A program made the position numbers and the translations under genes. From positions 1 to 64,000 of the forward strand of contig NZ_BBZJ01000042.1 of the NCBI RefSeq assembly GCF_001417775.1: a stretch of DNA of 64,000 nucleotides, read 5' to 3'. Position 1 is the stretch's first letter. Every line of letters starts with the position of its first letter. Of the stretch, positions 1 to 64,000 are shown piece by piece. Below the pieces are notes generated by a model, which worked only from the letters and a program-made list of their open reading frames with translations, ran no database searches and was not told where the DNA came from. This DNA is from Streptomyces sp. TP-A0356 (GTDB lineage Bacteria; Actinomycetota; Actinomycetes; Streptomycetales; Streptomycetaceae).

Positions 1-34
1 GCGTCGTCGCTTCTGATGCGTCCTGGGGGGACAC

Positions 35-544
35 ATGACCAACCCGTACATGCCGCCGCCACCGCCTGCCCCGCCTGTCCGTCCAGCCCCGAAGTGGGCG
101 CGGAAACGGTACGTGCTGCCCGCGATCGGCTTCGCCTTCTTCCTCGGAATCGGCGCCGGCGCCAGCGGACAGAACGACAACAGCGTCAAGAACGCGGCCG
201 GTGAACCGCGGCCGACCGCAACCGTCACCGCAACGGCCACAGCGACAGCGACAGCCACCGCCAAGCCTGCACCGACGCCGACGGTGACCAAGACGGTCCA
301 GGTGAAGGTGACCGTCACCGCGCAGGCCGCCACCGACAGCAGCTCCGGTTCCGGCAGCGACGGCAGCGGCAGCGGTGGTCAGAGTGCTTCGGGCACCTGC
401 TCGATCGTCTCCAACTCGGGGAACTGCTATTCCGCCGGCGAGTTCTGCCGCAACAGCGACCACGGAGCATCCACGACCGACGCGAGCGGTACGAGCATCA
501 CCTGCGCACCCAGCGGGAGCAGGTGGCGCTGGACCTACTCCTGA
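35..544 (+). CDS. Hypothetical membrane-anchored or secreted protein with Thr/Ala repeat linker
   Basis: Encodes 169 residues. A proline-rich N-terminus is followed by a basic stretch and one hydrophobic segment at about residues 26-46, which could be a signal anchor. Then comes a low-complexity Thr/Ala linker (about 58-80), a Ser/Gly linker (about 102-120) and a short C-terminal module with four cysteines that could pair as two disulphides outside the cell. The ATG is preceded by a G-rich ribosome binding site (tggggggac). I do not recognise the C-terminal module, so no function is assigned. A hairpin at 702-739 could end the transcript. Confidence 0.6.
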   Translation: MTNPYMPPPPPAPPVRPAPKWARKRYVLPAIGFAFFLGIGAGASGQNDNSVKNAAGEPRPTATVTATATATATATAKPAPTPTVTKTVQVKVTVTAQAATDSSSGSGSDGSGSGGQSASGTCSIVSNSGNCYSAGEFCRNSDHGASTTDASGTSITCAPSGSRWRWTYS

Positions 545-896
545 CCCACGGCAGGAGCCAGCACAACCACCGCCGGCCCCGCATGGGCCGCTCGTCGTAC
601 CTGTCCGCCATCTCTTCAGCACGGCTCCGGCCAGTGGCCCGGAAGCTCGGGAACCGATCAGCACCGAGACCACCTCCTTCCCGTCTCGCCTACTGAACGA
701 AGCCTGGCCCATCACCACGGGGGGAGTGACGGGCCAGGCTCGGCGTCCACGGTGCCACATCCCCCGCAGGTACGCAGTCTCTTCAGGAACGGCCGTGTCG
801 ACGCGCTTGGCATTCGGCTCTGTCCGCCGGGTGACGTCCCGGGGCGGGCACCGGGTGGCCGCGGTGGCATCCGTGCCGGTACCCCGCCCGGGCAGA
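545..896. other. Intergenic stretch between convergent genes
   Basis: No credible gene is seen. The stretch lies between the 3' ends of the genes at 35-544 and 897-1568. The only clear structure is the hairpin at 702-739. Confidence 0.5.
702..739. terminator. Hairpin, likely bidirectional terminator
   Basis: Arms at 702-715 and 726-739 pair over 13 of 14 positions around a 10-nt G-rich loop (GCCTGGCCC on the left, GGGCCAGGC on the right). There is no long T tract, as is common in Streptomyces. It lies between two convergent genes. Confidence 0.5.
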
Positions 897-1568
897 TCAG
901 CTCAGGCTCAGCTTGGACAGGGCGGTGGTCCAGTCATTGGCGATGGCCTGCTGGGCGGCAGCGAGGGTGACCTTTCCGTCGCAGACCGCGGTGTGCAGCT
1001 TCGTCTCCACCGGGTCCTTCTTGTTGTTGATCCCGCCGCCGGACTTGTGGCCGGGGTCGGCGGGTTCGACCCACAAGTTGCGCTCGTCATTGGGGTCGCC
1101 CCCAAGCTGGAGACTGATGAGGTGGTCGTACTCTGCGTCTCCCATGCGGCCGGTGTAGCCGTAGGAGGCCGCGTTCAGCTTCTTCTCCCGGCTGGTGACC
1201 GAGACAGGCGGGCGGATGCCGCCGGTGTAGCCGCCCTTGCGGCAGATCGTCGACTTCAGCGTCGCCTGGGTGACCGCCGGAGAGATCGCACCAGGCGTGC
1301 ACTTGGGATCCGGGAGCGGCTCCCCACCCTCGTAGCGGTAGTGGCAGCTGCCCGCCGGAGGCTGCTGCTGCACGGTGTACGTCTTCTGCGGACCGGCACC
1401 CACCGCGATCGCCTGCCCCAAGCCGCCGCCCGCACCGGTGGCCGATGTCTTGGACGACGGGGTTCCGCCCAGTGATCCGGCCCCGACGTTATGGGCTTTG
1501 GGCGAGCAGCCCGCCAGAAACAGTCCAGCGAGCAGCACGGACGACGCGATACGGACAGCGGATCTCAT
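897..1568 (-). CDS. Secreted lipoprotein with HNH-nuclease-like domain
   Basis: Encodes 223 residues starting with a lipoprotein signal peptide: hydrophobic stretch then LFLAGC, with Cys21 as the expected lipidated residue. A linker follows to about residue 70. The C-terminal half carries a small domain with several cysteines (75, 90, 109) and an Asp148-His149-Leu motif followed by Leu-Gly-Gly and Asn164-Leu-Trp, the pattern of a beta-beta-alpha metal (HNH-like) nuclease. The same domain occurs at 21057-21572 with the cysteines, DHL, LGG, NLW and the KD..E.KL..VC.G..TL..A helix conserved. Nuclease activity is inferred from the motif only. Confidence 0.65.
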   Translation of the reverse strand: MRSAVRIASSVLLAGLFLAGCSPKAHNVGAGSLGGTPSSKTSATGAGGGLGQAIAVGAGPQKTYTVQQQPPAGSCHYRYEGGEPLPDPKCTPGAISPAVTQATLKSTICRKGGYTGGIRPPVSVTSREKKLNAASYGYTGRMGDAEYDHLISLQLGGDPNDERNLWVEPADPGHKSGGGINNKKDPVETKLHTAVCDGKVTLAAAQQAIANDWTTALSKLSLS

Positions 1569-1801
1569 GACGGCACCTCACACATGGGCAGTATCTGAGC
1601 AGATGCTGCCCCAGCCGCCTTCCGCCCTACCGACCGGGGGGCGGCGCGAAGGCGCACAGCGTCACACGGGGCGGCGCCCACCTGCAGTGCAGGTGGCATT
1701 CCTGCTGGCTGTCGAGTATGTAGGTGGTGGTGTAGTCCTGCCACTGGCACAGCCAGGACTGCGGCGTAGTCGGCGCGGTGCCTGCCAGTCCGGTCGGCGC
1801 G

Positions 1802-2356
1802 CTACTCCCGCCAGGTGGTCGCGCTCTGGTCGAAGTCCTCCCGGTAGGCGCGGCGCTGGGTGAGGTCGGATTCGGTCAGCTGCGGGTGTACCGGCGGCTG
1901 CTGCGAGGCAGGCCAGAGTTGGATCAGGTGGCGTTCGCCGCGGTCGCCGACGCCGGGCTCGGGGTTGGGGGTGTGGCAGTACAGGCGCATCCGAATCCAC
2001 GCCGGCAGGTGGTCGGTGGGCAGTTGGAGTGGGCCGTCTTCGGGTTCGGCTTCTTCGAAGTCTCCGCTGCCGAGGATGTAGATGCCGGGGGTGTCCTCGG
2101 TGGCGTGCAGGCTCATCTCTTCCGCGGGCCCCCAGGCTGGGTCGGTCTCGGGTGGGGGCGGCCCGTCGTGGGTCTGGACGGTGATGGTGATGGTGCCGGT
2201 ATCGGTGTCGGTGAGGATGTGCGCCGTGTCGTTCCCGATGGGCCCGCACCGCCAGCCGTATGGCCACTCGGGCGGCCATTCGTAGTCCTCGCCGAGCGCG
2301 AGGAGGTAGCCGTACTCGCCGGTCTCCGGCGCCAGGGTGGTCTCAGCGATGATCAT
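1802..2356 (-). CDS. Acidic hypothetical protein downstream of NucA-like nuclease
   Basis: Encodes 184 residues from an ATG preceded by GAGGAA about 6 nt upstream; a longer frame extends further but lacks such a site. The protein is strongly acidic (many Asp, Glu, Thr and Pro) with no signal peptide or membrane segment, so it should be cytosolic. It lies 81 bp downstream of the NucA/NucB-like nuclease on the same strand and may be cotranscribed. In Bacillus, NucA is paired with the cytosolic inhibitor ComJ (Nin). This protein is a candidate equivalent by position and charge only; I do not recognise its family. Confidence 0.55.
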   Translation of the reverse strand: MIIAETTLAPETGEYGYLLALGEDYEWPPEWPYGWRCGPIGNDTAHILTDTDTGTITITVQTHDGPPPPETDPAWGPAEEMSLHATEDTPGIYILGSGDFEEAEPEDGPLQLPTDHLPAWIRMRLYCHTPNPEPGVGDRGERHLIQLWPASQQPPVHPQLTESDLTQRRAYREDFDQSATTWRE

Positions 2357-2437
2357 CGTGGTTTCCTCACGCAGAGGGGGCACCCTCGGCTCGCGGGAGT
2401 GCCCCATGTTGCCGTAACGGCCCACCGTGTCAGACCG

Positions 2438-3502
2438 TCAGGCGACGACGTAGAACGGGTCGTGGTCCATGACGTGCATCGGCCGACGCCAGTTCGTGAT
2501 CCGGGCGCCCTGGGTGTTGTTCTCGTTCGGGCTCACCCACGTCGTCTCGCGCTGCGAGGCGGGCAGCTTCTTGCCGCCCTCGTAGGTTGAGGCGAACGGG
2601 TACTCGTCACAGTAGGTGCGCCCCACCCGCTTCATGTCCGGCGGCGCTGTCCGGCCCCCGCAGACTGCCCTGCGGTTGTCGTTCTTCTGCTTGGTGTTGA
2701 TCATCCAGTGCAGGGGCTTGCCGCCGTTCGGGTCGCCGTAATGGCCGCCCTGGGCGCGGAGCTTGCGGATCCCGTCATCGATCCACGGGATACCCACCAT
2801 CGACACCGCCGTGGGCGCGTCGGTCATGGCGCAGCCGGAGGTGCCGTAGTAGTTGTCACACCGCCAGGTCGCCGACTTGTAGCCGGTCGAGCCGGGGACG
2901 TAACCCGGTTTGGTGAAGCTGAAGACGTACCTGGTCTGGGTCTTGTTGTTGATACGACCCTTGCGCATGGGCCCGGTCGTGTAGGTGACGCTGCCGCTGG
3001 AGGCCGCATCGAGCAGGTGCGGCCCGTAGTGCGTTTTCGCGCTGGTGCCGTTCCCGGCCGTGGCGGTGACGTTGACGGTGATGCCCTTGCCCTCGCCGGT
3101 CGTGCGGGCCTTGGAGAGCTGGAACTTCTCCCCCCAGTTCGCCGACTTCGAGTTCAGCGTCATCGAGTGACGGACGGTGAACGTGGCCGTGCCCACCTGT
3201 CGAGGGACGTTGTTGATGACGCGGATGACCTTGACGCGGACGGTGGCCCACTCGCACTCGCTGAACCGGTTGATCAAGATCGTGTCGACCCTGCAGGTGG
3301 CGTTCGCCTTCGGCGCCACGGCCACCGCCCCCGCGGCGGTGGCCGGTGGAGCGGTCTGTACGGCCACCGGCGCGATGTCAGCCTGGATCACCGCCGAGGC
3401 CGCCGACCGCTCCACGGCCGCCTGCGAGAGCCCGGCGGCCGGGACAAGCAGTCCGGCCGCCAGAGTAGAGACGGTGAGACTTCTGACGATGTGATTTCGC
3501 AA
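2438..3502 (-). CDS. Secreted NucA/NucB-type deoxyribonuclease
   Basis: Encodes 354 residues from a TTG codon with a GGGGGA ribosome binding site 6 nt upstream; the longer in-frame ATG upstream has no such site. A signal peptide (basic start, hydrophobic core, Ala-rich cleavage region) covers about residues 1-28. The middle is a beta-rich extracellular region of unclear function. The C-terminus has the NucA/NucB signature: CDEYPFAST at about residue 298, then P-N-E-N-N-T-Q-G, matching the catalytic Asp/Glu region and the conserved EN..QG of NucB. The protein probably degrades extracellular DNA. A gene for an acidic protein follows in the same direction. Confidence 0.75.
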   Translation of the reverse strand: MRNHIVRSLTVSTLAAGLLVPAAGLSQAAVERSAASAVIQADIAPVAVQTAPPATAAGAVAVAPKANATCRVDTILINRFSECEWATVRVKVIRVINNVPRQVGTATFTVRHSMTLNSKSANWGEKFQLSKARTTGEGKGITVNVTATAGNGTSAKTHYGPHLLDAASSGSVTYTTGPMRKGRINNKTQTRYVFSFTKPGYVPGSTGYKSATWRCDNYYGTSGCAMTDAPTAVSMVGIPWIDDGIRKLRAQGGHYGDPNGGKPLHWMINTKQKNDNRRAVCGGRTAPPDMKRVGRTYCDEYPFASTYEGGKKLPASQRETTWVSPNENNTQGARITNWRRPMHVMDHDPFYVVA

Positions 3503-3894
3503 GACATTCCCCCTGTGCTGACCAACGGTGCGCGAGGCGCAACCAGCAACTGGCATGCGCTCTCGTCGCGTTGGCGACATCCAAGCACGGCCCTCTGCGG
3601 GACGGCATCCGCGTTACGGCCGTCCAGGATTTCCTGCCCGGAGTTTCGGCCACACTGCCCGCGTGAAGCCGCTGCAGGTGAACGCCCCACAAGCAACACG
3701 GGCGGGCGGGCACGCCCGCCTGTGCCGCTCACGCCAGCGGACATCCCGCGAGTACCGCGGCCACCGGGCACGTCTCACGAACGCTCCGAAAGACGACAAC
3801 CCGCTCAAGGAACAACCCTGGCGTCACGACCGCGTGAACAGGCCCAGCCAGCGGCCATCGAGGCCGCACGCGCCACGCACACGCCGAGCGGAAG
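3503..3894. other. Intergenic stretch upstream of NucA-like gene
   Basis: No convincing gene is visible. The open frames here have no ribosome binding site and are extensions of decayed or antisense frames. The first bases contain the nuclease leader. Confidence 0.4.
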
Positions 3895-4372
3895 GTTGTC
3901 TCAACTCCGACTCTCTCCGCGAGATCGGCTGGCGTTCGAGCGGCTGCAGCAGCGTCTCGCCCGGCGGGGCCGGTGCGGCCGAAGCGGCGCGCCAGTGGCC
4001 GACGCACTACGTGGTCTTCGGCCTGGTCCATGCGGGCGCGGAGCTGACCAACTGGCGTACGAGCGGCGGCGCGCAGCGTTTAAGGCGCTGTTCGCCGACC
4101 ACGGCCCGGAGGCGTCGCTGACGCTGTGCCCTTCGACCACCGAGCCGGAGACGGCGAGAGGGTGGCTGGAGTGGACGGCGGCCGGGCTGGAGGGGCTGTG
4201 CTTCAAGCGGCTGGATGAGCCGTACCGGCCGGCGCGCTCCTGGCGTCAGTACAAGGTATGGGTCACCACCGAGGCCATCATCGGTGCCGTCACCGGCTCT
4301 CTCGCAGCACCTCGGACGGTGCTGCTGAGCCGCTACGCCACCACGGGCCGCCTGCGTAACCGCTCCGCTAAT
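3895..4372 (+). pseudogene. Decayed ATP-dependent DNA ligase
   Basis: Pieces of an ATP-dependent DNA ligase of the type common in Streptomyces are spread over two frames. The order is RLAFERLQQRLARRG in one frame, QWPTHYVVFGLVHAGAELT in the next, then LAYERRRAAFKALFADHGPE and later GLCFKRLDEPYRPARSWRQ and YKVW back in the first. Both the N-terminal lysine (KxDG) region and the remaining C-terminus are missing. At least two frameshifts plus truncation at both ends make this non-functional. Identification rests on remembered family sequence. Confidence 0.65.
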
Positions 4373-4490
4373 CCGGTCAAATTCTCTCCAATACAGAACA
4401 GTATCTATCTCTCAATAGATATATGCGAGGACGGCAACCTTCTTAGTACGGACTGAAGTTGGACAGTTCTCGATCCCGGGCGTTTTTCCA

Positions 4491-4543
4491 TCACGTGATG
4501 GATTCTTCAGGGCGCCACAGCGGCAATCCCTCACGTGATGGAT
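4491..4543. repeat. Direct repeat of palindromic TCACGTGATGGAT, 40-bp period
   Basis: TCACGTGATGGAT occurs at 4491-4503 and 4531-4543, each followed two bases later by TTCAG. The core ATCACGTGAT is palindromic in the first copy. The 40-bp spacing is close to four helical turns, which fits two dimer sites on one face of the DNA. The bound factor and regulated gene are unknown. Confidence 0.6.
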
Positions 4544-4646
4544 AATTCAGGTACGCTCGGGGGTTATCTAGTGCGTGCTGACGGCTTTGGAATGGTCTCT
4601 CAGCACTCGGCGCTCTCTGGGGGTGGCTCCCCCTGCAGCGCCAGCG

Positions 4647-4673
4647 AAGACCTCGCCCTCGGGCGGGGTCTTT
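4647..4673 (+). terminator. Intrinsic terminator
   Basis: AAGACCTCGCCC pairs with GGGCGGGGTCTT (12 bp including one G-T pair, very short loop), followed by TTT. It would stop transcription entering the 5063 operon from the left. Confidence 0.7.
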
Positions 4674-5009
4674 CGTGTCTCTGGGTCCCTCCTGAAGGTA
4701 ACGGAGAGCGCGCGGCCTGGCACACACAACTGGCGGTGAGGCGCCAGATCTTAGTGCGGGCACGGTGATCACGCTTCTGCTCCGGGAAATGGAATGGAGC
4801 ACTCCGTCAGCATTGGCCAACGAAGCCCAGCGCTCAAGAAAGTGACCGAGATTCAACTCGGCACACCCTTGTTGAGTTCCGGGTGGGCGGCAATTGGTCA
4901 CCCGCTTGCCATGCCGTAGCATGCGATGCAACCGGTGGTGAGTTCCTCGCCAGGACTCACACCCCGACACCGGCCTGCGCACCAAGAGAGACCATTCCAT
5001 TCCGTGGTC

Positions 5010-5035
5010 GAGCTTCGATCGGATGATCGAAGCTC
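5010..5035 (+). promoter_or_regulatory. Perfect 11-bp inverted repeat upstream of the 5063 operon
   Basis: GAGCTTCGATC and its reverse complement flank the 4-nt spacer GGAT. The repeat ends 27 bp before the TTG start at 5063. It could be an operator, perhaps for the Crp/Fnr-type product of the operon, or a leader hairpin. Confidence 0.5.
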
Positions 5036-5062
5036 GGCCCTATCTCCTGTTAGGAGAAGCAG

Positions 5063-5365
5063 TTGTCGCAGGGAATCCTGGCGGCGGTGCTGATCTACGG
5101 GATCACGCTGCTCGCCGCATGTCTGGCCATCTGGCTGCTGAAGAGCAAGCCCGTACGGATCGCCGCGGTGATCGCTGCCCTCGCCACGCTGGTGGCCGCC
5201 CTGGTCCCCGCTGTGAAGGTCCTCGTGCAGGACAACAGTTCGCCGCCGGCCGACGTTGTGGCGCCGAAGGTGCCGGGCCAGGCCACGCTCGGCGCGTCGA
5301 CCCCGCCCACAGAGCCGACGGACACGTCGAACGCTTCGCCCTCCACGGACAAGGAGAGCAAGTAG
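5063..5365 (+). CDS. Small membrane protein coupled to Crp-family regulator
   Basis: Encodes 100 residues starting at TTG with TTAGGAGAA upstream. Two hydrophobic segments (about residues 4-26 and 31-50) are followed by a Pro/Ser/Thr-rich polar tail, so it is probably a small double-pass membrane protein. Its stop codon directly abuts the ATG of the regulator at 5366, so the two should be cotranslated. No family is recognised; it may signal to or be controlled by the regulator. Confidence 0.65.
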   Translation: MSQGILAAVLIYGITLLAACLAIWLLKSKPVRIAAVIAALATLVAALVPAVKVLVQDNSSPPADVVAPKVPGQATLGASTPPTEPTDTSNASPSTDKESK

Positions 5366-6241
5366 ATGGCGCGGCACCCGCAACCGGTGAGGCAGGCAGC
5401 ACAGGTCCTCGCGAACACCGGGCTCGCGGCCTCGCTGAACCTGACTAAGGAAGCGAGAGCTGTCCTCGATGCCAGGATCCAGGATCTGGGCATGGGTGGC
5501 AGGTCCGCGATGGCAGACCTGTCGTCGGCGTACGAGCTGCCGATCTCCGTCCTGCTGGAAGTGAGCTCCGTTGCCCGGTACCGAGTACACGGACGCGGGG
5601 AGCGGCTGCTTCTCCGCAGGAGCACGGGGAACGTCATCTTCTTGATGGACGGCTGCGTTGCCGAGCGGACCTTCGACGATCAGGTTGTCCGTCTGTGGCG
5701 GGGCGGTGCGGTTTTCGGGGACGATGACGTCGTCCGCAGCGCGTTGCGGGCCGACGCGAAGCTGTACAGGAACTCGTACCTGACCTTCCTGTCAGAGACC
5801 CGGACCCTGCTGATCCCCAAGGACAAACTCCGCAGCTTGGCGATGGCTGAGCCCACAACGGCGCTCATGCTCGCGCGGATCGGGATGGAGAGGGCCCAAG
5901 TCGTCGAACGGCTCTACACCTCCAACCGGAAGTCGTCGGCGTCCCGCGTGGCCGCGCTCCTCGACTATCTCGCCGGCGAGAGCACCGTGATGCGCGCGCA
6001 GACGGTCGAGAACGAGGACCGGCAGCTCGTCGTGAAGCCGATGAGGAACGCGGTCGTGGACGGCCCGACGCAGACCGACATCTCGGAAGCGCTGACCTTG
6101 GGCAGGGCCACCGTCGAGAGAGCCATAACGCAGTTGCGCAAGGAGGGCGCCCTCCTCCACTTCCCGAAGGGCGCGCGCACCTACAGGGTGTACGAGATCG
6201 GGGACCGCGACCTCCTGCAGGAGATCGCACGGGGCGGCTGA
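5366..6241 (+). CDS. Crp/Fnr-family transcriptional regulator
   Basis: Encodes 291 residues. An N-terminal helical region precedes a cyclic-nucleotide-binding-like beta-roll (about 75-170), a long dimer helix (about 165-195) and a winged-helix DNA-binding domain (about 196-280) with a recognition-helix-like TQTDISEALTLGRATVERAI. The beta-roll lacks a clear phosphate-binding cassette of cAMP-responsive proteins, so the ligand is unknown. It follows the small membrane gene with zero spacing. It is longer than typical Crp (about 210 residues) because of the N-terminal extension of about 65 residues. Confidence 0.75.
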   Translation: MARHPQPVRQAAQVLANTGLAASLNLTKEARAVLDARIQDLGMGGRSAMADLSSAYELPISVLLEVSSVARYRVHGRGERLLLRRSTGNVIFLMDGCVAERTFDDQVVRLWRGGAVFGDDDVVRSALRADAKLYRNSYLTFLSETRTLLIPKDKLRSLAMAEPTTALMLARIGMERAQVVERLYTSNRKSSASRVAALLDYLAGESTVMRAQTVENEDRQLVVKPMRNAVVDGPTQTDISEALTLGRATVERAITQLRKEGALLHFPKGARTYRVYEIGDRDLLQEIARGG

Positions 6242-6827
6242 ACACCGGCCCCATCGCGGTGAACCGCGGACGCGCGGCACAGAGCACTGTGCCGAGCCTC
6301 CGCTCCTCCCCCACGTCACCCGCGCAGGAAGACGAAAGCGGCGACCGGAATCACGCCACCGACGCAGGCGGAACCACGAGCGGACGACCGCGAGCGGGCT
6401 GAGCGGGGCGTGGAGATCCTGCTGCCGCTGGTGCAGGAGTCACCGCGCTCCACTTCCCGTAAGGCCACGGACCCTCTCGCGGACACGCTCACGCGGACAG
6501 TCCCACCCACTGAGACCGGTAGACCGGTGGTCTACCGGTCCAGCAACGTCCTACGTCCGTACGGACTACAGGTTGCTGTACGGAAATACGCCGTACGAAT
6601 GGGAGTTCACACCCCCGCGAGGCAATCGAAGGACCGCCGCCTCGTCGGACATCGATGACGCTCACTGTTGCTTTCTCTGTCAAGTTCAGCGTGTCGAAGT
6701 GAATCGTGGCCCCCCGGGTGGCCGCTGAGTAACCCTGACTTGGTTGGCCTGGACGGTGAAGAGGACTCGAGGAGTGAGCCGGGCCGGACGGCCTGGCTCG
6801 TCGACCGTTTCCCGGAGGGTCGACGAA
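6242..6827. other. Intergenic region with palindrome cluster
   Basis: Between convergent genes. No gene is supported. The notable content is the cluster of inverted repeats at 6514-6597. Confidence 0.5.
6514..6597. repeat. Cluster of three adjacent inverted repeats
   Basis: First, 12-bp perfect arms GACCGGTAGACC at 6514-6525 and 6529-6540 with a 3-bp spacer. Second, the palindrome GTCCGTACGGAC nested inside outer arms AGCAAC (6542-6547) and GTTGCT (6572-6577). Third, GTACGG and CCGTAC about 7 bp apart near 6578-6597. Three repeats in 84 bp look like a protein-binding array or a structured RNA; no flanking gene start lies close by. Confidence 0.6.
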
Positions 6828-8514
6828 TTACGCGAGCTCAGAGCTACTGGGAAGTATCAGTGCCGAGTCCGTGTGGAGCGTGATGCGCACCGGTGTGAAG
6901 GTGGTGGCGTCCACCGGCGACTCACCGGTGCCCGGGTTGCGGGCGTAGCGTGGGTGGGCGCCTCCGCTGATCTGCCAGCGTATGCGGTGGCCGATGGGGA
7001 AGCGGTGCGCGGTGGAGCTCATCGGCACGGTGACCTGCGAGGGCTCCTGTTCGGTCGTCCGGAGTCGGACGAACCCGTCACAGATGTTGACGGAGCGGCC
7101 TTGTGCGTCCACGTCGCAAAGGCGGGTGAAGACATCGGCGTGTCCGGTGTCCGTGGAGATGCTCATCCGTGCGGAGACGGGACCCAGGATGTCCATGGGC
7201 TCGGTCAGTGGTGGGCCGGTGAATGTCAGGACGTCGTCTCGGGCCTCCAGGGTGGCGTTGTTCCGGGGGCCGGCGGCGCGGGAGAGCAGCGGACCGCCGA
7301 GGGAGGGGGTGGGGTCGGCCGGGTGGTAGCGGAACGCCGTCACGGGTGCGGAGTCTGCGGGGGCCAGCTGGGTGAGATGCCCGCCGGGGATGGGGTACCA
7401 CGAGGTGGCAACCGCGGCTGGCGGCCAGTCGTCGAGGTCCCGCCAGGTGTCTTCGCCGCCGATGTGCACACGCACCGCGGTGGGACGCAGGCCGGAGGGA
7501 TCGGCGTACAGGTGCGCGCGCAGCCACGCGAGGCTCTCGGTGAATACCTCGGGCCATCCTTGCTGCAGGGCCGAAGTATGGGTCCAGGGACCGACGAGCA
7601 GGGCGGTCTCACATCCGGCCTGGCGCAGCCGGTCGTACTGCTCGAAGGTCTGGTCGACTAGTGCGTCGTGCCATCCTGTGATCAGAGCCGTGGGCACGCG
7701 GAGCCGCTGCGTCGACTTCGCCAACGACGCGCCGTGCCAGTAGGCGTCCTTGGCGTCCGGGTGTGTCATCACGCCGTCCAGCCAAGGCAGTTCGCTGCCG
7801 AAGGCTGACACGTACGCCCCACGCAGGGGCCGCGCGGTGGTGACGTCGCGCAGGCGGCGCTGCAGGCGCAGCGTCGCCTTGAGGAACGGTGCCATGCCCT
7901 GGTGCTGGTAGTTCATGGCTGCACGATCCCTACGCCCTGTTCCACGCAGGCGGTGCGCTTCGCCTGGAGAACGCCCTCGCCGTGGGCGTGGGCCCTACTT
8001 GCACCACCATTGCCTTCAGTTCTGGCGGTGGGTCCAAAGCGAGGGCCCATTGCACGTAGCCCAGGTAACTGGGACCGACGGTCCCCAGTGTTCCGTTGAA
8101 CCAGGGTTGCTCGCGCAGCCAGGACACCGTGGCCTGGCCGTCGGCGGCCTCGTTGCGCCACAGATCGAACATGCCGCTCGAACCTCCGGTGCCGCGGCAG
8201 CTCTGCAGGACCACGTGGAAGCCCTGTTCGGCGAAGAGCAGGCCGTACTGGGGCGACCACGGCAGGCCTCGGCCATAGGGCGAGCGGACCAGGAGGGTGG
8301 GGAAGTCTCCCTGGGCGCGCGGGAAGTAGTGGTCAGTGATCAACGGGCTGCCGTCGGCGGCCGGCACCAACAGTCCCGGCTCCCATCCGGCCTCGTACCG
8401 TTTCGCCGGCAGACCTCGCCAGGTCGCCCTCATCATCCGGGAGGACAGCGGCGGTTTTCCGGCGGGTGGCACCCAGACTGGCCTGGCTACGGCGTCGGGC
8501 GTACGTGATGGCAT
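6828..8514 (-). pseudogene. CocE/NonD-family hydrolase disrupted by micro-inversion
   Basis: The N-terminal part starts at 8514 (ATG after GGAGGGGG) and contains the alpha/beta-hydrolase core: ITDHYFP, LLVRSPYGRG, then GTVGPSYLGYVQ with the nucleophile Ser. The C-terminal part (6828-7916) carries TALITGWHDALVDQTFEQYDRL, the acid/His region and the beta-jelly-roll domain of CocE-like X-Pro dipeptidyl-peptidase/cocaine-esterase hydrolases. The two parts are in different frames, with stops between. The 70 bp at 7921-7990 read sensibly only on the opposite strand, so a small inversion rather than a simple frameshift appears to have broken the gene. Substrates of this family are diverse acyl esters or peptides. 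Confidence 0.65.
7921..7990 (+). other. Putative 70-bp micro-inversion inside hydrolase gene
   Basis: The gene is on the minus strand, but here the plus strand reads HDPYALFHAGGALRLENALA (7922-7981). That would fit between the flanking minus-strand parts, which end in VQVGP and resume at MNYQHQGM. Flipping the segment restores most of the reading frame, with a 1-2 nt mismatch at one join, so the breakpoints are approximate. Confidence 0.55.
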
Positions 8515-8519
8515 CGTCC

Positions 8520-9007
8520 CCCTCCGGCTGCCGCTCACCGTCGCCGGCTGCTGCAACGACCCCGCCGAGCAGCCCTACATCGAGGGGGAACTCCGGCCCC
8601 GGATGGGCGATGACGTGCGCTGGGTCGGGGAGGCCGACCGGCGCACCAAGCTGGACCTCCTGGCGAGCGCCGGCTGCCTGCTGTTTCCGATCCAGTGGGA
8701 GGAACCCTTCGGGATGGTGATGATCGAGGCGATGGCCTGCGGCACGCCGGTCGTCGCACTCCGCCGTGGATCGGTGCCCGAGATCGTCGAGGAAGGCGTC
8801 ACCGGCTTCAACTGTGATCATCTCGCCCAACTGGCCCAGGCGATCGGCTCGGTGGACCGGCTGGATCCCCGCGCCTGCCGAGGACGAGTCCACCGTCACT
8901 TCGACACCGATCAGATGGCGGCCGCCTACGCCGCCCTCTACCAGCAGCTTTGCTGGAGGCACCCGCGCAGCGAACCGGCCGCCCGCATGATCCCTCTGCT
9001 GCGCTAG
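8520..9007 (+). pseudogene. 5'-truncated GT4-family glycosyltransferase
   Basis: From about 8523 the frame encodes the C-terminal half of a GT4 (GT-B) glycosyltransferase: LTVAGCCNDPAEQPY, DVRWVGEADRRTKLDLLASA, then FPIQWEEPFGMVMIEAMACG with the E-x7-E nucleotide-sugar motif, TPVVALRRGSVPEIV and VTGF. The N-terminal acceptor domain (about 190 residues) is missing. The join is at the start of the opposite-strand hydrolase, whose ribosome binding site lies in the same bases. Probably a deletion remnant. Confidence 0.7.
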
Positions 9008-9384
9008 GCGCGGTTCGGGCCTAGCGCACCACGTCACGGTCAGCCCCGCCCGCGATCCCACCTCGTGTGGTCACCTGGGGATCGAGCCGTGTTTGCCCAC
9101 GTCCCCGAGGCCGTGGTCACCGATCTCGCGAAGGAGTCGGCATGCCGGACCCGACCCAGGCCGTCGGGCACGTACGAGAAACGCTTTCGCCGGTGAGGAC
9201 GTGTGTCAAGCCCCGAGGCGTGCGTCACGTCCACGCGGCGACCGGACGGTTGCGCGGGTTCGTAAGCAAGCTGAGGATTGGATAAGGGCCACGCGAAAAC
9301 TCCCGTTTTATTCGCTATGTGGCCTTCACCTTCTCGCTCAAGCAACCCTCCTTCCGTCCACCTCACCGCACGTGGGGAGCACTC
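9008..9384. other. Intergenic region upstream of SRPBCC gene
   Basis: No gene is supported. It contains the hairpin at 9284-9326 and presumably the promoter for the 9385 operon. Confidence 0.4.
9284..9326 (+). terminator. Long imperfect hairpin
   Basis: AAGGGCCAC pairs with GTGGCCTT (one bulge) and the inner CGAAAAC with GTTTTATTCG (one bulge) around a TCCC loop. It lies about 58 bp before the start at 9385. It may terminate upstream transcription or act as a leader structure. Confidence 0.4.
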
Positions 9385-10323
9385 ATGAAGACAGACGCCC
9401 GTTCCACCTCCCGCCTCCGGCACGATCCGCTCGTGCGTGGCCTGGGCTGGGCCAGTGCGGCCCTGGGCGTTCCTCAGGTCGTCGCCCCGGCGGGCTTTGC
9501 CCGGGCCTTGGGCGTGGGCGACGCCTTCCGGCACCGCTCGGCGACGTCCGCCGTCGGTGTGCGTGAGCTGGCGGCGGCGACCGGTCTGCTGGGGCGGCCG
9601 CATCCGGCCTGGCTCTGGGGTCGCGTCGGTGGTGACCTCATGGATCTGACGATGCTGACCCGTGCCCTGAGGAACCACAACGGTCGCGGCCTGGGCCGTA
9701 CCGTTGCCGCGACCGCCGCGGTCACCGCCATCACGGCCATGGACGTCTACGCGGCCGTGACCCGCACCCGTAGGAGCACCCCCATGGAACTGACCGCGGC
9801 CACCACCGTCACCCAGCCCCCGGACGAGGTCTATGCCCTCTGGAGGGACCTTGAGCGACTGCCGGACTTCATGGCGCACCTGGACGAGGTGCGCGTCACC
9901 GGCCCGCGCACCAGTCACTGGCGGGCCAGTGCGCCGTTCGACAAAGCGGTCGAATGGGACGCCGAGACCACCCAGGACGTCCCCGGCCAGCTGATCGCCT
10001 GGCGGTCGGTGGACGGTGCCGACATCGACAACTCCGGCGAGGTCCGCTTCGTGCCCGCCCCCGGCGGCCGGGGCACGGAGATCCGGGTGACCCTGCGCTA
10101 CGACCTACCCGGCGGGGCGCTGGGCAAGGCCGCGACGCGCTACTTCGGCGAGGAACCGCACCAGCAGCTGGACGACGACCTGCGCCGCTTCAAGCAGATC
10201 GCGGAGACCGGCGAGGTCGTCCGCTCCGAGGGCGCGCCCGGTGGCAAGCGGGCCCGCGGCGAGTTCCCACAGCACCCGGCCCGACCGCTGACCGAGGACG
10301 AACTGAAGGAGGCCCTGGCATGA
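9385..10323 (+). CDS. SRPBCC (polyketide cyclase/dehydrase-like) family protein
   Basis: Encodes 312 residues from an ATG preceded by GGGGAG; an upstream in-frame start lacks one. The N-terminal half (about 1-130) is a hydrophobic alpha-helical region with probable membrane segments. The C-terminal half (about 135-285) is a START/SRPBCC ligand-binding domain (VTQPPDEVYALWRDLERLPDF, then WDAETTQDVPGQLIAWRS). The stop overlaps the ATG of the dehydrogenase by ATGA. This membrane-plus-SRPBCC architecture next to a zinc dehydrogenase is common in actinobacteria; the ligand is unknown. Confidence 0.75.
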   Translation: MKTDARSTSRLRHDPLVRGLGWASAALGVPQVVAPAGFARALGVGDAFRHRSATSAVGVRELAAATGLLGRPHPAWLWGRVGGDLMDLTMLTRALRNHNGRGLGRTVAATAAVTAITAMDVYAAVTRTRRSTPMELTAATTVTQPPDEVYALWRDLERLPDFMAHLDEVRVTGPRTSHWRASAPFDKAVEWDAETTQDVPGQLIAWRSVDGADIDNSGEVRFVPAPGGRGTEIRVTLRYDLPGGALGKAATRYFGEEPHQQLDDDLRRFKQIAETGEVVRSEGAPGGKRARGEFPQHPARPLTEDELKEALA

Positions 10324-11495
10324 AGGCGAACTGCTGGACGGGACGCAACTCGGTCGAGGTGCAGGACGTCCCCGAACCGTCGATCCTGAACAGCCGCGAC
10401 GCCATCGTGAAGATCACCTCGACGGCGATCTGCGGATCCGACCTCCATCTGCTCGACGGATACGTCCCCACCATGGAAAAGGGCGACATCATGGGCCACG
10501 AGTTCATGGGAGAGGTCGTCGAGGTCGGCCCCGGCATCAGCGACGACAAACTGCGCGTCGGCGACCGGGTCGTCGTGCCCTTCCCCATTGCCTGCGGCGC
10601 CTGCGCGTCCTGCCGCGTGGAGCTGTACTCGTGCTGCGAGAACACCAACCCCAACGCCGGCATCTCGGAGAAGTTCTTCGGCCATCCCACCGCCGGCATC
10701 TACGGCTACTCCCACCTCACCGGCGGCTTCGCCGGAGGCCAGGCCGAGTACGCCCGGGTGGTGCTCGCCGACGCCAACGCTCTCAAGATCGAGTCGGACC
10801 TCAGCGACGAGCAGGTGCTGTTCCTGTCCGACATCCTGCCGACCGGGTACATGGGCGCTGAGATGTGCGACATCCAGGAAGGTGACGTCGTCGCCGTCTG
10901 GGGCGCCGGGCCAGTCGGCCAGTTCGCCATGGACAGCGCCAGGGTCCTGGGCGCGGAGAAGGTCATCGCGATCGACAAGGAGACCTACCGGCTCGACATG
11001 GCCGCCGCCGAGGGGTACACGACCATCGATTTCGAGGACACCGACGTACGGTCGGCGCTGCTGGAACTCACCGGCGGCCGAGGCCCCGACAAGTGCATCG
11101 ACGCGGTCGGCATGGAGGCCACACACGGCGCCTCCCACGTCCACCTCTACGACCGCGCGAAACAGGCGGTCCGCTCCGAGACCGACCGGCCACACGCCCT
11201 GCGCCAGGCCATCCTGTCCTGCCGGAGCGGCGGCGTGGTGTCGGTCATCGGCGTCTACGGCGGGCTGATCGACAAGTTCCCGGCGGGTGCCTGGATGAAC
11301 AGGTCCCTGACCCTGCGCACCGGGCAGTGCCACGTGCAGAAGTACATGAAGCCGCTGCTGGATCTGATCGAGCAGGGCAAGATCGACCCCACCCGGGTCA
11401 TCACCCACCGGCTGCCCCTGACCGAGGCACCGACCGGCTACGACCTGTTCAAGAACAAGAAGGACCACTGCGAGAAGGTCGTCCTCAAGCCATAA
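10320..11495 (+). CDS. Zinc-dependent alcohol/formaldehyde dehydrogenase-like protein
   Basis: Encodes 391 residues of the medium-chain dehydrogenase family. Catalytic zinc ligands are visible as Cys38 (ICGSD) and His60-Glu61 (GHE); the structural zinc loop has Cys92, Cys95, Cys98 and Cys105/106. The Rossmann fold for NAD(P) is at about 185-215 (VWGAGPVGQFAMDSARVLGA). Length and the insert after the structural zinc resemble glutathione-independent formaldehyde dehydrogenases. The start overlaps the SRPBCC gene stop, indicating translational coupling. The physiological substrate is unknown. Confidence 0.8.
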   Translation: MKANCWTGRNSVEVQDVPEPSILNSRDAIVKITSTAICGSDLHLLDGYVPTMEKGDIMGHEFMGEVVEVGPGISDDKLRVGDRVVVPFPIACGACASCRVELYSCCENTNPNAGISEKFFGHPTAGIYGYSHLTGGFAGGQAEYARVVLADANALKIESDLSDEQVLFLSDILPTGYMGAEMCDIQEGDVVAVWGAGPVGQFAMDSARVLGAEKVIAIDKETYRLDMAAAEGYTTIDFEDTDVRSALLELTGGRGPDKCIDAVGMEATHGASHVHLYDRAKQAVRSETDRPHALRQAILSCRSGGVVSVIGVYGGLIDKFPAGAWMNRSLTLRTGQCHVQKYMKPLLDLIEQGKIDPTRVITHRLPLTEAPTGYDLFKNKKDHCEKVVLKP

Positions 11496-12226
11496 GGTCC
11501 GCGCCGATGAACTGCGGCGCCCTTGCGGCGCCCAGCGGCCGGACTCTTGGTGGCAGGAGCTCGCCGGGACGCTGGAGAAGGTGTCGGTTGTAGACACCGA
11601 CCGCGTCGCTGTACGACAGCAGGGATGGGCCGCGCGCCGGAGTCCGGCGGGCGCAGCAGGTGTCCGGCCGGGCATCCGACTACAGGTTGACGGTGAGGCA
11701 AAACTGGCGGGGACTCGGTCCCGCGCCACCCGCGCCGAGCCTCATCCCCCAAGCCGACGGTGCGGACGCGGGCAACGGTGTCCGGCGACGATGAGCAAGG
11801 GGTCGAGCCTGATAACGCCCCCAAGGGGCGACCGTCCAGCAGCACGAGGGGGCTGCTAGGGAGCTGACCAGGGGAAATGGAGAGTTTCCGCTGGAGTTCC
11901 TCCTGGCCGTTCCCCTGCCGGACCCATCAGTACCGGAGGGGCCACTGCACCATGGCGCGTCAGGACCCCAGTAGATGACGGCCCGCAGTTCAGCACACAC
12001 CTGTCGGCCTGCGCACGGCGCGGTATGGCTTGTAGGCCATGTTCTCCGCACCGGTGGGTTGCGGCATCAGGTTGCTCGGGTGCGTGCCAGAGCAGACTCG
12101 GCCAACTCGATAATTCAGCGAAGCTACCGCGGTACCCGTGACGGCTGACGGTGTGAGGTCCCGAGAGATCTTGGACAGTTTGGTCCCAGAAGATGCTGGA
12201 CGTCATCGGTAGATCCTGGACAGTCG
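11496..12226. other. Gene-free region of 730 bp
   Basis: Short frames on both strands lack ribosome binding sites and family resemblance. A small inverted repeat GGTGTC-7nt-GACACC lies at 11580-11598. Near 12165-12225 the motif GGACAGT recurs (TCTTGGACAGT, TCCTGGACAGT), which may belong to the end of the IS481-type remnant that follows. Confidence 0.45.
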
Positions 12227-12771
12227 CTACTTCCTCGTGCGCGCGACGGCCTTGAACTGCCTGATCGGTTTGTCGCTGGTGCGGGCGTGGGTGGACAGTT
12301 CGACGTCGCCGTCCAGGACGCGGAAGACGGTGTCCTCGATGAGGATGGTCGCGGTCTTTCCGGCGTGAGCCCGGCCGATCCGCAGGCGCTGGCCGCCGAC
12401 CACCACCCCGTCCGCGGGCACCTTGCGCTGAGCCCGCAGGGCCTGAGCCGTCGGCGGGATGATCGCGGTGCTCGGGCTGCGGGCTCCACTGATCGGGGCT
12501 CGTTGCTCCGGTGGGACGGGTGCGGGCAGCGTCTTGACCACGCGGCCGTCGGCGATGACGTGCATCAGCCGGCCGTCGAACCGCAGGGTGACCTGCTGTC
12601 CGGCGAGCTGGGCCGAGAGCTTGACGCCCTGCCCGCCGAGGCCGACGTCGCCGTCCCGCCCGACCAGCCGGTCGACCTCGATCACGAGCGGGGCCTGCGG
12701 CCCGTCGGGCAGGGCGGACGCCGCCGGTTCGGGGCCGGCGATCCGCCCGCCGCGGGCAAGGGCTCGGCCGC
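12227..12771 (-). pseudogene. 3' remnant of IS481-family transposase
   Basis: The 180 residues correspond to the C-terminal region that follows the integrase core in Streptomyces IS481-family transposases (LIEVDRLVGRDGDVGL, VTLRFDGRLMHVIADGRVVKTLP, then RKVPADGVVVGGQRLRIGR and AGKTATILIEDTVFRV). The entire DDE catalytic core is missing. The 5' end is cut off against the stop codon of the nitroreductase at 12772, so no functional start remains. Confidence 0.7.
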
Positions 12772-13506
12772 TCAATCCAAGAACGTCACGGTCTCGGACA
12801 GCGCAGCGCGGGGGATGCGGGGATGCACCGCATCCGGGTCGGCGAAGCCGATGGACATGCCACAGAACAGGACTCGTTCCGGCGGCGGCGAGATCACCTC
12901 TGCGACACTACGGTGGTACTCCGCCCACGCCAGTTGCGTACAGCTGTGCAGTCCTTCGGCGCGCAGCAGCAACATCACGGTCTGCAGGTAGATGCCCGCA
13001 TCGGCCCATTGCGGTGCTGGCATGTCCCGATCGAGGTAGCAGAACAACGCCGTGCCGGCGCCAAAGCAGTTCCAGTTCTCGGATCGGGCTCGGGCTCGGG
13101 CCGGCTCGTCGTCGCGGGCGATACCGAGCGCGCTGTACCGCCGTTCCCCCAAGACGGCCATTCGTTCTCGGTAGGGTGAGCGGATCTCGGGCGGGTATAT
13201 CGCGAACTCGCGGTCGTCGCCGCGGTGACCCGCGGCCACCAGCTCGGCCACTCGTTTCTTCAGCTCTGCCAACCGGACACCGGACAGGACGTAGATGTGC
13301 CATGGCTGCAGGTTGCTCCCCGACGGCGCGTCAGCGGCTGCCGCCAGCACCCGTTCGAGTGCTTCGCGGGGCACGGGCCGATCGGTGAACCTGCGGATGG
13401 ATTGTCTTGTCCGTACCGCACCGTAGACGTCCACCGTGCCAGCGTAGGGAGTCGCCCGAGCCGAACACGTCGTCGTAGCCGCCGTCGCGGTATCAGCGTG
13501 GGACAT
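12772..13506 (-). CDS. Nitroreductase-family oxidoreductase
   Basis: Encodes 244 residues. The N-terminal FMN-binding signature RQSIRRFTDRPVP..LE.VL.AA...PSGSNLQPWH and the later AGIYLQTVMLLLRAEGLHSC and LFCGMSIGFAD are typical of FMN-dependent nitroreductases that use NAD(P)H. The start overlaps the 3' end of the hydrolase gene by 14 bp. It is the last gene of the PadR operon. Its stop coincides with a transposase remnant, but the family-typical C-terminus appears complete. Confidence 0.8.
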   Translation of the reverse strand: MSHADTATAATTTCSARATPYAGTVDVYGAVRTRQSIRRFTDRPVPREALERVLAAAADAPSGSNLQPWHIYVLSGVRLAELKKRVAELVAAGHRGDDREFAIYPPEIRSPYRERMAVLGERRYSALGIARDDEPARARARSENWNCFGAGTALFCYLDRDMPAPQWADAGIYLQTVMLLLRAEGLHSCTQLAWAEYHRSVAEVISPPPERVLFCGMSIGFADPDAVHPRIPRAALSETVTFLD

Positions 13507-14731
13507 GTTGCACACGTACCTCTCGCTCCTGGGGGTCTGGGTTGATGAGCTGCGGCTCGGATCGGTGTTTGACGATGTGGTCGACGAAGGCGGTCAGGTA
13601 GCTGTTGGCGAGGGTCAATCCGCGGCCGCCGTCGATGCTGCCCAGCGCGAGCTGGGATCGCAACGGCGCAGCGAGGTAGTACGTGGCGTAGTCGGTGAAA
13701 TTGAAGTGGCGCATGCCGATGATCTGGTAGCAGAAGGCTGGTCCGGTGCTGGCGGCCAGCAGGGCGCGGGCGGTGGCCTGGTCGGACCGGTCGGCGGGGC
13801 TGGTGGGCCGGCAGATGCCGGTGACGCACGAGTCGCTTTCGATGGTGAGGCTAGGCCGGTTGAGACCGGTGTGGACCACCGGGCCGTACTGGGTGCCGTC
13901 GAGGTTTGCGGCGGCGGCGCAGTGCGGGTCGGCGTGGCAGGCTTGCAGTGCGGCAGCTCCGCCGAACGAGTGTCCGATGTAGGCGATGTGGGTGGCGTCG
14001 ATGTGCCCGGCGAGTGGTCCAACCCGATCGAGGTCGGCCACCTGGGCCGCGGTGAACCGCGCGTCGGCGGCCCATACCGGTACGAGGCGGTCGCCGGCCT
14101 CCTGTGCGACGCCGGCGTGCAGGTCGGTGCCGTCGAAGCCGGCGGGGTCGCCGGCTGGGCTGGCGTGCACGGCGTGACCGTGCAGCACCGTGAGGTTGGC
14201 GCTGTAGGTGGGGGTGACACCGGCGACGAGATAGCCATGACTGGCCAAGTTTTCGGCGATTGTGGTGTATTGCGGCGCTGCGAAACCCATGCCCGGCTCC
14301 AGTACGACGATCGGGAACTGGCCGGTGGTCGCCGGTACGCCGTCGAGGGCGTGGTTGCGCACAGCGCCGAATTCGGTTTCGCCCAGTGCCGGCAGGCTGG
14401 CCAGGTGTAACTCGCCCCAGGCGCCCGGCGCGTAGAGCGCGGGGCGGCCGGTGGTGTTTGGCGGCGCCGGGTACCACAACCAGACCGACAGCTCGCGAAG
14501 GCTGCCAGCGCGCGGGGCGAGCGGATCAATCCGGCTGTGGTCGATCCAGTCGAACATGGTCCGCCCGACGCGGTACGGCCCGGTCGTGGCAGGCAACGTC
14601 ACCGGGCGGGTGTGGCGGATCGTCACGTAGCCGACGTACCCGCCGACGGCGACGAGGATCGCCAGTACCAGCGCCAGGATTGCCCTCAGCGTCCGGCGCA
14701 GCCACCTGCGCCTGGCGCGGTCAGCCCGCAT
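13493..14731 (-). CDS. Alpha/beta hydrolase, PAF-acetylhydrolase-like
   Basis: Encodes 412 residues. A basic start and hydrophobic segment (about 14-36) anchor or export it. The catalytic domain resembles platelet-activating-factor acetylhydrolase/chlorophyllase-like enzymes: PIVVLEPGMG with an oxyanion loop, then YIGHSFGGAAALQAC with the nucleophile Ser, and a late GMRHFNFTD that may supply the His. It overlaps the membrane-protein gene upstream by 11 bp and the nitroreductase downstream by 14 bp, so it is in one operon. A secreted ester hydrolase is likely; substrate unknown. Confidence 0.75.
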   Translation of the reverse strand: MRADRARRRWLRRTLRAILALVLAILVAVGGYVGYVTIRHTRPVTLPATTGPYRVGRTMFDWIDHSRIDPLAPRAGSLRELSVWLWYPAPPNTTGRPALYAPGAWGELHLASLPALGETEFGAVRNHALDGVPATTGQFPIVVLEPGMGFAAPQYTTIAENLASHGYLVAGVTPTYSANLTVLHGHAVHASPAGDPAGFDGTDLHAGVAQEAGDRLVPVWAADARFTAAQVADLDRVGPLAGHIDATHIAYIGHSFGGAAALQACHADPHCAAAANLDGTQYGPVVHTGLNRPSLTIESDSCVTGICRPTSPADRSDQATARALLAASTGPAFCYQIIGMRHFNFTDYATYYLAAPLRSQLALGSIDGGRGLTLANSYLTAFVDHIVKHRSEPQLINPDPQEREVRVQHVPR

Positions 14732-15572
14732 GGTTGTTGCTCCCCGCTGCCGTGACGGCCCGCAGTCCGCGAACTCCCGAAACCGCAGCGACCGTCAGCG
14801 CGGCGGCCATGACAAGCGCGAACACTGCGACTCCGGCGGATCGGGCCCGGGCCATCGTGTAGCCGACGGCGGCGATGGTCGCGATCACCATTGCGGCGGT
14901 CGCGACCAACCCGGCCACCACGGCCACGGTCAATGCGGGACCGTCGGGCCGCGACCGCATCAGCGCGAGCGCCGGGCAGGCGGCGCAGCCGGCCGCGGTC
15001 ACCACCCCGAGAACGGCCAGCAACAGGAATCCGGCCATCCCGATCCCCGCACCGGTTCGCGTGTGGTGCCGCAGCAGCCCCGCCAGCGCCGCGGCGGCGG
15101 CCAGGAATCCCAGCACCAGTACGGCCGGCGCAACTAGCGGCGCGACAACGCGCGCACGGTACCGGGACCGGCGCACCATCGCGACCGACAGGGGCAGCCA
15201 GGCGGCCGCCATCGCCAGCACCGACCCGAACGCGGCGAACGTGAACACGTCGTACCAGCCGGCGCCCCGCCCGTGTGCGAACACGGCACCGTCGGTGGTC
15301 AGCTTGGCGAACAGGATCGTGCCGGCGGCCAATGCGGCCCATGCGCACGAGGTCACCCCGACGGTAGTGCGCATCCGACCGGCATGGTCATGCAGCCGGA
15401 CCGGCGGATGCAGCCAGACGCGCACCGCGGCGGCCACGACGTCAAGCTCGGTGGCCAGGCGCACCCCGCTATCGGCAAGCAGCGCGCTGAACTCGTCGGC
15501 GTATCGAGCCCGCCAGGCTGGCGGGTACAGCGCAACCAGCATGCGAATCCGCCAGCCGTCCGTGGTGCTCAC
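14721..15572 (-). CDS. Multi-pass membrane protein of PadR operon
   Basis: Encodes 283 residues. A soluble N-terminal helix (MLVALYPPAWRARYADEFSALL) is followed by about six hydrophobic segments between residues 70 and 280. The N-terminal YPxxWRxRYxxEF pattern is typical of membrane proteins encoded directly after PadR regulators in actinobacteria. The start overlaps the PadR stop by 4 bp. Function unknown; it may be the membrane component controlled by the regulator. Confidence 0.75.
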   Translation of the reverse strand: MSTTDGWRIRMLVALYPPAWRARYADEFSALLADSGVRLATELDVVAAAVRVWLHPPVRLHDHAGRMRTTVGVTSCAWAALAAGTILFAKLTTDGAVFAHGRGAGWYDVFTFAAFGSVLAMAAAWLPLSVAMVRRSRYRARVVAPLVAPAVLVLGFLAAAAALAGLLRHHTRTGAGIGMAGFLLLAVLGVVTAAGCAACPALALMRSRPDGPALTVAVVAGLVATAAMVIATIAAVGYTMARARSAGVAVFALVMAAALTVAAVSGVRGLRAVTAAGSNNHAG

Positions 15573-15877
15573 GCCCGGCCCCCGGCCAGCCCAAGACGCC
15601 GCAGCCCCAGCTCGGCGACCCGACGCATCTGCTGGACCTGGTCGGCCAGCGCCCGCTGTCCGGTTGCGGTGATCCGGTACGGTCGGCGCCGGCCCTCCGC
15701 CGGCAAAGCCTCGATCAACCCGTCGTCCTCCAGCCGAGCGAGTACGCCGTACAAGGTGCCGGGCCCGAGTTGGACGCCGACCTGCTCGGCGATGTCGCGC
15801 GTGATCGCGTACCCGTGCTTGTCCCCCTCGGCCAGGCTGGTCAGCACCAACACAGCCGGATCTGCCTCGGCGGCCAC
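15569..15877 (-). CDS. PadR-family transcriptional regulator
   Basis: Encodes 102 residues from a GTG with AAGGGAG upstream. It has the PadR winged-helix pattern: VLTSLAEGDKHGYAITRDI, LGPGTLYGVLARLEDDGLIE, then RRRPYRITATGQRAL, with a short C-terminal helix as in the small PadR-s2 class. It is the first gene of a four-gene operon (PadR, membrane protein, hydrolase, nitroreductase). The inverted repeat 35 bp upstream is the likely operator, suggesting autorepression. Confidence 0.85.
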   Translation of the reverse strand: MAAEADPAVLVLTSLAEGDKHGYAITRDIAEQVGVQLGPGTLYGVLARLEDDGLIEALPAEGRRRPYRITATGQRALADQVQQMRRVAELGLRRLGLAGGRA

Positions 15878-15911
15878 AGCGGCTCCCTTCCCTACGGACG
15901 GATGGTCGCCC

Positions 15912-15940
15912 GACGTTATATCGTGCTGCGATATAACGTC
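15912..15940. promoter_or_regulatory. Probable PadR operator
   Basis: Perfect 12-bp arms GACGTTATATCG and CGATATAACGTC are separated by 5 bp, in an AT-rich patch upstream of padR. The symmetric ATATCG/CGATAT half-sites resemble known PadR operators. Confidence 0.7.
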
Positions 15941-16136
15941 AACCGGTCTATTCGGGATGCAGCGGCGACGTGATCGATTGAACTCTCGCCGTCGGCCATC
16001 CAGCCCGGCGAGCTGTCGCCTCGGCGCTGACCGCCTCGGTCATGGTGGCTGTCGCGTTCACAGCCTTCGCCTCTCACCACCCAGTACTACAGCCGGAGAT
16101 CTTGTGACGGAGCCTGCGTGGTGTCGTTGACCGGGC

Positions 16137-16395
16137 ATGATGCTGGGTGTGACGGCTGAGCAGATAGCCGGGTGGGATGCCGAACTGTCTTCGTTGACCG
16201 GTTCGTTGGGATACTTGTTCAACCGGCCGGAACCTCGGGCGGTGTTCGCGCAGTTCATCGAGGGGCTGCTGACGGACTTGCCGAAGAAGAACGGCTGGAC
16301 ACTGTCGGAACGCGCCGGGCATGTGACTGCGGACCGGATGCAGTGGCTGCTCAACGGCTCGGTGTGGGACGCCGACCGGCTGACCACTTCTGAGG
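16137..16395 (+). pseudogene. N-terminal fragment of IS701-family transposase
   Basis: The first about 85 codons (MMLGVTAEQIAGWDAEL, LFNRPEPRAVFAQFIEGLL and KKNGWTLSERAGH) match the conserved N-terminus of Streptomyces IS701-type transposases. The frame then runs into unrelated antisense sequence of a membrane-protein fragment at about 16395. The DDE domain is absent here. Confidence 0.65.
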
Positions 16396-16947
16396 CAGGC
16401 CCAGGGCCTTCAGGTCGGCCGAGGTGTTGTGCTTTCCGTCGACAATGCCCGTGAAGATGGTGTCGATGCTGTTCATCTGAAGGTAGTAGTGGTCGCTTTG
16501 CTGCTTCTGGGAGGAATGCATCCCCAGGAGCAGCACGGCGGCCGCGCCGACGGCGCCCATGGCTCGCGAGGAGATGAATCTGCCCACGTGCCCGCGTGCC
16601 TTGAGCCAGGGCACGCCGCGCAGGAGTAGGACGAGCAGGATGCTGCCGACCAGCGGCAGCAACTGCGTTTTGGCGCCGACGGCGAGTAGCCCGCCCCCCA
16701 CCACCAATGCCAGTCCGAGCACCCCCGCCGTCAGGCCGCGGCCGAGAAACGCGATGCCGGCCAGCACGAGCAGGATGCCCAGCAGACCGGCGGGCTCGCT
16801 CAGGGGTGAGGCGAAGTAGTCGAAGTACGCGGCGTCCGCGACGATCAGCCACACGCCCCCGGCCACCGCGATCCGCGCGACCAGGGGAAGACGCAGTGCC
16901 ATGGTCAGGAATGCCAGCACCGAACTGGCGATCAGGCAGCAGATCAA
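16395..16947 (-). pseudogene. Internal fragment of a multi-pass membrane protein gene
   Basis: Hydrophobic segments (about six) are followed by HSSQKQQSDHYYLQMNSI and VDGKHNTSADLKALGLP. The apparent ATG at 16971 and the first residues MRYSARAG are the inverted repeat of the neighbouring insertion sequence, so the true 5' end is lost. The 3' end is replaced by the IS701 fragment. No function can be assigned. Confidence 0.55.
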
Positions 16948-18205
16948 CCCTGCCCTTGCCGAATACCTCATCCATGCAGGTGGGAGCAGCTACCGCGGGT
17001 GTCTGAGCGTCGTGACGCGGTGGACGTCTGCATGCGCCCACGTGAGCACGATCACCGCGACATGATGGGTGGTCATGCTGCTGCGACTGGCATACCTGGG
17101 CATGACGAACGCGTTCGCGTTGCTGCGACTGCTGCCGATGGGTGACCGGGAGAAGGATGTAGAGATCCTGGCCTTGCGCCACCAGGTCGCCGTGCTCGAG
17201 AGGCAACTGAGCGGGCAGCGGGTGCAATTCGACGCGGGTGACCGGGCGCTCCTCGCCGCACTGCTCCACGGTCTGCCGCGAGAGGCGCTTCGCCGGATCC
17301 GGTTGCTGGTCCGGCCGGACACGGTGCTGCGCTGGCACCGCGACCTGATCGCCCGACGTCACGCCGCCGCCTCCCGGCCCAAGCGAGGCGGCCGACCGCG
17401 TACCGTGCATTCCATCCGAGCACTGGTACTGCGTCTGGCCAGGGAGAACCCGAACTGGGGTTATCGGCGCCTGCACGGCGAACTGCTCGTCCTCGGGGTG
17501 ACGGTGGCGGCTTCCACCGTCTGGGAGATTCTCAAGGACGCGGGCATCGACCCAGCGCCCGAGCGAGCCTCGAGCACCTGGGCGGGCTTCCTGCGTTCCC
17601 AAGCCGACGCACTGCTGGCATGCGACTTCTTCGAAACGGTCACCCTGACCGGAGCACGGCTGTACGTGCTCGCGGTGATCGAGCACACGAACCGGCGCAT
17701 ACGGATCCTGGGCTCGACTGCTCACCCGACCGCCTCCTGGGTGACCCAGGCCGCAAAGAATCTCGTCATGGACCTCGAGGACACCGGCTGTCGAGCCCGC
17801 TACCTGATCAGGGACCGGGACGGGAAGTTCCCCAAGCTGTTCGATGCGGTCCTCCAGGACGCTGGCATCGAGATCGTCCTCAGCGGCATCCGGATACCCC
17901 GCATGAATTCGATCACCGAGCGGTGGGTGCAAACCTGCCGCCGAGAACTGCTGGACCGGACACTGATCTGGAACCAGCGCCATCTCCTTCACGCCCTGCG
18001 CGAGTTCGAGACTTTCTACAACGGGCACAGGCCGCACCAGGGCCTCGCGAATGCCCGTCCTCTGCGTCCATTGCCCGAACCAATCGACGATCCGGAGCGG
18101 ATCGCACGCCTCGACATACGACGAAGCGCGAGGCTCGGCGGCACCCTGCACGAGTACGCGCATGCGGCTTGACCAGCACGGATGAGGTATTCGGCAAGAG
18201 CAGGG
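16948..18205 (+). mobile_element. Insertion sequence with integrase-core transposase
   Basis: About 1258 bp bounded by 34-bp terminal inverted repeats at 16948-16981 and 18172-18205, which differ at three positions and share TTGCCGAATACCTCATCC. It carries one transposase gene. No target duplication is visible (flanks ATCAA and CTGGA), consistent with rearrangement at one or both sides. Confidence 0.7.
17069..18172 (+). CDS. Integrase-core (rve) transposase, IS481/IS3-like
   Basis: Encodes 367 residues; start is GTG 17069 or ATG 17075. An N-terminal helical DNA-binding region (VEILALRHQVAVLERQL) is followed by an HTH-like segment (NWGYRRLHGEL) and the DDE core: Asp in ACDFFETVTL, Asp in YLIRDRDGKF and Glu in MNSITERWVQT, then FYNGHRPHQGL. 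The frame is complete, so the element may be active. Confidence 0.8.
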   Translation: MVMLLRLAYLGMTNAFALLRLLPMGDREKDVEILALRHQVAVLERQLSGQRVQFDAGDRALLAALLHGLPREALRRIRLLVRPDTVLRWHRDLIARRHAAASRPKRGGRPRTVHSIRALVLRLARENPNWGYRRLHGELLVLGVTVAASTVWEILKDAGIDPAPERASSTWAGFLRSQADALLACDFFETVTLTGARLYVLAVIEHTNRRIRILGSTAHPTASWVTQAAKNLVMDLEDTGCRARYLIRDRDGKFPKLFDAVLQDAGIEIVLSGIRIPRMNSITERWVQTCRRELLDRTLIWNQRHLLHALREFETFYNGHRPHQGLANARPLRPLPEPIDDPERIARLDIRRSARLGGTLHEYAHAA

Positions 18206-18287
18206 CTGGAATCTGGCCGGATGCCCTCGGCCACCCGTTCGCTGAACCTCGGAGTCCTGTACTGCACGAGTTGGTGATCCTGCTGGC

Positions 18288-18986
18288 TCATTGTGCGGTG
18301 GCCTCGACGGTGTCCTCCGACTTGCGGGCCAGCAAGTGGGCGTCGAGGAAGCCCCGCTCAGAGGCCGGGTCGTGGAGCAGCCGGGCGAACGTGACGAGCC
18401 CGGCCCGGGCCAGTAGCTCGGCGAATCGGTCCGCCGGCCAGCTATAGGCGGGCGTCACCTTGTGGTCGAAGCGGACCGGCTCGGGCCCGTCGGTCGCGAA
18501 GAACGAGACCAGGAGCAGGCCCCCTGGTGCCAGGCCACGCGCCTGCTCGGCGAGCAGCGCGGGTAGTTCCCCAGGAGGGGTGTGAATCATCGAGTAGTGG
18601 GCCAGCACGCCGCCGAGCGCGCCGTCCTCGACTGGCAGGGCCTCCATGCGCGCCTCGTCGAACTGCAGCGCCGGATGGGCCCGCCGGGCGTGGTCGACCA
18701 TGGCTGGGGAGAGGTCGAGCCCGAAGGCGTCCAGCCCCAGGTCATGCAGCATGGCCGTCAGATGTCCGGGCCCGCAGCCGACGTCGGCTGCCCGCGGGTT
18801 CCCGGTCCCGCGCACCAGCTCGGCAAAGGTGCCGATCATGTTCCGTGAGAACGGGTGCGTCTCCAGCCGATTAGCGAACATCGACGCATACAGCTCGACG
18901 ACCCCGTCGTAGGCCGCCCTGGTCTCGTCCTGGTACTCCACCACGGGAAGGAAGTTAACACCCGCCGTTCGCAGCTGTTCTGCCAC
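18288..18986 (-). CDS. Class I SAM-dependent methyltransferase
   Basis: Encodes about 232 residues if it begins at the GTG at 18986; the frame is open further upstream but that part does not look like the family. Motif I is AADVGCGPGHLTAML, followed by GLDLSPAMVDHAR, ALPVEDGALGGVLAHYSMIH and GLAPGGLLLVSFF, as in ubiquinone/menaquinone-type methyltransferases. It uses S-adenosylmethionine; the acceptor is unknown. It is isolated between two insertion sequences. Confidence 0.75.
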   Translation of the reverse strand: MAEQLRTAGVNFLPVVEYQDETRAAYDGVVELYASMFANRLETHPFSRNMIGTFAELVRGTGNPRAADVGCGPGHLTAMLHDLGLDAFGLDLSPAMVDHARRAHPALQFDEARMEALPVEDGALGGVLAHYSMIHTPPGELPALLAEQARGLAPGGLLLVSFFATDGPEPVRFDHKVTPAYSWPADRFAELLARAGLVTFARLLHDPASERGFLDAHLLARKSEDTVEATAQ

Positions 18987-19166
18987 CTCGTGCTGAATCC
19001 CGCGCCCGTCGACGCTGACGCTCTCGCTACCACGACAAGACCACCACCCGGCTCCGCAACGAGGCCGGTGGGACCCGGAGCCGATACGCCGTTGGCAACC
19101 ACAGTCGGTCACCAACTGGCTGGGTTCCTCGGGGAACCGGCGACAGTTGATTAGGCGATCACACCA

Positions 19167-20873
19167 GTAAGACCCCTATTCGGTCACGCGGCAAGGGAGA
19201 GGTCGAGTCGGGCAAGGTGACTGACGCGGGTGCAGTCGAGCGGGTGGCCGTTCCACCAGGCATCGAGGCGGATGAGGTTGAGTGCAACGGCGGAGAAGAC
19301 GTGCTCCAGGTGGGTCTTCTGGAGACCGAGGTAGCGGGCACGTCTTATCCCGGTGACCGCGACGGTCGCGCACCGGGCAGGGGCGGCATGTCTCCTTGTC
19401 GAACTTGATGACGATGGCCTTGGTGCCGCGCAGAGTGGCGGGGCTCCACCAGGTGCTGGTGTCCCCGCGTGGGCAGGTGGCCTGTCGCTTGTCCCAGTCG
19501 ATGGTGAACGCGGTGCGGTCGAACCCGACGCCAGCACGCGCCTGGGGTGAGCTGTTCATCAGGACCGGGGTGACCAGGGTGACTCCGAAGTTCTTCTTCA
19601 TGCCCACGATCAACTCGGCGGAGGCGTAACCGGAATCGAGGAAGTGCTCGGCGGGCAGGAGATCGCGGGCGGCGAGCATGTGATGGACCGGTTCGGTCAT
19701 TTCCGCATCGGTGACTGTGGCGTCGGTGGTCGCGATGCTGGTGATCAAGCGCGGCGGCGGTCCGTCGGCTCCAGGGATCAGCGCCTGGCCGCCGGAAGCC
19801 GGGTCCTGGTCATCGGCATCGTCGCAGGACTCACTGATGTGGATCTTGTAGCCGGTCCACCAGGAGCCCTGTTTGAGGCCGTAGCGCGCGTCGGTGTCGT
19901 ACGGAGAGGCCAGCCGCAGTCTGCCGGGCGGGAGGTCTTTGCTCTCCCGCCGTTTCACCTCCGCTCCGGCCTCGGTCACGGTGCGGTGGTAGTTCTGCAC
20001 CCACATCGTGCGCAGGACCTGCACCGCAGGGAGTTCACGCAGCCAGGCCGGGGCGTCAGGGGCATGCACCGCCTCCAGCAGCGCGAACCCGTCCCGGCCG
20101 TAGACCAGGGCCATCTCCTCGCGTTTGCTCCTGGAAGCCGGCGGATGCCAGGAGTGAATCCGCGGGCCGTAGCGCTCGACCCAATCGTGAACGGGCACCG
20201 CCCCGGTCAGCCAGTCCGGGGCCGCGCAGGCCAGCGCCTCCAGCGTGGCCCGCAGTGTTTCCCCAGCCAGTTCCAGCCTGTTCAGGTCGCGTACCGCCGC
20301 CAGCACGCGGGTGGAGTCGGTGCGCTGCCTGCCTCCCGCCTTCACCAGGCCCGGTCCTTGAGGGCGGTCAGCAGCAGGTCGAGCACCTTCTCCTCCATCC
20401 CGTGCTCGACCAGTCGCGTGCGGAACTCGGACAGCACCGAGGCGTCGAACCCGGGATCATCCAGCTCCAGGCCGAGCGCGTACTTCAGGTCCATGCCGTA
20501 CCGCACCCGATGCGCTGCCGCCCGGTCGGTGAGGTTCTCGGCGAACTGCAACACCGTCACCAGCGCCAGCTGGCCCGGTGACCAGCCCGGCCTCCCTCTG
20601 GATCCGAACGCCTCGGCAAACTCGGCGTCCGCAAACAACTCGCCCAGCTCGTCCCGGACCCGCATCGCCAACGGGTACGGGCCCCGTGCCGCCACAACCC
20701 GCGCTACTTGCGCGGTCAGCTCAGGCACCTTCGGCCACGGCCTCGGCCGCATCGACATTCCACACCCCACCCGCGACCGCGATCGCCAAGACGGCCGCTG
20801 CTGTCCCGACCAACGAGCTACCAGCCCCGCCGGGCACGGAATAAGCCAGCAGGATCGGTGACAGAGTTCTTAC
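19167..20873 (-). mobile_element. Degenerate IS1182-family element
   Basis: Imperfect ends share GTAAGA and a nearby GTCAC (19167 and, inverted, 20873), flanking a damaged IS1182-type transposase gene on the minus strand. The length of about 1.7 kb is near normal, allowing for the internal deletion. Confidence 0.55.
19184..20758 (-). pseudogene. IS1182-family transposase with frameshift and internal deletion
   Basis: The N-terminal part (20342-20758) ends LLLTALKDRAW and stop; the next frame resumes with VKAGGRQRTDSTRVLAAVR, so one G appears lost in the run between. The central domain is intact to CRPCPVRD. There the frame changes, and VTGIRRARYLGLQKTHLEHVFSAVALNL, which belongs to the C-terminus, follows in another frame. 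About 60 codons are missing at that join. The enzyme cannot be made in one piece. Confidence 0.75.
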
Positions 20874-21056
20874 CGGCTCACCCAACTTTGCGCCGAAACA
20901 CGGAAGTCCGGAAAGACTTACCCCGGCCGAGGTATGCAGTGCACAGGTCACTTCCTGTTCACTCCATGGCTCTACCCGCATAGACGGAGTGGTGGTGTCA
21001 TGCCGTCAGCCGCCCGGCACCCCACAGTCCGGGCCGACCCTTCAGGAGAAGTCCGC

Positions 21057-21572
21057 ATGCGCCGCTTCACCGCCACCACCTGCGCCCTGGGCCTTGCGGC
21101 CACCGGCCTGATCGTCGCATCGACCGGCACCGCCCACGCTTCGGCCTGTTCCCACGCCTACCTGCCGCTGCCCGATGCCTCGTGCACGCCCGGCGCCTAC
21201 AACCCCAACGTCACCCAGTCGAACATCCACAGCACCATCTGCGTGTCCGGCTGGACCGCCACCGTCCGCCCCCCGACCTCCTACACAAACCCCCTCAAGG
21301 CCCAGGGCATCATCGACTACGGCTACTCCGACACCAACATGGCCGATTACGAGGAAGACCACCTCGTTCCCCTCGAACTCGGCGGCGCACCCCGCGACAC
21401 TGGCAACCTGTGGCCCGAGCCCTACTCCGGCTCCCAGACCGCGCACTCCAAAGACGGAGTGGAGACGAAACTGAAGAACGCCGTCTGCGCCGGCACCATC
21501 ACCCTGTCCGCCGCCCGCAACGCCATCAAGAACAACTGGACCACCGCCTTGCAGGTCACCGGAATTGGCTGA
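21057..21572 (+). CDS. Secreted HNH-nuclease-like protein
   Basis: Encodes 171 residues from an ATG with AGGAGA 7 nt upstream. A signal peptide ends near Ala28-Ser29. The mature domain has cysteines 31, 43, 62 and a later VCAG, plus Asp101-His102-Leu, LELGG and Asn117-Leu-Trp, the same arrangement as the lipoprotein at 897-1568. It is probably an extracellular metal-dependent nuclease of the HNH fold, by motif only. Unlike its paralogue it has no lipobox and should be released. Confidence 0.65.
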   Translation: MRRFTATTCALGLAATGLIVASTGTAHASACSHAYLPLPDASCTPGAYNPNVTQSNIHSTICVSGWTATVRPPTSYTNPLKAQGIIDYGYSDTNMADYEEDHLVPLELGGAPRDTGNLWPEPYSGSQTAHSKDGVETKLKNAVCAGTITLSAARNAIKNNWTTALQVTGIG

Positions 21573-21611
21573 CCCCGCCAACCGCCGGGACATCCAGACG
21601 ACACGTTCCGG

Positions 21612-21935
21612 ATGCCCCGGCAGCACGGGATCGGCAGCAGCGGCACCTGGGAGGCGTCCCGCGAGACACGCATGCCCGCCCCGAAGCACATCGCCCTGCG
21701 CCTCGGCATCGCACCCGCCGACCCAACCGTCCGAACGACGTACGGTTCCTCGCCGACGGCAAACCCGCCCGGCTCTCCGTCAGCTGGGAGCCCATGGCCG
21801 TCACCGGCGAGACGCCGATCCTGCTTCCCGGGATGGGCCCGCTCGCCGGTGCAGGCGGGTCCAGCGGATGCACTCATTTGGCGTCAACATCGAAACGTCG
21901 GTAGAGGTCCCGCGGCCTGCCCGGGGTCGCGTGGC
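21612..21935 (+). pseudogene. Fragment of GntR-family regulator (UTRA domain)
   Basis: The sequence parallels the intact GntR gene at about 25000-25320: GSSGTWEASRETRMPAPKHIALRLGIAP corresponds to GSNGTWESSSEARTPAPENIARRLGIEP, after which the match continues in another frame (FLADGKPARLSVSWEPMAVTGETPILLP). The DNA-binding domain and the C-terminus are absent. A partial, decayed duplicate of the regulator at the other end of the small-protein operon. Confidence 0.7.
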
Positions 21936-21957
21936 CTGGGGGATCCGGCGCCTGGCT

Positions 21958-22335
21958 TCATCGGGCGGTCTCCCCCATCAGATCCAGGACGTCGAGGATG
22001 GCCATGGCAAAGCGGCGCAGATGGCCGCGTGCCTCCTGGGCGGAGGGCCGCTCGGCGTGAAGGCGGTTGACGAGTCGCACCTCGTCGACCGGATAGGGCT
22101 GCACTCGGTGCGGCACGATCTGAACGAGTTGGTCAACGACTCTGCGGAACCGGCCAGCCAGAGCCGCAGCTTCGTCCGGAGTGGGTGAGGCGTGCTCGCC
22201 CAGCAAGGCCTCGAGGTCCTCGTAGACGGTCTCTTCGACCAGATCCTGGCGCAGCGCGATGAGAAGGGTCTGCAGCGCGGACCTGTCGGTGGTCCACTGG
22301 GGCAGTTCCTCGACCGGGCAGGAAGGTGTGGGCAT
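21958..22335 (-). CDS. Small helical protein, last gene of GntR-linked operon
   Basis: Encodes 125 residues, mostly alpha-helical and acidic, without signal or membrane segments. The ATG overlaps the stop of the ATP-binding protein gene (ATGA). It resembles the uncharacterised DUF6415-like proteins that accompany such Streptomyces operons, but I am not certain of the family. Confidence 0.6.
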   Translation of the reverse strand: MPTPSCPVEELPQWTTDRSALQTLLIALRQDLVEETVYEDLEALLGEHASPTPDEAAALAGRFRRVVDQLVQIVPHRVQPYPVDEVRLVNRLHAERPSAQEARGHLRRFAMAILDVLDLMGETAR

Positions 22336-22802
22336 CAGGTCCTCCACGGGATGGTGAGGGAGCACCAGGTCGCGGACCCGTGGGGGCTGACGCCCCAGTC
22401 GGTGGCGATGGCGGAGACGAGCAGCATGCCGCGGCCGCTTTCCTCGTCCGGCGCCGGCTGATGCACCTGCGGAGCGTGCGGGGAGCCGTCGTCGACCAGG
22501 ATCACGAGCACGTCGGCGGTGAGGAGGAACCGGAAGGCGATTTCCGGTCCGGTCCCGTACCGCAGCGCATTGGTGACGAGTTCGCTGATCAGCAGCTGTG
22601 CAGGGTCGATGAGGGGTGTGAGCTGCCAGTGCCGCAGCTTGGCAGCCGTGATCCGCCTCAGACGTCCGACCCACAGTCCCTCGTACGCCGGCATGGCCTC
22701 GCCTGCCGCGCGCGGGGCGCGCGCGATGCGCAGCTCGAGGTCGTCGAGCGCGCTCTCGGAGGGTACGGGGAGGTATTCGGTAAGTTCCGAGCCGACCGTC
22801 AT
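22335..22802 (-). CDS. ATP-binding protein, anti-sigma/HATPase type
   Basis: Encodes 155 residues from an ATG with GGAGAG upstream. It is a stand-alone GHKL ATPase domain: N-box ISELVTNALRYG (about 72-83), G1 VDDGSP (about 103-108) and G2 ESGRGMLLVS (about 121-130), as in Streptomyces SpoIIAB/RsbW-like kinases. It probably phosphorylates or binds a regulatory partner. It is coupled by 4-bp overlaps to genes on both sides. Confidence 0.8.
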   Translation of the reverse strand: MTVGSELTEYLPVPSESALDDLELRIARAPRAAGEAMPAYEGLWVGRLRRITAAKLRHWQLTPLIDPAQLLISELVTNALRYGTGPEIAFRFLLTADVLVILVDDGSPHAPQVHQPAPDEESGRGMLLVSAIATDWGVSPHGSATWCSLTIPWRT

Positions 22803-22939
22803 CGTGCTGCTCTCCCCTGCCTCAGTGAGTCCGAGGCGTGTGGACCAGCGCGACGCCGAAGGTGAGGACCGCAAGGCGGTTCGGTCGCCATGACTGCTTC
22901 GGTGATCCAGGTCCGCAGCGGTGGCTCCCGTGAGGTCAT
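22799..22939 (-). CDS. 46-residue protein in overlapping operon
   Basis: A short frame whose ATG overlaps the stop of the acetyltransferase gene (ATGA) and whose stop overlaps the ATG of the ATP-binding protein. The coupling on both sides supports translation. The product is basic with an N-terminal TSREPPLRTWITEAVMATE and no recognisable domain. It may serve mainly to carry ribosomes across the gap. Confidence 0.45.
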   Translation of the reverse strand: MTSREPPLRTWITEAVMATEPPCGPHLRRRAGPHASDSLRQGRAAR

Positions 22940-23601
22940 GAGTGGCCGCCTCCTTGCTCGCTCGTCACACTGTCGGGGGTCTGGCGTGGCTGAGGGGGTA
23001 TGGCAGGGGACGTGGTGACCGTCGGGTCGCTCGCCACAAGGACCGGGTCGTCGCTGCTGATCAGGGCGGAGAGTTGAGGGAGGCGGCGGGGACGCTGCTG
23101 CATCTTGGCGTAGCGGCGTCCCAGGCCGTCGCGGGTGACGCGAACCTCCTGCCAGCCCAGCTCCTCGCGGAAGTAGCAGGCCAGCCGGTTGTCTGGAACA
23201 GTGCAGCGCACCCACTGCAGCTCGAGGTCAGTGCGCCGGGCGGCGTAGTCGAGCACCCACAGGGTCATCAGCCGCGCTAGTCCGGCGTCGCGCTGGTCGG
23301 GATGGGTGTACATCGTGGCCAGGCTCATGGACGGCTCCGCGCGCTCGCTGAAGGTCCATCTCCATACGGGTGAGGTGGCGTGCAGGACGACGCAGCCCAC
23401 GGCGTCGTTGTTCTCCGTGAGCAGCATCAACGCCATGTCGTCGCCGGTATTTCCGATCAGCACGCGGAGGGCGATGCTGTCTGCGGGTAACAGGCCATGC
23501 CGACGAGCCCAGTCATCGCGCGCTCGGAGGAGTTCATGGACCACCTGGCGGTCGTCGTCAGTGGCCGGGCGCATCTCGTACACCAAAATCTCGTCTCTCA
23601 T
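22936..23601 (-). CDS. GNAT-family acetyltransferase
   Basis: Encodes 221 residues. The GNAT fold is visible from beta1 (EMRPATDDDRQVVHELL) through VGCVVLHA, LATMYTHPDQRDAGLARLMTLWVLDYA (motif A, though the acetyl-CoA loop QxxGxG/A is modified to QRDAGLA) and NRLACYFREELGWQEV. The last about 50 residues are a Pro/Thr-rich tail. Start ATG overlaps the stop of the gene upstream. Substrate unknown. Confidence 0.75.
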   Translation of the reverse strand: MRDEILVYEMRPATDDDRQVVHELLRARDDWARRHGLLPADSIALRVLIGNTGDDMALMLLTENNDAVGCVVLHATSPVWRWTFSERAEPSMSLATMYTHPDQRDAGLARLMTLWVLDYAARRTDLELQWVRCTVPDNRLACYFREELGWQEVRVTRDGLGRRYAKMQQRPRRLPQLSALISSDDPVLVASDPTVTTSPAIPPQPRQTPDSVTSEQGGGHS

Positions 23602-24011
23602 GAGGGCCTTGTGGGGCAGATCACGGACCGCACTGCGCGGCAAGCTGAGTTCACTGCCGCGTAGTGGACGTGCAGGTCACGGCAGCAGCGAGCGAGGGGA
23701 ACCACGGCCACCGTGTCGTGCGCGGTGTACATGGGTCGGGCGCTAAGGAAGTGCGCGGCCTCGTCGAGACTGCGCCGTGCCAGGACGTGCAGGCGTTCGT
23801 TCTGCGGCGAAAGGGCCTCCAGGACGCCCTGCACCTCCAGGGCCAGCAGGGCGAGGTGGCCGCGCAGGAGCAGCGCGAGGAGTTCGGATTCCGCCCGGTC
23901 CGGGCGCAGCGCGCGAGGGTCCAGCACGCGCTCGATGACGGCTCCGGTCAGGACCGTGTCCACGGGCAAGGCCTGGTGGGCAGCGGTCTCATGCTCGACA
24001 GTGACGATCAC
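23598..24011 (-). CDS. Hypothetical helical protein, DUF6415-like
   Basis: Encodes 137 residues from a GTG that overlaps the preceding stop (GTGA). The segment ESELLALLLRGHLALLALEVQGVLEAL and a late LARCCRDL suggest the uncharacterised DUF6415 family found in Streptomyces natural-product and regulatory loci. No catalytic motif is seen. Confidence 0.55.
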   Translation of the reverse strand: MIVTVEHETAAHQALPVDTVLTGAVIERVLDPRALRPDRAESELLALLLRGHLALLALEVQGVLEALSPQNERLHVLARRSLDEAAHFLSARPMYTAHDTVAVVPLARCCRDLHVHYAAVNSACRAVRSVICPTRPS

Positions 24012-24280
24012 GGCTGGCCCTCGCTCTCACCGGACGGTGCCTGATGAGTCCACCCCGCCGGGATCCGTAGGGCCCCAGCACGTAACGCGTGCCAGGTCCA
24101 GCGCAGGGCCGGCCCGGGCGCTCTACCGGGGAACTGGGGCTCCATCGAGCTCTTGCAGTTCCCAACTACGGTCGCGGAGTTCAGCACGTGCCTCCCGTGG
24201 TGGCCAGAAGGCGACCGACCTGCACATGCCATGCCAGGCGGCCGATGGAGACGGGTCGTCGAGTACGCGGGGAAGGTCAC
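24008..24280 (-). CDS. Hypothetical protein, possibly frameshifted
   Basis: Encodes 90 residues from a GTG overlapping the stop of the gene upstream. The C-terminal part (ALRWTWHALRAGALRIPAGW) looks coding in this frame. However, after the first four codons a shifted frame reads VLDDPSPSAAWH and later ELRDRSWELQELDGAP before a TAG, which looks more protein-like for the N-terminal half. A one-base deletion near codon 5 or two small overlapping genes are both possible. Confidence 0.4.
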   Translation of the reverse strand: MTFPAYSTTRLHRPPGMACAGRSPSGHHGRHVLNSATVVGNCKSSMEPQFPGRAPGPALRWTWHALRAGALRIPAGWTHQAPSGESEGQP

Positions 24281-24561
24281 GGGGCTTCCCTCCCGGCGTC
24301 GGCCGTCTCGATCTCGGCCCAGATGACGGAAGTGCCGTCGTGCTGGATGTGTCCGAAGCGGTCAGCGGTTCGCGTCAGGAAGGTGAGCACGTGGACGTGG
24401 ACCGCTTCGCTGAGCGCGGCGGGGACCGGTGCCGAAATACGGAGACCGGTGTCGGTGGCTTCGGTGCGGACGGCGCCGGGGTCGTCGCAGTCCAGGGGTG
24501 CGCCGAGCGCGGTGCTGAGCATGGAGGCGATCGCGGTGGCCCTGGTCGTCGGCGAGCTCAC
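24277..24561 (-). CDS. Hypothetical protein, first gene of GntR-linked operon
   Basis: Encodes 94 residues from a GTG with AGGGGAGA 4 nt upstream; an in-frame GTG nine codons earlier lacks a site. An alpha/beta protein without signal or motif (LRISAPVPAALSEAVHVHVLTFL, then SVIWAEIE). It is divergent from the GntR regulator, with tandem operator-like repeats between them. The following six genes overlap each other by 4 bp. Confidence 0.6.
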   Translation of the reverse strand: MSSPTTRATAIASMLSTALGAPLDCDDPGAVRTEATDTGLRISAPVPAALSEAVHVHVLTFLTRTADRFGHIQHDGTSVIWAEIETADAGREAP

Positions 24562-24599
24562 GGATCTCCCCTGTACACACGTGATCACTTAACGTATAT

Positions 24600-24635
24600 C
24601 TAATGCATTAGCTTGTACCTGATGCATTAACTTGT
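24600..24635. promoter_or_regulatory. Tandem operator-like repeats, probable GntR sites
   Basis: CTAATGCATTAGCTTGT and CTGATGCATTAACTTGT lie 19 bp apart (24600 and 24619) in the divergent promoter region. The first contains the perfect palindrome CTAATGCATTAG. The AT-rich repeats stand out against the local GC content and fit binding of the adjacent GntR protein, controlling both directions. Confidence 0.65.
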
Positions 24636-24692
24636 CAATCGAGAGCCGTGAACCGGCACCAAGACAGCCGCCGACCAGTACGGAGTCCGCGC

Positions 24693-25466
24693 ATGGGCAA
24701 CGCCGAGCCGCCGCCGCACCAGGTGGTCGCAAGCGACCTGCGGCGTCGACTCGCGGAGGGCGAGTGGGAGGTCGGCGCGAGACTGCCCTCCCGCGCACAG
24801 CTCGCCCAGCACTACGGCGTAGGCCCAAACGTGCTGCAGAAGGCCCAGGAACGACTCATCGTCGAAGGGCTCCTCGAAGGCCGCGCGGGATCAGGGACCT
24901 ATGTGGCCCCGCCGCGCCAGCGGCGCCGGATGATCCGCTCCCGGCACCGCGAACGCCGCGGCGGCAGCCCCTTCCGCGCCGATATGTGCGAGGTCGGCAG
25001 CAACGGCACCTGGGAGTCGTCCTCCGAGGCCCGCACACCCGCCCCGGAGAACATTGCCCGGCGCCTCGGCATCGAGCCCGGCGACTTGACCGTGCGCACG
25101 GCGTACGAGTTCCTCGCCGACGGCAAGCCCGCCCAGCTTTCCGTCAGTTGGGAACCCATGGCCATCACCGGCGACACACCCATCCTGCTTCCCGAGATGG
25201 GCCCCCTCGCCGGCAAGGGAGTGGTCGAGCGGATGCGCGCCATCGGTATCGACATCGAAACCTGGCTGGAGATCCCACGGCCTGCCCGCGCCACCCCCGA
25301 GCAGGCCGACCTGCTCGGTCTCAACGCCGGCGACCTGGTCCTGGCGATCGAGCGGACGTACTACGCCAGCGACGGCCGCGCCGTGGAGACTGCCGACATC
25401 GTCGTCCCTGACCGCAGCTGGGAAGTAGCCTACGAGTTCGCAGTCGACCCGCCCCAGTCCGGCTGA
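24693..25466 (+). CDS. GntR-family regulator with UTRA domain
   Basis: Encodes 257 residues from the ATG at 24693. The winged HTH (about 8-72) reads VVASDLRRRLAEGEWEVGARLP, SRAQLAQHYGVGPNVLQKAQ and LLEGRAGSGTYV. The UTRA effector domain (about 105-250) includes VRTAYEFLADGKPAQLSVSWEP and LAIERTYYASDGRAVETADIV. It belongs to the HutC-type subfamily that senses small ligands. It is divergent from the operon at 21958-24561, which it probably represses together with itself. Confidence 0.8.
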   Translation: MGNAEPPPHQVVASDLRRRLAEGEWEVGARLPSRAQLAQHYGVGPNVLQKAQERLIVEGLLEGRAGSGTYVAPPRQRRRMIRSRHRERRGGSPFRADMCEVGSNGTWESSSEARTPAPENIARRLGIEPGDLTVRTAYEFLADGKPAQLSVSWEPMAITGDTPILLPEMGPLAGKGVVERMRAIGIDIETWLEIPRPARATPEQADLLGLNAGDLVLAIERTYYASDGRAVETADIVVPDRSWEVAYEFAVDPPQSG

Positions 25467-25716
25467 CCATCCGCCGCCAGGCCCCAGCATGGCCGCCGCG
25501 CAGCGCCTCATCGAGCGGCGATCACCGCCGCCGGTCCTGCGTACACAGATCACAGCCCGGGACGAGATCGACAAGAAGTCGTACGAGGGGGATCGGACTG
25601 GTGGGCTCGCATGTTGAGGTGTCGCGTATTCGCTGACGGCTGCCTGGCTGCGTTGACGGTGAGTGATTGATGTAGACGGCTCACCTTCGGCTCGGCGGGT
25701 GTAGGAAGATCCCGGC

Positions 25717-26616
25717 ATGGACAACTGCGACAGTCATCAGGCCGTGCAATCGCCGCGATTACGGCCCGGGGATCGGGTGCGGATCGTCTCTCCAGCCAGT
25801 CCACCCAGCCGCGAGGGAGTCGCCCGTGGCGTCGAGCTACTGACGTCATGGGGGCTTCGGGTCGAGTTGGGCGAGCACGTCTTCGACCAATGGGGGTATA
25901 TGGCCGGCCGAGATGAGGATCGCGTCTTCGACCTGAACTCCGCGTTCGCTGACCCGGGAGTCCGCGCGGTGATTGCCACCCGGGGCGGCAAAGGCGCCTA
26001 CCGCATCGTCGACGACCTGGACATCGACGCCCTGCGGCGCGACCCAAAACCCTTGGTCGGCTTCAGCGACATCACCCACCTCCACCTTGCCCTGTGGACC
26101 GGGCCGGCGTCAGCCGAAGCCCTTCGCCGCGCGCTGATGACCACCGACCCTGTCATCCTCCACCGGGACACCAGCCAAGCCACCGCGGCGGTCACCGTCG
26201 AGGGCACCGCGACCGGTGTCTTGGTCGGCGGCAACCTTGACGCGATCCGCACCGAGGCCGGAGCCGGTCTGCCGAGCCTTAAGGGGGCGATCCTCTTTCT
26301 CGAGCACCAGAGAGGCACAGGGCTGGGAGAGGTCGACCGCGCGCTGACCCAGCTGACCCGTACTGGGGCCCTGGAGGGACTGCGCGGTGTCGCACTTGGC
26401 CAATTCCTCGGCTTCGACCAGGATGCCGATGATTCAACCCTGGGGGGATGGGGCATCGCCGACGTACTGCGCGACCGGCTGACACGCCTGGGTGTTCCTG
26501 TTCTCGGCGGACTCCCTGCCGGACACGGCCTGCATCCTCCGACCATCCCGCTTGGCACTCAGGCCACGATTGACACCGTCGAGGGAACCTTGACGGTTCA
26601 GCCAGCCGTCGCCTGA
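25717..26616 (+). CDS. S66-family LD-carboxypeptidase / MccF-like peptidase
   Basis: Encodes 299 residues, the usual length. The N-terminal RPGDRVRIVSPASPP opens the family fold. The nucleophile is Ser117 in VGFSDIT, with Glu196 (LFLEHQ) and His270 (GLPAGHG) completing the Ser-Glu-His triad of LD-carboxypeptidases and microcin C-resistance peptidase MccF. No signal peptide, so cytoplasmic. It could recycle murein tetrapeptides or cleave a peptide-type antibiotic; context does not decide. A GGAAG site lies 8 nt before the ATG. Confidence 0.8.
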   Translation: MDNCDSHQAVQSPRLRPGDRVRIVSPASPPSREGVARGVELLTSWGLRVELGEHVFDQWGYMAGRDEDRVFDLNSAFADPGVRAVIATRGGKGAYRIVDDLDIDALRRDPKPLVGFSDITHLHLALWTGPASAEALRRALMTTDPVILHRDTSQATAAVTVEGTATGVLVGGNLDAIRTEAGAGLPSLKGAILFLEHQRGTGLGEVDRALTQLTRTGALEGLRGVALGQFLGFDQDADDSTLGGWGIADVLRDRLTRLGVPVLGGLPAGHGLHPPTIPLGTQATIDTVEGTLTVQPAVA

Positions 26617-26680
26617 CCGTCGACCGCCTTACCCAGCGTGGAAGGCCCACGCGGCGGTGATTGATCGGCCAGTCATTCAC

Positions 26681-26824
26681 CTACGGCATGCCCTCCTGGG
26701 CGGTCCGGTGTGTCAGATCGTCCGTGGCGGTCTTGTCCTGCCAGGCGAGCGGCCTGAACTGGGGGGAACGTCGTTGGAACTGTGCGCGGCCAGCTTTCCA
26801 GTGTTCGTAGGCGTCTGTGCTCAT
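26681..26824 (-). CDS. Small hypothetical protein (47 residues)
   Basis: A short frame with a normal-looking composition (MSTDAYEHWKAGRAQFQRRS) and GGAG about 12 nt upstream. No family is recognised. It lies between the convergent peptidase gene and the toxin gene. Confidence 0.4.
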   Translation of the reverse strand: MSTDAYEHWKAGRAQFQRRSPQFRPLAWQDKTATDDLTHRTAQEGMP

Positions 26825-26939
26825 CGACTGCAATTCTCCAACTCCGCGCGGGCGTCGCCCGCACCCGATCACGTGCGGGCTCTTCGGCCATGTCACCGCC
26901 GTGGTCCGGTCACCGCGAATGACCGTCTGGCCGGTCAGA

Positions 26940-27311
26940 TCAGGGTTTCCAGGTGCGCAGGAAGGAGGCGATCCGGGCAGCGGTGCAGCGTGGGTTGTTC
27001 AGCTCGTGGGCGAGTGCGGTGAGCTGTTCGCGGGTGGGGTTGACGGGGATATTGCTGGCCTCGAGGTACATGACGGCGACGGCGCAGGCGACGGTGAGGT
27101 TGGAGCGTTCCAGCCAGCGGCAGCGGCCCAGGTTGTGCACCAGGGCGGCGGCACGCGCGTAGGGTCCGTCGTAGACGGGGTGGTCGAGGAGTTCACCGCG
27201 GTGTCGGGCGACAGCAGCGACCGGCACGCCGTAGTCATCCACGCCCGGGTCGCGTTGACCGGCCCGCTCTGCGACTTCAAGGATCCAGGATTCGTCGACG
27301 TGCAGGATCAC
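26940..27311 (-). CDS. Fic/Doc-type toxin, degenerate active-site motif
   Basis: Encodes 123 residues from a GTG overlapping the antitoxin stop (GTGA). The helical fold and order (GVDDYGVPVAAVARHRGEL, then the central ALVHNLGRCRWLERSN and VACAVAVMYL) match the Doc-like 'fic toxin' family paired with small antitoxins. The core has His59 but the canonical HPFxxGNKR loop is replaced by HNLGRCRWLERSN, so nucleotidyl transfer or phosphorylation activity cannot be assumed. Length equals Doc. Confidence 0.6.
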   Translation of the reverse strand: MILHVDESWILEVAERAGQRDPGVDDYGVPVAAVARHRGELLDHPVYDGPYARAAALVHNLGRCRWLERSNLTVACAVAVMYLEASNIPVNPTREQLTALAHELNNPRCTAARIASFLRTWKP

Positions 27312-27565
27312 GCGGCGGCGCCGGGCTGCGGCTGGGCGTATGGGGCGTCGAGCTGCTGCTCCAAGTTGTCGAGGAAGGCGCCGTGCTCCTCGATGAGGCG
27401 CTGCGCGGCGGCCATGCCGGCGGCGCGGGCACCGGTGGTGTCCTCGATGATGAGGCGCTCGACGTACCGGTTGAAGTCCAGGCCGCGGGCAGCGGCGGCG
27501 CCCTTTCCTGCGGCCAGCACGTCGGGCTCCAGCCGGACCTGTGTCTGCTTCTTCTCGGTGGCCAT
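27308..27565 (-). CDS. Antitoxin of Fic/Doc-type pair
   Basis: Encodes 85 residues from the ATG at 27565. The N-terminus TQVRLEPDVLAAGKGAAAARGLDFNRYVERLI is a ribbon-helix-helix-like DNA-binding segment. The acidic C-terminal helix (QRLIEEHGAFLDNLEQQL) is suited to wrap the toxin. It precedes and overlaps the toxin gene by 4 bp. It probably autoregulates through the 11-bp repeats just upstream. Confidence 0.65.
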   Translation of the reverse strand: MATEKKQTQVRLEPDVLAAGKGAAAARGLDFNRYVERLIIEDTTGARAAGMAAAQRLIEEHGAFLDNLEQQLDAPYAQPQPGAAA

Positions 27566-27572
27566 ACACGCA

Positions 27573-27594
27573 TGGTAGCAGGGTGGTAGCAGGA
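27573..27594 (-). promoter_or_regulatory. Tandem 11-bp repeats upstream of antitoxin
   Basis: On the plus strand TGGTAGCAGGG is followed directly by TGGTAGCAGGA. The one-turn period, 8 bp upstream of the antitoxin start, is typical of ribbon-helix-helix binding sites. Confidence 0.55.
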
Positions 27595-27723
27595 AGGGTG
27601 TGGGACCGCCAAAGCACGGCCGAGCGGGTACTGAGCTGCAGATTCGGGTGGCACAGGGGTGTGGTTCCCTCCGGGCCACCTGACCTCTGCTCCCGGTCTG
27701 CGGCCGGTGAACCGTGGCGGCCT

Positions 27724-28323
27724 TCAGCAGCGCAGGCCGACGATGCCCCAGCCGCGGCGCTCTGCTTCTGTGACCACCTCTCCCCAGTCGGTGAGGAAGT
27801 CGGCAAACGATTCGAACGTCTTGATCCATCCGCTGGGCTCCGCAGCGTGCTGTGTGAACGGTTCACGCAGCACCTCCAGCTGCGGTGCTGCCTGCCGCCA
27901 CCATCCGGCGATCACCGGCACGTGATCGGGCGGACACCACAGCAGCAGTTCCGCGTCCCAGGTGTACGGCAGCTCCGGGAGCCCCGAACCGACCCCGGTG
28001 GTGTCCTCCAGACGGCCCCAGAACAGTGCGTCGTTGAACCGGTCCAGTACGTCGCGCACCGTGGGCTCGACGAAGTCGCGCATGTGGTCCCAGCGGTGAC
28101 CGGCCCAAAAGTGCGGCTTGTAGGAGCCGTGCGCGTTCCGCAGGGCATACCTGCCGTACCAGTCCTCACCCGGCTGCGTGGGCCACGACCAACCGTGCTC
28201 GAAGAGGTCGTCGCTATACACCTCTCCGAACGCGGCATCGACCAGCAGCTCTTCCTGATAGCCGGGCCCCGCCGACTCCACCCGCGGCCAGTCCACGATC
28301 AGCACCTCTATCCCCACACCCAT
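27724..28323 (-). CDS. Hypothetical cytosolic protein
   Basis: Encodes 199 residues from the ATG at 28323. Rich in Trp, Asp and Glu (GHRWDHMRDFVEPTVRDVLD, YTWDAELLLWCPPDH), with no signal peptide or membrane segment. The composition resembles DUF1877/immunity-type proteins, but I do not recognise a specific family. No operon partner is obvious. Confidence 0.55.
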   Translation of the reverse strand: MGVGIEVLIVDWPRVESAGPGYQEELLVDAAFGEVYSDDLFEHGWSWPTQPGEDWYGRYALRNAHGSYKPHFWAGHRWDHMRDFVEPTVRDVLDRFNDALFWGRLEDTTGVGSGLPELPYTWDAELLLWCPPDHVPVIAGWWRQAAPQLEVLREPFTQHAAEPSGWIKTFESFADFLTDWGEVVTEAERRGWGIVGLRC

Positions 28324-28861
28324 CACACCAGCGTATGACGGGGAAACAGGATTGATCACCGCAGCGTTGACGGACCAGGCTTTCGACTCCGCCACGCCGT
28401 GGAGGGCAAGATCACCGTCATCTTGCCCGCCGTCGACTGCCCGCTGCACCCGAACGAAGCGCACATACGAGAGACCGGCCGCTCTCGGGTAATCGGCTCT
28501 ACGGCCAGGCGAGCTTGCCGTCTCGGACGACCAAACGCTCGAATCGGTCCGACTCTGAGCTGTCCCGAGTTTCGTAGGGTCCGGTGATCTCGTTTCAGGC
28601 GGACTGCGGGGTGGCTTCCTAGTGTCGCCACCAGTCGCGTTCGTACTCGGCGGGGGGTACGTAGTCGAGGGCGGAGTGGAGCCGTTCCTCGTTGTACCAG
28701 GTGACCCACTGGAAGATCGCCCGTTCGACCTGGTCGAAACCGGTCCAGGGGCCTTGCATCTCGATGGCCATCGCGTTGTCATACGAGTCCGCGACCGAGC
28801 CGACGGACGCGGCGGCCCCGATTTCGGCGAGCCGGCCGGTGTAGCGAATCGACACGTATAG

Positions 28862-30357
28862 GGCGAGTTCAACCGGTCGTTGCAACACCGGGCTGCAGTA
28901 GTGAGCGTAGCTGCTCCTCGAAGACCTCGGCCGGGGTCTTCCAGCCGAGGATCTTGCGGGGTCGGTTATTGATCGCCAGGGCGACGGCTTCGAGGTCCTC
29001 GGCGGACCACCGGGACAGGTCGGTGCCCTTCGGGAAGTACTGCCGCAGCAGCCCGTTCGTGTTCTCGTTCGTGGGTCGCTGCCAGGGCGAGTGCGGATCG
29101 GCGAAGAACACCTTCGTCCCGGTCTCGAGCGCGAACTGGGCATGCCCGGAGAGTTCCTTCCCGCGGTCCCAGGTCAGTGTCTTGCGGAGCTGCTCGGGGA
29201 GCTTCGTCATCGACACAGCGAGGGCAATGTTCATCGTGACGGCGCCGTAACCGCCCAACGCCGGGCCGTTCTTCACGGGCGGCACCTCGCCCCAGCCCTC
29301 CATCCTCGGCAGATGCACCAGGAGGGTGGATCGGCTGCTACGCTCGACGAGCGTGCCGATCGCGGACCGGCCCGTCCCGATGATCAGATCGCCTTCCCAA
29401 TGCCCCGGGACCGCGCGGTCTGCGGCCTCTGCAGGACGTTCACTGAGGACGACATCCGCGGTGACATGCCCTTGCGGCTTGTTCCGTGACCTTGACCGGG
29501 GCTCTCGAAGCGCCCGCCCGGTGCGCAGGCAGGCGACCAGCTCACGCTTGAGCGCACCACGGCCCTCGATGAACAGCGACTGGTAGATCGCCTCGTGGCT
29601 GATGCGCATGGACTCATCCTCGGGGAAGTCGGCCTTCAACCGGTGCGAGATCTGTTCCGGGCTCCATGCTGTCGCCCACCGCCTGTCTTGCCGGTGCGGC
29701 TTGTTCAGCCCTTTCCACGGAGGCGTCTGCGGTCCTGCGGCGACGGTCCCGTCAGGCCGGTGAACGTTCCCCGACAACCTCTCCTGAACGTACTCACGCA
29801 ACCGGTCGTTGCCCAGGAGCTTCGCGCTCTTCGGGCGTTTGGCCGCCTGCTGAGCCTTCCACTGGGCGACCGTCGCGCGGTACTCCTGCTTGCCGCTGCG
29901 CGTGGCGGCGTTGCGGCGCAGTTCTCGAGAGATTGTCCCGGGGTCACGCCCCAGGGCGCGGGCGATCTCGCGCACACCCTTGCTCATCGCTCTGAGGATC
30001 GCGATCTCCTCGCGTTCCTCGAACGTGAGGTACCGGCCCGAGGGCTCGGCCAACGAGATCGGAGGCATGCCGCCAGCGTGACGAAACCACCTCGCACCCA
30101 CCGGCCACGACACGCCGACCGCCAGCGACGCCTCGGCCGTCGTGACGCCCGTGGCGATCAGTCGCCAGAACTGGCGCTGCACGACCCGAGACGGATCAGG
30201 CCGCCCCGGCGAGCGCATCGCCGGCCGCAACGCACGGTCAGCGCGCCACTGCCGACGCCGCCCCTCCGGAACATCGCTGGTCTTCAAACTCCAGTCCGCC
30301 GTGGCCACGTCGCACACCTCCGAGATCAGGGTGTTGCGACGACCAGTTGAATCCACC
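28862..30357 (-). mobile_element. Complete IS30-family element
   Basis: 1496 bp with about 28-bp terminal inverted repeats (28862 inward: GGCGAGTTCAACCGGTCGT; other end: GGTGGATTCAACTGGTCGT), both continuing to GCAACACC. A 3-bp direct duplication TAG flanks it (28859-28861 and 30358-30360), as expected for IS30. It lies inside IS3 orfB. Confidence 0.85.
28869..30356 (-). CDS. IS30-family transposase
   Basis: Frame of 495 residues; the true start may be a later GTG, because the first codons lie in the terminal repeat. An N-terminal HTH (YLTFEEREEIAILRAMSKGVR and IARALGRDPGTISRELRRN) precedes the DDE core: Asp in GHWEGDLIIG, Asp in LTWDRGKELSGHAQF and Glu in PTNENTNGLLRQYFPKGTD. No frameshift is visible, so it is probably functional. 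Confidence 0.85.
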   Translation of the reverse strand: MDSTGRRNTLISEVCDVATADWSLKTSDVPEGRRRQWRADRALRPAMRSPGRPDPSRVVQRQFWRLIATGVTTAEASLAVGVSWPVGARWFRHAGGMPPISLAEPSGRYLTFEEREEIAILRAMSKGVREIARALGRDPGTISRELRRNAATRSGKQEYRATVAQWKAQQAAKRPKSAKLLGNDRLREYVQERLSGNVHRPDGTVAAGPQTPPWKGLNKPHRQDRRWATAWSPEQISHRLKADFPEDESMRISHEAIYQSLFIEGRGALKRELVACLRTGRALREPRSRSRNKPQGHVTADVVLSERPAEAADRAVPGHWEGDLIIGTGRSAIGTLVERSSRSTLLVHLPRMEGWGEVPPVKNGPALGGYGAVTMNIALAVSMTKLPEQLRKTLTWDRGKELSGHAQFALETGTKVFFADPHSPWQRPTNENTNGLLRQYFPKGTDLSRWSAEDLEAVALAINNRPRKILGWKTPAEVFEEQLRSLLQPGVATTG

Positions 30358-30938
30358 TAGCGACCCCCTGTCGCTGTGATGGACCAGCCCGGAGTCCTTC
30401 TTGATCCGCCGCCTCCACAGCGCCATCTCCAGCGCATCCAGCGGGAGTTCGGTGCGCATGTGGTTGGCGACCTGCCAGCCGACGATCATCCGGGAGAACA
30501 CGTCCAGGACGAACGCCACATACACCCAGCCCGTCCAAGTGCGGACATACGTCATGTCCGCCACCCACAGCTGATCCGGCCTGGATGCGGTGAAGTCGCG
30601 GACCAGGTCCGGCGGCCGGGGCGCCGATGGCTCAGGCACGGTGGTCGGCCGCCGCTGACCGCGGATGACGCCCTCCAGGCCCAGCTCTTCCATCAGCCGC
30701 TCGACGGTGCAGCGGGCCACCTGCACACCCTTGCGCTTGAGGGCGCGGGTGATCCGGCGGACGCCGTAGGTGCCGCCGGACTCGGCATGGACCTGTTCGA
30801 TCAGCGGCATGAGCTGCTCGTCACGCAGCCGGCGGGCCGACTTCGGCCGCTTCTTGCGCGCGTAGGACGCCGACTCGGACAGCCCCAGCACCCGGCAGGC
30901 GAACCCGACCCCGAGGCCCTTGTCCCTGAGGTGCTCGA

Positions 30939-31253
30939 TCACCTGGTCGGCCTCGTCCGGGGACGGTCGAGTTCCGCCGCAAAATACGCGCTCGCGGCCT
31001 TCAGAGTCTCTCGTTCGCCCGCCTCAACTCCGCGTTCTCCCGGCGAAGTTGCCTCAGTTCTTCCTGCTCGGCGGTGGTCAGCCGGTCGTCGCGTTCGCCG
31101 GTGTCCGCCTCGGCTTGGCGGACCCAGCCGCGCAGGGCCTCCTTGTGGATGCCCAGGTCCTTCGCGACATGCGCGATCGGACGTGCCGGTGGTGCGGACC
31201 TCGCGGACGGCCCGCTCGCGGAGCTCGTCCGGGTACTTACGTGGTGCTGGCAC
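30939..31253 (-). pseudogene. IS3 orfA with compensating frameshifts
   Basis: Starts normally (PAPRKYPDELRERAVREVRTTG), then the family sequence continues in another frame (IAHVAKDLGIHKEALRGWVR, LTTAEQEELRQLRRENAEL) and returns to the first frame at ETLKAASAYFAAELD. Two small indels therefore scramble the middle, including the leucine-zipper region. Not functional. Confidence 0.65.
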
Positions 31254-31463
31254 TGCTCGTGGTTCTCCTTCGGGCCAGGATCATAAGCCTGGCTTCAGGT
31301 ACTCCACCAAACCGGGGTCAGCTCAGTTCCTGAGGCCGACATGACAGGACGTCGGCTATGACTGGTCGGCGAACGGCTAGCTGGGCTGGCATGACACAGG
31401 GAACGAATGATCGGTTCCCGGCACGCCACGTCGAGGGTGCGGGAACCGATCACTGTGTGGGCG

Positions 31464-32045
31464 TTACGCCGCGGTGATGCAGGTCTTGAGACCGTAAACC
31501 GGCCCCCAGTCACCGCTTGCGGTGTGGTAGAAGGCGTTGGGGGTCGTGTAGATCACCGTTCCGCCGGACCCGTACATGTACACGCGTCGGTGCTGCGTCT
31601 GGTTGTTGCCCCAGGAACCGCCGCTGAGCAGGTACGAGCTGGTGTTGTAGTAGCCGCAGTAGTAGAAGTCATACTCGTCGCCGGTGTACGCGGATCCCGT
31701 GTACCCGCAGAAGTTCCCATACGGGCAGGAATCCGAGGCTGCTGGCGCGTAGGTGGTACGCAGGTCCCTGGCGTACCTCTCGCCGGGGACGGCCACGGTG
31801 GCCTTTCCTCCGCGGAAGGCAACGGTGTTCGGGCCAATCTGTCGACCATGTGTCCTTGCGACCACTTCATCGACTCTTTGCTGGAGGATCCTCGTCTGCT
31901 TGGCGGTCAGTCCCGCGCGCTGTGCCTGAGCCGCGTAGGAGTTGCCGGCCGTTTCGGCCGAGGCGGCTTGCGTGCTGAAGGCAACGGCCAGGATGGCCAT
32001 CATCGCCATCAGCAGCAGTCTCGGTTTACCAGACATCAGGTTCAC
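31464..32045 (-). CDS. Secreted protein, peptidase-inhibitor (I36)-like
   Basis: Encodes 193 residues from a GTG with AGGAGAGG upstream. The signal peptide covers about residues 1-30 (LLLMAMMAILAVAFSTQAASA). A linker domain leads to a C-terminal SCPYGNFCGYTG... region with paired cysteines and many Tyr and Gly, reminiscent of the peptidase inhibitor I36 (SMI) family of Streptomyces. Probably extracellular; inhibitor activity is inferred from the pattern. Confidence 0.6.
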   Translation of the reverse strand: MNLMSGKPRLLLMAMMAILAVAFSTQAASAETAGNSYAAQAQRAGLTAKQTRILQQRVDEVVARTHGRQIGPNTVAFRGGKATVAVPGERYARDLRTTYAPAASDSCPYGNFCGYTGSAYTGDEYDFYYCGYYNTSSYLLSGGSWGNNQTQHRRVYMYGSGGTVIYTTPNAFYHTASGDWGPVYGLKTCITAA

Positions 32046-32344
32046 AGTTCACCTCTCCTGTTGCGTTTCGAGGGGCAGCTCCGCCCGCCCCCGTGAGGCA
32101 ACGGCCGCTCCGGTCACCAACGCGGTCCGTTCTGCCCGGCACTCCGGCACGCGGCTCCCCCGGCGGCCCAGGCATACGGATGTCCGGTCCGCGCCTTCCG
32201 TGTTCGGACCTCACGGCCGAGACTCGGCATGCCCGCTACAAGTCACATGGTCGAGGACCTGACGGAAGCGCCGCAAAGCATTCGTTCCTGGCCGAACACC
32301 GCAGGTCTGATGCTGTCCGCAAACGGCTACACACGGGGGAACAG

Positions 32345-33349
32345 ATGCTTCGCGTGCACTTCACGCCAGATGACCTCCTCCAGGTCACCTTGGCGCCGGC
32401 TCCGGCACCGCTGATGGAACTGGTCCTCGCCACCGCCATGCTGCAACAGCACGACATCGACCCCGTCTTCCGGCGCTGGCAGCATCGCTCGCTTCGAACC
32501 CTCCCCCGCGCCGCGCGTCCCCTGCTGGACCTCATACCTCCGACCGGGAAGGGCCCACTGTTCCTTGATCCCCTCAGCCGGGGACTGGATGACGGTCTCG
32601 ACCAGGTCCGGGCAAGCCCAGCCGCCTTCGTACAGGCCGACCTGAAGCGCGTGTGCGCTGCCGAACGGATGCCGACTGCGTGGACGATCCGCCTTGCCCA
32701 ACAGGACCGCGATGCCTGGCAGATCCTTCACAACGGGGTACGTGCCGGGCACGACGGCCTCTTGGCGCCCGCCTGGGAGCGGATCACGTCCGGCTTCGAT
32801 ACCGAACGGGCGTGGCGCACCCAGAACCTCGCACGGCACGGGCTCCGTCAGATGCTGGCCGGCCTCACCCACGGAATCCGCTGGTCCGGGACTGTCCTGG
32901 AGATCTGCTCTCCCGAGCATCGCGAGATCCACCTGGCAGGGCGCGGCATCACCGTGCTTCCATCGGCCTGCTGGGCCGGCCGGCCGCTGATCGGTGTCTA
33001 TCCGCACGGTCCCGCGGTGTTGGTCTACCCGGCCGTTACTCCGCTTCCGCTGCTGGAAGAGCCCTCGGCCACCGACCCGGTAGCCGCCCTCCTGGGACGT
33101 ACCCGCGCCGCGATCCTGGCCCTGCTCACCCGGCAGCGCACCACCACCGACGTGGCGCGCGAGCTCGACATCAGCAAGTCCTCAGCCTCCGAGCACACCA
33201 AGGCGCTCCGGCATGCCCGCCTGATCGTCAGCCAACGCGAAGGACAAGCGGTCTGGCACACCTGCACGCCCCTCGGTCTCGAACTCATTGGCAGCACTGG
33301 CCCAATCAGCCCCGGCACACGCAATCCGGTGCCGCCGGCACAAGGTTAG
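32345..33349 (+). CDS. ArsR-type winged-helix transcriptional regulator
   Basis: Encodes 334 residues from an ATG with GGGGAA 4 nt upstream. The first about 240 residues are a helical effector region; the last 80 are an ArsR-like wHTH: RAAILALLTRQRTTTDVARELDISKSSASEHTKALRHARLIVSQREG (about 256-305). This long-N-terminus ArsR architecture is common in Streptomyces. It is transcribed away from the secreted-protein gene; target unknown. Confidence 0.75.
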   Translation: MLRVHFTPDDLLQVTLAPAPAPLMELVLATAMLQQHDIDPVFRRWQHRSLRTLPRAARPLLDLIPPTGKGPLFLDPLSRGLDDGLDQVRASPAAFVQADLKRVCAAERMPTAWTIRLAQQDRDAWQILHNGVRAGHDGLLAPAWERITSGFDTERAWRTQNLARHGLRQMLAGLTHGIRWSGTVLEICSPEHREIHLAGRGITVLPSACWAGRPLIGVYPHGPAVLVYPAVTPLPLLEEPSATDPVAALLGRTRAAILALLTRQRTTTDVARELDISKSSASEHTKALRHARLIVSQREGQAVWHTCTPLGLELIGSTGPISPGTRNPVPPAQG

Positions 33350-33459
33350 GACCCCAGCAGCGGCTTGATCTCTGCGCAGGCCAAAGCATTGTCCGCCGGG
33401 ACGGGTGGCCTTCTCCCAAGGGTTGCGGTGGCTGGTTAAAGGATCACAGACCGACGGCG

Positions 33460-33494
33460 GTGGAGGCCGCACCGTGCGCGGGTGCGGCCTCCAC
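33460..33494. terminator. Strong 14-bp hairpin
   Basis: GTGGAGGCCGCACC and its complement flank a 7-nt loop. It sits 110 bp after the ArsR-type gene and just before the phoU fragment, so it may terminate both. A degraded version occurs in the second copy near 37875. Confidence 0.6.
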
Positions 33495-33588
33495 TCAAGG
33501 GGAGGCCCCCACAGCGTCGCCCTCTTCAACGATCACGCGGCCGGGACGCAAACGGCAGGAATCCCGCACTCACTGCGTCAGGTCAAGG

Positions 33589-33750
33589 TCACGTGGCCAC
33601 AGGCCCGTCGGGGGGCGGCTCATCCGCGTACTCCCCCGTGACCAGGTAGACCACGCGCCGGGCCACGGACACCGCATGGTCGGCGAACCGCTCGTAGTAG
33701 CGGCCGACCAGCGTGACGTCCACGGCTGTCTCCACCCCATGCTGCCACCG
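33589..33750 (-). pseudogene. phoU 3' fragment, copy 1
   Basis: The last about 53 codons of Pho[21 protein letters not shown], then [11 protein letters not shown]. The helical bundle before this is absent. A second, more degraded copy occurs at 37982. Confidence 0.7.
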
Positions 33751-33763
33751 GTCGACGGTCGAC

Positions 33764-33979
33764 TTACTTCTTCAGGTTCTCGCGCGCCTTCTCCGGCCTG
33801 ACGAGCGAGGTCTTCGGGTCGTAGGGCTGCACCCGGATCTTCAGCGCCGACAGTCTCCGCGCGAGATCGTCGGCGACGCTGTGCAGGCCGACCAGGTTCA
33901 CATCCCCTCGCTGGCGGGTCGGGGGCAGTTCGTCGGGGTAGCTGTCGAGCGGTCCCAGCGGTTCGTGCAGGTCGGTCAA
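33764..33979 (-). CDS. Small hypothetical protein
   Basis: Encodes 71 residues from a TTG with GGGAGG 5 nt upstream. It contains [20 protein letters not shown] and a basic C-terminus. No family is recognised. It follows the mobilisation-gene remnant in the same direction, so it may be plasmid-derived. Confidence 0.5.
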
Positions 33980-34084
33980 GGGTTCCTCCCGTGCCGGGCG
34001 CTAACCTTCCGATTCTCGATCCGCCCCGAGGCCCAGACAGCGCGAAGGCGCAGATCAGCCACGCGCTGGTCGGTTGCCATCCCC

Positions 34085-35107
34085 TCAGCGGTCGCGGTCC
34101 GCTCCCCTGCCCTGATCCGGCCGGGGCGTGTGGTGCTGCCGCTGGTCGGCGGGATGGGCGGCGTCAACCGGCTGCTGGGGCTGCGGCCGGTCGGCGACGG
34201 CGCGGCGGCGGGCATCGGCCGCCCTGGTGATGGCGGCGAGCCGGTCAAGGTTCTTCGGGGTGCGTATCCACGTCGCCGGGTCGGTCGTGCCGCCCTCCAG
34301 TAGCTCCGGCATCGCCGCCTGCTGGTGGGCTTGGATGGCCGCGGCATGCTGCGCCGGGGTGAGGGTGGCGTCCCGGTCCGGGTGGTCGGACGGCGTGCGG
34401 TGCGGCCGCCGCCTGGTGGTGGTCGTCGGCAAAGAGCTGTGGTCGATGCCGTCGCGGCCGGGGCTCCGTCCCGCGTGGCGGGTGTGATGCGGGCGTCACG
34501 GATCGCGTTCTGCAGGGCGAGGCTGGCGACCCGGGCGTGCTCGTATCTGCTCGACTCCCGGGGCGGTTTGCCGTCGGTGCCGGCGATTCACCACCGGTGG
34601 GGCCAGGCGAAATCGGCGGTGTAGGTGAGCTGGTCGGGCGACGGGGCCCGGCGGCCGGGCTGTGGGACGGTGAGCCGACGGGCGTGGCGGGTCAGGGCAC
34701 GATCGGCGATGTAGTCGTCCAGGCCACGCGTGAACTCACGGCCGCGCAGGGTCTCCAGCAGGTGTCGGGGCTTCGGCCAGGACGTGACGGCGGGCGAAGG
34801 CGCGGCGCACGGTGAAGACGGCCGCGGCGACGTCGACGGCGGCGAGCGCGGTGTCCACCAGCGGGCCCACCCGGGCCCGGATCGCCTTCCCGGCCGCACG
34901 GCAGCGCTCCAGGAGCCCGTCGACCATCCGCTTACCGAAGCGCAGGATCGCGGACGCACGCCACCATGCACGCAGTTACTCCAGCGGGCACGGGGTCTTC
35001 TTCTCCGGGCGGGTGTCCTGCGCCGCCCACCACCCGAGACCGGCGCGGCCGCGCTCGTCTGGCAGCCGCCCATGTTTCTGCGCGTACGTGTAGGTGAGGC
35101 CCTCCAT
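34085..35107 (-). pseudogene. Frameshifted remnant, probably mobilisation/plasmid gene
   Basis: Protein-like stretches occur in several minus-strand frames in a consistent order: MEGLTYTYAQKHGRLPDERG (from 35107), VDGLLERCRAAGKAIRARVG and VDVAAAVFTVRRAFARRHVL, HLLETLRGREFTRGLDDYIA, YTADFAWPHRW then stop, YEHARVASLALQNAIRDARI, and finally HQQAAMPELLEGGTTDPATW and IRTPKNLDRLAAI. Several frameshifts and stops are needed. The pattern recalls relaxase-associated proteins of Streptomyces integrative plasmids, but the family call is tentative. Confidence 0.4.
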
Positions 35108-35301
35108 CACGTCCTCGATCCGCTGAGTGCCTGTTGCTGAGCCGATCACGACATGCCGCCTTTCCGGCAGGGAGCGGCGACATCAGCAAGGTGGGCGCTC
35201 GCCCTGGTGGCATGTCAGAGTGTGCCGTCCGGCTGATCTTCGTGTATGTGCTGTTGAGCCGAGCCTGGCTGCGGGGACCTGTCAACCGCTCCTCTCCCAT
35301 A

Positions 35302-35342
35302 CCCGAACCCCGATGGCGGGGCCCCCGCCATCGGGGTTCGGG
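35302..35342. terminator. Perfect 18-bp inverted repeat
   Basis: CCCGAACCCCGATGGCGG and its complement flank a 5-nt loop. It lies between the plasmid-like remnant and the beta-helix gene and should end transcription in both directions. Confidence 0.65.
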
Positions 35343-35407
35343 GGGCCGAGCGGGGCGCGTGTGCACGGCATTGAGGCGTGCACAGCGAATCTCGACAAGG
35401 AGAGCTC

Positions 35408-36550
35408 ATGAAGCAGGTGTGCCTGCGGGGGGCGGCGGTCACTTTCGGCCTGACCCTCGGCCTGGCGGCGGTACCTTCGGTCGCGTACGCCCAGACCTCC
35501 GTCGCGTGCGGTGACAGCGCCGGGCTGATCACGGTCATCCAGAACGCCGCCTCCGGCGACACGATCAGTCTGGCCAAGGGATGTACCTACGCCTTCGGTA
35601 GTGCGTTCGACGGGGGGGGGAACGCGCTGCCGCCCATCACCAAGAAGCTCACCATCAAAGGTGAGGGCTCGGCCCTCGTACGTTCCAACCGGGGATCGCT
35701 GTTCCGCCTGCTCAAGGTCGCCCAGAGCGGCGACCTGACGCTGGATGGCATCGAGATCAGTGCCGGCCACACCGGGACGGACGGGGGCGGTATCGCCAAC
35801 GAGGGCAAGCTGACACTCGTGCGCAGCGAGGTCACCGGGAACACGGCCGACCAGGACGGCGGCGGCATCAGCAACGAGGGCGGAACGGTCACCCTCCGCG
35901 ACAGCAGTGTCGCCGGTAACACCGCTCTCAGTAGGGCCGCCGACGACGGCGGCGGCCTCAGCAACAACAACGCGGGCACCCTCACGCTGAAACACACCAG
36001 CGTCATCGGTAACACGGCCGACCAGGACGGCGGCGGCATCGACAACAAGGGCGTCCTGTCCATCGAGGACAGCACCTTCAGCGGCAACACTGCCCGGGAC
36101 GACGACGGCGGCGCCATCAACAACAGCGGCACCGGAAGCGTCACGGTCAAGGGATCCAAAATCGTCGACAACGTCGCCGGGCTCGACGGGGGTGCCATCA
36201 ACAACGGCGAACAGGCCAAGCTTGATATCTGGGACACCGACCTCTCCGAGAACATCTCGGGCAACGACGGCGCCGCCGTCAACAACGAGGGCACGGCGAC
36301 CCTCACGAAGACCGAGGTCACGAAGAACTCGGCCGGCCGTGACGGCGGCGGCATCAACAACGAGGCGAAGGGAAGCCCCGCCCACCTCACGCTCAACCAC
36401 AGCAGGGTCACCGACAACGTTGCCGCGCGCAACGGCGGCGGCATCAACAACCAGACCGGTGCCTCCGTGACGCTCAACGACAGCCAGGTCGTCAGGAACC
36501 GCCCCAACAACTGCCTCCCGCTGATTACCATCGCGGGCTGCCAGAACTGA
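35408..36550 (+). CDS. Secreted right-handed beta-helix repeat protein
   Basis: Encodes 380 residues from an ATG with AAGGAGAG upstream. The signal peptide ends near AYA-Q (about residue 29). After about residue 90 the protein consists of roughly eleven repeats of about 22-28 residues, each with the signature DGGGI(S/N)N followed by a beta strand (LTL..S.V.GNTA), as in pectate-lyase-like parallel beta-helices and actinobacterial adhesins. No catalytic residues can be recognised. A run of nine G at 35612-35620 in codons 69-71 is a potential slippage site. A terminator follows at 36561. Confidence 0.75.
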   Translation: MKQVCLRGAAVTFGLTLGLAAVPSVAYAQTSVACGDSAGLITVIQNAASGDTISLAKGCTYAFGSAFDGGGNALPPITKKLTIKGEGSALVRSNRGSLFRLLKVAQSGDLTLDGIEISAGHTGTDGGGIANEGKLTLVRSEVTGNTADQDGGGISNEGGTVTLRDSSVAGNTALSRAADDGGGLSNNNAGTLTLKHTSVIGNTADQDGGGIDNKGVLSIEDSTFSGNTARDDDGGAINNSGTGSVTVKGSKIVDNVAGLDGGAINNGEQAKLDIWDTDLSENISGNDGAAVNNEGTATLTKTEVTKNSAGRDGGGINNEAKGSPAHLTLNHSRVTDNVAARNGGGINNQTGASVTLNDSQVVRNRPNNCLPLITIAGCQN

Positions 36551-36560
36551 TCGTCAGCAC

Positions 36561-36602
36561 GCGGGCGGGCAAAGGAGGGCCAACCCCCCCTTGCCCGCCC
36601 GC
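36561..36602 (+). terminator. Terminator after beta-helix gene
   Basis: GCGGGCGGGCAA (36561-36572) pairs with TTGCCCGCCCGC (36591-36602), with an inner GAGGG/CCCCT extension. It lies 11 bp after the stop codon. Confidence 0.7.
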
Positions 36603-36771
36603 GTCGCCGTCGACCCGCCTGCCGGCTCCGGGTGGCTGAGGCGGTAGGAGGCGTGGACGTCCGTGACGGCTTGCTGCCAGGCGGTCCGAAATGATCACTT
36701 CACAGACGCGCAGGTACCGTCTCCCACGGTTAGCGGTACCTGACGTGCGGTGCCCCGTGACGGAGAGTCAG

Positions 36772-37620
36772 ATGGTCTCCATGCGAAGATCCACAATCCT
36801 GAACTCCGCTCGCCCACGCCTGACTGCTGCCGCCGTCCTGGTCGCAGCCCTCTCGCTGCTGTCCGCGCTCCCGGCCGTTCCCTCCTCGGCCGAGGACATG
36901 CCGGTGCGCGGCACCGCCTACATGGGCATGTCCGTCCTCACGCATGACGGCCGCGACGGCACGCCCGAAGCCCGCCCTGCCGACGCCAGGGCTGGTGAAA
37001 CCGAGGGCGTGGACGTCGCCAGCTACCAGCGCGACGTGGCCTGGCCGACCCTGTGGGGCAGCGGCGTCAAATGGGCCTACACGAAGGCGACGGAGGGGAC
37101 GTCCTACACCAACTCCTACTTCGCCCAGCAGTACGACGGAGCCCACGACGTGGGAATGATCCGCGGCGCGTACCACTTCGCGACCCCGGACCAGGCCGGC
37201 GGTGCCGCCCAAGCCGACTACTTCGTGGATCACGGCGGCGGCTGGTCCAACGACGGTCAGACACTGCCGGGCGTACTCGACATCGAGTGGAACCCGTACG
37301 GCGACGACTGCTACGGCAAGTCGACGAGCGCGATGGTCACATGGCTGCGTGACTTCCTCGGCCGCTACAAGTCCCGCACCGGGCGCGACGCGGTGATCTA
37401 CACCGCCACCAGCTGGTGGGCCACCTGCACGGGCAACTACGCGGGCTTCGCCGCCACCAACCCGTTGTGGATCGCCCGGTACGCGTCGACGGCGGGCACA
37501 CTGCCGGCCGGCTGGTCGTCGTACACGATGTGGCAGTACACCTCGAAGGGTCCCACGGTGGGCGACCACGACAAGTTCAACGGCGCCGTGGACAAGGTGC
37601 GCGCCCTGGCCACCGGCTGA
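36772..37620 (+). CDS. Secreted GH25 lysozyme (N-acetylmuramidase)
   Basis: Encodes 282 residues (ATG 36772 or three codons later; GGAGAG upstream). The signal peptide spans about residues 1-40. The GH25 domain (about 78-280) has EGVDVASYQ with Asp81 and LDIEWN with Asp170 and the catalytic Glu172, and ends WQYTSKGPTVGDHDKFNGAVD, as in Streptomyces cellosyl-type muramidases. It hydrolyses peptidoglycan outside the cell. No cell-wall binding domain is present. Confidence 0.85.
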   Translation: MVSMRRSTILNSARPRLTAAAVLVAALSLLSALPAVPSSAEDMPVRGTAYMGMSVLTHDGRDGTPEARPADARAGETEGVDVASYQRDVAWPTLWGSGVKWAYTKATEGTSYTNSYFAQQYDGAHDVGMIRGAYHFATPDQAGGAAQADYFVDHGGGWSNDGQTLPGVLDIEWNPYGDDCYGKSTSAMVTWLRDFLGRYKSRTGRDAVIYTATSWWATCTGNYAGFAATNPLWIARYASTAGTLPAGWSSYTMWQYTSKGPTVGDHDKFNGAVDKVRALATG

Positions 37621-37981
37621 CTCACGCCGTCGCATCCCCCTGTCCCGTCCAGGCGGATGAGTGCCCAGGCGCTCGACCGGCGTTCCTTCATGCGCATCGC
37701 GCAGATGGCACTCGTGACCGAATGATCACCCACGGCGGTTGCCTCGAACACCACTCGGCTGGCCACAACGCACTGAGCCATGCCCGCCACCCTGCCCGGG
37801 CGGGCGATCAGCCCGTTGATCATGCGCGAATGCGGTGAAGTGGATCCGCCCGAAGGGATCACAGACCGGCGCGGTGGAGGCCGCCCCGGGTGCGCAGGTG
37901 CGGGCTCCACGCGTGAGGGAGAAAGGACCTCGCCCTCTTCAACGATTACGCCACCGGGATGCAACGGCAGGGTTCACGCAG
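37621..37981. other. Intergenic region leading into duplicated segment
   Basis: No gene is supported. From 37853 onward it is the second copy of the duplicated segment seen at 33439. Confidence 0.45.
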
Positions 37982-38140
37982 TCACCCGGTCGCGTCAGGG
38001 TCACATGGCCGCAGCCCATCGGTGAGCAGCTCATCCGTGTGCTCGCCCGTGACCAGGTAGACCATGCGCCGGGCCACGGACACCGCATGGTCGGCGAACC
38101 GCTCGCAGGAGCGGCCGACCAAGGTGACGTCCACGGGTGC
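37853..38140. repeat. Diverged duplicate segment, copy 2
   Basis: Same order of landmarks as 33439-33750 (GGATCACAGACCGG, GCGGTGGAGGCCGC, CCCTCTTCAACGAT, phoU 3' end) with many substitutions and small deletions, so the duplication is old. Confidence 0.65.
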
Positions 38141-38150
38141 GGCTCGTCCA
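37982..38150 (-). pseudogene. phoU 3' fragment, copy 2
   Basis: Reads [36 protein letters not shown], then stop at 37982. Tyr-Tyr of the first copy is replaced by Ser-Cys. Only the last quarter of PhoU is present. Confidence 0.65.
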
Positions 38151-38262
38151 TAACGGTCGTCGTCCTGCCTCCAGCTGAAGTGTCGCCCTGACGTCCTGCG
38201 CGGTGATCACTTGGGCGGGCTGCGCCATCAGACACTGCGCGCGCTGACCCATCTCCAAAATC

Positions 38263-39664
38263 GGGCTCTCCTGCCGTATGTGTGGGTCATGCTGGGGCGG
38301 GTTGGCGTCCGGGGAGCTGGGGGGCGGGGCCGGCGAGGGTGAGCATGACGAGGGCGATGACGGCGTCGGCGGAGTGGAAGCCGAAGCCTCTGCGGATGAT
38401 CAGACGGGTTTTGGTGTTGGTGGACTCGATCAGTCCGTTGCTCATGCCGGTGGTCAGCGCGGAGCGGATTGCCTGGTAGTGGCGGCGGATACGGCGTTGG
38501 AGGTCGACGAAGACGCCGATGCGGCAGCGGCGGGCCCAGCCGATCCACCGGTCCAGTGCCCGCAGGGCGGCGGCGGGGCGGGACTTGGCCAGGGTGAACA
38601 CGGCCCGCAGGGCCTCCTTCAGGCGCCAGGCGCGGTGCAGGCGGGGATCGGTGGCGGCGATCCAGGTGAGTTTCGCGGCCTGCCGGTCGGTGAGGTCGGC
38701 TTCGTTCTTCCACAGGGCGAAGCGGGAGTCTTTCAATGCCCGGGCCCGCTCGTGATCCTGGGCCTGGCGGCGGGCGCGGTTCCAGCTCGAGCGGCGTTCG
38801 GCATCCAGGGCGTCGGTGGCCCAGGCGATGACGTGGAAGGGGTCCATGACGCGCAGGGCATGCGTGGCCCGGTGTTCCAGGACGTCGGCGATCCAGGCGG
38901 CGCCGTCGGCGCTGATGTGCGTCAAGCGGGCGGCGCGGTCGGCGCCGAGTTGGTCGAAGAAGCGGTGCAGGACGTCCTTGCCGTGCCCGTCGGCCATCCA
39001 CACCACCCTCGCGGTGTCGTGGTCCACGGCGACCGTCATGTACTTCTGTCCGCGGCGGTGGCTGATCTCGTCGATGCCGATCCGCCGCAGCCCCGACAGC
39101 CGGTCGACCAGCCGGTCGCGGTCGGCGACGTACCGCTCGACGATCGCGCCGATGGTCCGCCAGGAGGTACGCATCAGTTGCGCGGCCGCGCTCTTGGAGC
39201 ACTCGGCAGCCATCCATGCCGCCTGGGCGTCGAAGGCGTGGGTGAGCCCGGCGCCGTGACGGGCCCAGGGCACCGCGGCGACGGTCGTCCCGTGCTCCCG
39301 GCAGGCCACCCGCGGCGCGTCCGCCTCCAGGAACACCCGCAGCACCCCGTGGTCGAGGTCCCGCCACCGGCGCCGCCCCCGCCCCGCGTCGTACCAGGGC
39401 GCCGGACGCCGGCAGATCCCGCACCGCTGCCGACGGCGCGCATCGGGCCGTACCGACACGACACACACTGTTCGTTTTCATCGATCCGGACGCCCTCGAC
39501 CACCGTATGTTCGGCCGTCAGCGTGCGCTTCCATATCCTGAAGAGGGACACGCCGTTTTCCTGCTTGACCCAACTTGAGCCCAGACACCTCAAGGATCAC
39601 AGGAGTCGGCGTGTTTCCTGTATCGGGGCAGCTCAGGGCGCCCACACATACGGCAGGAGAGCCC
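38263..39664 (-). mobile_element. ISL3-family insertion sequence
   Basis: 1402 bp with perfect 24-bp terminal inverted repeats beginning GGGCTCTCCTGCCGTATG (38263-38286 and 39641-39664). The expected 8-bp target duplication is not found. It is inserted immediately upstream of a Gfa-like gene. Confidence 0.8.
38287..39593 (-). pseudogene. ISL3-family transposase with N-terminal frameshift
   Basis: The main frame (38287-39468, 393 residues) has the zinc-finger-like N-terminal part (CGICRRPAPWYD and CREHG), GIDEISHRRGQKYMTVAVDH, ISADGAAWIADVL, HALRVMDPFHVIAWATDALD and SNGLIESTNTKTRLIIRRGFG of ISL3 enzymes. The first about 40 residues (LFRIWKRTLTAEHTVVEGVR) lie in another frame and join near 39465 at a TGTGTGT run, suggesting dinucleotide slippage. 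A GTG at 39468 could still give a shortened protein. Confidence 0.65.
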
Positions 39665-39666
39665 GA

Positions 39667-40065
39667 AGAAGCCGAGGTACGTACCGGCGGCTGCCTGTGC
39701 GGCCGTATCCGCTTCACCACCCGGGGTCCGGCAGTCTTCCCCACACCTGCGCCTGCGAGCATTGCCAGAAACTCGGCGGCGCCCCCGTGATGTGGTGGGT
39801 GGGCTTCGAGACGGTCACCTGGACCGGCGAGAGCGAGCCGACCTGGTACGAAACCTTCGAAGGCGAGGCGAAGCGCGGCTTCTGCCCGACCTGTGGCAGC
39901 CGCGTCGCGGCGATCGACAGCGACATCCCGGAGATCGGCATCAACGTCACCGCCCCTTGACGACACCAGCGGCACAGAACTTGTCCCCATTCACGTGTCC
40001 TTCCGCGACAACGCCGTGCACTGGCTGCCTCCGGTGCCGGAGACCGAGCACAGCGCAGCCGGTTG
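39667..40065 (+). pseudogene. GFA-family (Gfa-like) gene with two frameshifts
   Basis: Three consecutive frames encode one protein: VRTGGCLCGRIRFTTRGP, then SLPHTCACEHCQKLGGAPV to KRGFCPTCGSRVAAIDSDIP, then LDDTSGTELVPIHVSFRDNA. The CxC, CxxC and CPxCG zinc ligands of glutathione-dependent formaldehyde-activating-type proteins are all visible. One-base changes near 39735 and in the C run near 39955 break the frame. The start is next to the ISL3 end. Confidence 0.65.
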
Positions 40066-40371
40066 ACCGCCCGTCCGCTGGTCGGCGACTTCCCCCGCTC
40101 CCTCGATGGTTCCGGCCGGGATCCTGTCCTCGCCGGCCAGCAGGGCGCTAACCCCGAGGCCGCAGCGGGACCTGCTCGGCCTTTATCCGCCCAGGCGACG
40201 ACTGACAACCTGCCCCTCGCCAACGACGTGTTCGTCATGTCTTGGCTCAGCTCGCGGCCGCGTTTACGGCGCGGCCTTCACTCGTGCGGGCGAACCAGAG
40301 GCTTCAGCTGCACTTTTGACCATATGTGATGACTAGTCTTGTGATGACGGCGAGTAGTCAGCGGCGAGTGC
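40066..40371. other. Intergenic region upstream of ABC-terpenoid genes
   Basis: No gene is supported. Just upstream of the ABC gene are direct copies of TGTGATGAC (40325 and 40340) flanking the palindrome GACTAGTC (40331-40338), a likely promoter/operator region. Confidence 0.45.
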
Positions 40372-41007
40372 GTGGCACGGTCTACGGGCCCGGGGGGTGC
40401 GGTGGAGGTCAGGGACGTGCGTCACGCGTACGGCCGTCGCGAGGTTCTGCGGGGCTTAGACCTTGACCTGCGGCCTGGTCTGCTGGCCGGGATCGTCGGG
40501 GAGAACGGTGCGGGCAAATCGACGCTGTTGAAGATCTTGTCCGGTGAGCTACGCCCGCAGCATGGAACGGTCCGTCACGGGGGCACTTTCGGCTACTGCC
40601 CACAGGACGTAGTGGTCAACGACGCGCTCACCGTGCGGCAGCATCTGGAGTTTTTCCGCGTCGCGCGAGGGCTGCCGGATCTTCGACATGCGGAGGAGGC
40701 CATGGAGGTGCTGCGGTTGTCGGAGTACGCCGATGAGCGGGCCGGCCTGCTCAGTGGCGGGACCCGTCAGAAGCTGAACCTGACCCTGGCGCTGATGCAT
40801 GACCCGCAGGTGCTTCTGCTGGACGAGCCCTACCAGGGTTTCGACTGGGACACCTACCTGTGGTTCTGGGACTTGGCGGCACGGCTTCGTGACGCGGGCC
40901 GCTCGGTTCTTGTCGTCTCGCACCTGGCCTATGACGCCGAGCGCCTGGATGAGTTGTGGCGGCTTCAAGGCGGCGTCCTGCACCCCGCGACGGCGGTGCC
41001 GGCATGA
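40372..41007 (+). CDS. ABC transporter ATP-binding protein
   Basis: Encodes 211 residues from a GTG start. Walker A GENGAGKS is at 43-50, the Q-loop at YCPQD, the signature is LSGGTRQKL, and Walker B LLLDEP is followed by an H-loop in VVSHLA. The signature's Thr-Arg is unusual. The stop overlaps the permease start (ATGA). It is likely the exporter of the product made by the isoprenoid genes downstream. Confidence 0.85.
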   Translation: MARSTGPGGAVEVRDVRHAYGRREVLRGLDLDLRPGLLAGIVGENGAGKSTLLKILSGELRPQHGTVRHGGTFGYCPQDVVVNDALTVRQHLEFFRVARGLPDLRHAEEAMEVLRLSEYADERAGLLSGGTRQKLNLTLALMHDPQVLLLDEPYQGFDWDTYLWFWDLAARLRDAGRSVLVVSHLAYDAERLDELWRLQGGVLHPATAVPA

Positions 41008-41843
41008 GGCGACACCTGCATCTGTTCGTCACAGCGTGCCGCTTCGACCTGATCGAGCACGCCCGCAACAGGCTCGCCATGGTTCTGGTCGCCCTGTTCA
41101 TCCCCTCCTGGGTCAGCCTGGCCTACGCGGTCATCCCCAGCAGGACGGTGACGTTCAGGCTGCGCGCGACGGGCCGGCTCCTGGCACCGGCCGGCAACCA
41201 GATCACGCAGATCACCGGAGCGATCAACGCCGTCACCCTGATCACCGGGTTCATGATGTTCGCCGCCACGTTCAACGGCGGACGATTCGACCGCCGTCTG
41301 GCCATGGCCGGCTACCCCCGCATCCATCTCGTCCTGGCCAAGACCACCTCTTTGACCCTGACCTCGGGCACCATCGCCGCCTATGCCACCGCGGTGATCT
41401 GCACGGCCTGGAGCCCGCGTCAGCCCGTGCAGCTCGCCGCGGCCCTGTTCTGCGGAGCGATGACCTACGGGGTACTCGGCGTCGTCTTCGCCTCCCTGCT
41501 GCACCGGGAGGTGGAGGGCATGTTCGCCCTGGTCATGACCAGCGTCGTCGATGTCGGCCTGCAAAGCCCGCTGGCCAGCGGCGGCAACAGCACGGCCGTG
41601 GACTTCCTGCCTACCTACGGCACCATGCAGGCTGCCACCGCGGCAGGCTTCACCCACACACCCCTGCCCGGCAATCTGGCCGTCCAGATCCTGTGGTTCG
41701 CCGGCGCCGCACTCCTGGGCCTGCTCGCCTTCCACCGCCGCACCAAAAACGCCCTGACCGCAAGACCTCCCTTCCGTCTGCCATGGCCACCCAGGCACCG
41801 GCAACCTGCGCGCCCGGCCCGGGCCACGTCGACGACCCGCTGA
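41004..41843 (+). CDS. ABC transporter permease
   Basis: Encodes 279 residues with about six hydrophobic segments, arranged as in ABC-2-type exporters: N-terminal cytosolic helix, TM1 near 27-45, a large loop, then TM2-TM6 up to about residue 245, and a basic Pro-rich tail. The start overlaps the ATPase gene, so they form one transporter. Substrate unknown; position suggests a terpenoid. Confidence 0.75.
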   Translation: MRRHLHLFVTACRFDLIEHARNRLAMVLVALFIPSWVSLAYAVIPSRTVTFRLRATGRLLAPAGNQITQITGAINAVTLITGFMMFAATFNGGRFDRRLAMAGYPRIHLVLAKTTSLTLTSGTIAAYATAVICTAWSPRQPVQLAAALFCGAMTYGVLGVVFASLLHREVEGMFALVMTSVVDVGLQSPLASGGNSTAVDFLPTYGTMQAATAAGFTHTPLPGNLAVQILWFAGAALLGLLAFHRRTKNALTARPPFRLPWPPRHRQPARPARATSTTR

Positions 41844-41954
41844 GCAGCATCCCGGTGCGACGGGTCACGAGCGCCTCGAGGGATACCTCGCGCCCTCATC
41901 GCAGAGCGAGTCCTGGCTCCGGAAGGGTGCCGGTTGACCAGAAAGGGTTCACAG

Positions 41955-42846
41955 ATGCTGGTAAGGCGTTGGCTGGACGCGGCGGGTATCACTGATCCCG
42001 TCCTTCGGCACTGCTACACCGTGTGCGCGCGCGAGCTGGCCAACCTCGACGGAGGGATCCCCCGTTGGCTGATCTCGCGCGGCGTTCCGGCAGCAGTTCG
42101 GCCTCACATGATGGCAATTGGCGCACACGCGTCTCGTGCTGACGCCTACGCGGATAGCGGCCCGGTCGAGGACCGGCAGCGCCGACTGGCTGCCTTCGCG
42201 GAGGCCACCAGCGCGGCCTTCGCTGGCGGTGGCTCGCCCGACCCTGTCCTGCATGCCCTCGTGCACACCTACCAAACCTTCGGCATGCCGCTGTCACAGA
42301 TCCAGGACATGTTCACCGCGATGCAGCGCGATGTCGACTTCCGTGACTTCGCCACCTTCGAGGAATTGCGCCAGTGGGCTGAGCAGTTGAACGCCGGTGG
42401 CTGGGCCAGCCTGTTTCGGACGATGACAGCCACCGAATGTGTGGAAGTAGAGGCACTCATACGCGAGTTCGCCGTGCTCTGCCAGGTAACCGATGTGCTG
42501 TGTGACCTGTCAGAAGACCTTGATGACGGGCGTCTGTACCTGCCACTGGAAGATCTCGACCGGTTTGGCTCCTGCAGACCTCAAGGCCAAACGCTGGACA
42601 CCGGCTATGGCCGACCTCACCGCGTTCGAGGCCGCGCGCGTCACTGATCGGGTCTCCGCCTGGATGGTTGAACTGGACCACAGCCCCGTAAGCCTGTTCG
42701 CCCACACTCTGGGCGAGCACGCCGCGCTGCTCATCACCCGAGTGCTGGCCGCAGGCCCGGATGTACTGCACCGATCGGCCCGGCCACCTCTGGGCACACT
42801 CCTCAACGTGTGGCGCCCTCTGATGCGCACCGCGATCCCCTGCTGA
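41955..42846 (+). pseudogene. Squalene/phytoene-synthase-like gene with frameshift
   Basis: The first part (41955-about 42570) encodes a head-to-head prenyl synthase fold: HASRADAYADSGPVEDRQRR with a modified first Asp-rich motif (DAYAD), then VLCQVTDVLCDLSEDLDDGR and LYLPLEDLDRFG with the second motif DVLCD. The protein continues in another frame (LAPADLKAKRWTPAMADLTA, SLFAHTLGEHAALLITRVLA) to the stop at 42846. One or two bases are missing near 42570. Unless this is a sequencing error or recoding, the enzyme lacks its last 90 residues. The ATG at 41955 has AAAGGG upstream. Confidence 0.7.
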
Positions 42847-42864
42847 CCCGTGGAAGGATGCGCG

Positions 42865-43827
42865 ATGACCATCGCTGTGGGCCCAGAGATCGCCCTGATC
42901 GAAGCCGAGTTGCTGCGCTGGGTGGGCAGCGGCGACAGCCCGCTGGAGCTGGCCTGCCTGGACGCCCTGTTCCCCCCGGGCAAGCTCCTGCGCCCGGTCC
43001 TGTGCATGGAGTCGGCCAAAGCCGTGGGCGGCACCGCCGAGCAGGTGCTGGCGTTCGCGGCCGGCATGGAATGCCTGCACGTCGCCAGCCTCGTCCACGA
43101 CGACATCATCGACCAGGACCCGGTACGCCGCGGGCGGGCCTCCACCGCCGAGCAGTACGGCCTCGCCGAAGCCCTGGTAGCAGGCGACGGACTGTCGATG
43201 GCCGGAATGGCAGCCATGCTCAGCTCCGGCCCCGCCGAGCGCGTGCTCCATGCAGCACGGATCACCGTCGACGCCCTACGCCACATGTGCCAGGGCATCA
43301 TGCGCGAAATGCAAATCCGCGGCGACCTGACCTGCGGAGCGCCGACGGCCCTGAGCATCATGCAGGCCAAGACCGCTGTGCTGACCGGCGCCGCCTGCCA
43401 GGCCGGGGCAATCCTGGCCGGAGCAACCCCACAGCAGCACCAGGCCCTGCGCCAGTACGGAGAACAGCTCGGCATGGCCTTCCAGATCCGCGACGACCTG
43501 CTCCCCTACACCGCCGAGGACCAGCGCACCGGCAAGACAGCCACCAGCGACGTCGCCAACCTCCAACCCACCCTGCCCGTCCTGCTCGCCTACGAAGCCG
43601 CCGACGAAGCCGACCGCAACCTCCTGGCCACCGTATTCCGCGACGGCACCGATCCCGTCACCGCACACCGAGACGTCCTCGCCGTGCTGACACGCACCGG
43701 CGCTCTCAGCCAGGCGGCCCGGATGGCATCCTCCAGCGCCGAACAAGCACGCGCCGAACTCACCGGACTGCCGGGCTCCACCCAGCTCGCCGCAATGGCC
43801 ACATCAGCAGCCGACCGCCAGCGCTGA
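42865..43827 (+). CDS. Polyprenyl diphosphate synthase
   Basis: Encodes 320 residues from an ATG with GGAAGG upstream. The first Asp-rich motif is DDIID (79-83) in LVHDDIIDQDPVRRG; the second region reads QIRDDLLPYTAEDQRTGKTATSD (about 208-229), where the usual DDxxD loses its last Asp (DDLLP). It condenses isopentenyl diphosphate with an allylic diphosphate, probably to geranylgeranyl or farnesyl diphosphate. It follows the synthase-like gene by 18 bp and is the last gene before an IS3 element, so the cluster may be truncated. Confidence 0.8.
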   Translation: MTIAVGPEIALIEAELLRWVGSGDSPLELACLDALFPPGKLLRPVLCMESAKAVGGTAEQVLAFAAGMECLHVASLVHDDIIDQDPVRRGRASTAEQYGLAEALVAGDGLSMAGMAAMLSSGPAERVLHAARITVDALRHMCQGIMREMQIRGDLTCGAPTALSIMQAKTAVLTGAACQAGAILAGATPQQHQALRQYGEQLGMAFQIRDDLLPYTAEDQRTGKTATSDVANLQPTLPVLLAYEAADEADRNLLATVFRDGTDPVTAHRDVLAVLTRTGALSQAARMASSSAEQARAELTGLPGSTQLAAMATSAADRQR

Positions 43828-43952
43828 CAGCGCGCCTGTCCGGCACGGCTGGGCCAAGCCCCCTCGATCTCTACTGCCGCACCAGCCCCACAACAGCCTC
43901 AGGGTTTCGAGAAAGAGCTGAACACTGAACCGCCCCGGGTTCGGTAGAGATC

Positions 43953-44886
43953 TCAGGTTGTGGTTGTGGCCTGGGGTTTCGTGAGTTCCGTGTAGTAGTT
44001 GGCTTCGTACTCGGCGGGCGGGATATGGCCTATCTCACCGTGGAGTCGGCGGTGGTTGTACCAGTCGACCCATTCGGCGGTGGCCAGCTCGACCTGGGAA
44101 AGCGTCTTCCAGGGCCGCTGGGGTTTGATCAACTCGGTTATATACAGGCCGATCGCCGATTCCATCAGGGCATTGTCGTAGGCGTCGCCGACCGAACCGA
44201 TGGACGCGGCGATGCCGGCGGCGTCCAGATGCTCGGCGAGCCTGAACGACGCCCTGCGACCCGGCATCCGAATGATGGATCAACTCGCCTGGTCGGATGG
44301 GTTGTTGCTCGCGGTCGCGTTGCCAGATCGCCATCTCCAGGGCGTCCAAGACGAAGACGGTCTCCTTGACGGTGGCCGCCGACCAGCCAACGATCCGGCG
44401 GGAGAAGGTGTCCACGACGAACGCGACGTAGACGGTCGCCGACCAGGTCTTCACGTGGGTGAAGTCCGCCACCCAGCAGCGGTTGGGGGCGGCGGCGACG
44501 AAGTCGCGGTCGAGACGGTCGGGAGCTCGCTCGACCTGGCCGCCGGGAAGCGTGGTGATCACACGCTTGCCGCGGACGGCCCCCTGGATGCCCATCTCAC
44601 GCATGAGGCGTTCGACGGTGCACCGGGCCACGACGCGTCCCTGCCGGTTCAGCTCACGCCAGACCTTTCTCGCCCCGTAGACACGGTAGTTGGCGGTGTG
44701 GACCTGGCTGATCAGTTCCTTGAGCTGAGCGTCCCGCACCGATCGTGCGGACGGGGCTGCCAGTCGATTCTTGTGGGCGTAGTAGGTGGAAGGGGCGATC
44801 TTGCAGTCGTACTCGGTGAGCGTCCTGCAGATCGGCTCGACACCGCCGAAGCGGTCCCGGTGCTCGTCGATGAACGCTACGAGCGC
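43953..44886 (-). pseudogene. IS3 orfB transposase with frameshift
   Basis: The N-terminal part (VAFIDEHRDRFGGVEPICRT, NRCWVADFTHVKTWSATVYV with the first Asp, LIHHSDAGSQ with the second) is followed after a small deletion near 44270 by SFRLAEHLDAAGIAASIGSV in another frame, then GDAYDNALMESAIG with the Glu and YNHRRLHGEIG. The IS is therefore inactive unless complemented. Confidence 0.75.
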
Positions 44887-45164
44887 GTGTGTGGCCGGTC
44901 GAGCTCGGCCGCGAAGAAACTTGCCGCGGCCTTCAGGATCTCATTCACCCGCTTCAGCTCGGCGTTCTCCTTCTTCAACGCCTTGATCTGGGCGGATTCC
45001 TCCGTCGTCGTCCCCGGACGTTGCCCCGCGTCGATCTCATGCTGCTTCACCCAGTTCCGCAGCGTCTCACGGGAACCGATGCCGAGCTTGTCCGTGACCG
45101 CCTGCAGGGCCGCTGTCTCGTTCGGGTAGTCGTCGCGCACTTCGGCGACCATGCGCACCCGCAC
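44877..45164 (-). pseudogene. IS3 orfA, 5'-truncated
   Basis: Contains VRMVAEVRDDYPNETAALQA, VTDKLGIGSRETLRNWVKQH and the zipper AQIKALKKENAELKRVNEIL. The usual start of orfA (about ten residues before RMVAEV) is missing at the junction with the next element. It overlaps orfB, where a -1 frameshift would normally fuse the two. Confidence 0.65.
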
Positions 45165-45287
45165 GGAGCAATGCTCAGGACTTGTGGATCGGCCTTCGGG
45201 ACGGGACGCGAAGGGCGTACCTTCCCGAATGATCTACAAGTCACCGAGTAGGCCCGCGTTCGCAGCGCGGGTCGGGAAGGCACGCCC

Positions 45288-46538
45288 GTGCTCAGCGTAG
45301 TGAATGCCGACGGTTCCACCGAGTCCGGCTCCCTGATCGACGAGATCGTCCGTGAGGGCGCCCGGCGGATGCTCGCCGCCGCGCTGGAGGCCGAAGTCAA
45401 CCAGTACATAGCCGAGTTGGCCGACCAGACGGACGAGGCCGGGCGCCGCCTGGTGGTCCGCAACGGCCACCACCGGCCCCGCACCGTGACCACCGCCGCA
45501 GGTCCCGTCGAGGTCACGGCCCCGCGCGTGAACGACACGAGGGTGGACGCGGCCACCGGCGAGCGGATGCGATTCTCCTCGAAGATCCTGCCGCCGTGGT
45601 GCCGTAAGTCGCCCAAGGTCAGTGAGGTGCTGCCGCTGCTGTATCTGCACGGCCTGTCCTCGGGGGACTTCGTGCCCGCGCTGGAGCAGTTCCTCGGCTC
45701 GGCGGCCGGGCTGTCGCCGGCGACCGTGACCCGGCTGACGAAGCAGTGGCAGGACGACCACGCCGCCTTTCAGCAGCGCGACCTCGCCGAGTCCGACTAC
45801 GTGTACGTGTGGGCCGACGGGGTGCACCCCAAGGTCCGCCTCGGGCAGGCGCACTCCTGCGTCCTGGTGCTGATGGGCGTGCGCCTGGACGGCACCAAGG
45901 AACTGATCGCGCTGACAGAGGGGCTGCGTGAGTCGGCCGAGTCCTGGGCCGACCTGCTGCGCGACTGCCGCAGGCGTGGCATGCGCGATCCCGAGCTGGT
46001 CGTCGGCGACGGCGCAATGGGGCTGTGGAAGGCCCTGGCGGAGGTGTTCCCGGCTGCCCGCCACCAGCGGTGCTGGGTCCACAAGGCCCGGAATGTCACG
46101 AACGCCCTGCCGAAGTCCGCACAGCCGGGCGCGACGAAGGCGATGCAGGAGATCTACAACGCCGAGGACCGCGCGCACGCCGAGAAGGCGATCGAGGCGT
46201 TCGCGAAGACCTACGGCGCCAAGTGGCCCAAAGCCGTCGCGAAGATCACCCAGGACCGCGACGAGCTGCTGGCGTTCTACGACTTCCCGGCCGAGCACTG
46301 GATCCACCTGCGGACCACGAACCCGATCGAGTCGACCTTCTCCACCGTCAAGCTCCGCACCAAGGTCACCCGCGGGGCCGGCAGCCCGGCCGCAGCCCTC
46401 GCGATGGTGTTCAAGCTCGTCGAGTCCGCCCAGACACGCTGGCGCGCGATCACCGGCGCCCACCTCGTCGCCCTGGTCCGCACCGGCGCCCGGTTCGAGA
46501 ACGGCGTCCTGGTCGAGCGACAGGAGCAGGCCGCGTGA
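45288..46538 (+). CDS. IS256-family transposase
   Basis: Encodes 416 residues from a GTG start. Typical features are the N-terminal LIDEIVREGARRMLAAALEA and RNGHHRPRTVTTAAGPVEV, the first catalytic Asp in YVWADGVHPKVRL, the second in ELVVGDGAMGLWKALAEVFP, RHQRCWVHKARNV, and the Glu in RTTNPIESTFSTVKLRT. No disruption is visible, so it is probably active. Confidence 0.9.
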   Translation: MLSVVNADGSTESGSLIDEIVREGARRMLAAALEAEVNQYIAELADQTDEAGRRLVVRNGHHRPRTVTTAAGPVEVTAPRVNDTRVDAATGERMRFSSKILPPWCRKSPKVSEVLPLLYLHGLSSGDFVPALEQFLGSAAGLSPATVTRLTKQWQDDHAAFQQRDLAESDYVYVWADGVHPKVRLGQAHSCVLVLMGVRLDGTKELIALTEGLRESAESWADLLRDCRRRGMRDPELVVGDGAMGLWKALAEVFPAARHQRCWVHKARNVTNALPKSAQPGATKAMQEIYNAEDRAHAEKAIEAFAKTYGAKWPKAVAKITQDRDELLAFYDFPAEHWIHLRTTNPIESTFSTVKLRTKVTRGAGSPAAALAMVFKLVESAQTRWRAITGAHLVALVRTGARFENGVLVERQEQAA

Positions 46539-46888
46539 ACACGACGAAGGACTACGGAGACTGCCAGATCTATCTGCGAGGCGGCAATCGCGAGTCTGTG
46601 ACCGCGCTCGTCGCGGCAACTCTCGGAGCCCTCGCCGACGATCACTACACGATCCGTTCAGGTCGGATGATCTTCGAGATCCGGCCCAACCCGGACGACG
46701 GGCTGGCCGAAGACTTCATCGGATGGCCGTTCACGATCGAGGCGGAAGCCGACGACCCCGGCTCCCTCCTCGTCGAAGCAGTGTCACGCGTACTCAAAGC
46801 AGTCTGGAACCACGGCTTCGACGCCGTTGCCGCCTGCGACTTCGAGGACGAGCTCCCGGACCTCGGCGGGCTCCCGCGCTATCCCTGA
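46535..46888 (+). CDS. Passenger protein co-translated with IS256 transposase
   Basis: Encodes 117 residues from a GTG that overlaps the transposase stop (GTGA). The stop lies only 5 bp before the right terminal repeat, so the gene is part of the element. It is acidic and alpha/beta (CQIYLRGGNRESVTALVAA, FIGWPFTIEAEADDPGSLLV, AVWNHGFDAVAACDFEDELP). It resembles immunity-protein-like small proteins; no catalytic motif is seen. A role in controlling transposition is possible but unproven. Confidence 0.6.
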   Translation: MNTTKDYGDCQIYLRGGNRESVTALVAATLGALADDHYTIRSGRMIFEIRPNPDDGLAEDFIGWPFTIEAEADDPGSLLVEAVSRVLKAVWNHGFDAVAACDFEDELPDLGGLPRYP

Positions 46889-46968
46889 ACCCCGCCGAAT
46901 CCACAGGTCTTGACTATTCCTCCACCGCACGACGGCGGAGCTCAAGCGGGTAACGGGAGGGTCGTGCC

Positions 46969-47645
46969 ATGACTCAATCCTTACATGGAATCGAGCCTCC
47001 ACCTGACCCGGGGCGGTTCAACGACACCGTCATCACCACCCGGGGCGCCGATGTCCGGGTCGACGCCCTGGTGGCTGGCCTGCCGCGGCAGGCGTGGAAG
47101 CGCCTGTCCGCCGGCCCGGGCGCCCACGGACAGCGCCTCTACGACTGGGCCCGGGTTCCGATCCGGATCTGGTGGGAGAACGGCTTCGGCCACTGGGTTC
47201 TGGCCCGCCGCAGCCTCTTCGATCCCACCGAGATTGCCTACTACGTCTGCTACGGCCCGGTCGGCACCCGGCTGAAGGACCTGGCCCGGGTGGCCGGAGC
47301 CCGGTGGCAGGTGGAGGAATCCTTCCAGGCCGCGAAGAACGAGTGCGGCCTGGACCACTACCAGGTCCGCCGCTACGACGCCTGGTACCGACACATCACC
47401 CTGTCGATGGCCGCACTCGCCGCACTGACCGCCATCCGTGCCCAGGAGCTGTCAAAGGGGGCAGCGATCTTGGACAAACCCGCCTGATACCCCTGTCCGT
47501 CGCGGAGATCCGCCGTCTGATCGGACTGCTCCTCCGCCCACAACACCTCACCCCGACCCACCATCTGCACTGGTCATGGTGGAGACGGCTCAGCCAGACC
47601 CGCGCCCGGTTGAGTCACTACAAACGCCGAGGCCAAACCCCATAA
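46969..47645 (+). pseudogene. C-terminal part of IS701-family transposase
   Basis: Encodes LPRQAWKRLSAGPGAHGQRL, YDWARVPIRIWWENGFGHWV and ARVAGARWQVEESFQAAKNE with the catalytic Glu, then YRHITLSMAALAALTA, matching the last third of IS701 transposases. The tail (IPLSVAEIRRLIGLLL, HLHWSWWRRLSQTRARLSHY) follows in another frame after about 47480. The N-terminus and first catalytic Asp residues are missing. Confidence 0.7.
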
Positions 47646-47985
47646 CTGTGATTGCAGTACTAGGTGGGCAAGCGGATTGGGTCGCTCGGGCTGAAATATG
47701 AACATACGGGCCTCCGGCAGGTCTAGAAACATGCGGCTTCTTGAATATTTGCGGTTATCTAACGCGGGGTGTTGTGACTCGTCGGGTGGTCCACACACTC
47801 AGTTGACGGTCGGTGGCAGTCCGTTCCGGTCAAGGCCGGCAAGAGGTCAATCCTTCAACGTGTTGCAGTCGTGGGGGTGGCGGGAAGGAGGTGCATGGTC
47901 GGTGATGATCCTTCGCGATTGTCTATGATCGAAACCCTGCGCCAACTGACCAATTGGACGAGCGGGGCGGCCCGTGGGGGATGAT
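47646..47985. other. Promoter region of the 47986 regulator
   Basis: No gene is supported. The AT content rises around 47690-47760 and again near 47910-47935, where a promoter could lie; the palindrome CCAATTGG lies at 47950-47957, about 30 bp before the start. Confidence 0.4.
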
Positions 47986-48681
47986 ATGCCGATAGCCCAA
48001 GTGCTCACCAATGATGGTTCCTTGCCGTGCCAGAGCGATGAGGTCAGCTCCAGACGGCTGAGCGGTGCGACGCAGGTCAACGGAGCGACTGAGCGGATCC
48101 TTTCTGAGGCGCGGCTCGACGTCTGGTGTGCGGTCCGCTTCGAGCGCCTGGGAGCGGAGGGATTCAGCCTCTATTCGTATCTCTCGTCGCGCTGCTTGCG
48201 TCGGGGTGTGCGGATCCGTTTTCTTGCTTCCAAGGCCGCACTCGACGATGCGCATGTGGCGGCGTTCATGCGGCGCGTCAGTGCAGACGGAGCCACGGTA
48301 CGACTTGCCGACGAGCTGGACAGCCATGTCCTGGTGGCGGACAAGCGGACGGCTTTGATTGCTGATGAGCCGGGGGACCCCGAGAGGGCGGCCATCGAGA
48401 CGGAGGAGCCGGGGCTTGTATGCAACATGGCTGCTCTCTATCGCCTCGCGTGGCGGCAAGCTGTGGATTTTGACGTGTTCATAGGGGATCGCCTCGACCT
48501 CTCGCCGGAGGATCAGCAGCTGCTTTTGCTGATCACGGGTCCTGGGAAGGACACAACCAGGGCCCGGGAATTGGGTGTTTCGCTGCGCACTTTTCATCGC
48601 CGCGTCGCCGATCTCTATGAGCGGCTGGGTGTGACGAGCCGCGTGGAGGCCGCTCTCGTGGCACGAGATCTGGTCGTTTAA
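47986..48681 (+). CDS. LuxR-type HTH regulator with TrmB/PLD-like N-terminus
   Basis: Encodes 231 residues from the ATG at 47986 with GGGGGA upstream. Residues about 35-150 resemble the effector domain seen in TrmB-like and LuxR-type Streptomyces regulators (VRIRFLASKAALDDAHVAAF and the SHVLVADKRTALIAD strand pair). Residues about 165-230 are the HTH (DRLDLSPEDQQLLLLITGPG, RARELGVSLRTFHRRVADLY, ERLGVTSRVEAALVA). There is no receiver domain. It is convergent with the ABC exporter, which it may control. Confidence 0.7.
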   Translation: MPIAQVLTNDGSLPCQSDEVSSRRLSGATQVNGATERILSEARLDVWCAVRFERLGAEGFSLYSYLSSRCLRRGVRIRFLASKAALDDAHVAAFMRRVSADGATVRLADELDSHVLVADKRTALIADEPGDPERAAIETEEPGLVCNMAALYRLAWRQAVDFDVFIGDRLDLSPEDQQLLLLITGPGKDTTRARELGVSLRTFHRRVADLYERLGVTSRVEAALVARDLVV

Positions 48682-48698
48682 TCGTCCGATGGTGTGAC

Positions 48699-48734
48699 CT
48701 GTTTGGCCTGCTCTCCGGCGTGCAGGCCAAACAG
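48699..48734. terminator. Bidirectional terminator
   Basis: Perfect 13-bp arms CTGTTTGGCCTGC and GCAGGCCAAACAG flank a 10-nt loop between the convergent regulator and permease genes. Confidence 0.75.
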
Positions 48735-48751
48735 ATCGCGCTGACTCCCGT

Positions 48752-49585
48752 TCAGTATGCGGCCTTCGCAAGGCGCTTCGTCTCGCGATCCGACATCCGG
48801 CTGCCGGATTCACGTCGGGTCATCCGCTGCAGCAGGGCGGGCGCCGCGATGAATCCGACGATCGTCCATGTGACGAGTACGCCAATGATCGTTAGGTGCT
48901 GCCAGTCGCCGGCGAGTTCCTGAGCCTTGGCGTGGTCGGGCAGGAGCGCTGAACGTACGCCCTGTGCGATCCACCGCAGGGGGAACACCGAGGCGAGATG
49001 CTGTACCCACGTCGGCTGGTTCTTCAGCGGGGAGAACGCTCCGGAGACGAACATCAGCATCATGATGGGCATCATGTACAGGCCGAGCGCTTCCCTGGCG
49101 GGCGGCAGAAGCGCGCCTATGGCCGCACCGACCGGCACGACCGCTGCGATGCCGAGAGTGACGACCCAGATGAGGGTCAGCCACTGAGCGGGGGCGCTGG
49201 GCAGGCTGGCTCCCAGGATCAGGTTTCCGCCGGCGAGCAACAATGCGACCGCCATGGCGATGTTGGCCAGGACGAATACGGTTTTGGCCGTGAGGTAGGC
49301 GGCCATCGCGCCGGGAATGCCTCGCAGCCGCAGCAGGGTTCCGTCTTCGCGGTCGCCGAAGAGGAACTGCGGGACCGTCATGAGCCCGAACATGACGTTC
49401 GTGGCACCGACGCCGCCGGCGAGCATCAGATCGGTGGTTTCTGGTGTCCTTCCGTCGGAGCGCCAGGATGCAACGCCGAGGAATATGACGGGTGTTGCCA
49501 GGTAGGAGTAGAGGTCCTTGCGGTTGCGCAGTACCTGACGCAGTTCGAGGGCTCCTCGGGCGAGGCCGAGTCGGATGGGGCTCAC
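48752..49585 (-). CDS. ABC-2-type transporter permease
   Basis: Encodes 277 residues with about six membrane segments, typical of ABC-2 exporters: VLRNRKDLYSYLATPVIFLG near the N-terminus, FGDREDGTLLRLRGIPGAMA, and the FVSGAFSPLKNQPTWVQHLA and VFPLRWIAQGVRSALLP signature. It overlaps the ATPase gene by 4 bp. Drug or antimicrobial export is the usual role of this class. Confidence 0.85.
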   Translation of the reverse strand: MSPIRLGLARGALELRQVLRNRKDLYSYLATPVIFLGVASWRSDGRTPETTDLMLAGGVGATNVMFGLMTVPQFLFGDREDGTLLRLRGIPGAMAAYLTAKTVFVLANIAMAVALLLAGGNLILGASLPSAPAQWLTLIWVVTLGIAAVVPVGAAIGALLPPAREALGLYMMPIMMLMFVSGAFSPLKNQPTWVQHLASVFPLRWIAQGVRSALLPDHAKAQELAGDWQHLTIIGVLVTWTIVGFIAAPALLQRMTRRESGSRMSDRETKRLAKAAY

Positions 49586-50529
49586 GACGCCTCCTTGGCG
49601 TTGTTGGAGGCGACCTCGGTGGCGACCATGTCGAGGTAGGTGTCTTCCAGAGTGGGGCGGCGTATTTCCAGATCGGGGACCGGGCCGTCGTGCTGCTGGT
49701 GCAGCTCCCAGGCAGTCTGGGAAGGGTCTGCTGTCATCACGCGTTGTGGAGTGCCGGCGGGATCGGTCCAGCGGACTTCGGACCGGGCCCGGGCGGCGGC
49801 GGCGAGTTCGCGCAGACTGCCGCAGGCGGCGAGGCGGCCGCGCTGGAGAATGCCGATCCGGTCGGCGAGCTGCTGGGCTTCTGCCATGTCGTGGGTAGTC
49901 AGGACGATGGTCATGCCGCGTTCGTCCCGCAGTGTGCGCAGCAGGGTGTGGAAGTCGCGGCGGGCTTCGGGATCGAAGCCGGTGGTCGGTTCGTCAAGGA
50001 ACAGCAGCTCCGGGCGGCCAATGACGCCAAGTGCCACATCGAGCCTGCGTCGCTGGCCGCCTGACAGCTTCGCCATCTGCTGGTCGGCCTGCTCGGTGAG
50101 GCCGACGGTGTCGAGCAGTTCCGCCGCATCGAAGGGGTTGGGGTAGTACCGGGCGAGGTGGTGCAGCAGTTCGGCAACGCGCCATCGGCCGTGGTCGCGG
50201 CTGCTTTGCAGCACGATGCCGATGCGGGCCCGCCATGCGGCGTCGCCGGTCTCGGGGTCCTGACCGAGGACGCTCACCTGCCCGGCCGACCGCCGACGGT
50301 AACCCTCGAGGATCTCGATGGTGGTGCTCTTGCCTGCACCGTTGGGGCCCAGGAGTCCGAAGAGTTCACCGCGGCGGATGTGGAGGTCGACACCGTCGAG
50401 AACGTCGCGCTGTCCGTAGCGCATGCGCAGGCCGGTGGTCTGAATGACGGTGTCTTGCAGGTCTCCGTGGGTCGGTGATGCTGCCGGCGCTTCGCGCTGC
50501 CGGCTCTTTTGGGATACCGGGTGTGGCAC
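49582..50529 (-). CDS. ABC transporter ATP-binding protein (drug-export type)
   Basis: Encodes 315 residues from a GTG with AGGGGGAC upstream. Walker A GPNGAGKST, signature LSGGQRRRLDVALG, Walker B LLFLDEPTTGFD and the C-terminal domain ending RRPTLEDTYLDMV are all of the DrrA/CcmA drug-exporter class. With the downstream permease it makes a complete exporter. A palindrome in the divergent promoter (50643-50661) suggests control by the winged-helix regulator at 51179. Confidence 0.88.
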   Translation of the reverse strand: MPHPVSQKSRQREAPAASPTHGDLQDTVIQTTGLRMRYGQRDVLDGVDLHIRRGELFGLLGPNGAGKSTTIEILEGYRRRSAGQVSVLGQDPETGDAAWRARIGIVLQSSRDHGRWRVAELLHHLARYYPNPFDAAELLDTVGLTEQADQQMAKLSGGQRRRLDVALGVIGRPELLFLDEPTTGFDPEARRDFHTLLRTLRDERGMTIVLTTHDMAEAQQLADRIGILQRGRLAACGSLRELAAAARARSEVRWTDPAGTPQRVMTADPSQTAWELHQQHDGPVPDLEIRRPTLEDTYLDMVATEVASNNAKEAS

Positions 50530-50642
50530 GTTTCTGTCCCCCTGATGTGGCCTGCCGGGTCTGGTTGCGGGCGTGTTGGTCGTGGGATGGGCAGGGTGTC
50601 GCACGCTGACAGGGCCAGGGGACACCGTCTGCCTGCCCCCTA

Positions 50643-50661
50643 CGCTAGTACTTGCCTAGCG
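50643..50661. promoter_or_regulatory. Inverted repeat CGCTAG-7nt-CTAGCG in divergent promoter
   Basis: The sequence CGCTAGTACTTGCCTAGCG has 6-bp arms. It lies between the divergent ABC ATPase gene and the membrane-protein/regulator pair and is a good candidate operator for the latter. Confidence 0.6.
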
Positions 50662-50714
50662 AGAAAGTAAATGCCAGGATTCCAGTAGTACCCCGCTCGC
50701 GGCTGGAGAAGACC

Positions 50715-51182
50715 ATGGATGACATCCCGCGCCCGACCGCCGCCCAGGCCCGTGCCGCGCTGGGAGCTGCTGAAGCAGCCAGAGCGGCCGCCGCGCGGCC
50801 GGCACGCTCACTGCCCGCCTGGTATCCCGCCACGAGTGGCCTTCTGTTCACGGTCGGCCTCGGGCTTCTCGGTCTTCAGTGGGCCCTGCCCCACGTCTCG
50901 TGGAAGTTGGCGTCGGCGCTGGAACTGGCAGCTGCTTTGCTGGTGGGCACACACTGCCTGCTCGCGCAGCGCTTCGAGAGGCGCCCTGGCATCATTCAGG
51001 TCTCCCCGCGCTCGGTGAGTCCTCAAGTGCTGATCGGCGCCTACGCAGCTGTCCTGGTAGCTGCCGCGATAGCGGCCCTGCTCTGGCATCTGGGCGCGTT
51101 CGTGATCGCAGCCGGTCTCGGCGGCGGTCTGGTGAACTGGCTCGTTCTGCGACGTGAGCGCAGAACGGGGGCCTCTTCATGA
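50715..51182 (+). CDS. Small membrane protein next to winged-helix regulator
   Basis: Encodes 155 residues from an ATG with GGAGAA upstream. An N-terminal helix rich in Ala and Arg precedes two pairs of hydrophobic segments (about 40-85 and 105-145). It overlaps the regulator gene by 4 bp. This pairing of a small membrane protein with a winged-helix repressor and a divergent ABC exporter is a known Streptomyces arrangement; function unknown. Confidence 0.7.
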   Translation: MDDIPRPTAAQARAALGAAEAARAAAARPARSLPAWYPATSGLLFTVGLGLLGLQWALPHVSWKLASALELAAALLVGTHCLLAQRFERRPGIIQVSPRSVSPQVLIGAYAAVLVAAAIAALLWHLGAFVIAAGLGGGLVNWLVLRRERRTGASS

Positions 51183-51514
51183 GCAGCGACGCCTCGCCCC
51201 CTGCCCTGGACCCGCTGATCCAGCATCCGACCCGGCTGGCCATCATGGCCTTCCTCTCCGGCTGCGCCGAGGCAGAGTTCAGCGCGGTCCGCGATGGCTG
51301 CCAGGTCTCCGATTCGGCTCTCAGCAAGGTCATTTCTGCCCTGGAGTCGGCCTCCTACGTCACTGTCCGGAAGGGTTATGTGGGCAAACGTCCGCGCACC
51401 TGGCTCAGCCTGAGCGATGAGGGCCGTACCGCTCTCGCCGGACATCTCGCTGCCCTGCAGCGCATCGCCGCCGATGCCGCTGCACTCGGTTCGACGTTGG
51501 GCACCTCCAGTTAA
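51179..51514 (+). CDS. Winged-helix transcriptional regulator (HTH_34/MarR-like)
   Basis: Encodes 111 residues: ALDPLIQHPTRLAIMAFLSG, VRDGCQVSDSALSKVISALE, then GKRPRTWLSLSDEGRTALAG, the small YjjM/transcriptional-repressor winged-helix type. The start overlaps the membrane-protein gene (ATGA). It probably represses this operon and the divergent ABC exporter. Confidence 0.8.
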   Translation: MSSDASPPALDPLIQHPTRLAIMAFLSGCAEAEFSAVRDGCQVSDSALSKVISALESASYVTVRKGYVGKRPRTWLSLSDEGRTALAGHLAALQRIAADAAALGSTLGTSS

Positions 51515-51560
51515 CCAAGCTGCTTGCGGGTCCTGATGTCGGAGTACGGGGTGTTTTCAG

Positions 51561-52560
51561 GTGTACGCCGACGACGAGCGCCGCGAGCGCGCGCTGAAGG
51601 CGATCGACCTGATCGGCCTGGACGGCTTCGAGTCCACCTACCCCAAGGAGCTGTCCGGCGGCATGCGCCAGCGCGTGGGCTTCGCCCGCGGCATCGGCGT
51701 GGAACCGGACGCGCTGCTGATGGACGAGCCCTTCTCCGCCCTGGACGTGCTCACCGCCGAGAACCTGCGCAACGAACTGGTCGGCCTGTGGGAGGGGCAC
51801 GAGGCCCCGGTGAAGTCGATCCTGATCGTCACCCACAACATCGAGGAAGCGGTACTGCTGGCCGACCGCATCCTGGTGCTGTCCTCCAACCCCGGGCGGA
51901 TCCAGGCCGAGCTCAGATCTCCCCCGGCCTCGCGATCGCAACAGCCCTCGTTTCGAGTCCATCGTCGACACCGTCTACGACATCCTCACCGGCCGTGAGG
52001 AAGCCGCAGCGGCAGCCGTGGAGGCTGCTCCCGCAGCAGCCGCCGCGCGTCCCATGCCGGCGCCGACCAACACGCCGCTGCCGGACGTCAGCGTCGGCGG
52101 ACTCGCCGGTCTGCTCGAAATCCTCGTCGCCCGCGGCGGACAGGACGGCCTGGCAGAGATCGCCGACGAGCTGAGCTTCGAGATCGACGACCTGCTGCCC
52201 CTGGTCGACGCCGCCGTGCTCCTCCAGCTGGCCCGCATCGACGGTGCCGACATCGCCATCACCGACGCCGGGCGGGAGTTCGCCGCCGCCGACATCCTCA
52301 CGAGCAAGCAGCTCTTCGCCCGCCACGCGGCCAAGCACGCCCCGCTGGTCCGCGCGATCGTCCAGGCCCTGGCCGCGACCGACGGCAACACGCTGCGCGA
52401 GGGCTTCTTCCTCGACCTGCTCCGCCGCGGCTTCTCCGCCGAAGAGGCCCGCAGCCAGCTTCAGACCGCCATCGACTGGGGCCGCTACGCCGAGCTGTAC
52501 GACTACGACCGCGACGACGCCAGGCTCACTCTCGAACCCGGCGCTCAGAAGTACCTGTAG
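51561..52560 (+). pseudogene. Broken NitT/TauT-type ABC ATPase with AAA-associated C-terminus
   Basis: The sequence starts in mid-protein (ERALKAIDLIGLDGFESTYP, signature ELSGGMRQRVGFARGI, Walker B ALLMDEPFSALD, H-loop VTHNIEEAV). The Walker A half is missing. After IQAEL (near 51915) the protein continues in another frame (FESIVDTVYDILTGREEAA) into the C-terminal domain (LAGLLEILVARGGQDGLAEI to the stop at 52560). The domain from ATG 52018 could be translated alone but is not likely functional. Confidence 0.75.
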
Positions 52561-52571
52561 CCGCGGGTGGG

Positions 52572-53021
52572 TCAGTTCCGCTCGCGCTCGGCAGCGTCGG
52601 CCAGTAGGTGGGCGATGCCTGCGGGCAGGTCGAGGTTGTGTTCCAGCCAGGCGGCGTCGTGCCCGTGGGTGGCGAAGATCCACGCGGAGTAGAGATGGTT
52701 CAGGCTGGGTGCGTCGGGTGTGAGCAGGAGTGGGCGGATGGCGTCCATGGGGAAGCCGTCCAGGGCGCCGCTGGTGAACCACGACTCGTCGACCGTCTCG
52801 GTCAGCTGCCGTTTGGCCTCTCGCTGGGCCCGGTGGTGGCTGTGCACGACGGCCGCGACCACGACGAAGGCTGCGGTGGCGGCTCCGACGAGGGCGCCGG
52901 CGACGATCGGGCGGTCGGCGCGCGGGGCGGTGGCCAGCGCGGTCATCTCCAACGCGGTCAGCAGCAGGACACCCAGTACGGCGGTGCCCTCGCCGGTGTA
53001 CGGGTGGGGCAGGGGCCTCAT
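52572..53021 (-). CDS. Small membrane protein, end of Mg operon
   Basis: Encodes 149 residues from an ATG with AGGAGGGAG upstream. Two membrane segments (about 14-33 and 40-62) are followed by a soluble helical domain (LTETVDESWFTSGALDGFPM, LYSAWIFATHGHDAAWLEHN). It is the last gene of the same-strand series that begins at the NRAMP transporter. No family is recognised. Confidence 0.65.
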   Translation of the reverse strand: MRPLPHPYTGEGTAVLGVLLLTALEMTALATAPRADRPIVAGALVGAATAAFVVVAAVVHSHHRAQREAKRQLTETVDESWFTSGALDGFPMDAIRPLLLTPDAPSLNHLYSAWIFATHGHDAAWLEHNLDLPAGIAHLLADAAERERN

Positions 53022-53129
53022 CGCCGTCTCCCTCCTACTTCCGTCTTCCATCGTGGTCTGTGCGCGGTCCGGGTGTCGTTGGGCCGACTGTCCTCTTACG
53101 GGATTCGTACGGGGCCTCGCGGTGTGTGG

Positions 53130-53867
53130 TCAGGCCAGCACGCGGGGCCGGTCGTGTTCGGTTTCCTCGTCCTCCAGGTGCCAGTGCAGGTCGCGCACCC
53201 CTGGTTCCAGGGAGAGGCGGGCGATGACCTGTTCCAGGGCGGGGGCGACCTGGCCGGGAATGGTGACGGTGGCGCGCAGGCTGGTGGCCTGGTCGTCGTC
53301 CTCGCGGCGGGCCCGCAGCCCGGTCGGGGCCAGCGCGCCGGCGGTGAGGGCCTGCAGCAGCTGGGCCCTCACGTGGGTCTCGGCCTGGCGCTCGCACACC
53401 ACGTGCACGGTTGCCCGCGCGGTGGCGTCGGGGTCGGTTCCGCCGGCCGGGGCGCGGTCCAGCAGTCGTCCGGCGGGCCGCAGGACCAGGTGCACGGCGA
53501 GGACCGTGAGGGTGCCGAGTGCGGCCAGTGCGAGGCGGCCGGAGGCGGCCAGGACACCGGCGGCGGCCGAGCACCACAGGGTGGCGGCGGTGTTCAGGCC
53601 CCGTACCCCGGCGCCGTCGCGGAGAATCACGCCGCCGCCCAGGAATCCGATGCCCGACACGACGTAGGAGGCGACCCGGGTGGGGCTGCCGGGGTCGCCG
53701 ACGGCGACGCTGTAGAGCACGAACAGGGTGGCGCCGGTGGCGACCAGGGCGTTGGTGCGCAAGCCCGCCATCCGGGCCCGCCACTGGCGCTCGACGCCGA
53801 TGAGCGCCCCGCAGGCTACCCCGGTGGCGAGCCGGATCAGGAAGTCGGTCGTGGTCAGGGCGTGCAT
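53130..53867 (-). CDS. mgtC: MgtC/SapB-family membrane protein
   Basis: Encodes 245 residues from an ATG with GGAGG upstream. The N-terminal domain has the MgtC signature ACGALIGVERQWRARMAGLR, TNALVATGATLFVLYS and GIGFLGGGVILRDGAGVRGL, with NTAATLWCSAAAGVLAASG, spanning about five membrane helices to residue 130. The C-terminal domain (about 145-240) is ACT-like. MgtC proteins help bacteria at low Mg2+ by modulating F1Fo ATPase and phosphate uptake. Its position downstream of an M-box-linked transporter supports an Mg2+-related role. Confidence 0.85.
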   Translation of the reverse strand: MHALTTTDFLIRLATGVACGALIGVERQWRARMAGLRTNALVATGATLFVLYSVAVGDPGSPTRVASYVVSGIGFLGGGVILRDGAGVRGLNTAATLWCSAAAGVLAASGRLALAALGTLTVLAVHLVLRPAGRLLDRAPAGGTDPDATARATVHVVCERQAETHVRAQLLQALTAGALAPTGLRARREDDDQATSLRATVTIPGQVAPALEQVIARLSLEPGVRDLHWHLEDEETEHDRPRVLA

Positions 53868-53919
53868 GGCGCACCTCCTTGCAAGGGCCTGTCGGCATGC
53901 GACGGCGCGTGGCGGGTGG

Positions 53920-54288
53920 TCAGGTGAGGGGCTGGAGGAATTCCAGCCGGTTGCCGACAGGGTCGAGGGTGAAGAAGCGGCGGTGACCGAGGAGTTGGTC
54001 GTCCCAGACGACGGGTACGCGGTGGGTGCCGAGCTGGTCGGCGAGGGCGTCGATGTCGTGGACGCGCAGGCCGGGGTGGGTTCGGGTGCCGGGCAGGAAC
54101 GGGGTCTCGGTGCCGAGGTGGAGTTGGGCGCCGCCGTGTTCGCCGGTGAACCAGCAGGCGCTTCGTACCGCCAGCACCGGAGGTCCGGTGACCTCCTGAA
54201 TACCGAGCAGGTCGGCGTAGAAGGTGCGCAGCAGCGGCTCGCATCCTTCCGGGGCGGTCAGCCGTACGTGATCAAGGGTCGCCAGCAT
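53920..54288 (-). CDS. VOC-superfamily (glyoxalase-like) protein
   Basis: Encodes 122 residues forming two beta-alpha-beta-beta-beta modules: LATLDHVRLTAPEGCEPLLR, FYADLLGIQEV, ACWFTGEHGGAQLHLGTE, then VHDIDALADQLGTHRVPVVW and FFTLDPVGNRLEFLQPL. Potential metal ligands include His7, His57 and Glu117. It is paralogous to the protein at 55009-55380. Reaction unknown; it could be a metal-dependent lyase or dioxygenase, or a binding protein. Confidence 0.75.
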   Translation of the reverse strand: MLATLDHVRLTAPEGCEPLLRTFYADLLGIQEVTGPPVLAVRSACWFTGEHGGAQLHLGTETPFLPGTRTHPGLRVHDIDALADQLGTHRVPVVWDDQLLGHRRFFTLDPVGNRLEFLQPLT

Positions 54289-54332
54289 GGCCAGGACTCC
54301 TCCAAAGCAGCATTGAACAAGGGGGCGGGCTC

Positions 54333-54596
54333 TTACGCGCCGCCATGCCAGCGGGCTTCGAGCCGACGGTGGCCGTCAGGACCGGTGACGGTGTGCCAGT
54401 GGGCGTGCGGCCGTCCCGGACCGAAGCCGGCCGCCCGCAGCGGCGTCGAGGTGCGGGCGGGGGCCGCGTGCAGCACGGTGTGGTCGAGCGGGCTGTCGGC
54501 CAGGCGCCGGACGACGCGGGTGAAGAAGGACAGCAGGGCACCGACGGGCCGGACGGACGTGGTGTGCCGGACGCCGTGGTGGGTGAGTGCGGACAT
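54333..54596 (-). CDS. Histidine-rich small protein of Mg operon
   Basis: Encodes 87 residues; the ATG at 54596 has GGAGGTGA upstream. No membrane segment. Ten histidines, including HAHWH in the C-terminal third, suggest metal binding. No family is recognised. It lies between the two VOC genes. Confidence 0.6.
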   Translation of the reverse strand: MSALTHHGVRHTTSVRPVGALLSFFTRVVRRLADSPLDHTVLHAAPARTSTPLRAAGFGPGRPHAHWHTVTGPDGHRRLEARWHGGA

Positions 54597-54638
54597 GAAA
54601 GTCACCTCCAGGGACGGGCGCGTACGCGCTTCTGCACG

Positions 54639-54902
54639 TCAACAGGGCTGGTGAGAAAGAGCAGGCTGGGACTGCCGGGCGGCCTCGGTGATCCGGTGGA
54701 CGGCTGCGGGTGGCAGCCCCGTGAAGCGGGCGAGCCAGTCGGGGTCGCGGCCCTGCTGGGTGAGCAAATGGGTCAAATGGACCCACGGGTCGAACACCGC
54801 CCCCGCGGCCAGTGCCTCGGGAGTCGGGTCCTCGATCAGGTAGGGGCGTTCGGTCCCGGCGGCCAGGGACAGATACAGCACGGTGAGTGTGGAGGGGTTC
54901 AT
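54639..54902 (-). CDS. Small hypothetical protein of Mg operon
   Basis: Encodes 87 residues from an ATG with GGGAGG upstream. Mostly helical (LTVLYLSLAAGTERPYLIED, VFDPWVHLTHLLTQQGRDPD, WLARFTGLPPAAVHRITEAA). No membrane segment or known family. The strong site and conserved spacing support expression. Confidence 0.55.
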   Translation of the reverse strand: MNPSTLTVLYLSLAAGTERPYLIEDPTPEALAAGAVFDPWVHLTHLLTQQGRDPDWLARFTGLPPAAVHRITEAARQSQPALSHQPC

Positions 54903-55008
54903 GGAAAGCCTCCCATGTGCGGGAAGGGCGCATGAGCGCACGGCTACGGTGGCGGGCCTCGATCTCTCCGTTGCGCACGGCCCCGGCGCGGTCCGTCCAG
55001 GTGCCCGG

Positions 55009-55380
55009 TTACGGCAGGGGTTCGAGGAATTCCAGGCGGTTGCCGACCGGGTCCTGGGTGTAGAACCGGCGGTGCGTCGGCAGGCTGACGTTCCACACAA
55101 CAGGCGCGCCGTGGGCTTGGAGGCGGGCGGCGAGCTGGTCGAGACCGGTCACCCGTACCGCCGGATAAGCCCTGCGCGGCGGGCGGAACCCGTCCTCGAT
55201 GCCGATGTGGATCTCCAGGCGACCGCCGTCGACGGCTGCGAACCAGCAACCGCCGAGCCGAGCCGGCCCCGCAGGCTGTGGAATCTCGGTCATCCCCAGC
55301 GCGGTGAGATAGAAACCGCGTAGGGCGTCCTCGGAGCCGGCCGGGGCGGCCAGCTGCACGTAGTCGAGCGCGGCGAGCAT
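55009..55380 (-). CDS. VOC-superfamily protein, paralogue of 53920
   Basis: Encodes 123 residues with the same fold order: LAALDYVQLAAPAGSEDALR, GCWFAAVDGGRLEIHIGIED, LDQLAARLQAHGAPVVW, RRFYTQDPVGNRLEFLEPL. His7 of the paralogue is Tyr here, so the metal site may differ. It is the first gene after the NRAMP transporter. Confidence 0.75.
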   Translation of the reverse strand: MLAALDYVQLAAPAGSEDALRGFYLTALGMTEIPQPAGPARLGGCWFAAVDGGRLEIHIGIEDGFRPPRRAYPAVRVTGLDQLAARLQAHGAPVVWNVSLPTHRRFYTQDPVGNRLEFLEPLP

Positions 55381-55479
55381 CACCAACACACCTCTGCTTC
55401 GGCTGCTTCGAAAAGGGGCTGGAGCCATTGGCCCATGGTCCGGGGCACGGCGTGCTCCGCCCCGGACACCGGATGACGG

Positions 55480-57123
55480 TCAGTGACCGAGTGCGACCTG
55501 GACGATCTTGATGACGACCAGGATCATGGCGACGAGGAGGTAGGTGCGCAGGGCGCCCATGCCGGTCTTGCGGCCGGTGGACATCGTCGGCCGGGTCAGC
55601 GTCTCCAGTGCGGGCATGCGCCAGGTGTCCCTGCCGGTCCGGTCGATCGGGTCCTCCTTGGTGCCCGTACGGCGGCGCGTGAAGGCGTAGCCCGCGGCCA
55701 GTACCCCGACGATGCCGCAGGCGGCCATGATGTCGAGGATCGCGGTCGCGGAGATGTCCGGGAAGAGCACCGAGGCGGTCAGGATGATCGACAGGGCGAC
55801 CAGGATGCCGACCACCGCGGCGGTGAACGCGTTGGTCCTGGGGCCGTTGACCCACGGGCCGAGGACCTGCTTGTCGTTGCACAGCAGGAGCAGGAACACG
55901 CTGGCGGAGGGCAGCAGGACACCCGCGAGGGTCTGGACGCCCTCAGTGAGCAGGCCCAGCGGGGAGCCGGGGATGAGCACGATCGCTGCGGCAGTGGCGA
56001 CCAGGCCGGCGTAGACGGCGTAGAAGCCCTTGGCTCCCTTCACGCCGCGGTGGAGGGAGTGCTTGATGCCGAAGACGTCGCCGATGGCGTAAGCGGTGGA
56101 CAGGGACACGGCGAAGGCACCGATGATCGAGGCGTCCAGCAGCGCGATCGCGAACAGCACCCCAGCAAGCTTGCCCGCCTTGGCTTCGAGGCCGTGCGCG
56201 ATGTCGGCGGTGTCGGTGAACTGGCCGAAGCCGTGGGTGCCGGCGAATGCCGCGGCGGTGAAGCCCATCATGGCCGCGGCCCCGATGACGACCACGGCGA
56301 TGCCGATCCACAGGTCGGCCTTTTCGTACTTCATGAAGCGCGGGGTGATGCGCTTGTCGATCACGTAGGACTGCTGGAAGAACAGCTGCCAGGGGGCGAC
56401 CGTGGTGCCGACGATGCCGATGATCAGCAGCATGACGGTGGACAGCTGGCCGGTGCCGCCGGGCATGTTCGGGACGACGAAGTCGCGGGCCATCTGGGAG
56501 GCATGCGGGTGGACCATGAAGTAGATCGGCACCAGCAGCAGCGAGGCCGCGCACAGGATGATGGCGATCCGCTCGAAGCGGCGGAAGGAGCCGGTGAACG
56601 CCGAGGCGATGATGATGGCGGCGGCGAGTACGACGGAGGCGGCCTTGGGCAGGCCCAGGTAGCCGGTGGCCAGGGTGATGCCGATGAACTCGGTCACCAG
56701 GGTCAGCGCGTTGAGCAGGAACAGGTCGATGACGGAGAACGCGCCCCAGAACTTGCCGAACCGCTCCAGGATGAGGCGGGCGTGGCCGACGCCGGTGACG
56801 GCGCCCAGGCGCAGCACCATCTCCTGGTTGACGTACAGCACCGGGACCAGGAGCAGCAGGGTCCACAGCAGGTGGGTGCCGTAGTTCTGGCCGGCCTGGC
56901 CGTAGGTGGCGAAGGCGCCGGCGTCGTTGTCGCCGACCATGACGATCAGGCCGGGCCCGACGATGGCCAGGAGGGTCTTCAGCTTGGCCGACAGGCCGAT
57001 GCGGGGTGCGGTGTCGTCGAGCCGGATGGTGCCGAGGGCGCCCTGGATGTCGCCGATGTGGGCGTCGTCCAGGACGGCCGCGCGAGATGCCGCGGCGCTG
57101 GTGTCGATGGTCGTGTTGGTCAT
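55480..57123 (-). CDS. NRAMP-family transporter, likely Mg2+-type (NRMT-like)
   Basis: Encodes 547 residues from an ATG with GGGAGG upstream, with about eleven membrane helices. The TM1 motif is GDNDAGAFATY (65-69 DNDAG) instead of the DPGN of Mn/Fe NRAMPs; TM6 reads GTTVAPWQLFFQQS, where the usual MPH is APW. Loss of the TM6 methionine is the hallmark of NRAMP-related Mg2+ transporters. An M-box riboswitch lies upstream, independently pointing to Mg2+. The first 40 residues (AVLDDAHIGDIQGALGTIRL) are shared with the paralogue at 57763. Member of the plasma-membrane SLC11 family. Confidence 0.85.
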   Translation of the reverse strand: MTNTTIDTSAAASRAAVLDDAHIGDIQGALGTIRLDDTAPRIGLSAKLKTLLAIVGPGLIVMVGDNDAGAFATYGQAGQNYGTHLLWTLLLLVPVLYVNQEMVLRLGAVTGVGHARLILERFGKFWGAFSVIDLFLLNALTLVTEFIGITLATGYLGLPKAASVVLAAAIIIASAFTGSFRRFERIAIILCAASLLLVPIYFMVHPHASQMARDFVVPNMPGGTGQLSTVMLLIIGIVGTTVAPWQLFFQQSYVIDKRITPRFMKYEKADLWIGIAVVVIGAAAMMGFTAAAFAGTHGFGQFTDTADIAHGLEAKAGKLAGVLFAIALLDASIIGAFAVSLSTAYAIGDVFGIKHSLHRGVKGAKGFYAVYAGLVATAAAIVLIPGSPLGLLTEGVQTLAGVLLPSASVFLLLLCNDKQVLGPWVNGPRTNAFTAAVVGILVALSIILTASVLFPDISATAILDIMAACGIVGVLAAGYAFTRRRTGTKEDPIDRTGRDTWRMPALETLTRPTMSTGRKTGMGALRTYLLVAMILVVIKIVQVALGH

Positions 57124-57273
57124 GGCGTACCTCCCAAATCCCCCCAGCGGGGGAGGTATTGGGGGCACGCGGCCGTCATCCCCCCTGCGCGAGCGCGCAG
57201 GACAGCAGCCCGTCACGGCGCATGGCCGTGCGGGAGCGCAGGACGCGGACGGGAATCCGCGCAGGGAAGGTGG

Positions 57274-57351
57274 TTACCGCGTGCCGGAAGAATGCGAGGA
57301 CAAGCGGGGATGGGGCCGACTATGGCCCGGACTACTGCAACTGCAGTCCAT
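57274..57351 (-). CDS. Putative 25-residue leader peptide between M-box and transporter
   Basis: An ATG preceded by AAGGAGG at ideal distance opens 25 codons (Cys, Ser, Pro and His rich: MDCSCSSPGHSRPHPRLSS...) ending in TAA, 150 nt before the transporter start. It resembles in position the proline-containing mgtL leader of enteric mgtA. Downstream hairpins (57182-57238, for example CCTGCGCG-CT-CGCGCAGG in the transcript) could act as an attenuator. No direct proof of translation. Confidence 0.5.
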   Translation of the reverse strand: MDCSCSSPGHSRPHPRLSSHSSGTR

Positions 57352-57445
57352 GTCTCTCGCCTCCTTCCGGCCGGGGACGCGTACGGCGCGCGTCGTCATC
57401 GACTCGGCAAGGAGCGGACCGGCCCACACGACGGTGGCCGGTACA

Positions 57446-57610
57446 CCCCAACTCGTCAGAGCTTTGGCACTCCACGGCGTAATCCCCTTGGCGGGGAAGC
57501 CACTTGGCCTCACCCCTTAGGCCGGGGAGAGGTGTCCTGACCCTGGGCGTCTCTCGACGTCGTGGGGTCAGTGGCCTGTGTCCGTGAAGACGCCTCACCG
57601 AACGAGGTGC
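57446..57610 (-). promoter_or_regulatory. M-box (ykoK-type) Mg2+ riboswitch
   Basis: On the minus strand the conserved landmarks of the M-box occur in order: GTTCGGTGAGGC (consensus GTTAGGTGAGGC), GAGACGCCCAGGGTCA (AAGACGCCAATGGGTCA) and AGTGCCAAAGCTCTGACGA (AGTGCTAAAGCTCTACGA), with paired helices between them. Mg2+ binding to this RNA normally turns off Mg2+ transporter genes. The transporter at 55480-57123 begins 320 nt downstream. A possible promoter (TTGCGA, TAGACT) lies at 57630-57660. Identification is by remembered consensus; a covariance search would settle it. Confidence 0.8.
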
Positions 57611-57762
57611 CTTTCTTCAAACCTCTAAGAGTCTAGACCCGCGATTGCGCGACCTCGCAACTTCTTGATGGGCTCTTGACGCCGCCGTGGTGTGATGTCG
57701 GCCATGGTCCGCAGCGCCGTCCTGGAGCCCTTGGCGGCCGGCGGGTTCCGGGCGGCCTTTGC

Positions 57763-59721
57763 TCAGCCGAGCTGGATCGCCTTGACCAGCAGCAACAGCG
57801 CGGCGATGACCAGGTAGCCGCGCAACAGGCTCATCCCGAGTTTCAGACCGGGCGACCAGACGACCGGTTCCAGCAGGGCGAGAGGCGGCATGCGCCAGCT
57901 CTCGCGTTCGGCGCGGGGGACTTCCGGCGCCCGGGGCGCAGCCGGTGGCCGGCGGGCGCGGACGATGCGCAGCCACGCTCCGGCGGCGAGAAGTCCGGCG
58001 ACCAGGACCCCGGCGAGCCACACGGCGACCTGGGTGGTGTTCAGCGACGGGAACAGGGTGGTCGCGACGAGGACCCCGGACAGCATCAGGAGCACCGAGA
58101 TGATGACCGCGGCCAGGATGTTGAGCCAGCGCGGATTGACCCAGGGGCCGAGAACCGCCCGGTCGTTGCACAGCAGGAGCAGGAAGACGCTGGCGGACGG
58201 CAGCAGCAGCCCGGCCAGGGCCTGCACGGCGGTGGTGATCAGGCCCAGAGGCGCGCGAGGGATGAGCACGATGGCGGCGGCGACCAGGACCATGCCGGCG
58301 TAGGTGGAGTAGAACGCCTTGGCCTCGCCGAAGCTGCGGTGCAGGGAGTGGCGCAGGTTGAACACGTCACCGAAGGCGTAGCTGGTAGCCAGGGTGACGG
58401 CCGCGGCGCCGATGATGGAGGCATCCAGCAGCACGACAGCGAACAGGGCTCCCAGGACGCGGCTGTGCGCGCCCAGCGCGTTCGCGATCCCCAACGCGTC
58501 GATGAAGTGCCCGGCCGCGCCGGTGCCGCGGACGGCGTAGTCGGCCACGATGACGATCGCGACGGCTCCGCCGACCACGACAAGAGAGCCGAGCACGGTG
58601 TCGGCGCGTTCATGCCCGATGAACCGTGGCGTGATGCGCTTGTCGATGATGTTGGACTGCTGGAAGAACAGCTGCCACGGAGCGACGGTCGTGCCGACGA
58701 TAGCGATGATCAGCAGGACCGCCTCGGAAGTGATGCCGCCCTGGACGCCGGGGACGACCAGGTGGTAGGCGGCCGAGCCATAGCGCGGGTGCGACAGCAG
58801 CGCCAACGGCACGAGCAGGAGGCTGACCCCGACGAAGGCGAGCATCGCGCGCTCCCAGCGGCGGAAGCTGCCGGTCGCGGTGATCGCGACCAGGGCGAGG
58901 GCTGCGACGGGTACGGCGATGTACTTGCTGACACCGAAATAGCTCAGGGCGAGCGAGACGCCGATGAACTCGGTGACGATCGTCAGAAAGTTCAGCACGA
59001 ACAGGTCACCGACGCTGAACCAGCCCCAGAACCTGCCGAACCGCTCGTTGATCAGCCGGGCGTGCCCGACACCGGTCACCGCGCCGAGCCGCACCACCAT
59101 CTCCTGGTTGACGATGAGGACCGGGATCAGCAGCAGGAGCACCCACAGCAGGCTGTAGCCGTAGTTCTGGCCCGCCTGCGCGTAGGTAGAGATCCCCCCG
59201 GCGTCGTTGTCACCGACCATCACGATCAGACCGGGACCGACGATGGCCAGGAAGGTCAGCAGCCGCCGCTTCAGGCTGCGGCCGGCGTCGGCCTCCTCCA
59301 GCCGGATGCGTCCCAGGGCGCCCTCGATGTCGCCCAGGTGGGCTTCGTCCAGCACTGCGGTCGGGCGGGCACGCGGACGTGACGCGGGTACCGGGGTGGG
59401 CGGCTGCTTGGCAGTACCGGCTGGAGTGGGCTCGGGCCGGCGAGTAGGGACAGCGGTGGGCTCGTGGGTGGCGCCGCCATGCTCGCCCGGCGTGCCTGGG
59501 TGCGGCGGTGCGGCGTGCGGGGGTGCGGGGGCTTCCGGCGTCCCGGAGCCGACGGGTCGGTTGGCCGGCGCCGGAGGGCGCCCACCGGGTGCGGGTGGGC
59601 CGTGCACGGGTGACTGTCCGCGGTCGACTGAAGAGGCGTGGTCCGGCGGAGACCCGTGGTCCGACGGCGAGCCGGGCCTAGGCGTCTGCGGCGAGCTCGG
59701 TTCGGGCCGGGGCTCGCTCAT
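57763..59721 (-). CDS. Second NRAMP-family transporter with long Pro-rich N-terminus
   Basis: Encodes 652 residues. Residues 1-120 are a disordered Pro/Gly/His-rich tail. From about 122 (AVLDEAHLGDIEGALGRIRL) it parallels the transporter at 55480. The metal-site motifs are again DNDAG (171-175) and TTVAPWQLFFQQS, so it is of the Mg2+-type by the same argument. About eleven membrane helices. The ATG overlaps the stop of the CBS-protein gene (ATGA), indicating a coupled pair. The start could be further in if the tail is not translated, but coupling favours this one. Confidence 0.85.
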   Translation of the reverse strand: MSEPRPEPSSPQTPRPGSPSDHGSPPDHASSVDRGQSPVHGPPAPGGRPPAPANRPVGSGTPEAPAPPHAAPPHPGTPGEHGGATHEPTAVPTRRPEPTPAGTAKQPPTPVPASRPRARPTAVLDEAHLGDIEGALGRIRLEEADAGRSLKRRLLTFLAIVGPGLIVMVGDNDAGGISTYAQAGQNYGYSLLWVLLLLIPVLIVNQEMVVRLGAVTGVGHARLINERFGRFWGWFSVGDLFVLNFLTIVTEFIGVSLALSYFGVSKYIAVPVAALALVAITATGSFRRWERAMLAFVGVSLLLVPLALLSHPRYGSAAYHLVVPGVQGGITSEAVLLIIAIVGTTVAPWQLFFQQSNIIDKRITPRFIGHERADTVLGSLVVVGGAVAIVIVADYAVRGTGAAGHFIDALGIANALGAHSRVLGALFAVVLLDASIIGAAAVTLATSYAFGDVFNLRHSLHRSFGEAKAFYSTYAGMVLVAAAIVLIPRAPLGLITTAVQALAGLLLPSASVFLLLLCNDRAVLGPWVNPRWLNILAAVIISVLLMLSGVLVATTLFPSLNTTQVAVWLAGVLVAGLLAAGAWLRIVRARRPPAAPRAPEVPRAERESWRMPPLALLEPVVWSPGLKLGMSLLRGYLVIAALLLLVKAIQLG

Positions 59722-61076
59722 GACGGGGGCCCCGCATCCTGCACCCCAGCCGTGGGGGTGCCGCTGGACCCCGCGGTGCGGTGCGCGTCAGGCGGCGGGG
59801 CCACCTCACGGCGCCGCCAGTCCTCCGGCAGCGTCGCCTCCAACACGTCGTCGACGGTAATGACGCCGAGCAGGACCCCGTCCTCGTCCACCACCGGCAG
59901 GGCGACCAGGTTGTAGTCGGTCATCAGCAGCACCACGTCCACCAGATCGGTATCCGGCCCGACCCGCACCGGGTCCGCCTCACTCACCTCCGCCAGCCGC
60001 GCCCCGGGATCCGTCTGCAGGAGGGCGACCAGGGAAGCGAAGGCGAGCAACCGCCCGTCCTCGTCCACGGCGTACACGCTGGTCAACGCCTCCGGCTGCA
60101 ACCGGCGTGCTCTCCTGACCGCCGCGACGGCCTCCCCCACCGGCGCGTCCGGGGGCAGCGCAAGGAAGTCCACGCCCATCAGACCGCCTGCGCTGTCGGG
60201 GTTGAACCCCATCAAGGTCAGCACCTTCGCGCGCTGACCTGCCGGCATCAGATCCAGCACCGGACGACGGCGGTCCTGCGGGAGATCGCCGATGGCGTCG
60301 GCCGCGTCGTCCGCACGCATCCGGGCCAGCACGCCGGCGATCTCCTCGTCCGTCCGGGCACCCAGCAGCCGGGACGCCCGGTCCTCCTCCAGTTCCTCGA
60401 AGACATCCGCCTCCAGCTCAGGGTCCTGCCCCACGTCGCCGAGGATCTCGCGCTCCTCGTCCCGAGAGGCGTCTTCCAGCAGGTCGGCGATCTCCGCCGG
60501 CCGCAGCCGCCGGATGCGGGCCGTGGGGCGACGGGCCAGCACACTGCGGCTGTGCCCGATCAGCGGCTCGAACGCCTTCCAGTCCCGGCACGCGTGTCCC
60601 GAGGGCCGCTCCCGGAAGATCCCCAGCAGCCGATGAGGCCGACGGGTGTCCACACACGACACCAGCCACTGCCCGTTACGGTAGCCAAGCTCCACGTCCG
60701 AGGCCCGCACCAGGCGCGCCTCGGCGACGTCGATCAGCCGGTGCCCCAGCACATCCGCGCGCAGCAGCACCTCGCCCCCACGCCGCTCGAACCGACGCAG
60801 ATCCAGCCGGGCACTCTCCAGCCTGACTAGTTCTCGGCCGTCGAGAGCCGCCACCTGCTCGATCGGCACGAACAGCTCACGACGGCCCACACCGATCACA
60901 AGCCCCGTCACCAGCGGATAGTCCACGCCACGCAGCCGGACGATCACATCGGCCAGACGGCCGAGCACCCGACCGCCCCGGTCCGCCACAGGGCGCCTGA
61001 CCAGTGACGACAGACGCACGACGGGCGTCTGCTCCTCGTGCGCCGGCGGCCGCGACGAAGACGGACTGACGGTCAT
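59718..61076 (-). CDS. PRC-barrel/MgtE-N/CBS-domain protein, Mg2+ sensor-like
   Basis: Encodes 452 residues without membrane segments. Order: PRC-barrel-like domain (about 20-105, VRLSSLVRRPVADRGGRVLG), a second beta domain, MgtE N-domain superhelix (about 190-290, LRPAEIADLLEDASRDEERE and ARMRADDAADAIGDLPQDRR, ending GLMGVDFLAL) and a CBS pair (about 300-430, VYAVDEDGRLLAFASLVALL and LVALPVVDEDGVLLGVITVD). In MgtE these domains sense Mg2+ and gate the pore; the pore is absent here. The gene overlaps the NRAMP gene that follows, suggesting it gates that transporter. Confidence 0.85.
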   Translation of the reverse strand: MTVSPSSSRPPAHEEQTPVVRLSSLVRRPVADRGGRVLGRLADVIVRLRGVDYPLVTGLVIGVGRRELFVPIEQVAALDGRELVRLESARLDLRRFERRGGEVLLRADVLGHRLIDVAEARLVRASDVELGYRNGQWLVSCVDTRRPHRLLGIFRERPSGHACRDWKAFEPLIGHSRSVLARRPTARIRRLRPAEIADLLEDASRDEEREILGDVGQDPELEADVFEELEEDRASRLLGARTDEEIAGVLARMRADDAADAIGDLPQDRRRPVLDLMPAGQRAKVLTLMGFNPDSAGGLMGVDFLALPPDAPVGEAVAAVRRARRLQPEALTSVYAVDEDGRLLAFASLVALLQTDPGARLAEVSEADPVRVGPDTDLVDVVLLMTDYNLVALPVVDEDGVLLGVITVDDVLEATLPEDWRRREVAPPPDAHRTAGSSGTPTAGVQDAGPPS

Positions 61077-61304
61077 CTCTCTGCCCTGCCAACCTCGGAA
61101 TCACCCCGCGCGTGAGCTGCTGTCTGCCCGACGCAACGGAGCCGTACACCCATAATCCATCCCAAACAGAACTAATCGGCATCATGGGACACGGGCCCCG
61201 AACGGCTGATCCAGCACACCGGCAAGAGCCGGACGGTCCCAGGACAACGCCTGGGCATCGCGTCAGGATGGTGAGCAGCAGGCGAGGAGCCGAGGAGACG
61301 CCCG

Positions 61305-61550
61305 ATGAAGACGTCACACCGGCGAAAGGCCGGCGAGACCTTGGCGCTGCTGAGCGCCATCAGCCTGGGCCTGGTGGAACGGCTCGTACTCCACAGCGCC
61401 CCCGCCACTGAACGACCGATGATCAGCCGCGTGCCGCTCGCCGCCGCCCTCCCCGCCTTCGTCCTGACGGCCACCTCCGTACGAGAAGGGGGCGGGACGT
61501 CCGCCCCGGACACGACAAGAGGTACGGCAGGCGCGGTGTCGGACCGGTAA
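61305..61550 (+). CDS. Possible small hypothetical protein
   Basis: Frame of 81 residues with GGAG 7 nt before the ATG and a plausible hydrophobic segment (LALLSAISLGLVERLVLH). No family is recognised and base composition does not exclude chance. Confidence 0.3.
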   Translation: MKTSHRRKAGETLALLSAISLGLVERLVLHSAPATERPMISRVPLAAALPAFVLTATSVREGGGTSAPDTTRGTAGAVSDR

Positions 61551-61744
61551 GACCACGACTCACCCATGACTCACCGGACGCTCTGCTGGTGGCCGCAGCC
61601 GTGGAGACGCTCTCTCACCTCACCCATGGCCCACCGACAGGTTCCTAGGGTGACGACAGGGCGGGAGTCAGGTCAGGCCCACCCGACCGACACCCGTCGC
61701 CCGCCTGGCTACCGGCATCCCCGGCGGGCGGGCGGCGGTCGTGA

Positions 61745-62165
61745 TCAGGCAGAGATGCGCCGATCGGGGAGGCTCACCCGGATCTCCAGGCCGCCGCCCT
61801 TCCTGCACCGCGCATCGACCGAGCCGCGGTGGGCCTCCGCCACGGCCTTGACCACGGACAGGCCCAGTCCGCTGCCTCGTGGCCCGCCCGAGCGGGGTGT
61901 GCCCCGGCGGAACGGCTTGAACAGGTCCGCCGTCGTGGCGTCGTCGAGTACCGGACCGGTGTTGGAGACGATGAGCTGACTGCGGCCGTCGGCACGATCG
62001 TGGCGGCTTGCGATGAACAGCTCTCCGTGCGGCACGTTGTGGCGGACGGCGTTGGTGACGACATTGCTCACCAGTTGGGAGAGCAGCGGGACGTCGCCCT
62101 CCACGGGTGCGGGACTCAGTTCCGTGCGGACTTGGCGCTTGCCTCCTGCGGCATTGCCGGAGCGG
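61745..62165 (-). pseudogene. C-terminal fragment of sensor histidine kinase
   Basis: Contains the ATPase lobe only: LLSQLVSNVVTNAVRHNVP (N-box), LIVSNTGPVLDD (G1), LFKPFRRG and GSGLGLSVVKAVAEAHRGSV (G2), then LEIRVSLP to the stop. The HAMP, dimerisation domain and phospho-acceptor His are missing. No response-regulator gene is beside it. Confidence 0.7.
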
Positions 62166-62530
62166 CCGGGTTCTCGGCATGGTCCCAGATGCACGGAGCC
62201 GCTGCCATCGACCGGGCGCCGGTGCGCACCTCCGGGCTCGTTGACCGCGTGACCTCCCACCCCAAGGGCGGCTCAGCGGTCCACGTTTCCTACACCGTGG
62301 ACGACCGCCAGTTCGCGTCGGAAAGCCTGGACCTGCACGAGGTGCCGAAGGTGCGGGTAGGCGCACGTCTATGCCTGGAGGCCGCGGCGACCTCACCGGC
62401 TGCGGTGCGGCTGTGCGGACAGACCTACCCCGGCGGCCAAATGCTGGACACGGACGTCCTCGTCGGCGTTGCGGGAACGGCAGGATTGGCAATCGCGGTG
62501 GGCCGCTTTGGCGTAGCACAACGGGAACAC
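62160..62530 (+). pseudogene. Fragment of a membrane protein
   Basis: The plus strand reads VDRVTSHPKGGSAVHVSYTV, DDRQFASESLDLHEVPKVRV, GARLCLEAAATSPAAVRLCG and a following hydrophobic stretch (VLVGVAGTAGLAIAVG). It lacks a start and stop of its own and abuts fragments on the other strand on both sides. Family not recognised. Confidence 0.4.
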
Positions 62531-62544
62531 AAGACAGCCGCGCT

Positions 62545-62680
62545 CGCCGCTCGGCTGGATGCTGGTGCAGCCGAGACGCCAATCGTAGGCGTTCAGCGAG
62601 AGACGGGAGGGCTCGAAGGGATCGATGGTGATCTCGCCCGCCGCGACAGCGGCGGCGATGGCGGGTCCGGTCAGGATCAC
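62545..62680 (-). pseudogene. N-terminal fragment of dCTP-deaminase-like gene
   Basis: From GTG 62680 the frame reads VILTGPAIAAAVAAGEITID and PFEPSRLSLNAYDWRLG, closely following the conserved start of dCTP deaminases (MILTG..I...I..G.I.I.PF....L...SYD.RLG). The catalytic region is missing. A phrase TMFFVSTGDIDLYCGKYQAA just upstream, out of frame, may be another remnant. Confidence 0.55.
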
Positions 62681-62905
62681 GAGGCCACCGCCCGGACGGT
62701 GGCGGCGTCCCGCCAGTAGCGGACTCCTGCGGCCCCACGGCGGCCTGGTACTTGCCGCAGTAGAGGTCGATGTCGCCGGTGGAGACGAAGAACATGGTTC
62801 GAGGGCTTGCGGTCGGTCGGGCCTGCGGTGTGCTGGTGGGCATGGACGGGCGGTAGTCGCCCCCGAGTGATCCACCGGACGAGGTATCGGAGCTAATCCG
62901 GCCGG

Positions 62906-64000
62906 TCATGTCCCCGGCAGGATTGGCAGCACAGCCTCCACGGCGTCCTGGGAGGGAGGGCCGGCCGGCCACCACTGGCCGGACTGCTTGCGGAACGGGT
63001 ACCAGTGACCGTCCGGTCCGTACCGCAGCTCGATGTCGTGACCGACCAATTGGAGGCGGCCGCCGGTGCGGCGCAGCAGGGGAGGGTCGGGCAGGCCGGG
63101 AAGCGGTCGGGTGAGGAGTTGTTCGCGTGCCGCGGTCTCCGCGGCACGCGGTGGCACCTGGCCTCCGTCGAGGACGGCCAGTGCGGGTTGGCCCCCGTGC
63201 TTCCACGCCGCGCTTTCCCGCGCGAGCCGTGCACGCGCCTGGTCTGAACTGTTCAGCAGGCGGCCGACGACGCGAGGATCGCCGTCCGCTCGTGCCGCGC
63301 GCCGGACGGTGTCCAGCCAGGGGTCGGTGTCGAGCCAGAGCCGGGCGGCGGGGGCTCCTCCGGTGGCGACCGCGTGGCTGTAGGCGTCGGTGGCACGGTG
63401 GGCGGCGTCGTCGACCAGCGTGCGCAGCCGGTCGGGGGCCACAAGGCTGTCCTCGTGGCCCGGATCCGGGAACGGCCCGACAGTGACGGGCCCGGTCTCC
63501 GGGGCGGGAAGCTCCGGCAGGGGAGGCAGTCCGCCTTCCTGCCTGGCCCGCGCGAACGCCTCGCCAGCCGGGACTGCGCGAGCCGCGCCCGCCCTGGTCA
63601 GTTCCGCTTCTTCAGCGGCCTGTTCGGCAGCGGCGGCCTCGCGTTCGGCGCACCGGAGCGCTGCTTCCTCCCGCACGAAGTCCAAGTGGTGGCCGCGGAG
63701 CAGCAGGAGGGCGTCGGGGCGGGCGTCGATGGCCCGCGCGTACTGGTAGGAGACCGCTGCCGCGTGTTTGCAGGGGAAGCCCCAGTCAGGGCAGGTGCAC
63801 TCGTAGTCGGTGAGGCCGGGCCTGGGTACCAGGGCGATGTGTTCGGAGACGGCGATGCGCGCGGTTGCCTCGCCGAGCTCCCCGCGGGACAGTTCGGCGG
63901 CGGCCTCGACGTCGTCCGTCCATGCCTCGAGCAGCCGGTCCACCTCCGCCTCGAGCAGTTCGGGAACGCGGAGTGTGACCCTGTACGGGCGGCGGCCACT
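62906..64000 (-). CDS. SWIM zinc-finger domain protein (partial, 5' end outside window)
   Basis: The frame is open to the right edge; a GTG at 63943 is internal, as coding sequence (VTLRVPELLEAEVDRLLEAW) precedes it. The SWIM motif YECTCPDWGFPCKHAAAVSY gives CxC...CxH zinc ligands. The rest is a helical Ala/Glu/Arg-rich region and a C-terminal domain ending WYPFRKQSGQWWPAGP. SWIM proteins of this type often sit beside SNF2-type helicases; the neighbour lies outside the window. Confidence 0.75.
   Translation of the reverse strand, partial: SGRRPYRVTLRVPELLEAEVDRLLEAWTDDVEAAAELSRGELGEATARIAVSEHIALVPRPGLTDYECTCPDWGFPCKHAAAVSYQYARAIDARPDALLLLRGHHLDFVREEAALRCAEREAAAAEQAAEEAELTRAGAARAVPAGEAFARARQEGGLPPLPELPAPETGPVTVGPFPDPGHEDSLVAPDRLRTLVDDAAHRATDAYSHAVATGGAPAARLWLDTDPWLDTVRRAARADGDPRVVGRLLNSSDQARARLARESAAWKHGGQPALAVLDGGQVPPRAAETAAREQLLTRPLPGLPDPPLLRRTGGRLQLVGHDIELRYGPDGHWYPFRKQSGQWWPAGPPSQDAVEAVLPILPGT

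Follow-up and report, generated by a model that had tools for sequence, protein, structure and literature searches.

A pore-less MgtE-type sensor encoded next to an NRMT-type transporter in Streptomyces sp. TP-A0356

A soluble protein built from the sensor module of MgtE channels is encoded directly ahead of an Nramp-family transporter of the NRMT type in the DNA analyzed here (the window; 64,000 nucleotides from Streptomyces sp. TP-A0356). This sensor is probably a dedicated Mg2+-responsive inhibitory subunit of the NRMT encoded directly downstream (P0002), on which it would act as a brake, and it might also regulate a second NRMT-like protein, P0003, encoded behind an M-box riboswitch (Table 1). 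The pairing as such is already known. In the available text of Shin et al. (2014, PMC4072509), an MgtE N-domain gene lies beside most NrmT genes, feedback regulation is proposed, and metal chaperone activity is named as an alternative role; the survey counts, trees, and ligand, pore-decay, and DUF1003 results are added here. The gene pair in which the preliminary description of this DNA saw an unusual split gate is real, but its arrangement and the proposal of feedback both date from the 2014 paper. As in the published system, a separate gene for an MgtE cytoplasmic-domain homologue adjoins that of an Nramp-related transporter in the window. An M-box upstream of the sensor-NRMT operon is a trait of only some of the 2014 members; unlike in those, the only M-box of the window separates its two NRMT-type genes, so that it lies downstream of the pair, and none precedes the sensor. 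The 2014 account as available has no counterpart to the PRC part, the retained ligands, the decayed pores, or the clade beside DUF1003. No result on sensor-NRMT interaction, Mg2+ binding, or gating was found in the accessible literature on the pair.

Table 1. Features of the sensor-NRMT region (window positions; aa, residues of the encoded protein)
Feature	Position	Strand	Details
Second NRMT-like gene P0003	55480..57123	-	547 aa from ATG; behind M-box
M-box Mg2+ riboswitch RF00380	57440..57613	-	133.4 bits (gathering score 44), E 1.6e-30
NRMT-type Nramp gene P0002	57763..59721	-	652 aa; Pfam Nramp core 58132-59193
Helix 6 ion-site motif T344-T-V-A347	58681..58692	-	TxxA, NRMT type; followed by P-W-Q
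Helix 1 ion-site motif D173-A-G-G176	59194..59205	-	DxxG, NRMT type
N-terminal peptide AVLDEAHLGDIEGALGRIRLEE of P0002	59293..59358	-	aa 122-143; conserved
Stop/start overlap of sensor and transporter genes	59718..59721	-	ATGA
Sensor ORF	59718..61076	-	ATG start; 452 aa; PRC, MgtE_N, CBS pair; no membrane helices
Basic triplet R421-R423	59808..59816	-	at position of acidic plug-helix ligands E258/D259 of MgtE
CBS pair	59832..60179	-	about aa 300-415; Pfam CBS match aa 363-414, E 1e-15, above cut-off, and AlphaFold2 model
MgtE_N domain	60195..60506	-	aa 191-294; Pfam, E 2e-20, above cut-off
PRC-barrel domain	60849..61019	-	aa 20-76; Pfam, E 6e-6, above cut-off

Pfam and AlphaFold2 bear out the preliminary assignment of PRC, MgtE_N, and CBS domains without membrane helices, and the 4-bp overlap with the transporter gene noted there was also recovered. 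In the AlphaFold2 model (pLDDT 87.5, pTM 0.80, from a 52-row alignment), the N-terminal region forms two beta domains, the second a small one after PRC at about residues 102 to 171, followed by the MgtE_N helices and the CBS pair; a succession of long membrane helices is absent. Among PDB structures, the model comes closest to MgtE cytosolic domains; for 2yvy, the TM-score is 0.84 by target length and the rmsd is 1.9. Pfam did not match the pore domain PF01769 in the protein, which has the cytosolic MgtE_N and CBS pair of an MgtE channel and lacks the transmembrane pore domain with D432; it is not an MgtE channel, and a true MgtE with a missed pore was rejected on these grounds.

The sensor resembles the Thermus thermophilus MgtE (TtMgtE) cytosolic domain (2yvy/2zy9) in the N domain, the CBS pair, and the fold, and it keeps most Mg2+ ligands. 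Residues D224, D256, and D260 align with the TtMgtE ligands E59, D91, and D95, and D410, E413, and N389 of the CBS pair correspond to D247, D250, and D226. Among the 45 soluble sensors not beside DUF1003 (a set that includes L016 and L017, close relatives of the window sensor on short contigs whose fetched DNA gave no Nramp hit), the D247 position is kept in all 45, D91 in 42, and D95 in 43, with Glu in the other 2; the E59 position is Asp in 44/45. The six cytosolic ligand positions are acidic more often than 40 other acidic positions of the soluble sensors (p 0.004), and four of them rank among the most conserved acidic columns. Unlike TtMgtE, the window sensor has no pore, an extra PRC region, Asn for D226 (a position not acidic in 44 of the 45), no ATP-site residues, and R421/R422 in place of the acidic plug-helix ligands. 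Replacement of ATP-site residues, which largely abolishes the site, and of the plug-helix acids by Arg/Lys extends to the sensors generally. Because the sensors lack the plug helix along with these acids, the sensor-transporter contact must differ from that in MgtE.

The partner, described beforehand as an NRAMP transporter, does belong to the Nramp family but is not a generic member. The available text on EleNRMT of Eggerthella lenta (PDB 7qia; PMC8806188) gives the NRMT ion-site motif as DxxG in helix 1 and TxxA/T in helix 6, and P0002, like EleNRMT, carries this signature of the Mg2+ branch (DAGG/TTVA). Helix 6b reads APWQ instead of MPH in P0002 and P0003, replacing the histidines of H+-coupled NRAMPs; EleNRMT has Trp and Asn there, according to the same text. 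P0002 is also closer to EleNRMT (198 bits) than to 20 other matched solved Nramp sequences (67 bits at most), and a generic Mn2+/Fe2+ NRAMP was rejected as the partner. Because Mg2+ transport has been proven for members of the NRMT branch, the sensor and its partner agree in substrate. P0002 differs from EleNRMT in its long N-terminal tail, which contains the conserved peptide, and in a C-terminal extension whose end is hydrophobic. The motif VLDxAHxGDI of this peptide occurs in 23/27 GDNDA-type Nramp rows versus 0/62 other NRMT-type rows, and the peptide might be a docking segment. As for P0003, its ion site (DAGA/TTVA) fits NRMT in helix 6, with Ala rather than Gly as the fourth residue of the helix 1 motif, and the M-box upstream, a full-length covariance-model match, supports Mg2+ as its substrate. 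A scan for sigma-70-type promoters gave 0 hits, and 5 terminator-like sites appeared in a scan, none of which is relied on here.

Conserved co-occurrence of the pair was found; its absence, together with a lack of interaction between the products, would have refuted the proposal of the preliminary description. A sensor lies near 61/69 fetched NRMT-type loci among the matches listed, a proportion enriched for pairs because unpaired rows were fetched less completely than adjacent pairs: the survey took every adjacent pair among those matches and most unpaired mid-score Nramp rows, leaving out about 16 of the latter and about 30 high-score rows, and loci found with the sensor as query are biased to pairs. 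The sensor is on the same strand at 60 of these 69 loci and divergent at 1. It comes first in 57 of the 60 same-strand pairs, and the start-to-stop gap does not exceed 61 nt in 51 and reaches 550, start codons (first ATG/GTG/TTG) being over-called in places with large negative gaps as a result. L011, L012, L014, and L015 show the same -4 overlap as the window, and the NRMT gene is first in L018 to L021, L024, L025, L074, L075, L111, and L217. In L008, a 141-aa fragment was rejected as the sensor, the real one being at 5533-7185. The NRMT class is the remainder after other signatures were assigned, and one member (L056) lacks the helix 1 Asp. No sensor accompanies classical MntH (0/11), D-P-x-G/TxxS-type (0/8), or GPGT-type (0/8) Nramp loci in the survey. 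In Chloroflexota, where 20 loci were hand-picked, mostly in the 250-330 bit range and one with a doubtful helix 1 motif match (L220), 13/19 NRMT-type loci are paired and 6/19 have no sensor nearby; within 1.5-kb flanks, a sensor was found at 0/30 DPGN loci. Outside the window, an M-box lies upstream of the leading gene in 11/45 scanned paired loci, that of L078 overlying the called sensor start. Among the 10 survey proteins run through Pfam, PRC was found in L043, L054, L061, L033, and L096, fell below the cut-off in L051, and was not detected in L149; in other rows, the PRC label rests on the N-terminal region shared in alignments A1 and A2.

An inhibitory role is plausible given that EleNRMT transports Mg2+ without proton coupling (PMC8806188, available text), and a detachable MgtE sensor, if real, would answer how cells stop uptake by such Mg2+ importers and would show the gating ring of a channel reused on carriers of another fold. 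Several observations count against it: loss of the D226 ligand position, loss of most of the ATP site, the lack of a sensor-NRMT fusion among the ORFs scanned, the sensors of L016 and L017 without an Nramp in the DNA fetched, the 6/19 Chloroflexota loci, and the 8 survey loci without a nearby sensor, although in 8/8 of the genomes of these survey loci an unlinked MgtE-type relative with a long N-terminal region is present. The available texts also report that EleNRMT works without the sensor in liposomes (PMC8806188) and that Clostridium acetobutylicum transporters do so in Bacillus subtilis (PMC4072509); the sensor is therefore not required for transport. This tells against the alternative that it is a positive factor, an assembly, stability, or delivery (chaperone) partner of NRMT, which we consider unlikely, albeit the strongest competitor. 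Such a role would fit the sensor-first gene order with its often tiny gaps or overlaps, suggestive of translational coupling, the single-helix and pseudo-pore forms, which would place the sensor next to the transporter in the membrane, and the lost D226 ligand. However, most closing-site ligands are retained and some pairs are under M-box control, both of which speak for Mg2+ sensing. In B. subtilis, a co-expressed Acidobacterium capsulatum sensor gave no further gain in Mg2+ rescue (PMC4072509, text as available), which counts against the inhibitory role, although growth rescue would miss braking at high Mg2+.

It is rather improbable that the sensor tunes NRMT in response to another signal, be it Mn2+, a PRC ligand, or a nucleotide bound by the CBS pair. 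The accessible part of PMC4072509 describes A. capsulatum NrmT as likely a Mn2+ importer, which rescued Mn2+ transport fully but that of Mg2+ only when Mg2+ was in the low millimolar range, and the replaced ATP-site residues may mean a different ligand. Yet the conservation of four of the six Mg2+ ligand positions, the sensing of Mg2+ by the M-box, and the Mg2+-type site of the window transporter argue for Mg2+ as the signal.

The trees accord with the favored reading of the sensor as an NRMT subunit. Sensor and NRMT trees share 43/75 splits (shuffled mean, 0.23), and the distances correlate at 0.88 over 78 pairs, a value reached in 0/2000 permutations, both comparisons being made with no species-tree control. 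That the two are merely co-regulated, the sensor being a soluble Mg2+ buffer or acting elsewhere, is very improbable: no sensor-NRMT fusion occurs among the ORFs scanned, gene order varies, some pairs are unlinked, and L016 and L017 have no Nramp nearby, but the overlap is conserved, sensor clades follow transporter type, and one genome holds two sensor/NRMT pairs in matching clades together with a classical MntH without a sensor.

Detachment of the MgtE sensor from its pore, as initially proposed, is well supported by its MgtE cytosolic fold, its ligands, and relatives with decayed pores. In alignments, the pore Asp D432 is absent from 39/39 relatives with membrane helices and a long N-terminal region, 25 of which adjoin an NRMT, and kept in 8/8 canonical MgtEs, L164 included. 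These sequences suggest descent of the sensor from channels whose pores decayed. Structure matches of the pseudo-pore model cover nearly the whole MgtE length, but with an rmsd of 11-12, and are only consistent with such descent. A close EleNRMT relative (L042; 826 bits to 7qia) lies 2 bp after a PRC-MgtE_N-CBS gene whose product, unlike the window sensor, has one C-terminal membrane helix; this proximity makes the NRMT-sensor complex a direct structural target.

A separate clade of 21 sensor rows lies beside DUF1003 membrane proteins (L131-L146 and C19 of the same Streptomyces genome). These share the overall layout of the window sensor and retain D91, D95, and D247 in 17/17, but their partner is a DUF1003 protein with two transmembrane helices rather than an NRMT. 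An 884-aa DUF1003 frame in L145 was rejected as a fusion, the MgtE_N frame there being a separate 430-aa ORF. It is conceivable, if somewhat doubtful, that MgtE channels gave rise stepwise to a portable Mg2+-sensing subunit, by loss of pore residues and then of membrane helices and by a switch of the plug contacts from acidic to basic, and that membrane proteins of two or more unrelated families, NRMT (LeuT fold) and DUF1003 among them, are now under its control in the same cell. As DUF1003 is a domain of unknown function, its pairing with a sensor gives a functional lead toward Mg2+ homeostasis. The C19 sensor gene likewise overlaps a membrane-protein gene.

The soluble protein encoded just upstream of the Nramp-family gene P0002 carries the PRC, MgtE_N, and CBS domains ascribed to it in the preliminary description, and the 4-bp overlap of the two genes was confirmed as an ATGA in which the stop codon of this putative sensor gene overlaps the P0002 start. 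An AlphaFold2 model of the sensor (pLDDT 87.5, pTM 0.80) comprises a CBS pair, the MgtE_N helices, and two small beta domains; its MgtE_N-CBS part matches MgtE cytosolic domains in Foldseek (2yvy, TM-score 0.84 by target length, rmsd 1.9). The partner is indeed of the Nramp family and, by its ion-site residues DAGG and TTVA, of the Mg2+ type within it. According to passages of PMC8806188, the ion site consists of DxxN and A/CxxM in NRAMPs and of DxxG and TxxA/T in Nramp-related Mg2+ transporters (NRMTs), and the Eggerthella lenta NRMT (EleNRMT) carries Mg2+ and Mn2+ without proton coupling. In P0002, W-Q replaces the MPH-type histidines of H+-coupled NRAMPs, and the protein scored 198 bits against EleNRMT (PDB 7qia), whereas none of the 20 other solved Nramp sequences that it matched gave more than 67. 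Judged by its sequence, P0002 is a magnesium-type transporter. The second Nramp-family gene, P0003, encodes DAGA and TTVA, its helix-1 motif differing by one residue, and an M-box riboswitch lies between P0002 and P0003, roughly 320 nt upstream of the latter.

Features of the putative sensor-NRMT locus in the window
Feature	Position	Strand	Basis
Sensor ORF (PRC + MgtE_N + CBS), 452 aa	59718-61076	-	Pfam, every domain over cut-off
P0002, Nramp-family	57763-59721	-	Pfam
M-box riboswitch	57440-57613	-	133 bits vs gathering 44
P0003, second Nramp-family gene, downstream of P0002	55480-57123	-	

Conservation of the pair across actinobacteria, raised in the preliminary description, was borne out in a survey of 296 Actinomycetota genomes. 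The adjacent pairs and most unpaired mid-score Nramp rows among the matches listed were fetched, which enriched the sample for pairs. In this pair-enriched sample, a sensor gene lay near 61 of the 69 NRMT-type loci (same-strand in 60, divergent in one, none in eight), versus none of the 11 classical DPGN Nramp loci; it was also missing beside the D-P-x-G/TxxS-type (0/8) and GPGT-type (0/8) Actinomycetota loci and beside one incomplete Nramp locus. Two of four DPAG/TxxA-type loci (L095 and L096) were paired, both with a remnant: a 274-304 aa protein encoded upstream, with remnant MgtE_N and no CBS domain. The sensor gene comes first in 57 of the 60 same-strand pairs, and the gap is at most 61 nt in 51 of them. 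All eight genomes with an unpaired NRMT encode an MgtE-type protein of ~600 aa that shares the long N-terminal region and has a decayed pore. In Chloroflexota, the phylum of Brevefilum, the sensor was paired with 13 of 19 NRMT-type loci, two of the six unpaired ones being cut at a contig end, and with none of 30 DPGN loci (1.5-kb flanks). L016 and L017, two short contigs that encode sensors closely related to that of the window, count against strict pairing, since the DNA fetched there has no Nramp gene. Among the matches listed, only the window's genome of 12 in the genus has more than one MgtE_N protein, so NRMT pairs look accessory there.

The pairing is of a kind already reported in 2014, of which the window holds a further member. 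Passages of Shin et al. (2014; PMC4072509) state that most NrmT genes adjoin a gene for the MgtE N-terminal cytoplasmic domain, and put forward feedback regulation or metal chaperone activity as its role. There, the Acidobacterium capsulatum NrmT fully rescued Mn2+ transport, whereas its rescue of Mg2+ transport was confined to low millimolar Mg2+; rescue was no better when the MgtE-like gene was co-expressed. A full-text literature search, with most subscription journals outside its coverage, found no later paper on this gene; it is unmentioned in the five MgtE passages of PMC8806188, and the word "MgtE" is absent from PMC9606685. The same kind of search found no paper on PRC-barrel together with either MgtE or the combination of CBS domain and magnesium. 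What is added here is further support for the putative sensor reading, together with a proposed pore-loss history absent from the literature searched.

Site mutants of Thermus thermophilus MgtE described in passages of PMC5882242 cover Mg2 (E258), Mg3 (D259), Mg4 (D91/D247), Mg5 (D226/D250), Mg6 (D95), and Mg7 (E59). Among 45 soluble sensors not beside DUF1003 (Nramp in the locus for 43), D247 is kept in 45, D91 in 42, D95 in 43 (Glu in two more), and E59 as Asp in 44; the D250 position is acidic in 41 and that of D226 in only 1. An acidic residue persists at these six cytosolic positions more frequently than at 40 further acidic ones (Mann-Whitney p 0.004). The window sensor has D224 (E59), D256 (D91), D260 (D95), D410 (D247), E413 (D250), and N389 (D226). 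Plug-helix E258/D259 are retained in 26/26 pseudo-pore proteins (MgtE relatives with membrane helices but a decayed pore) and 6/6 canonical MgtEs; soluble sensors have Arg/Lys at 258 in 40/45 and at 259 in 36/45, and DUF1003-paired sensors have Arg at 258 (17/17) and mostly Glu at 259 (12/17). The MgtE ATP-site residues, as defined in passages of PMC5529423, are largely replaced in soluble sensors. Because the cytosolic ligands are mostly retained while plug-helix positions and ATP site are replaced, Mg2+-dependent closing of N on CBS could be kept, and the contact with a membrane partner would have to be new. Direct gating of the NRMT by the sensor is putative.

Twenty-five surveyed NRMT neighbours are proteins of about 600-670 aa in which 4-6 hydrophobic helices accompany MgtE_N, CBS, and a long N-terminal region. 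The Pfam MgtE pore domain scored 26 (L051) and 14 bits (L043) or had no match (L054, L061) in such neighbours and 33 bits in the unlinked L149; two canonical MgtEs scored 82 and 124 bits. The pore Asp aligned to D432 occurs in none of 39 pseudo-pore proteins, paired or unlinked, versus 8/8 canonical MgtEs, and the GGNxGxQ-like motif is likewise lost. The AlphaFold2 model of the L053 pseudo-pore protein (pLDDT 80.6, pTM 0.40) aligns over 392-410 residues with full-length MgtE chains, albeit at rmsd 11-12. In a tree built from the MgtE_N-CBS region (123 rows), sensors with one membrane helix form one clade (10 rows, support 98) nested within the pseudo-pore group; such a gene lies 2 bp upstream of the NRMT gene in L042, a close EleNRMT relative. 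This reads as a stepwise loss of the pore, in a direction that we infer; no intermediate towards the fully soluble clade was found among surveyed loci. DUF1003-paired sensors also form one clade (21 rows, support 100), and class labels need 9 changes in total versus 69 when shuffled. Soluble NRMT-type sensors do not group as a single clade (3 changes): a long branch separates those of L074, L075, and L111, which perhaps represent a separate pore loss, from the other soluble sensors. Gene order in these three loci is reversed relative to the usual sensor-first pairs. Sensor and NRMT trees of 78 pairs agree (r = 0.88, reached in 0/2000 permutations) and have 43 of 75 splits in common (shuffled mean 0.23, maximum 4), shared ancestry explaining part of this agreement since the comparison carries no species-tree control.

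The window's genome encodes three PRC-MgtE_N-CBS-type proteins, in the window and on contigs C16 and C19. The C16 sensor gene lies directly upstream of another NRMT-like gene, whose ion site, DAAG/TTVS, is therefore an imperfect NRMT signature; this sensor and this NRMT group with the same four partners at support 100 in both trees. The C19 sensor gene overlaps a 2-TM DUF1003 gene (L010, 1804-2382 and 2372-4360). Mrp-like and CorA-like genes, assigned by reading translations, lie near it. The classical MntH gene on C28 has no sensor gene alongside. The 20 loci fetched for MgtE_N genes lacking an evident Nramp neighbour comprised 16 with DUF1003 (L131-L146), one with NRMT (L147), two canonical MgtEs, and one pseudo-pore form. 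With four further loci (L167-L170), DUF1003 lies beside a sensor in 20 loci besides C19, a possible lead on DUF1003 function. M. tuberculosis Rv1232c presumably lies in a similar neighbourhood.

A scan of 51 loci, 45 of them paired, placed M-boxes in 12: seven before a sensor-NRMT operon, four before an NRMT-sensor operon (L018, L019, L025, and L074), and one, in L015, before an NRMT on the other strand. L008-L010 have none, and 7 of 8 named relatives' genomes have an M-box somewhere. As L018, L019, and L025 each pair a P0003-type transporter directly with a sensor, the window sensor may serve both P0002 and P0003. A c-di-GMP-II riboswitch match barely over the gathering score follows the NRMT gene of L040 (4709-4774, plus strand). 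Within the window, overlapping-frame fragments at 61668-62875, which by eye resemble the end of a histidine-kinase ATPase and a stretch similar to dCTP deaminase, look like gene remnants, and a minus-strand ORF at 62906-64000 carries a CxCPDWGFPCKH motif resembling, by eye only, a SWIM zinc finger.
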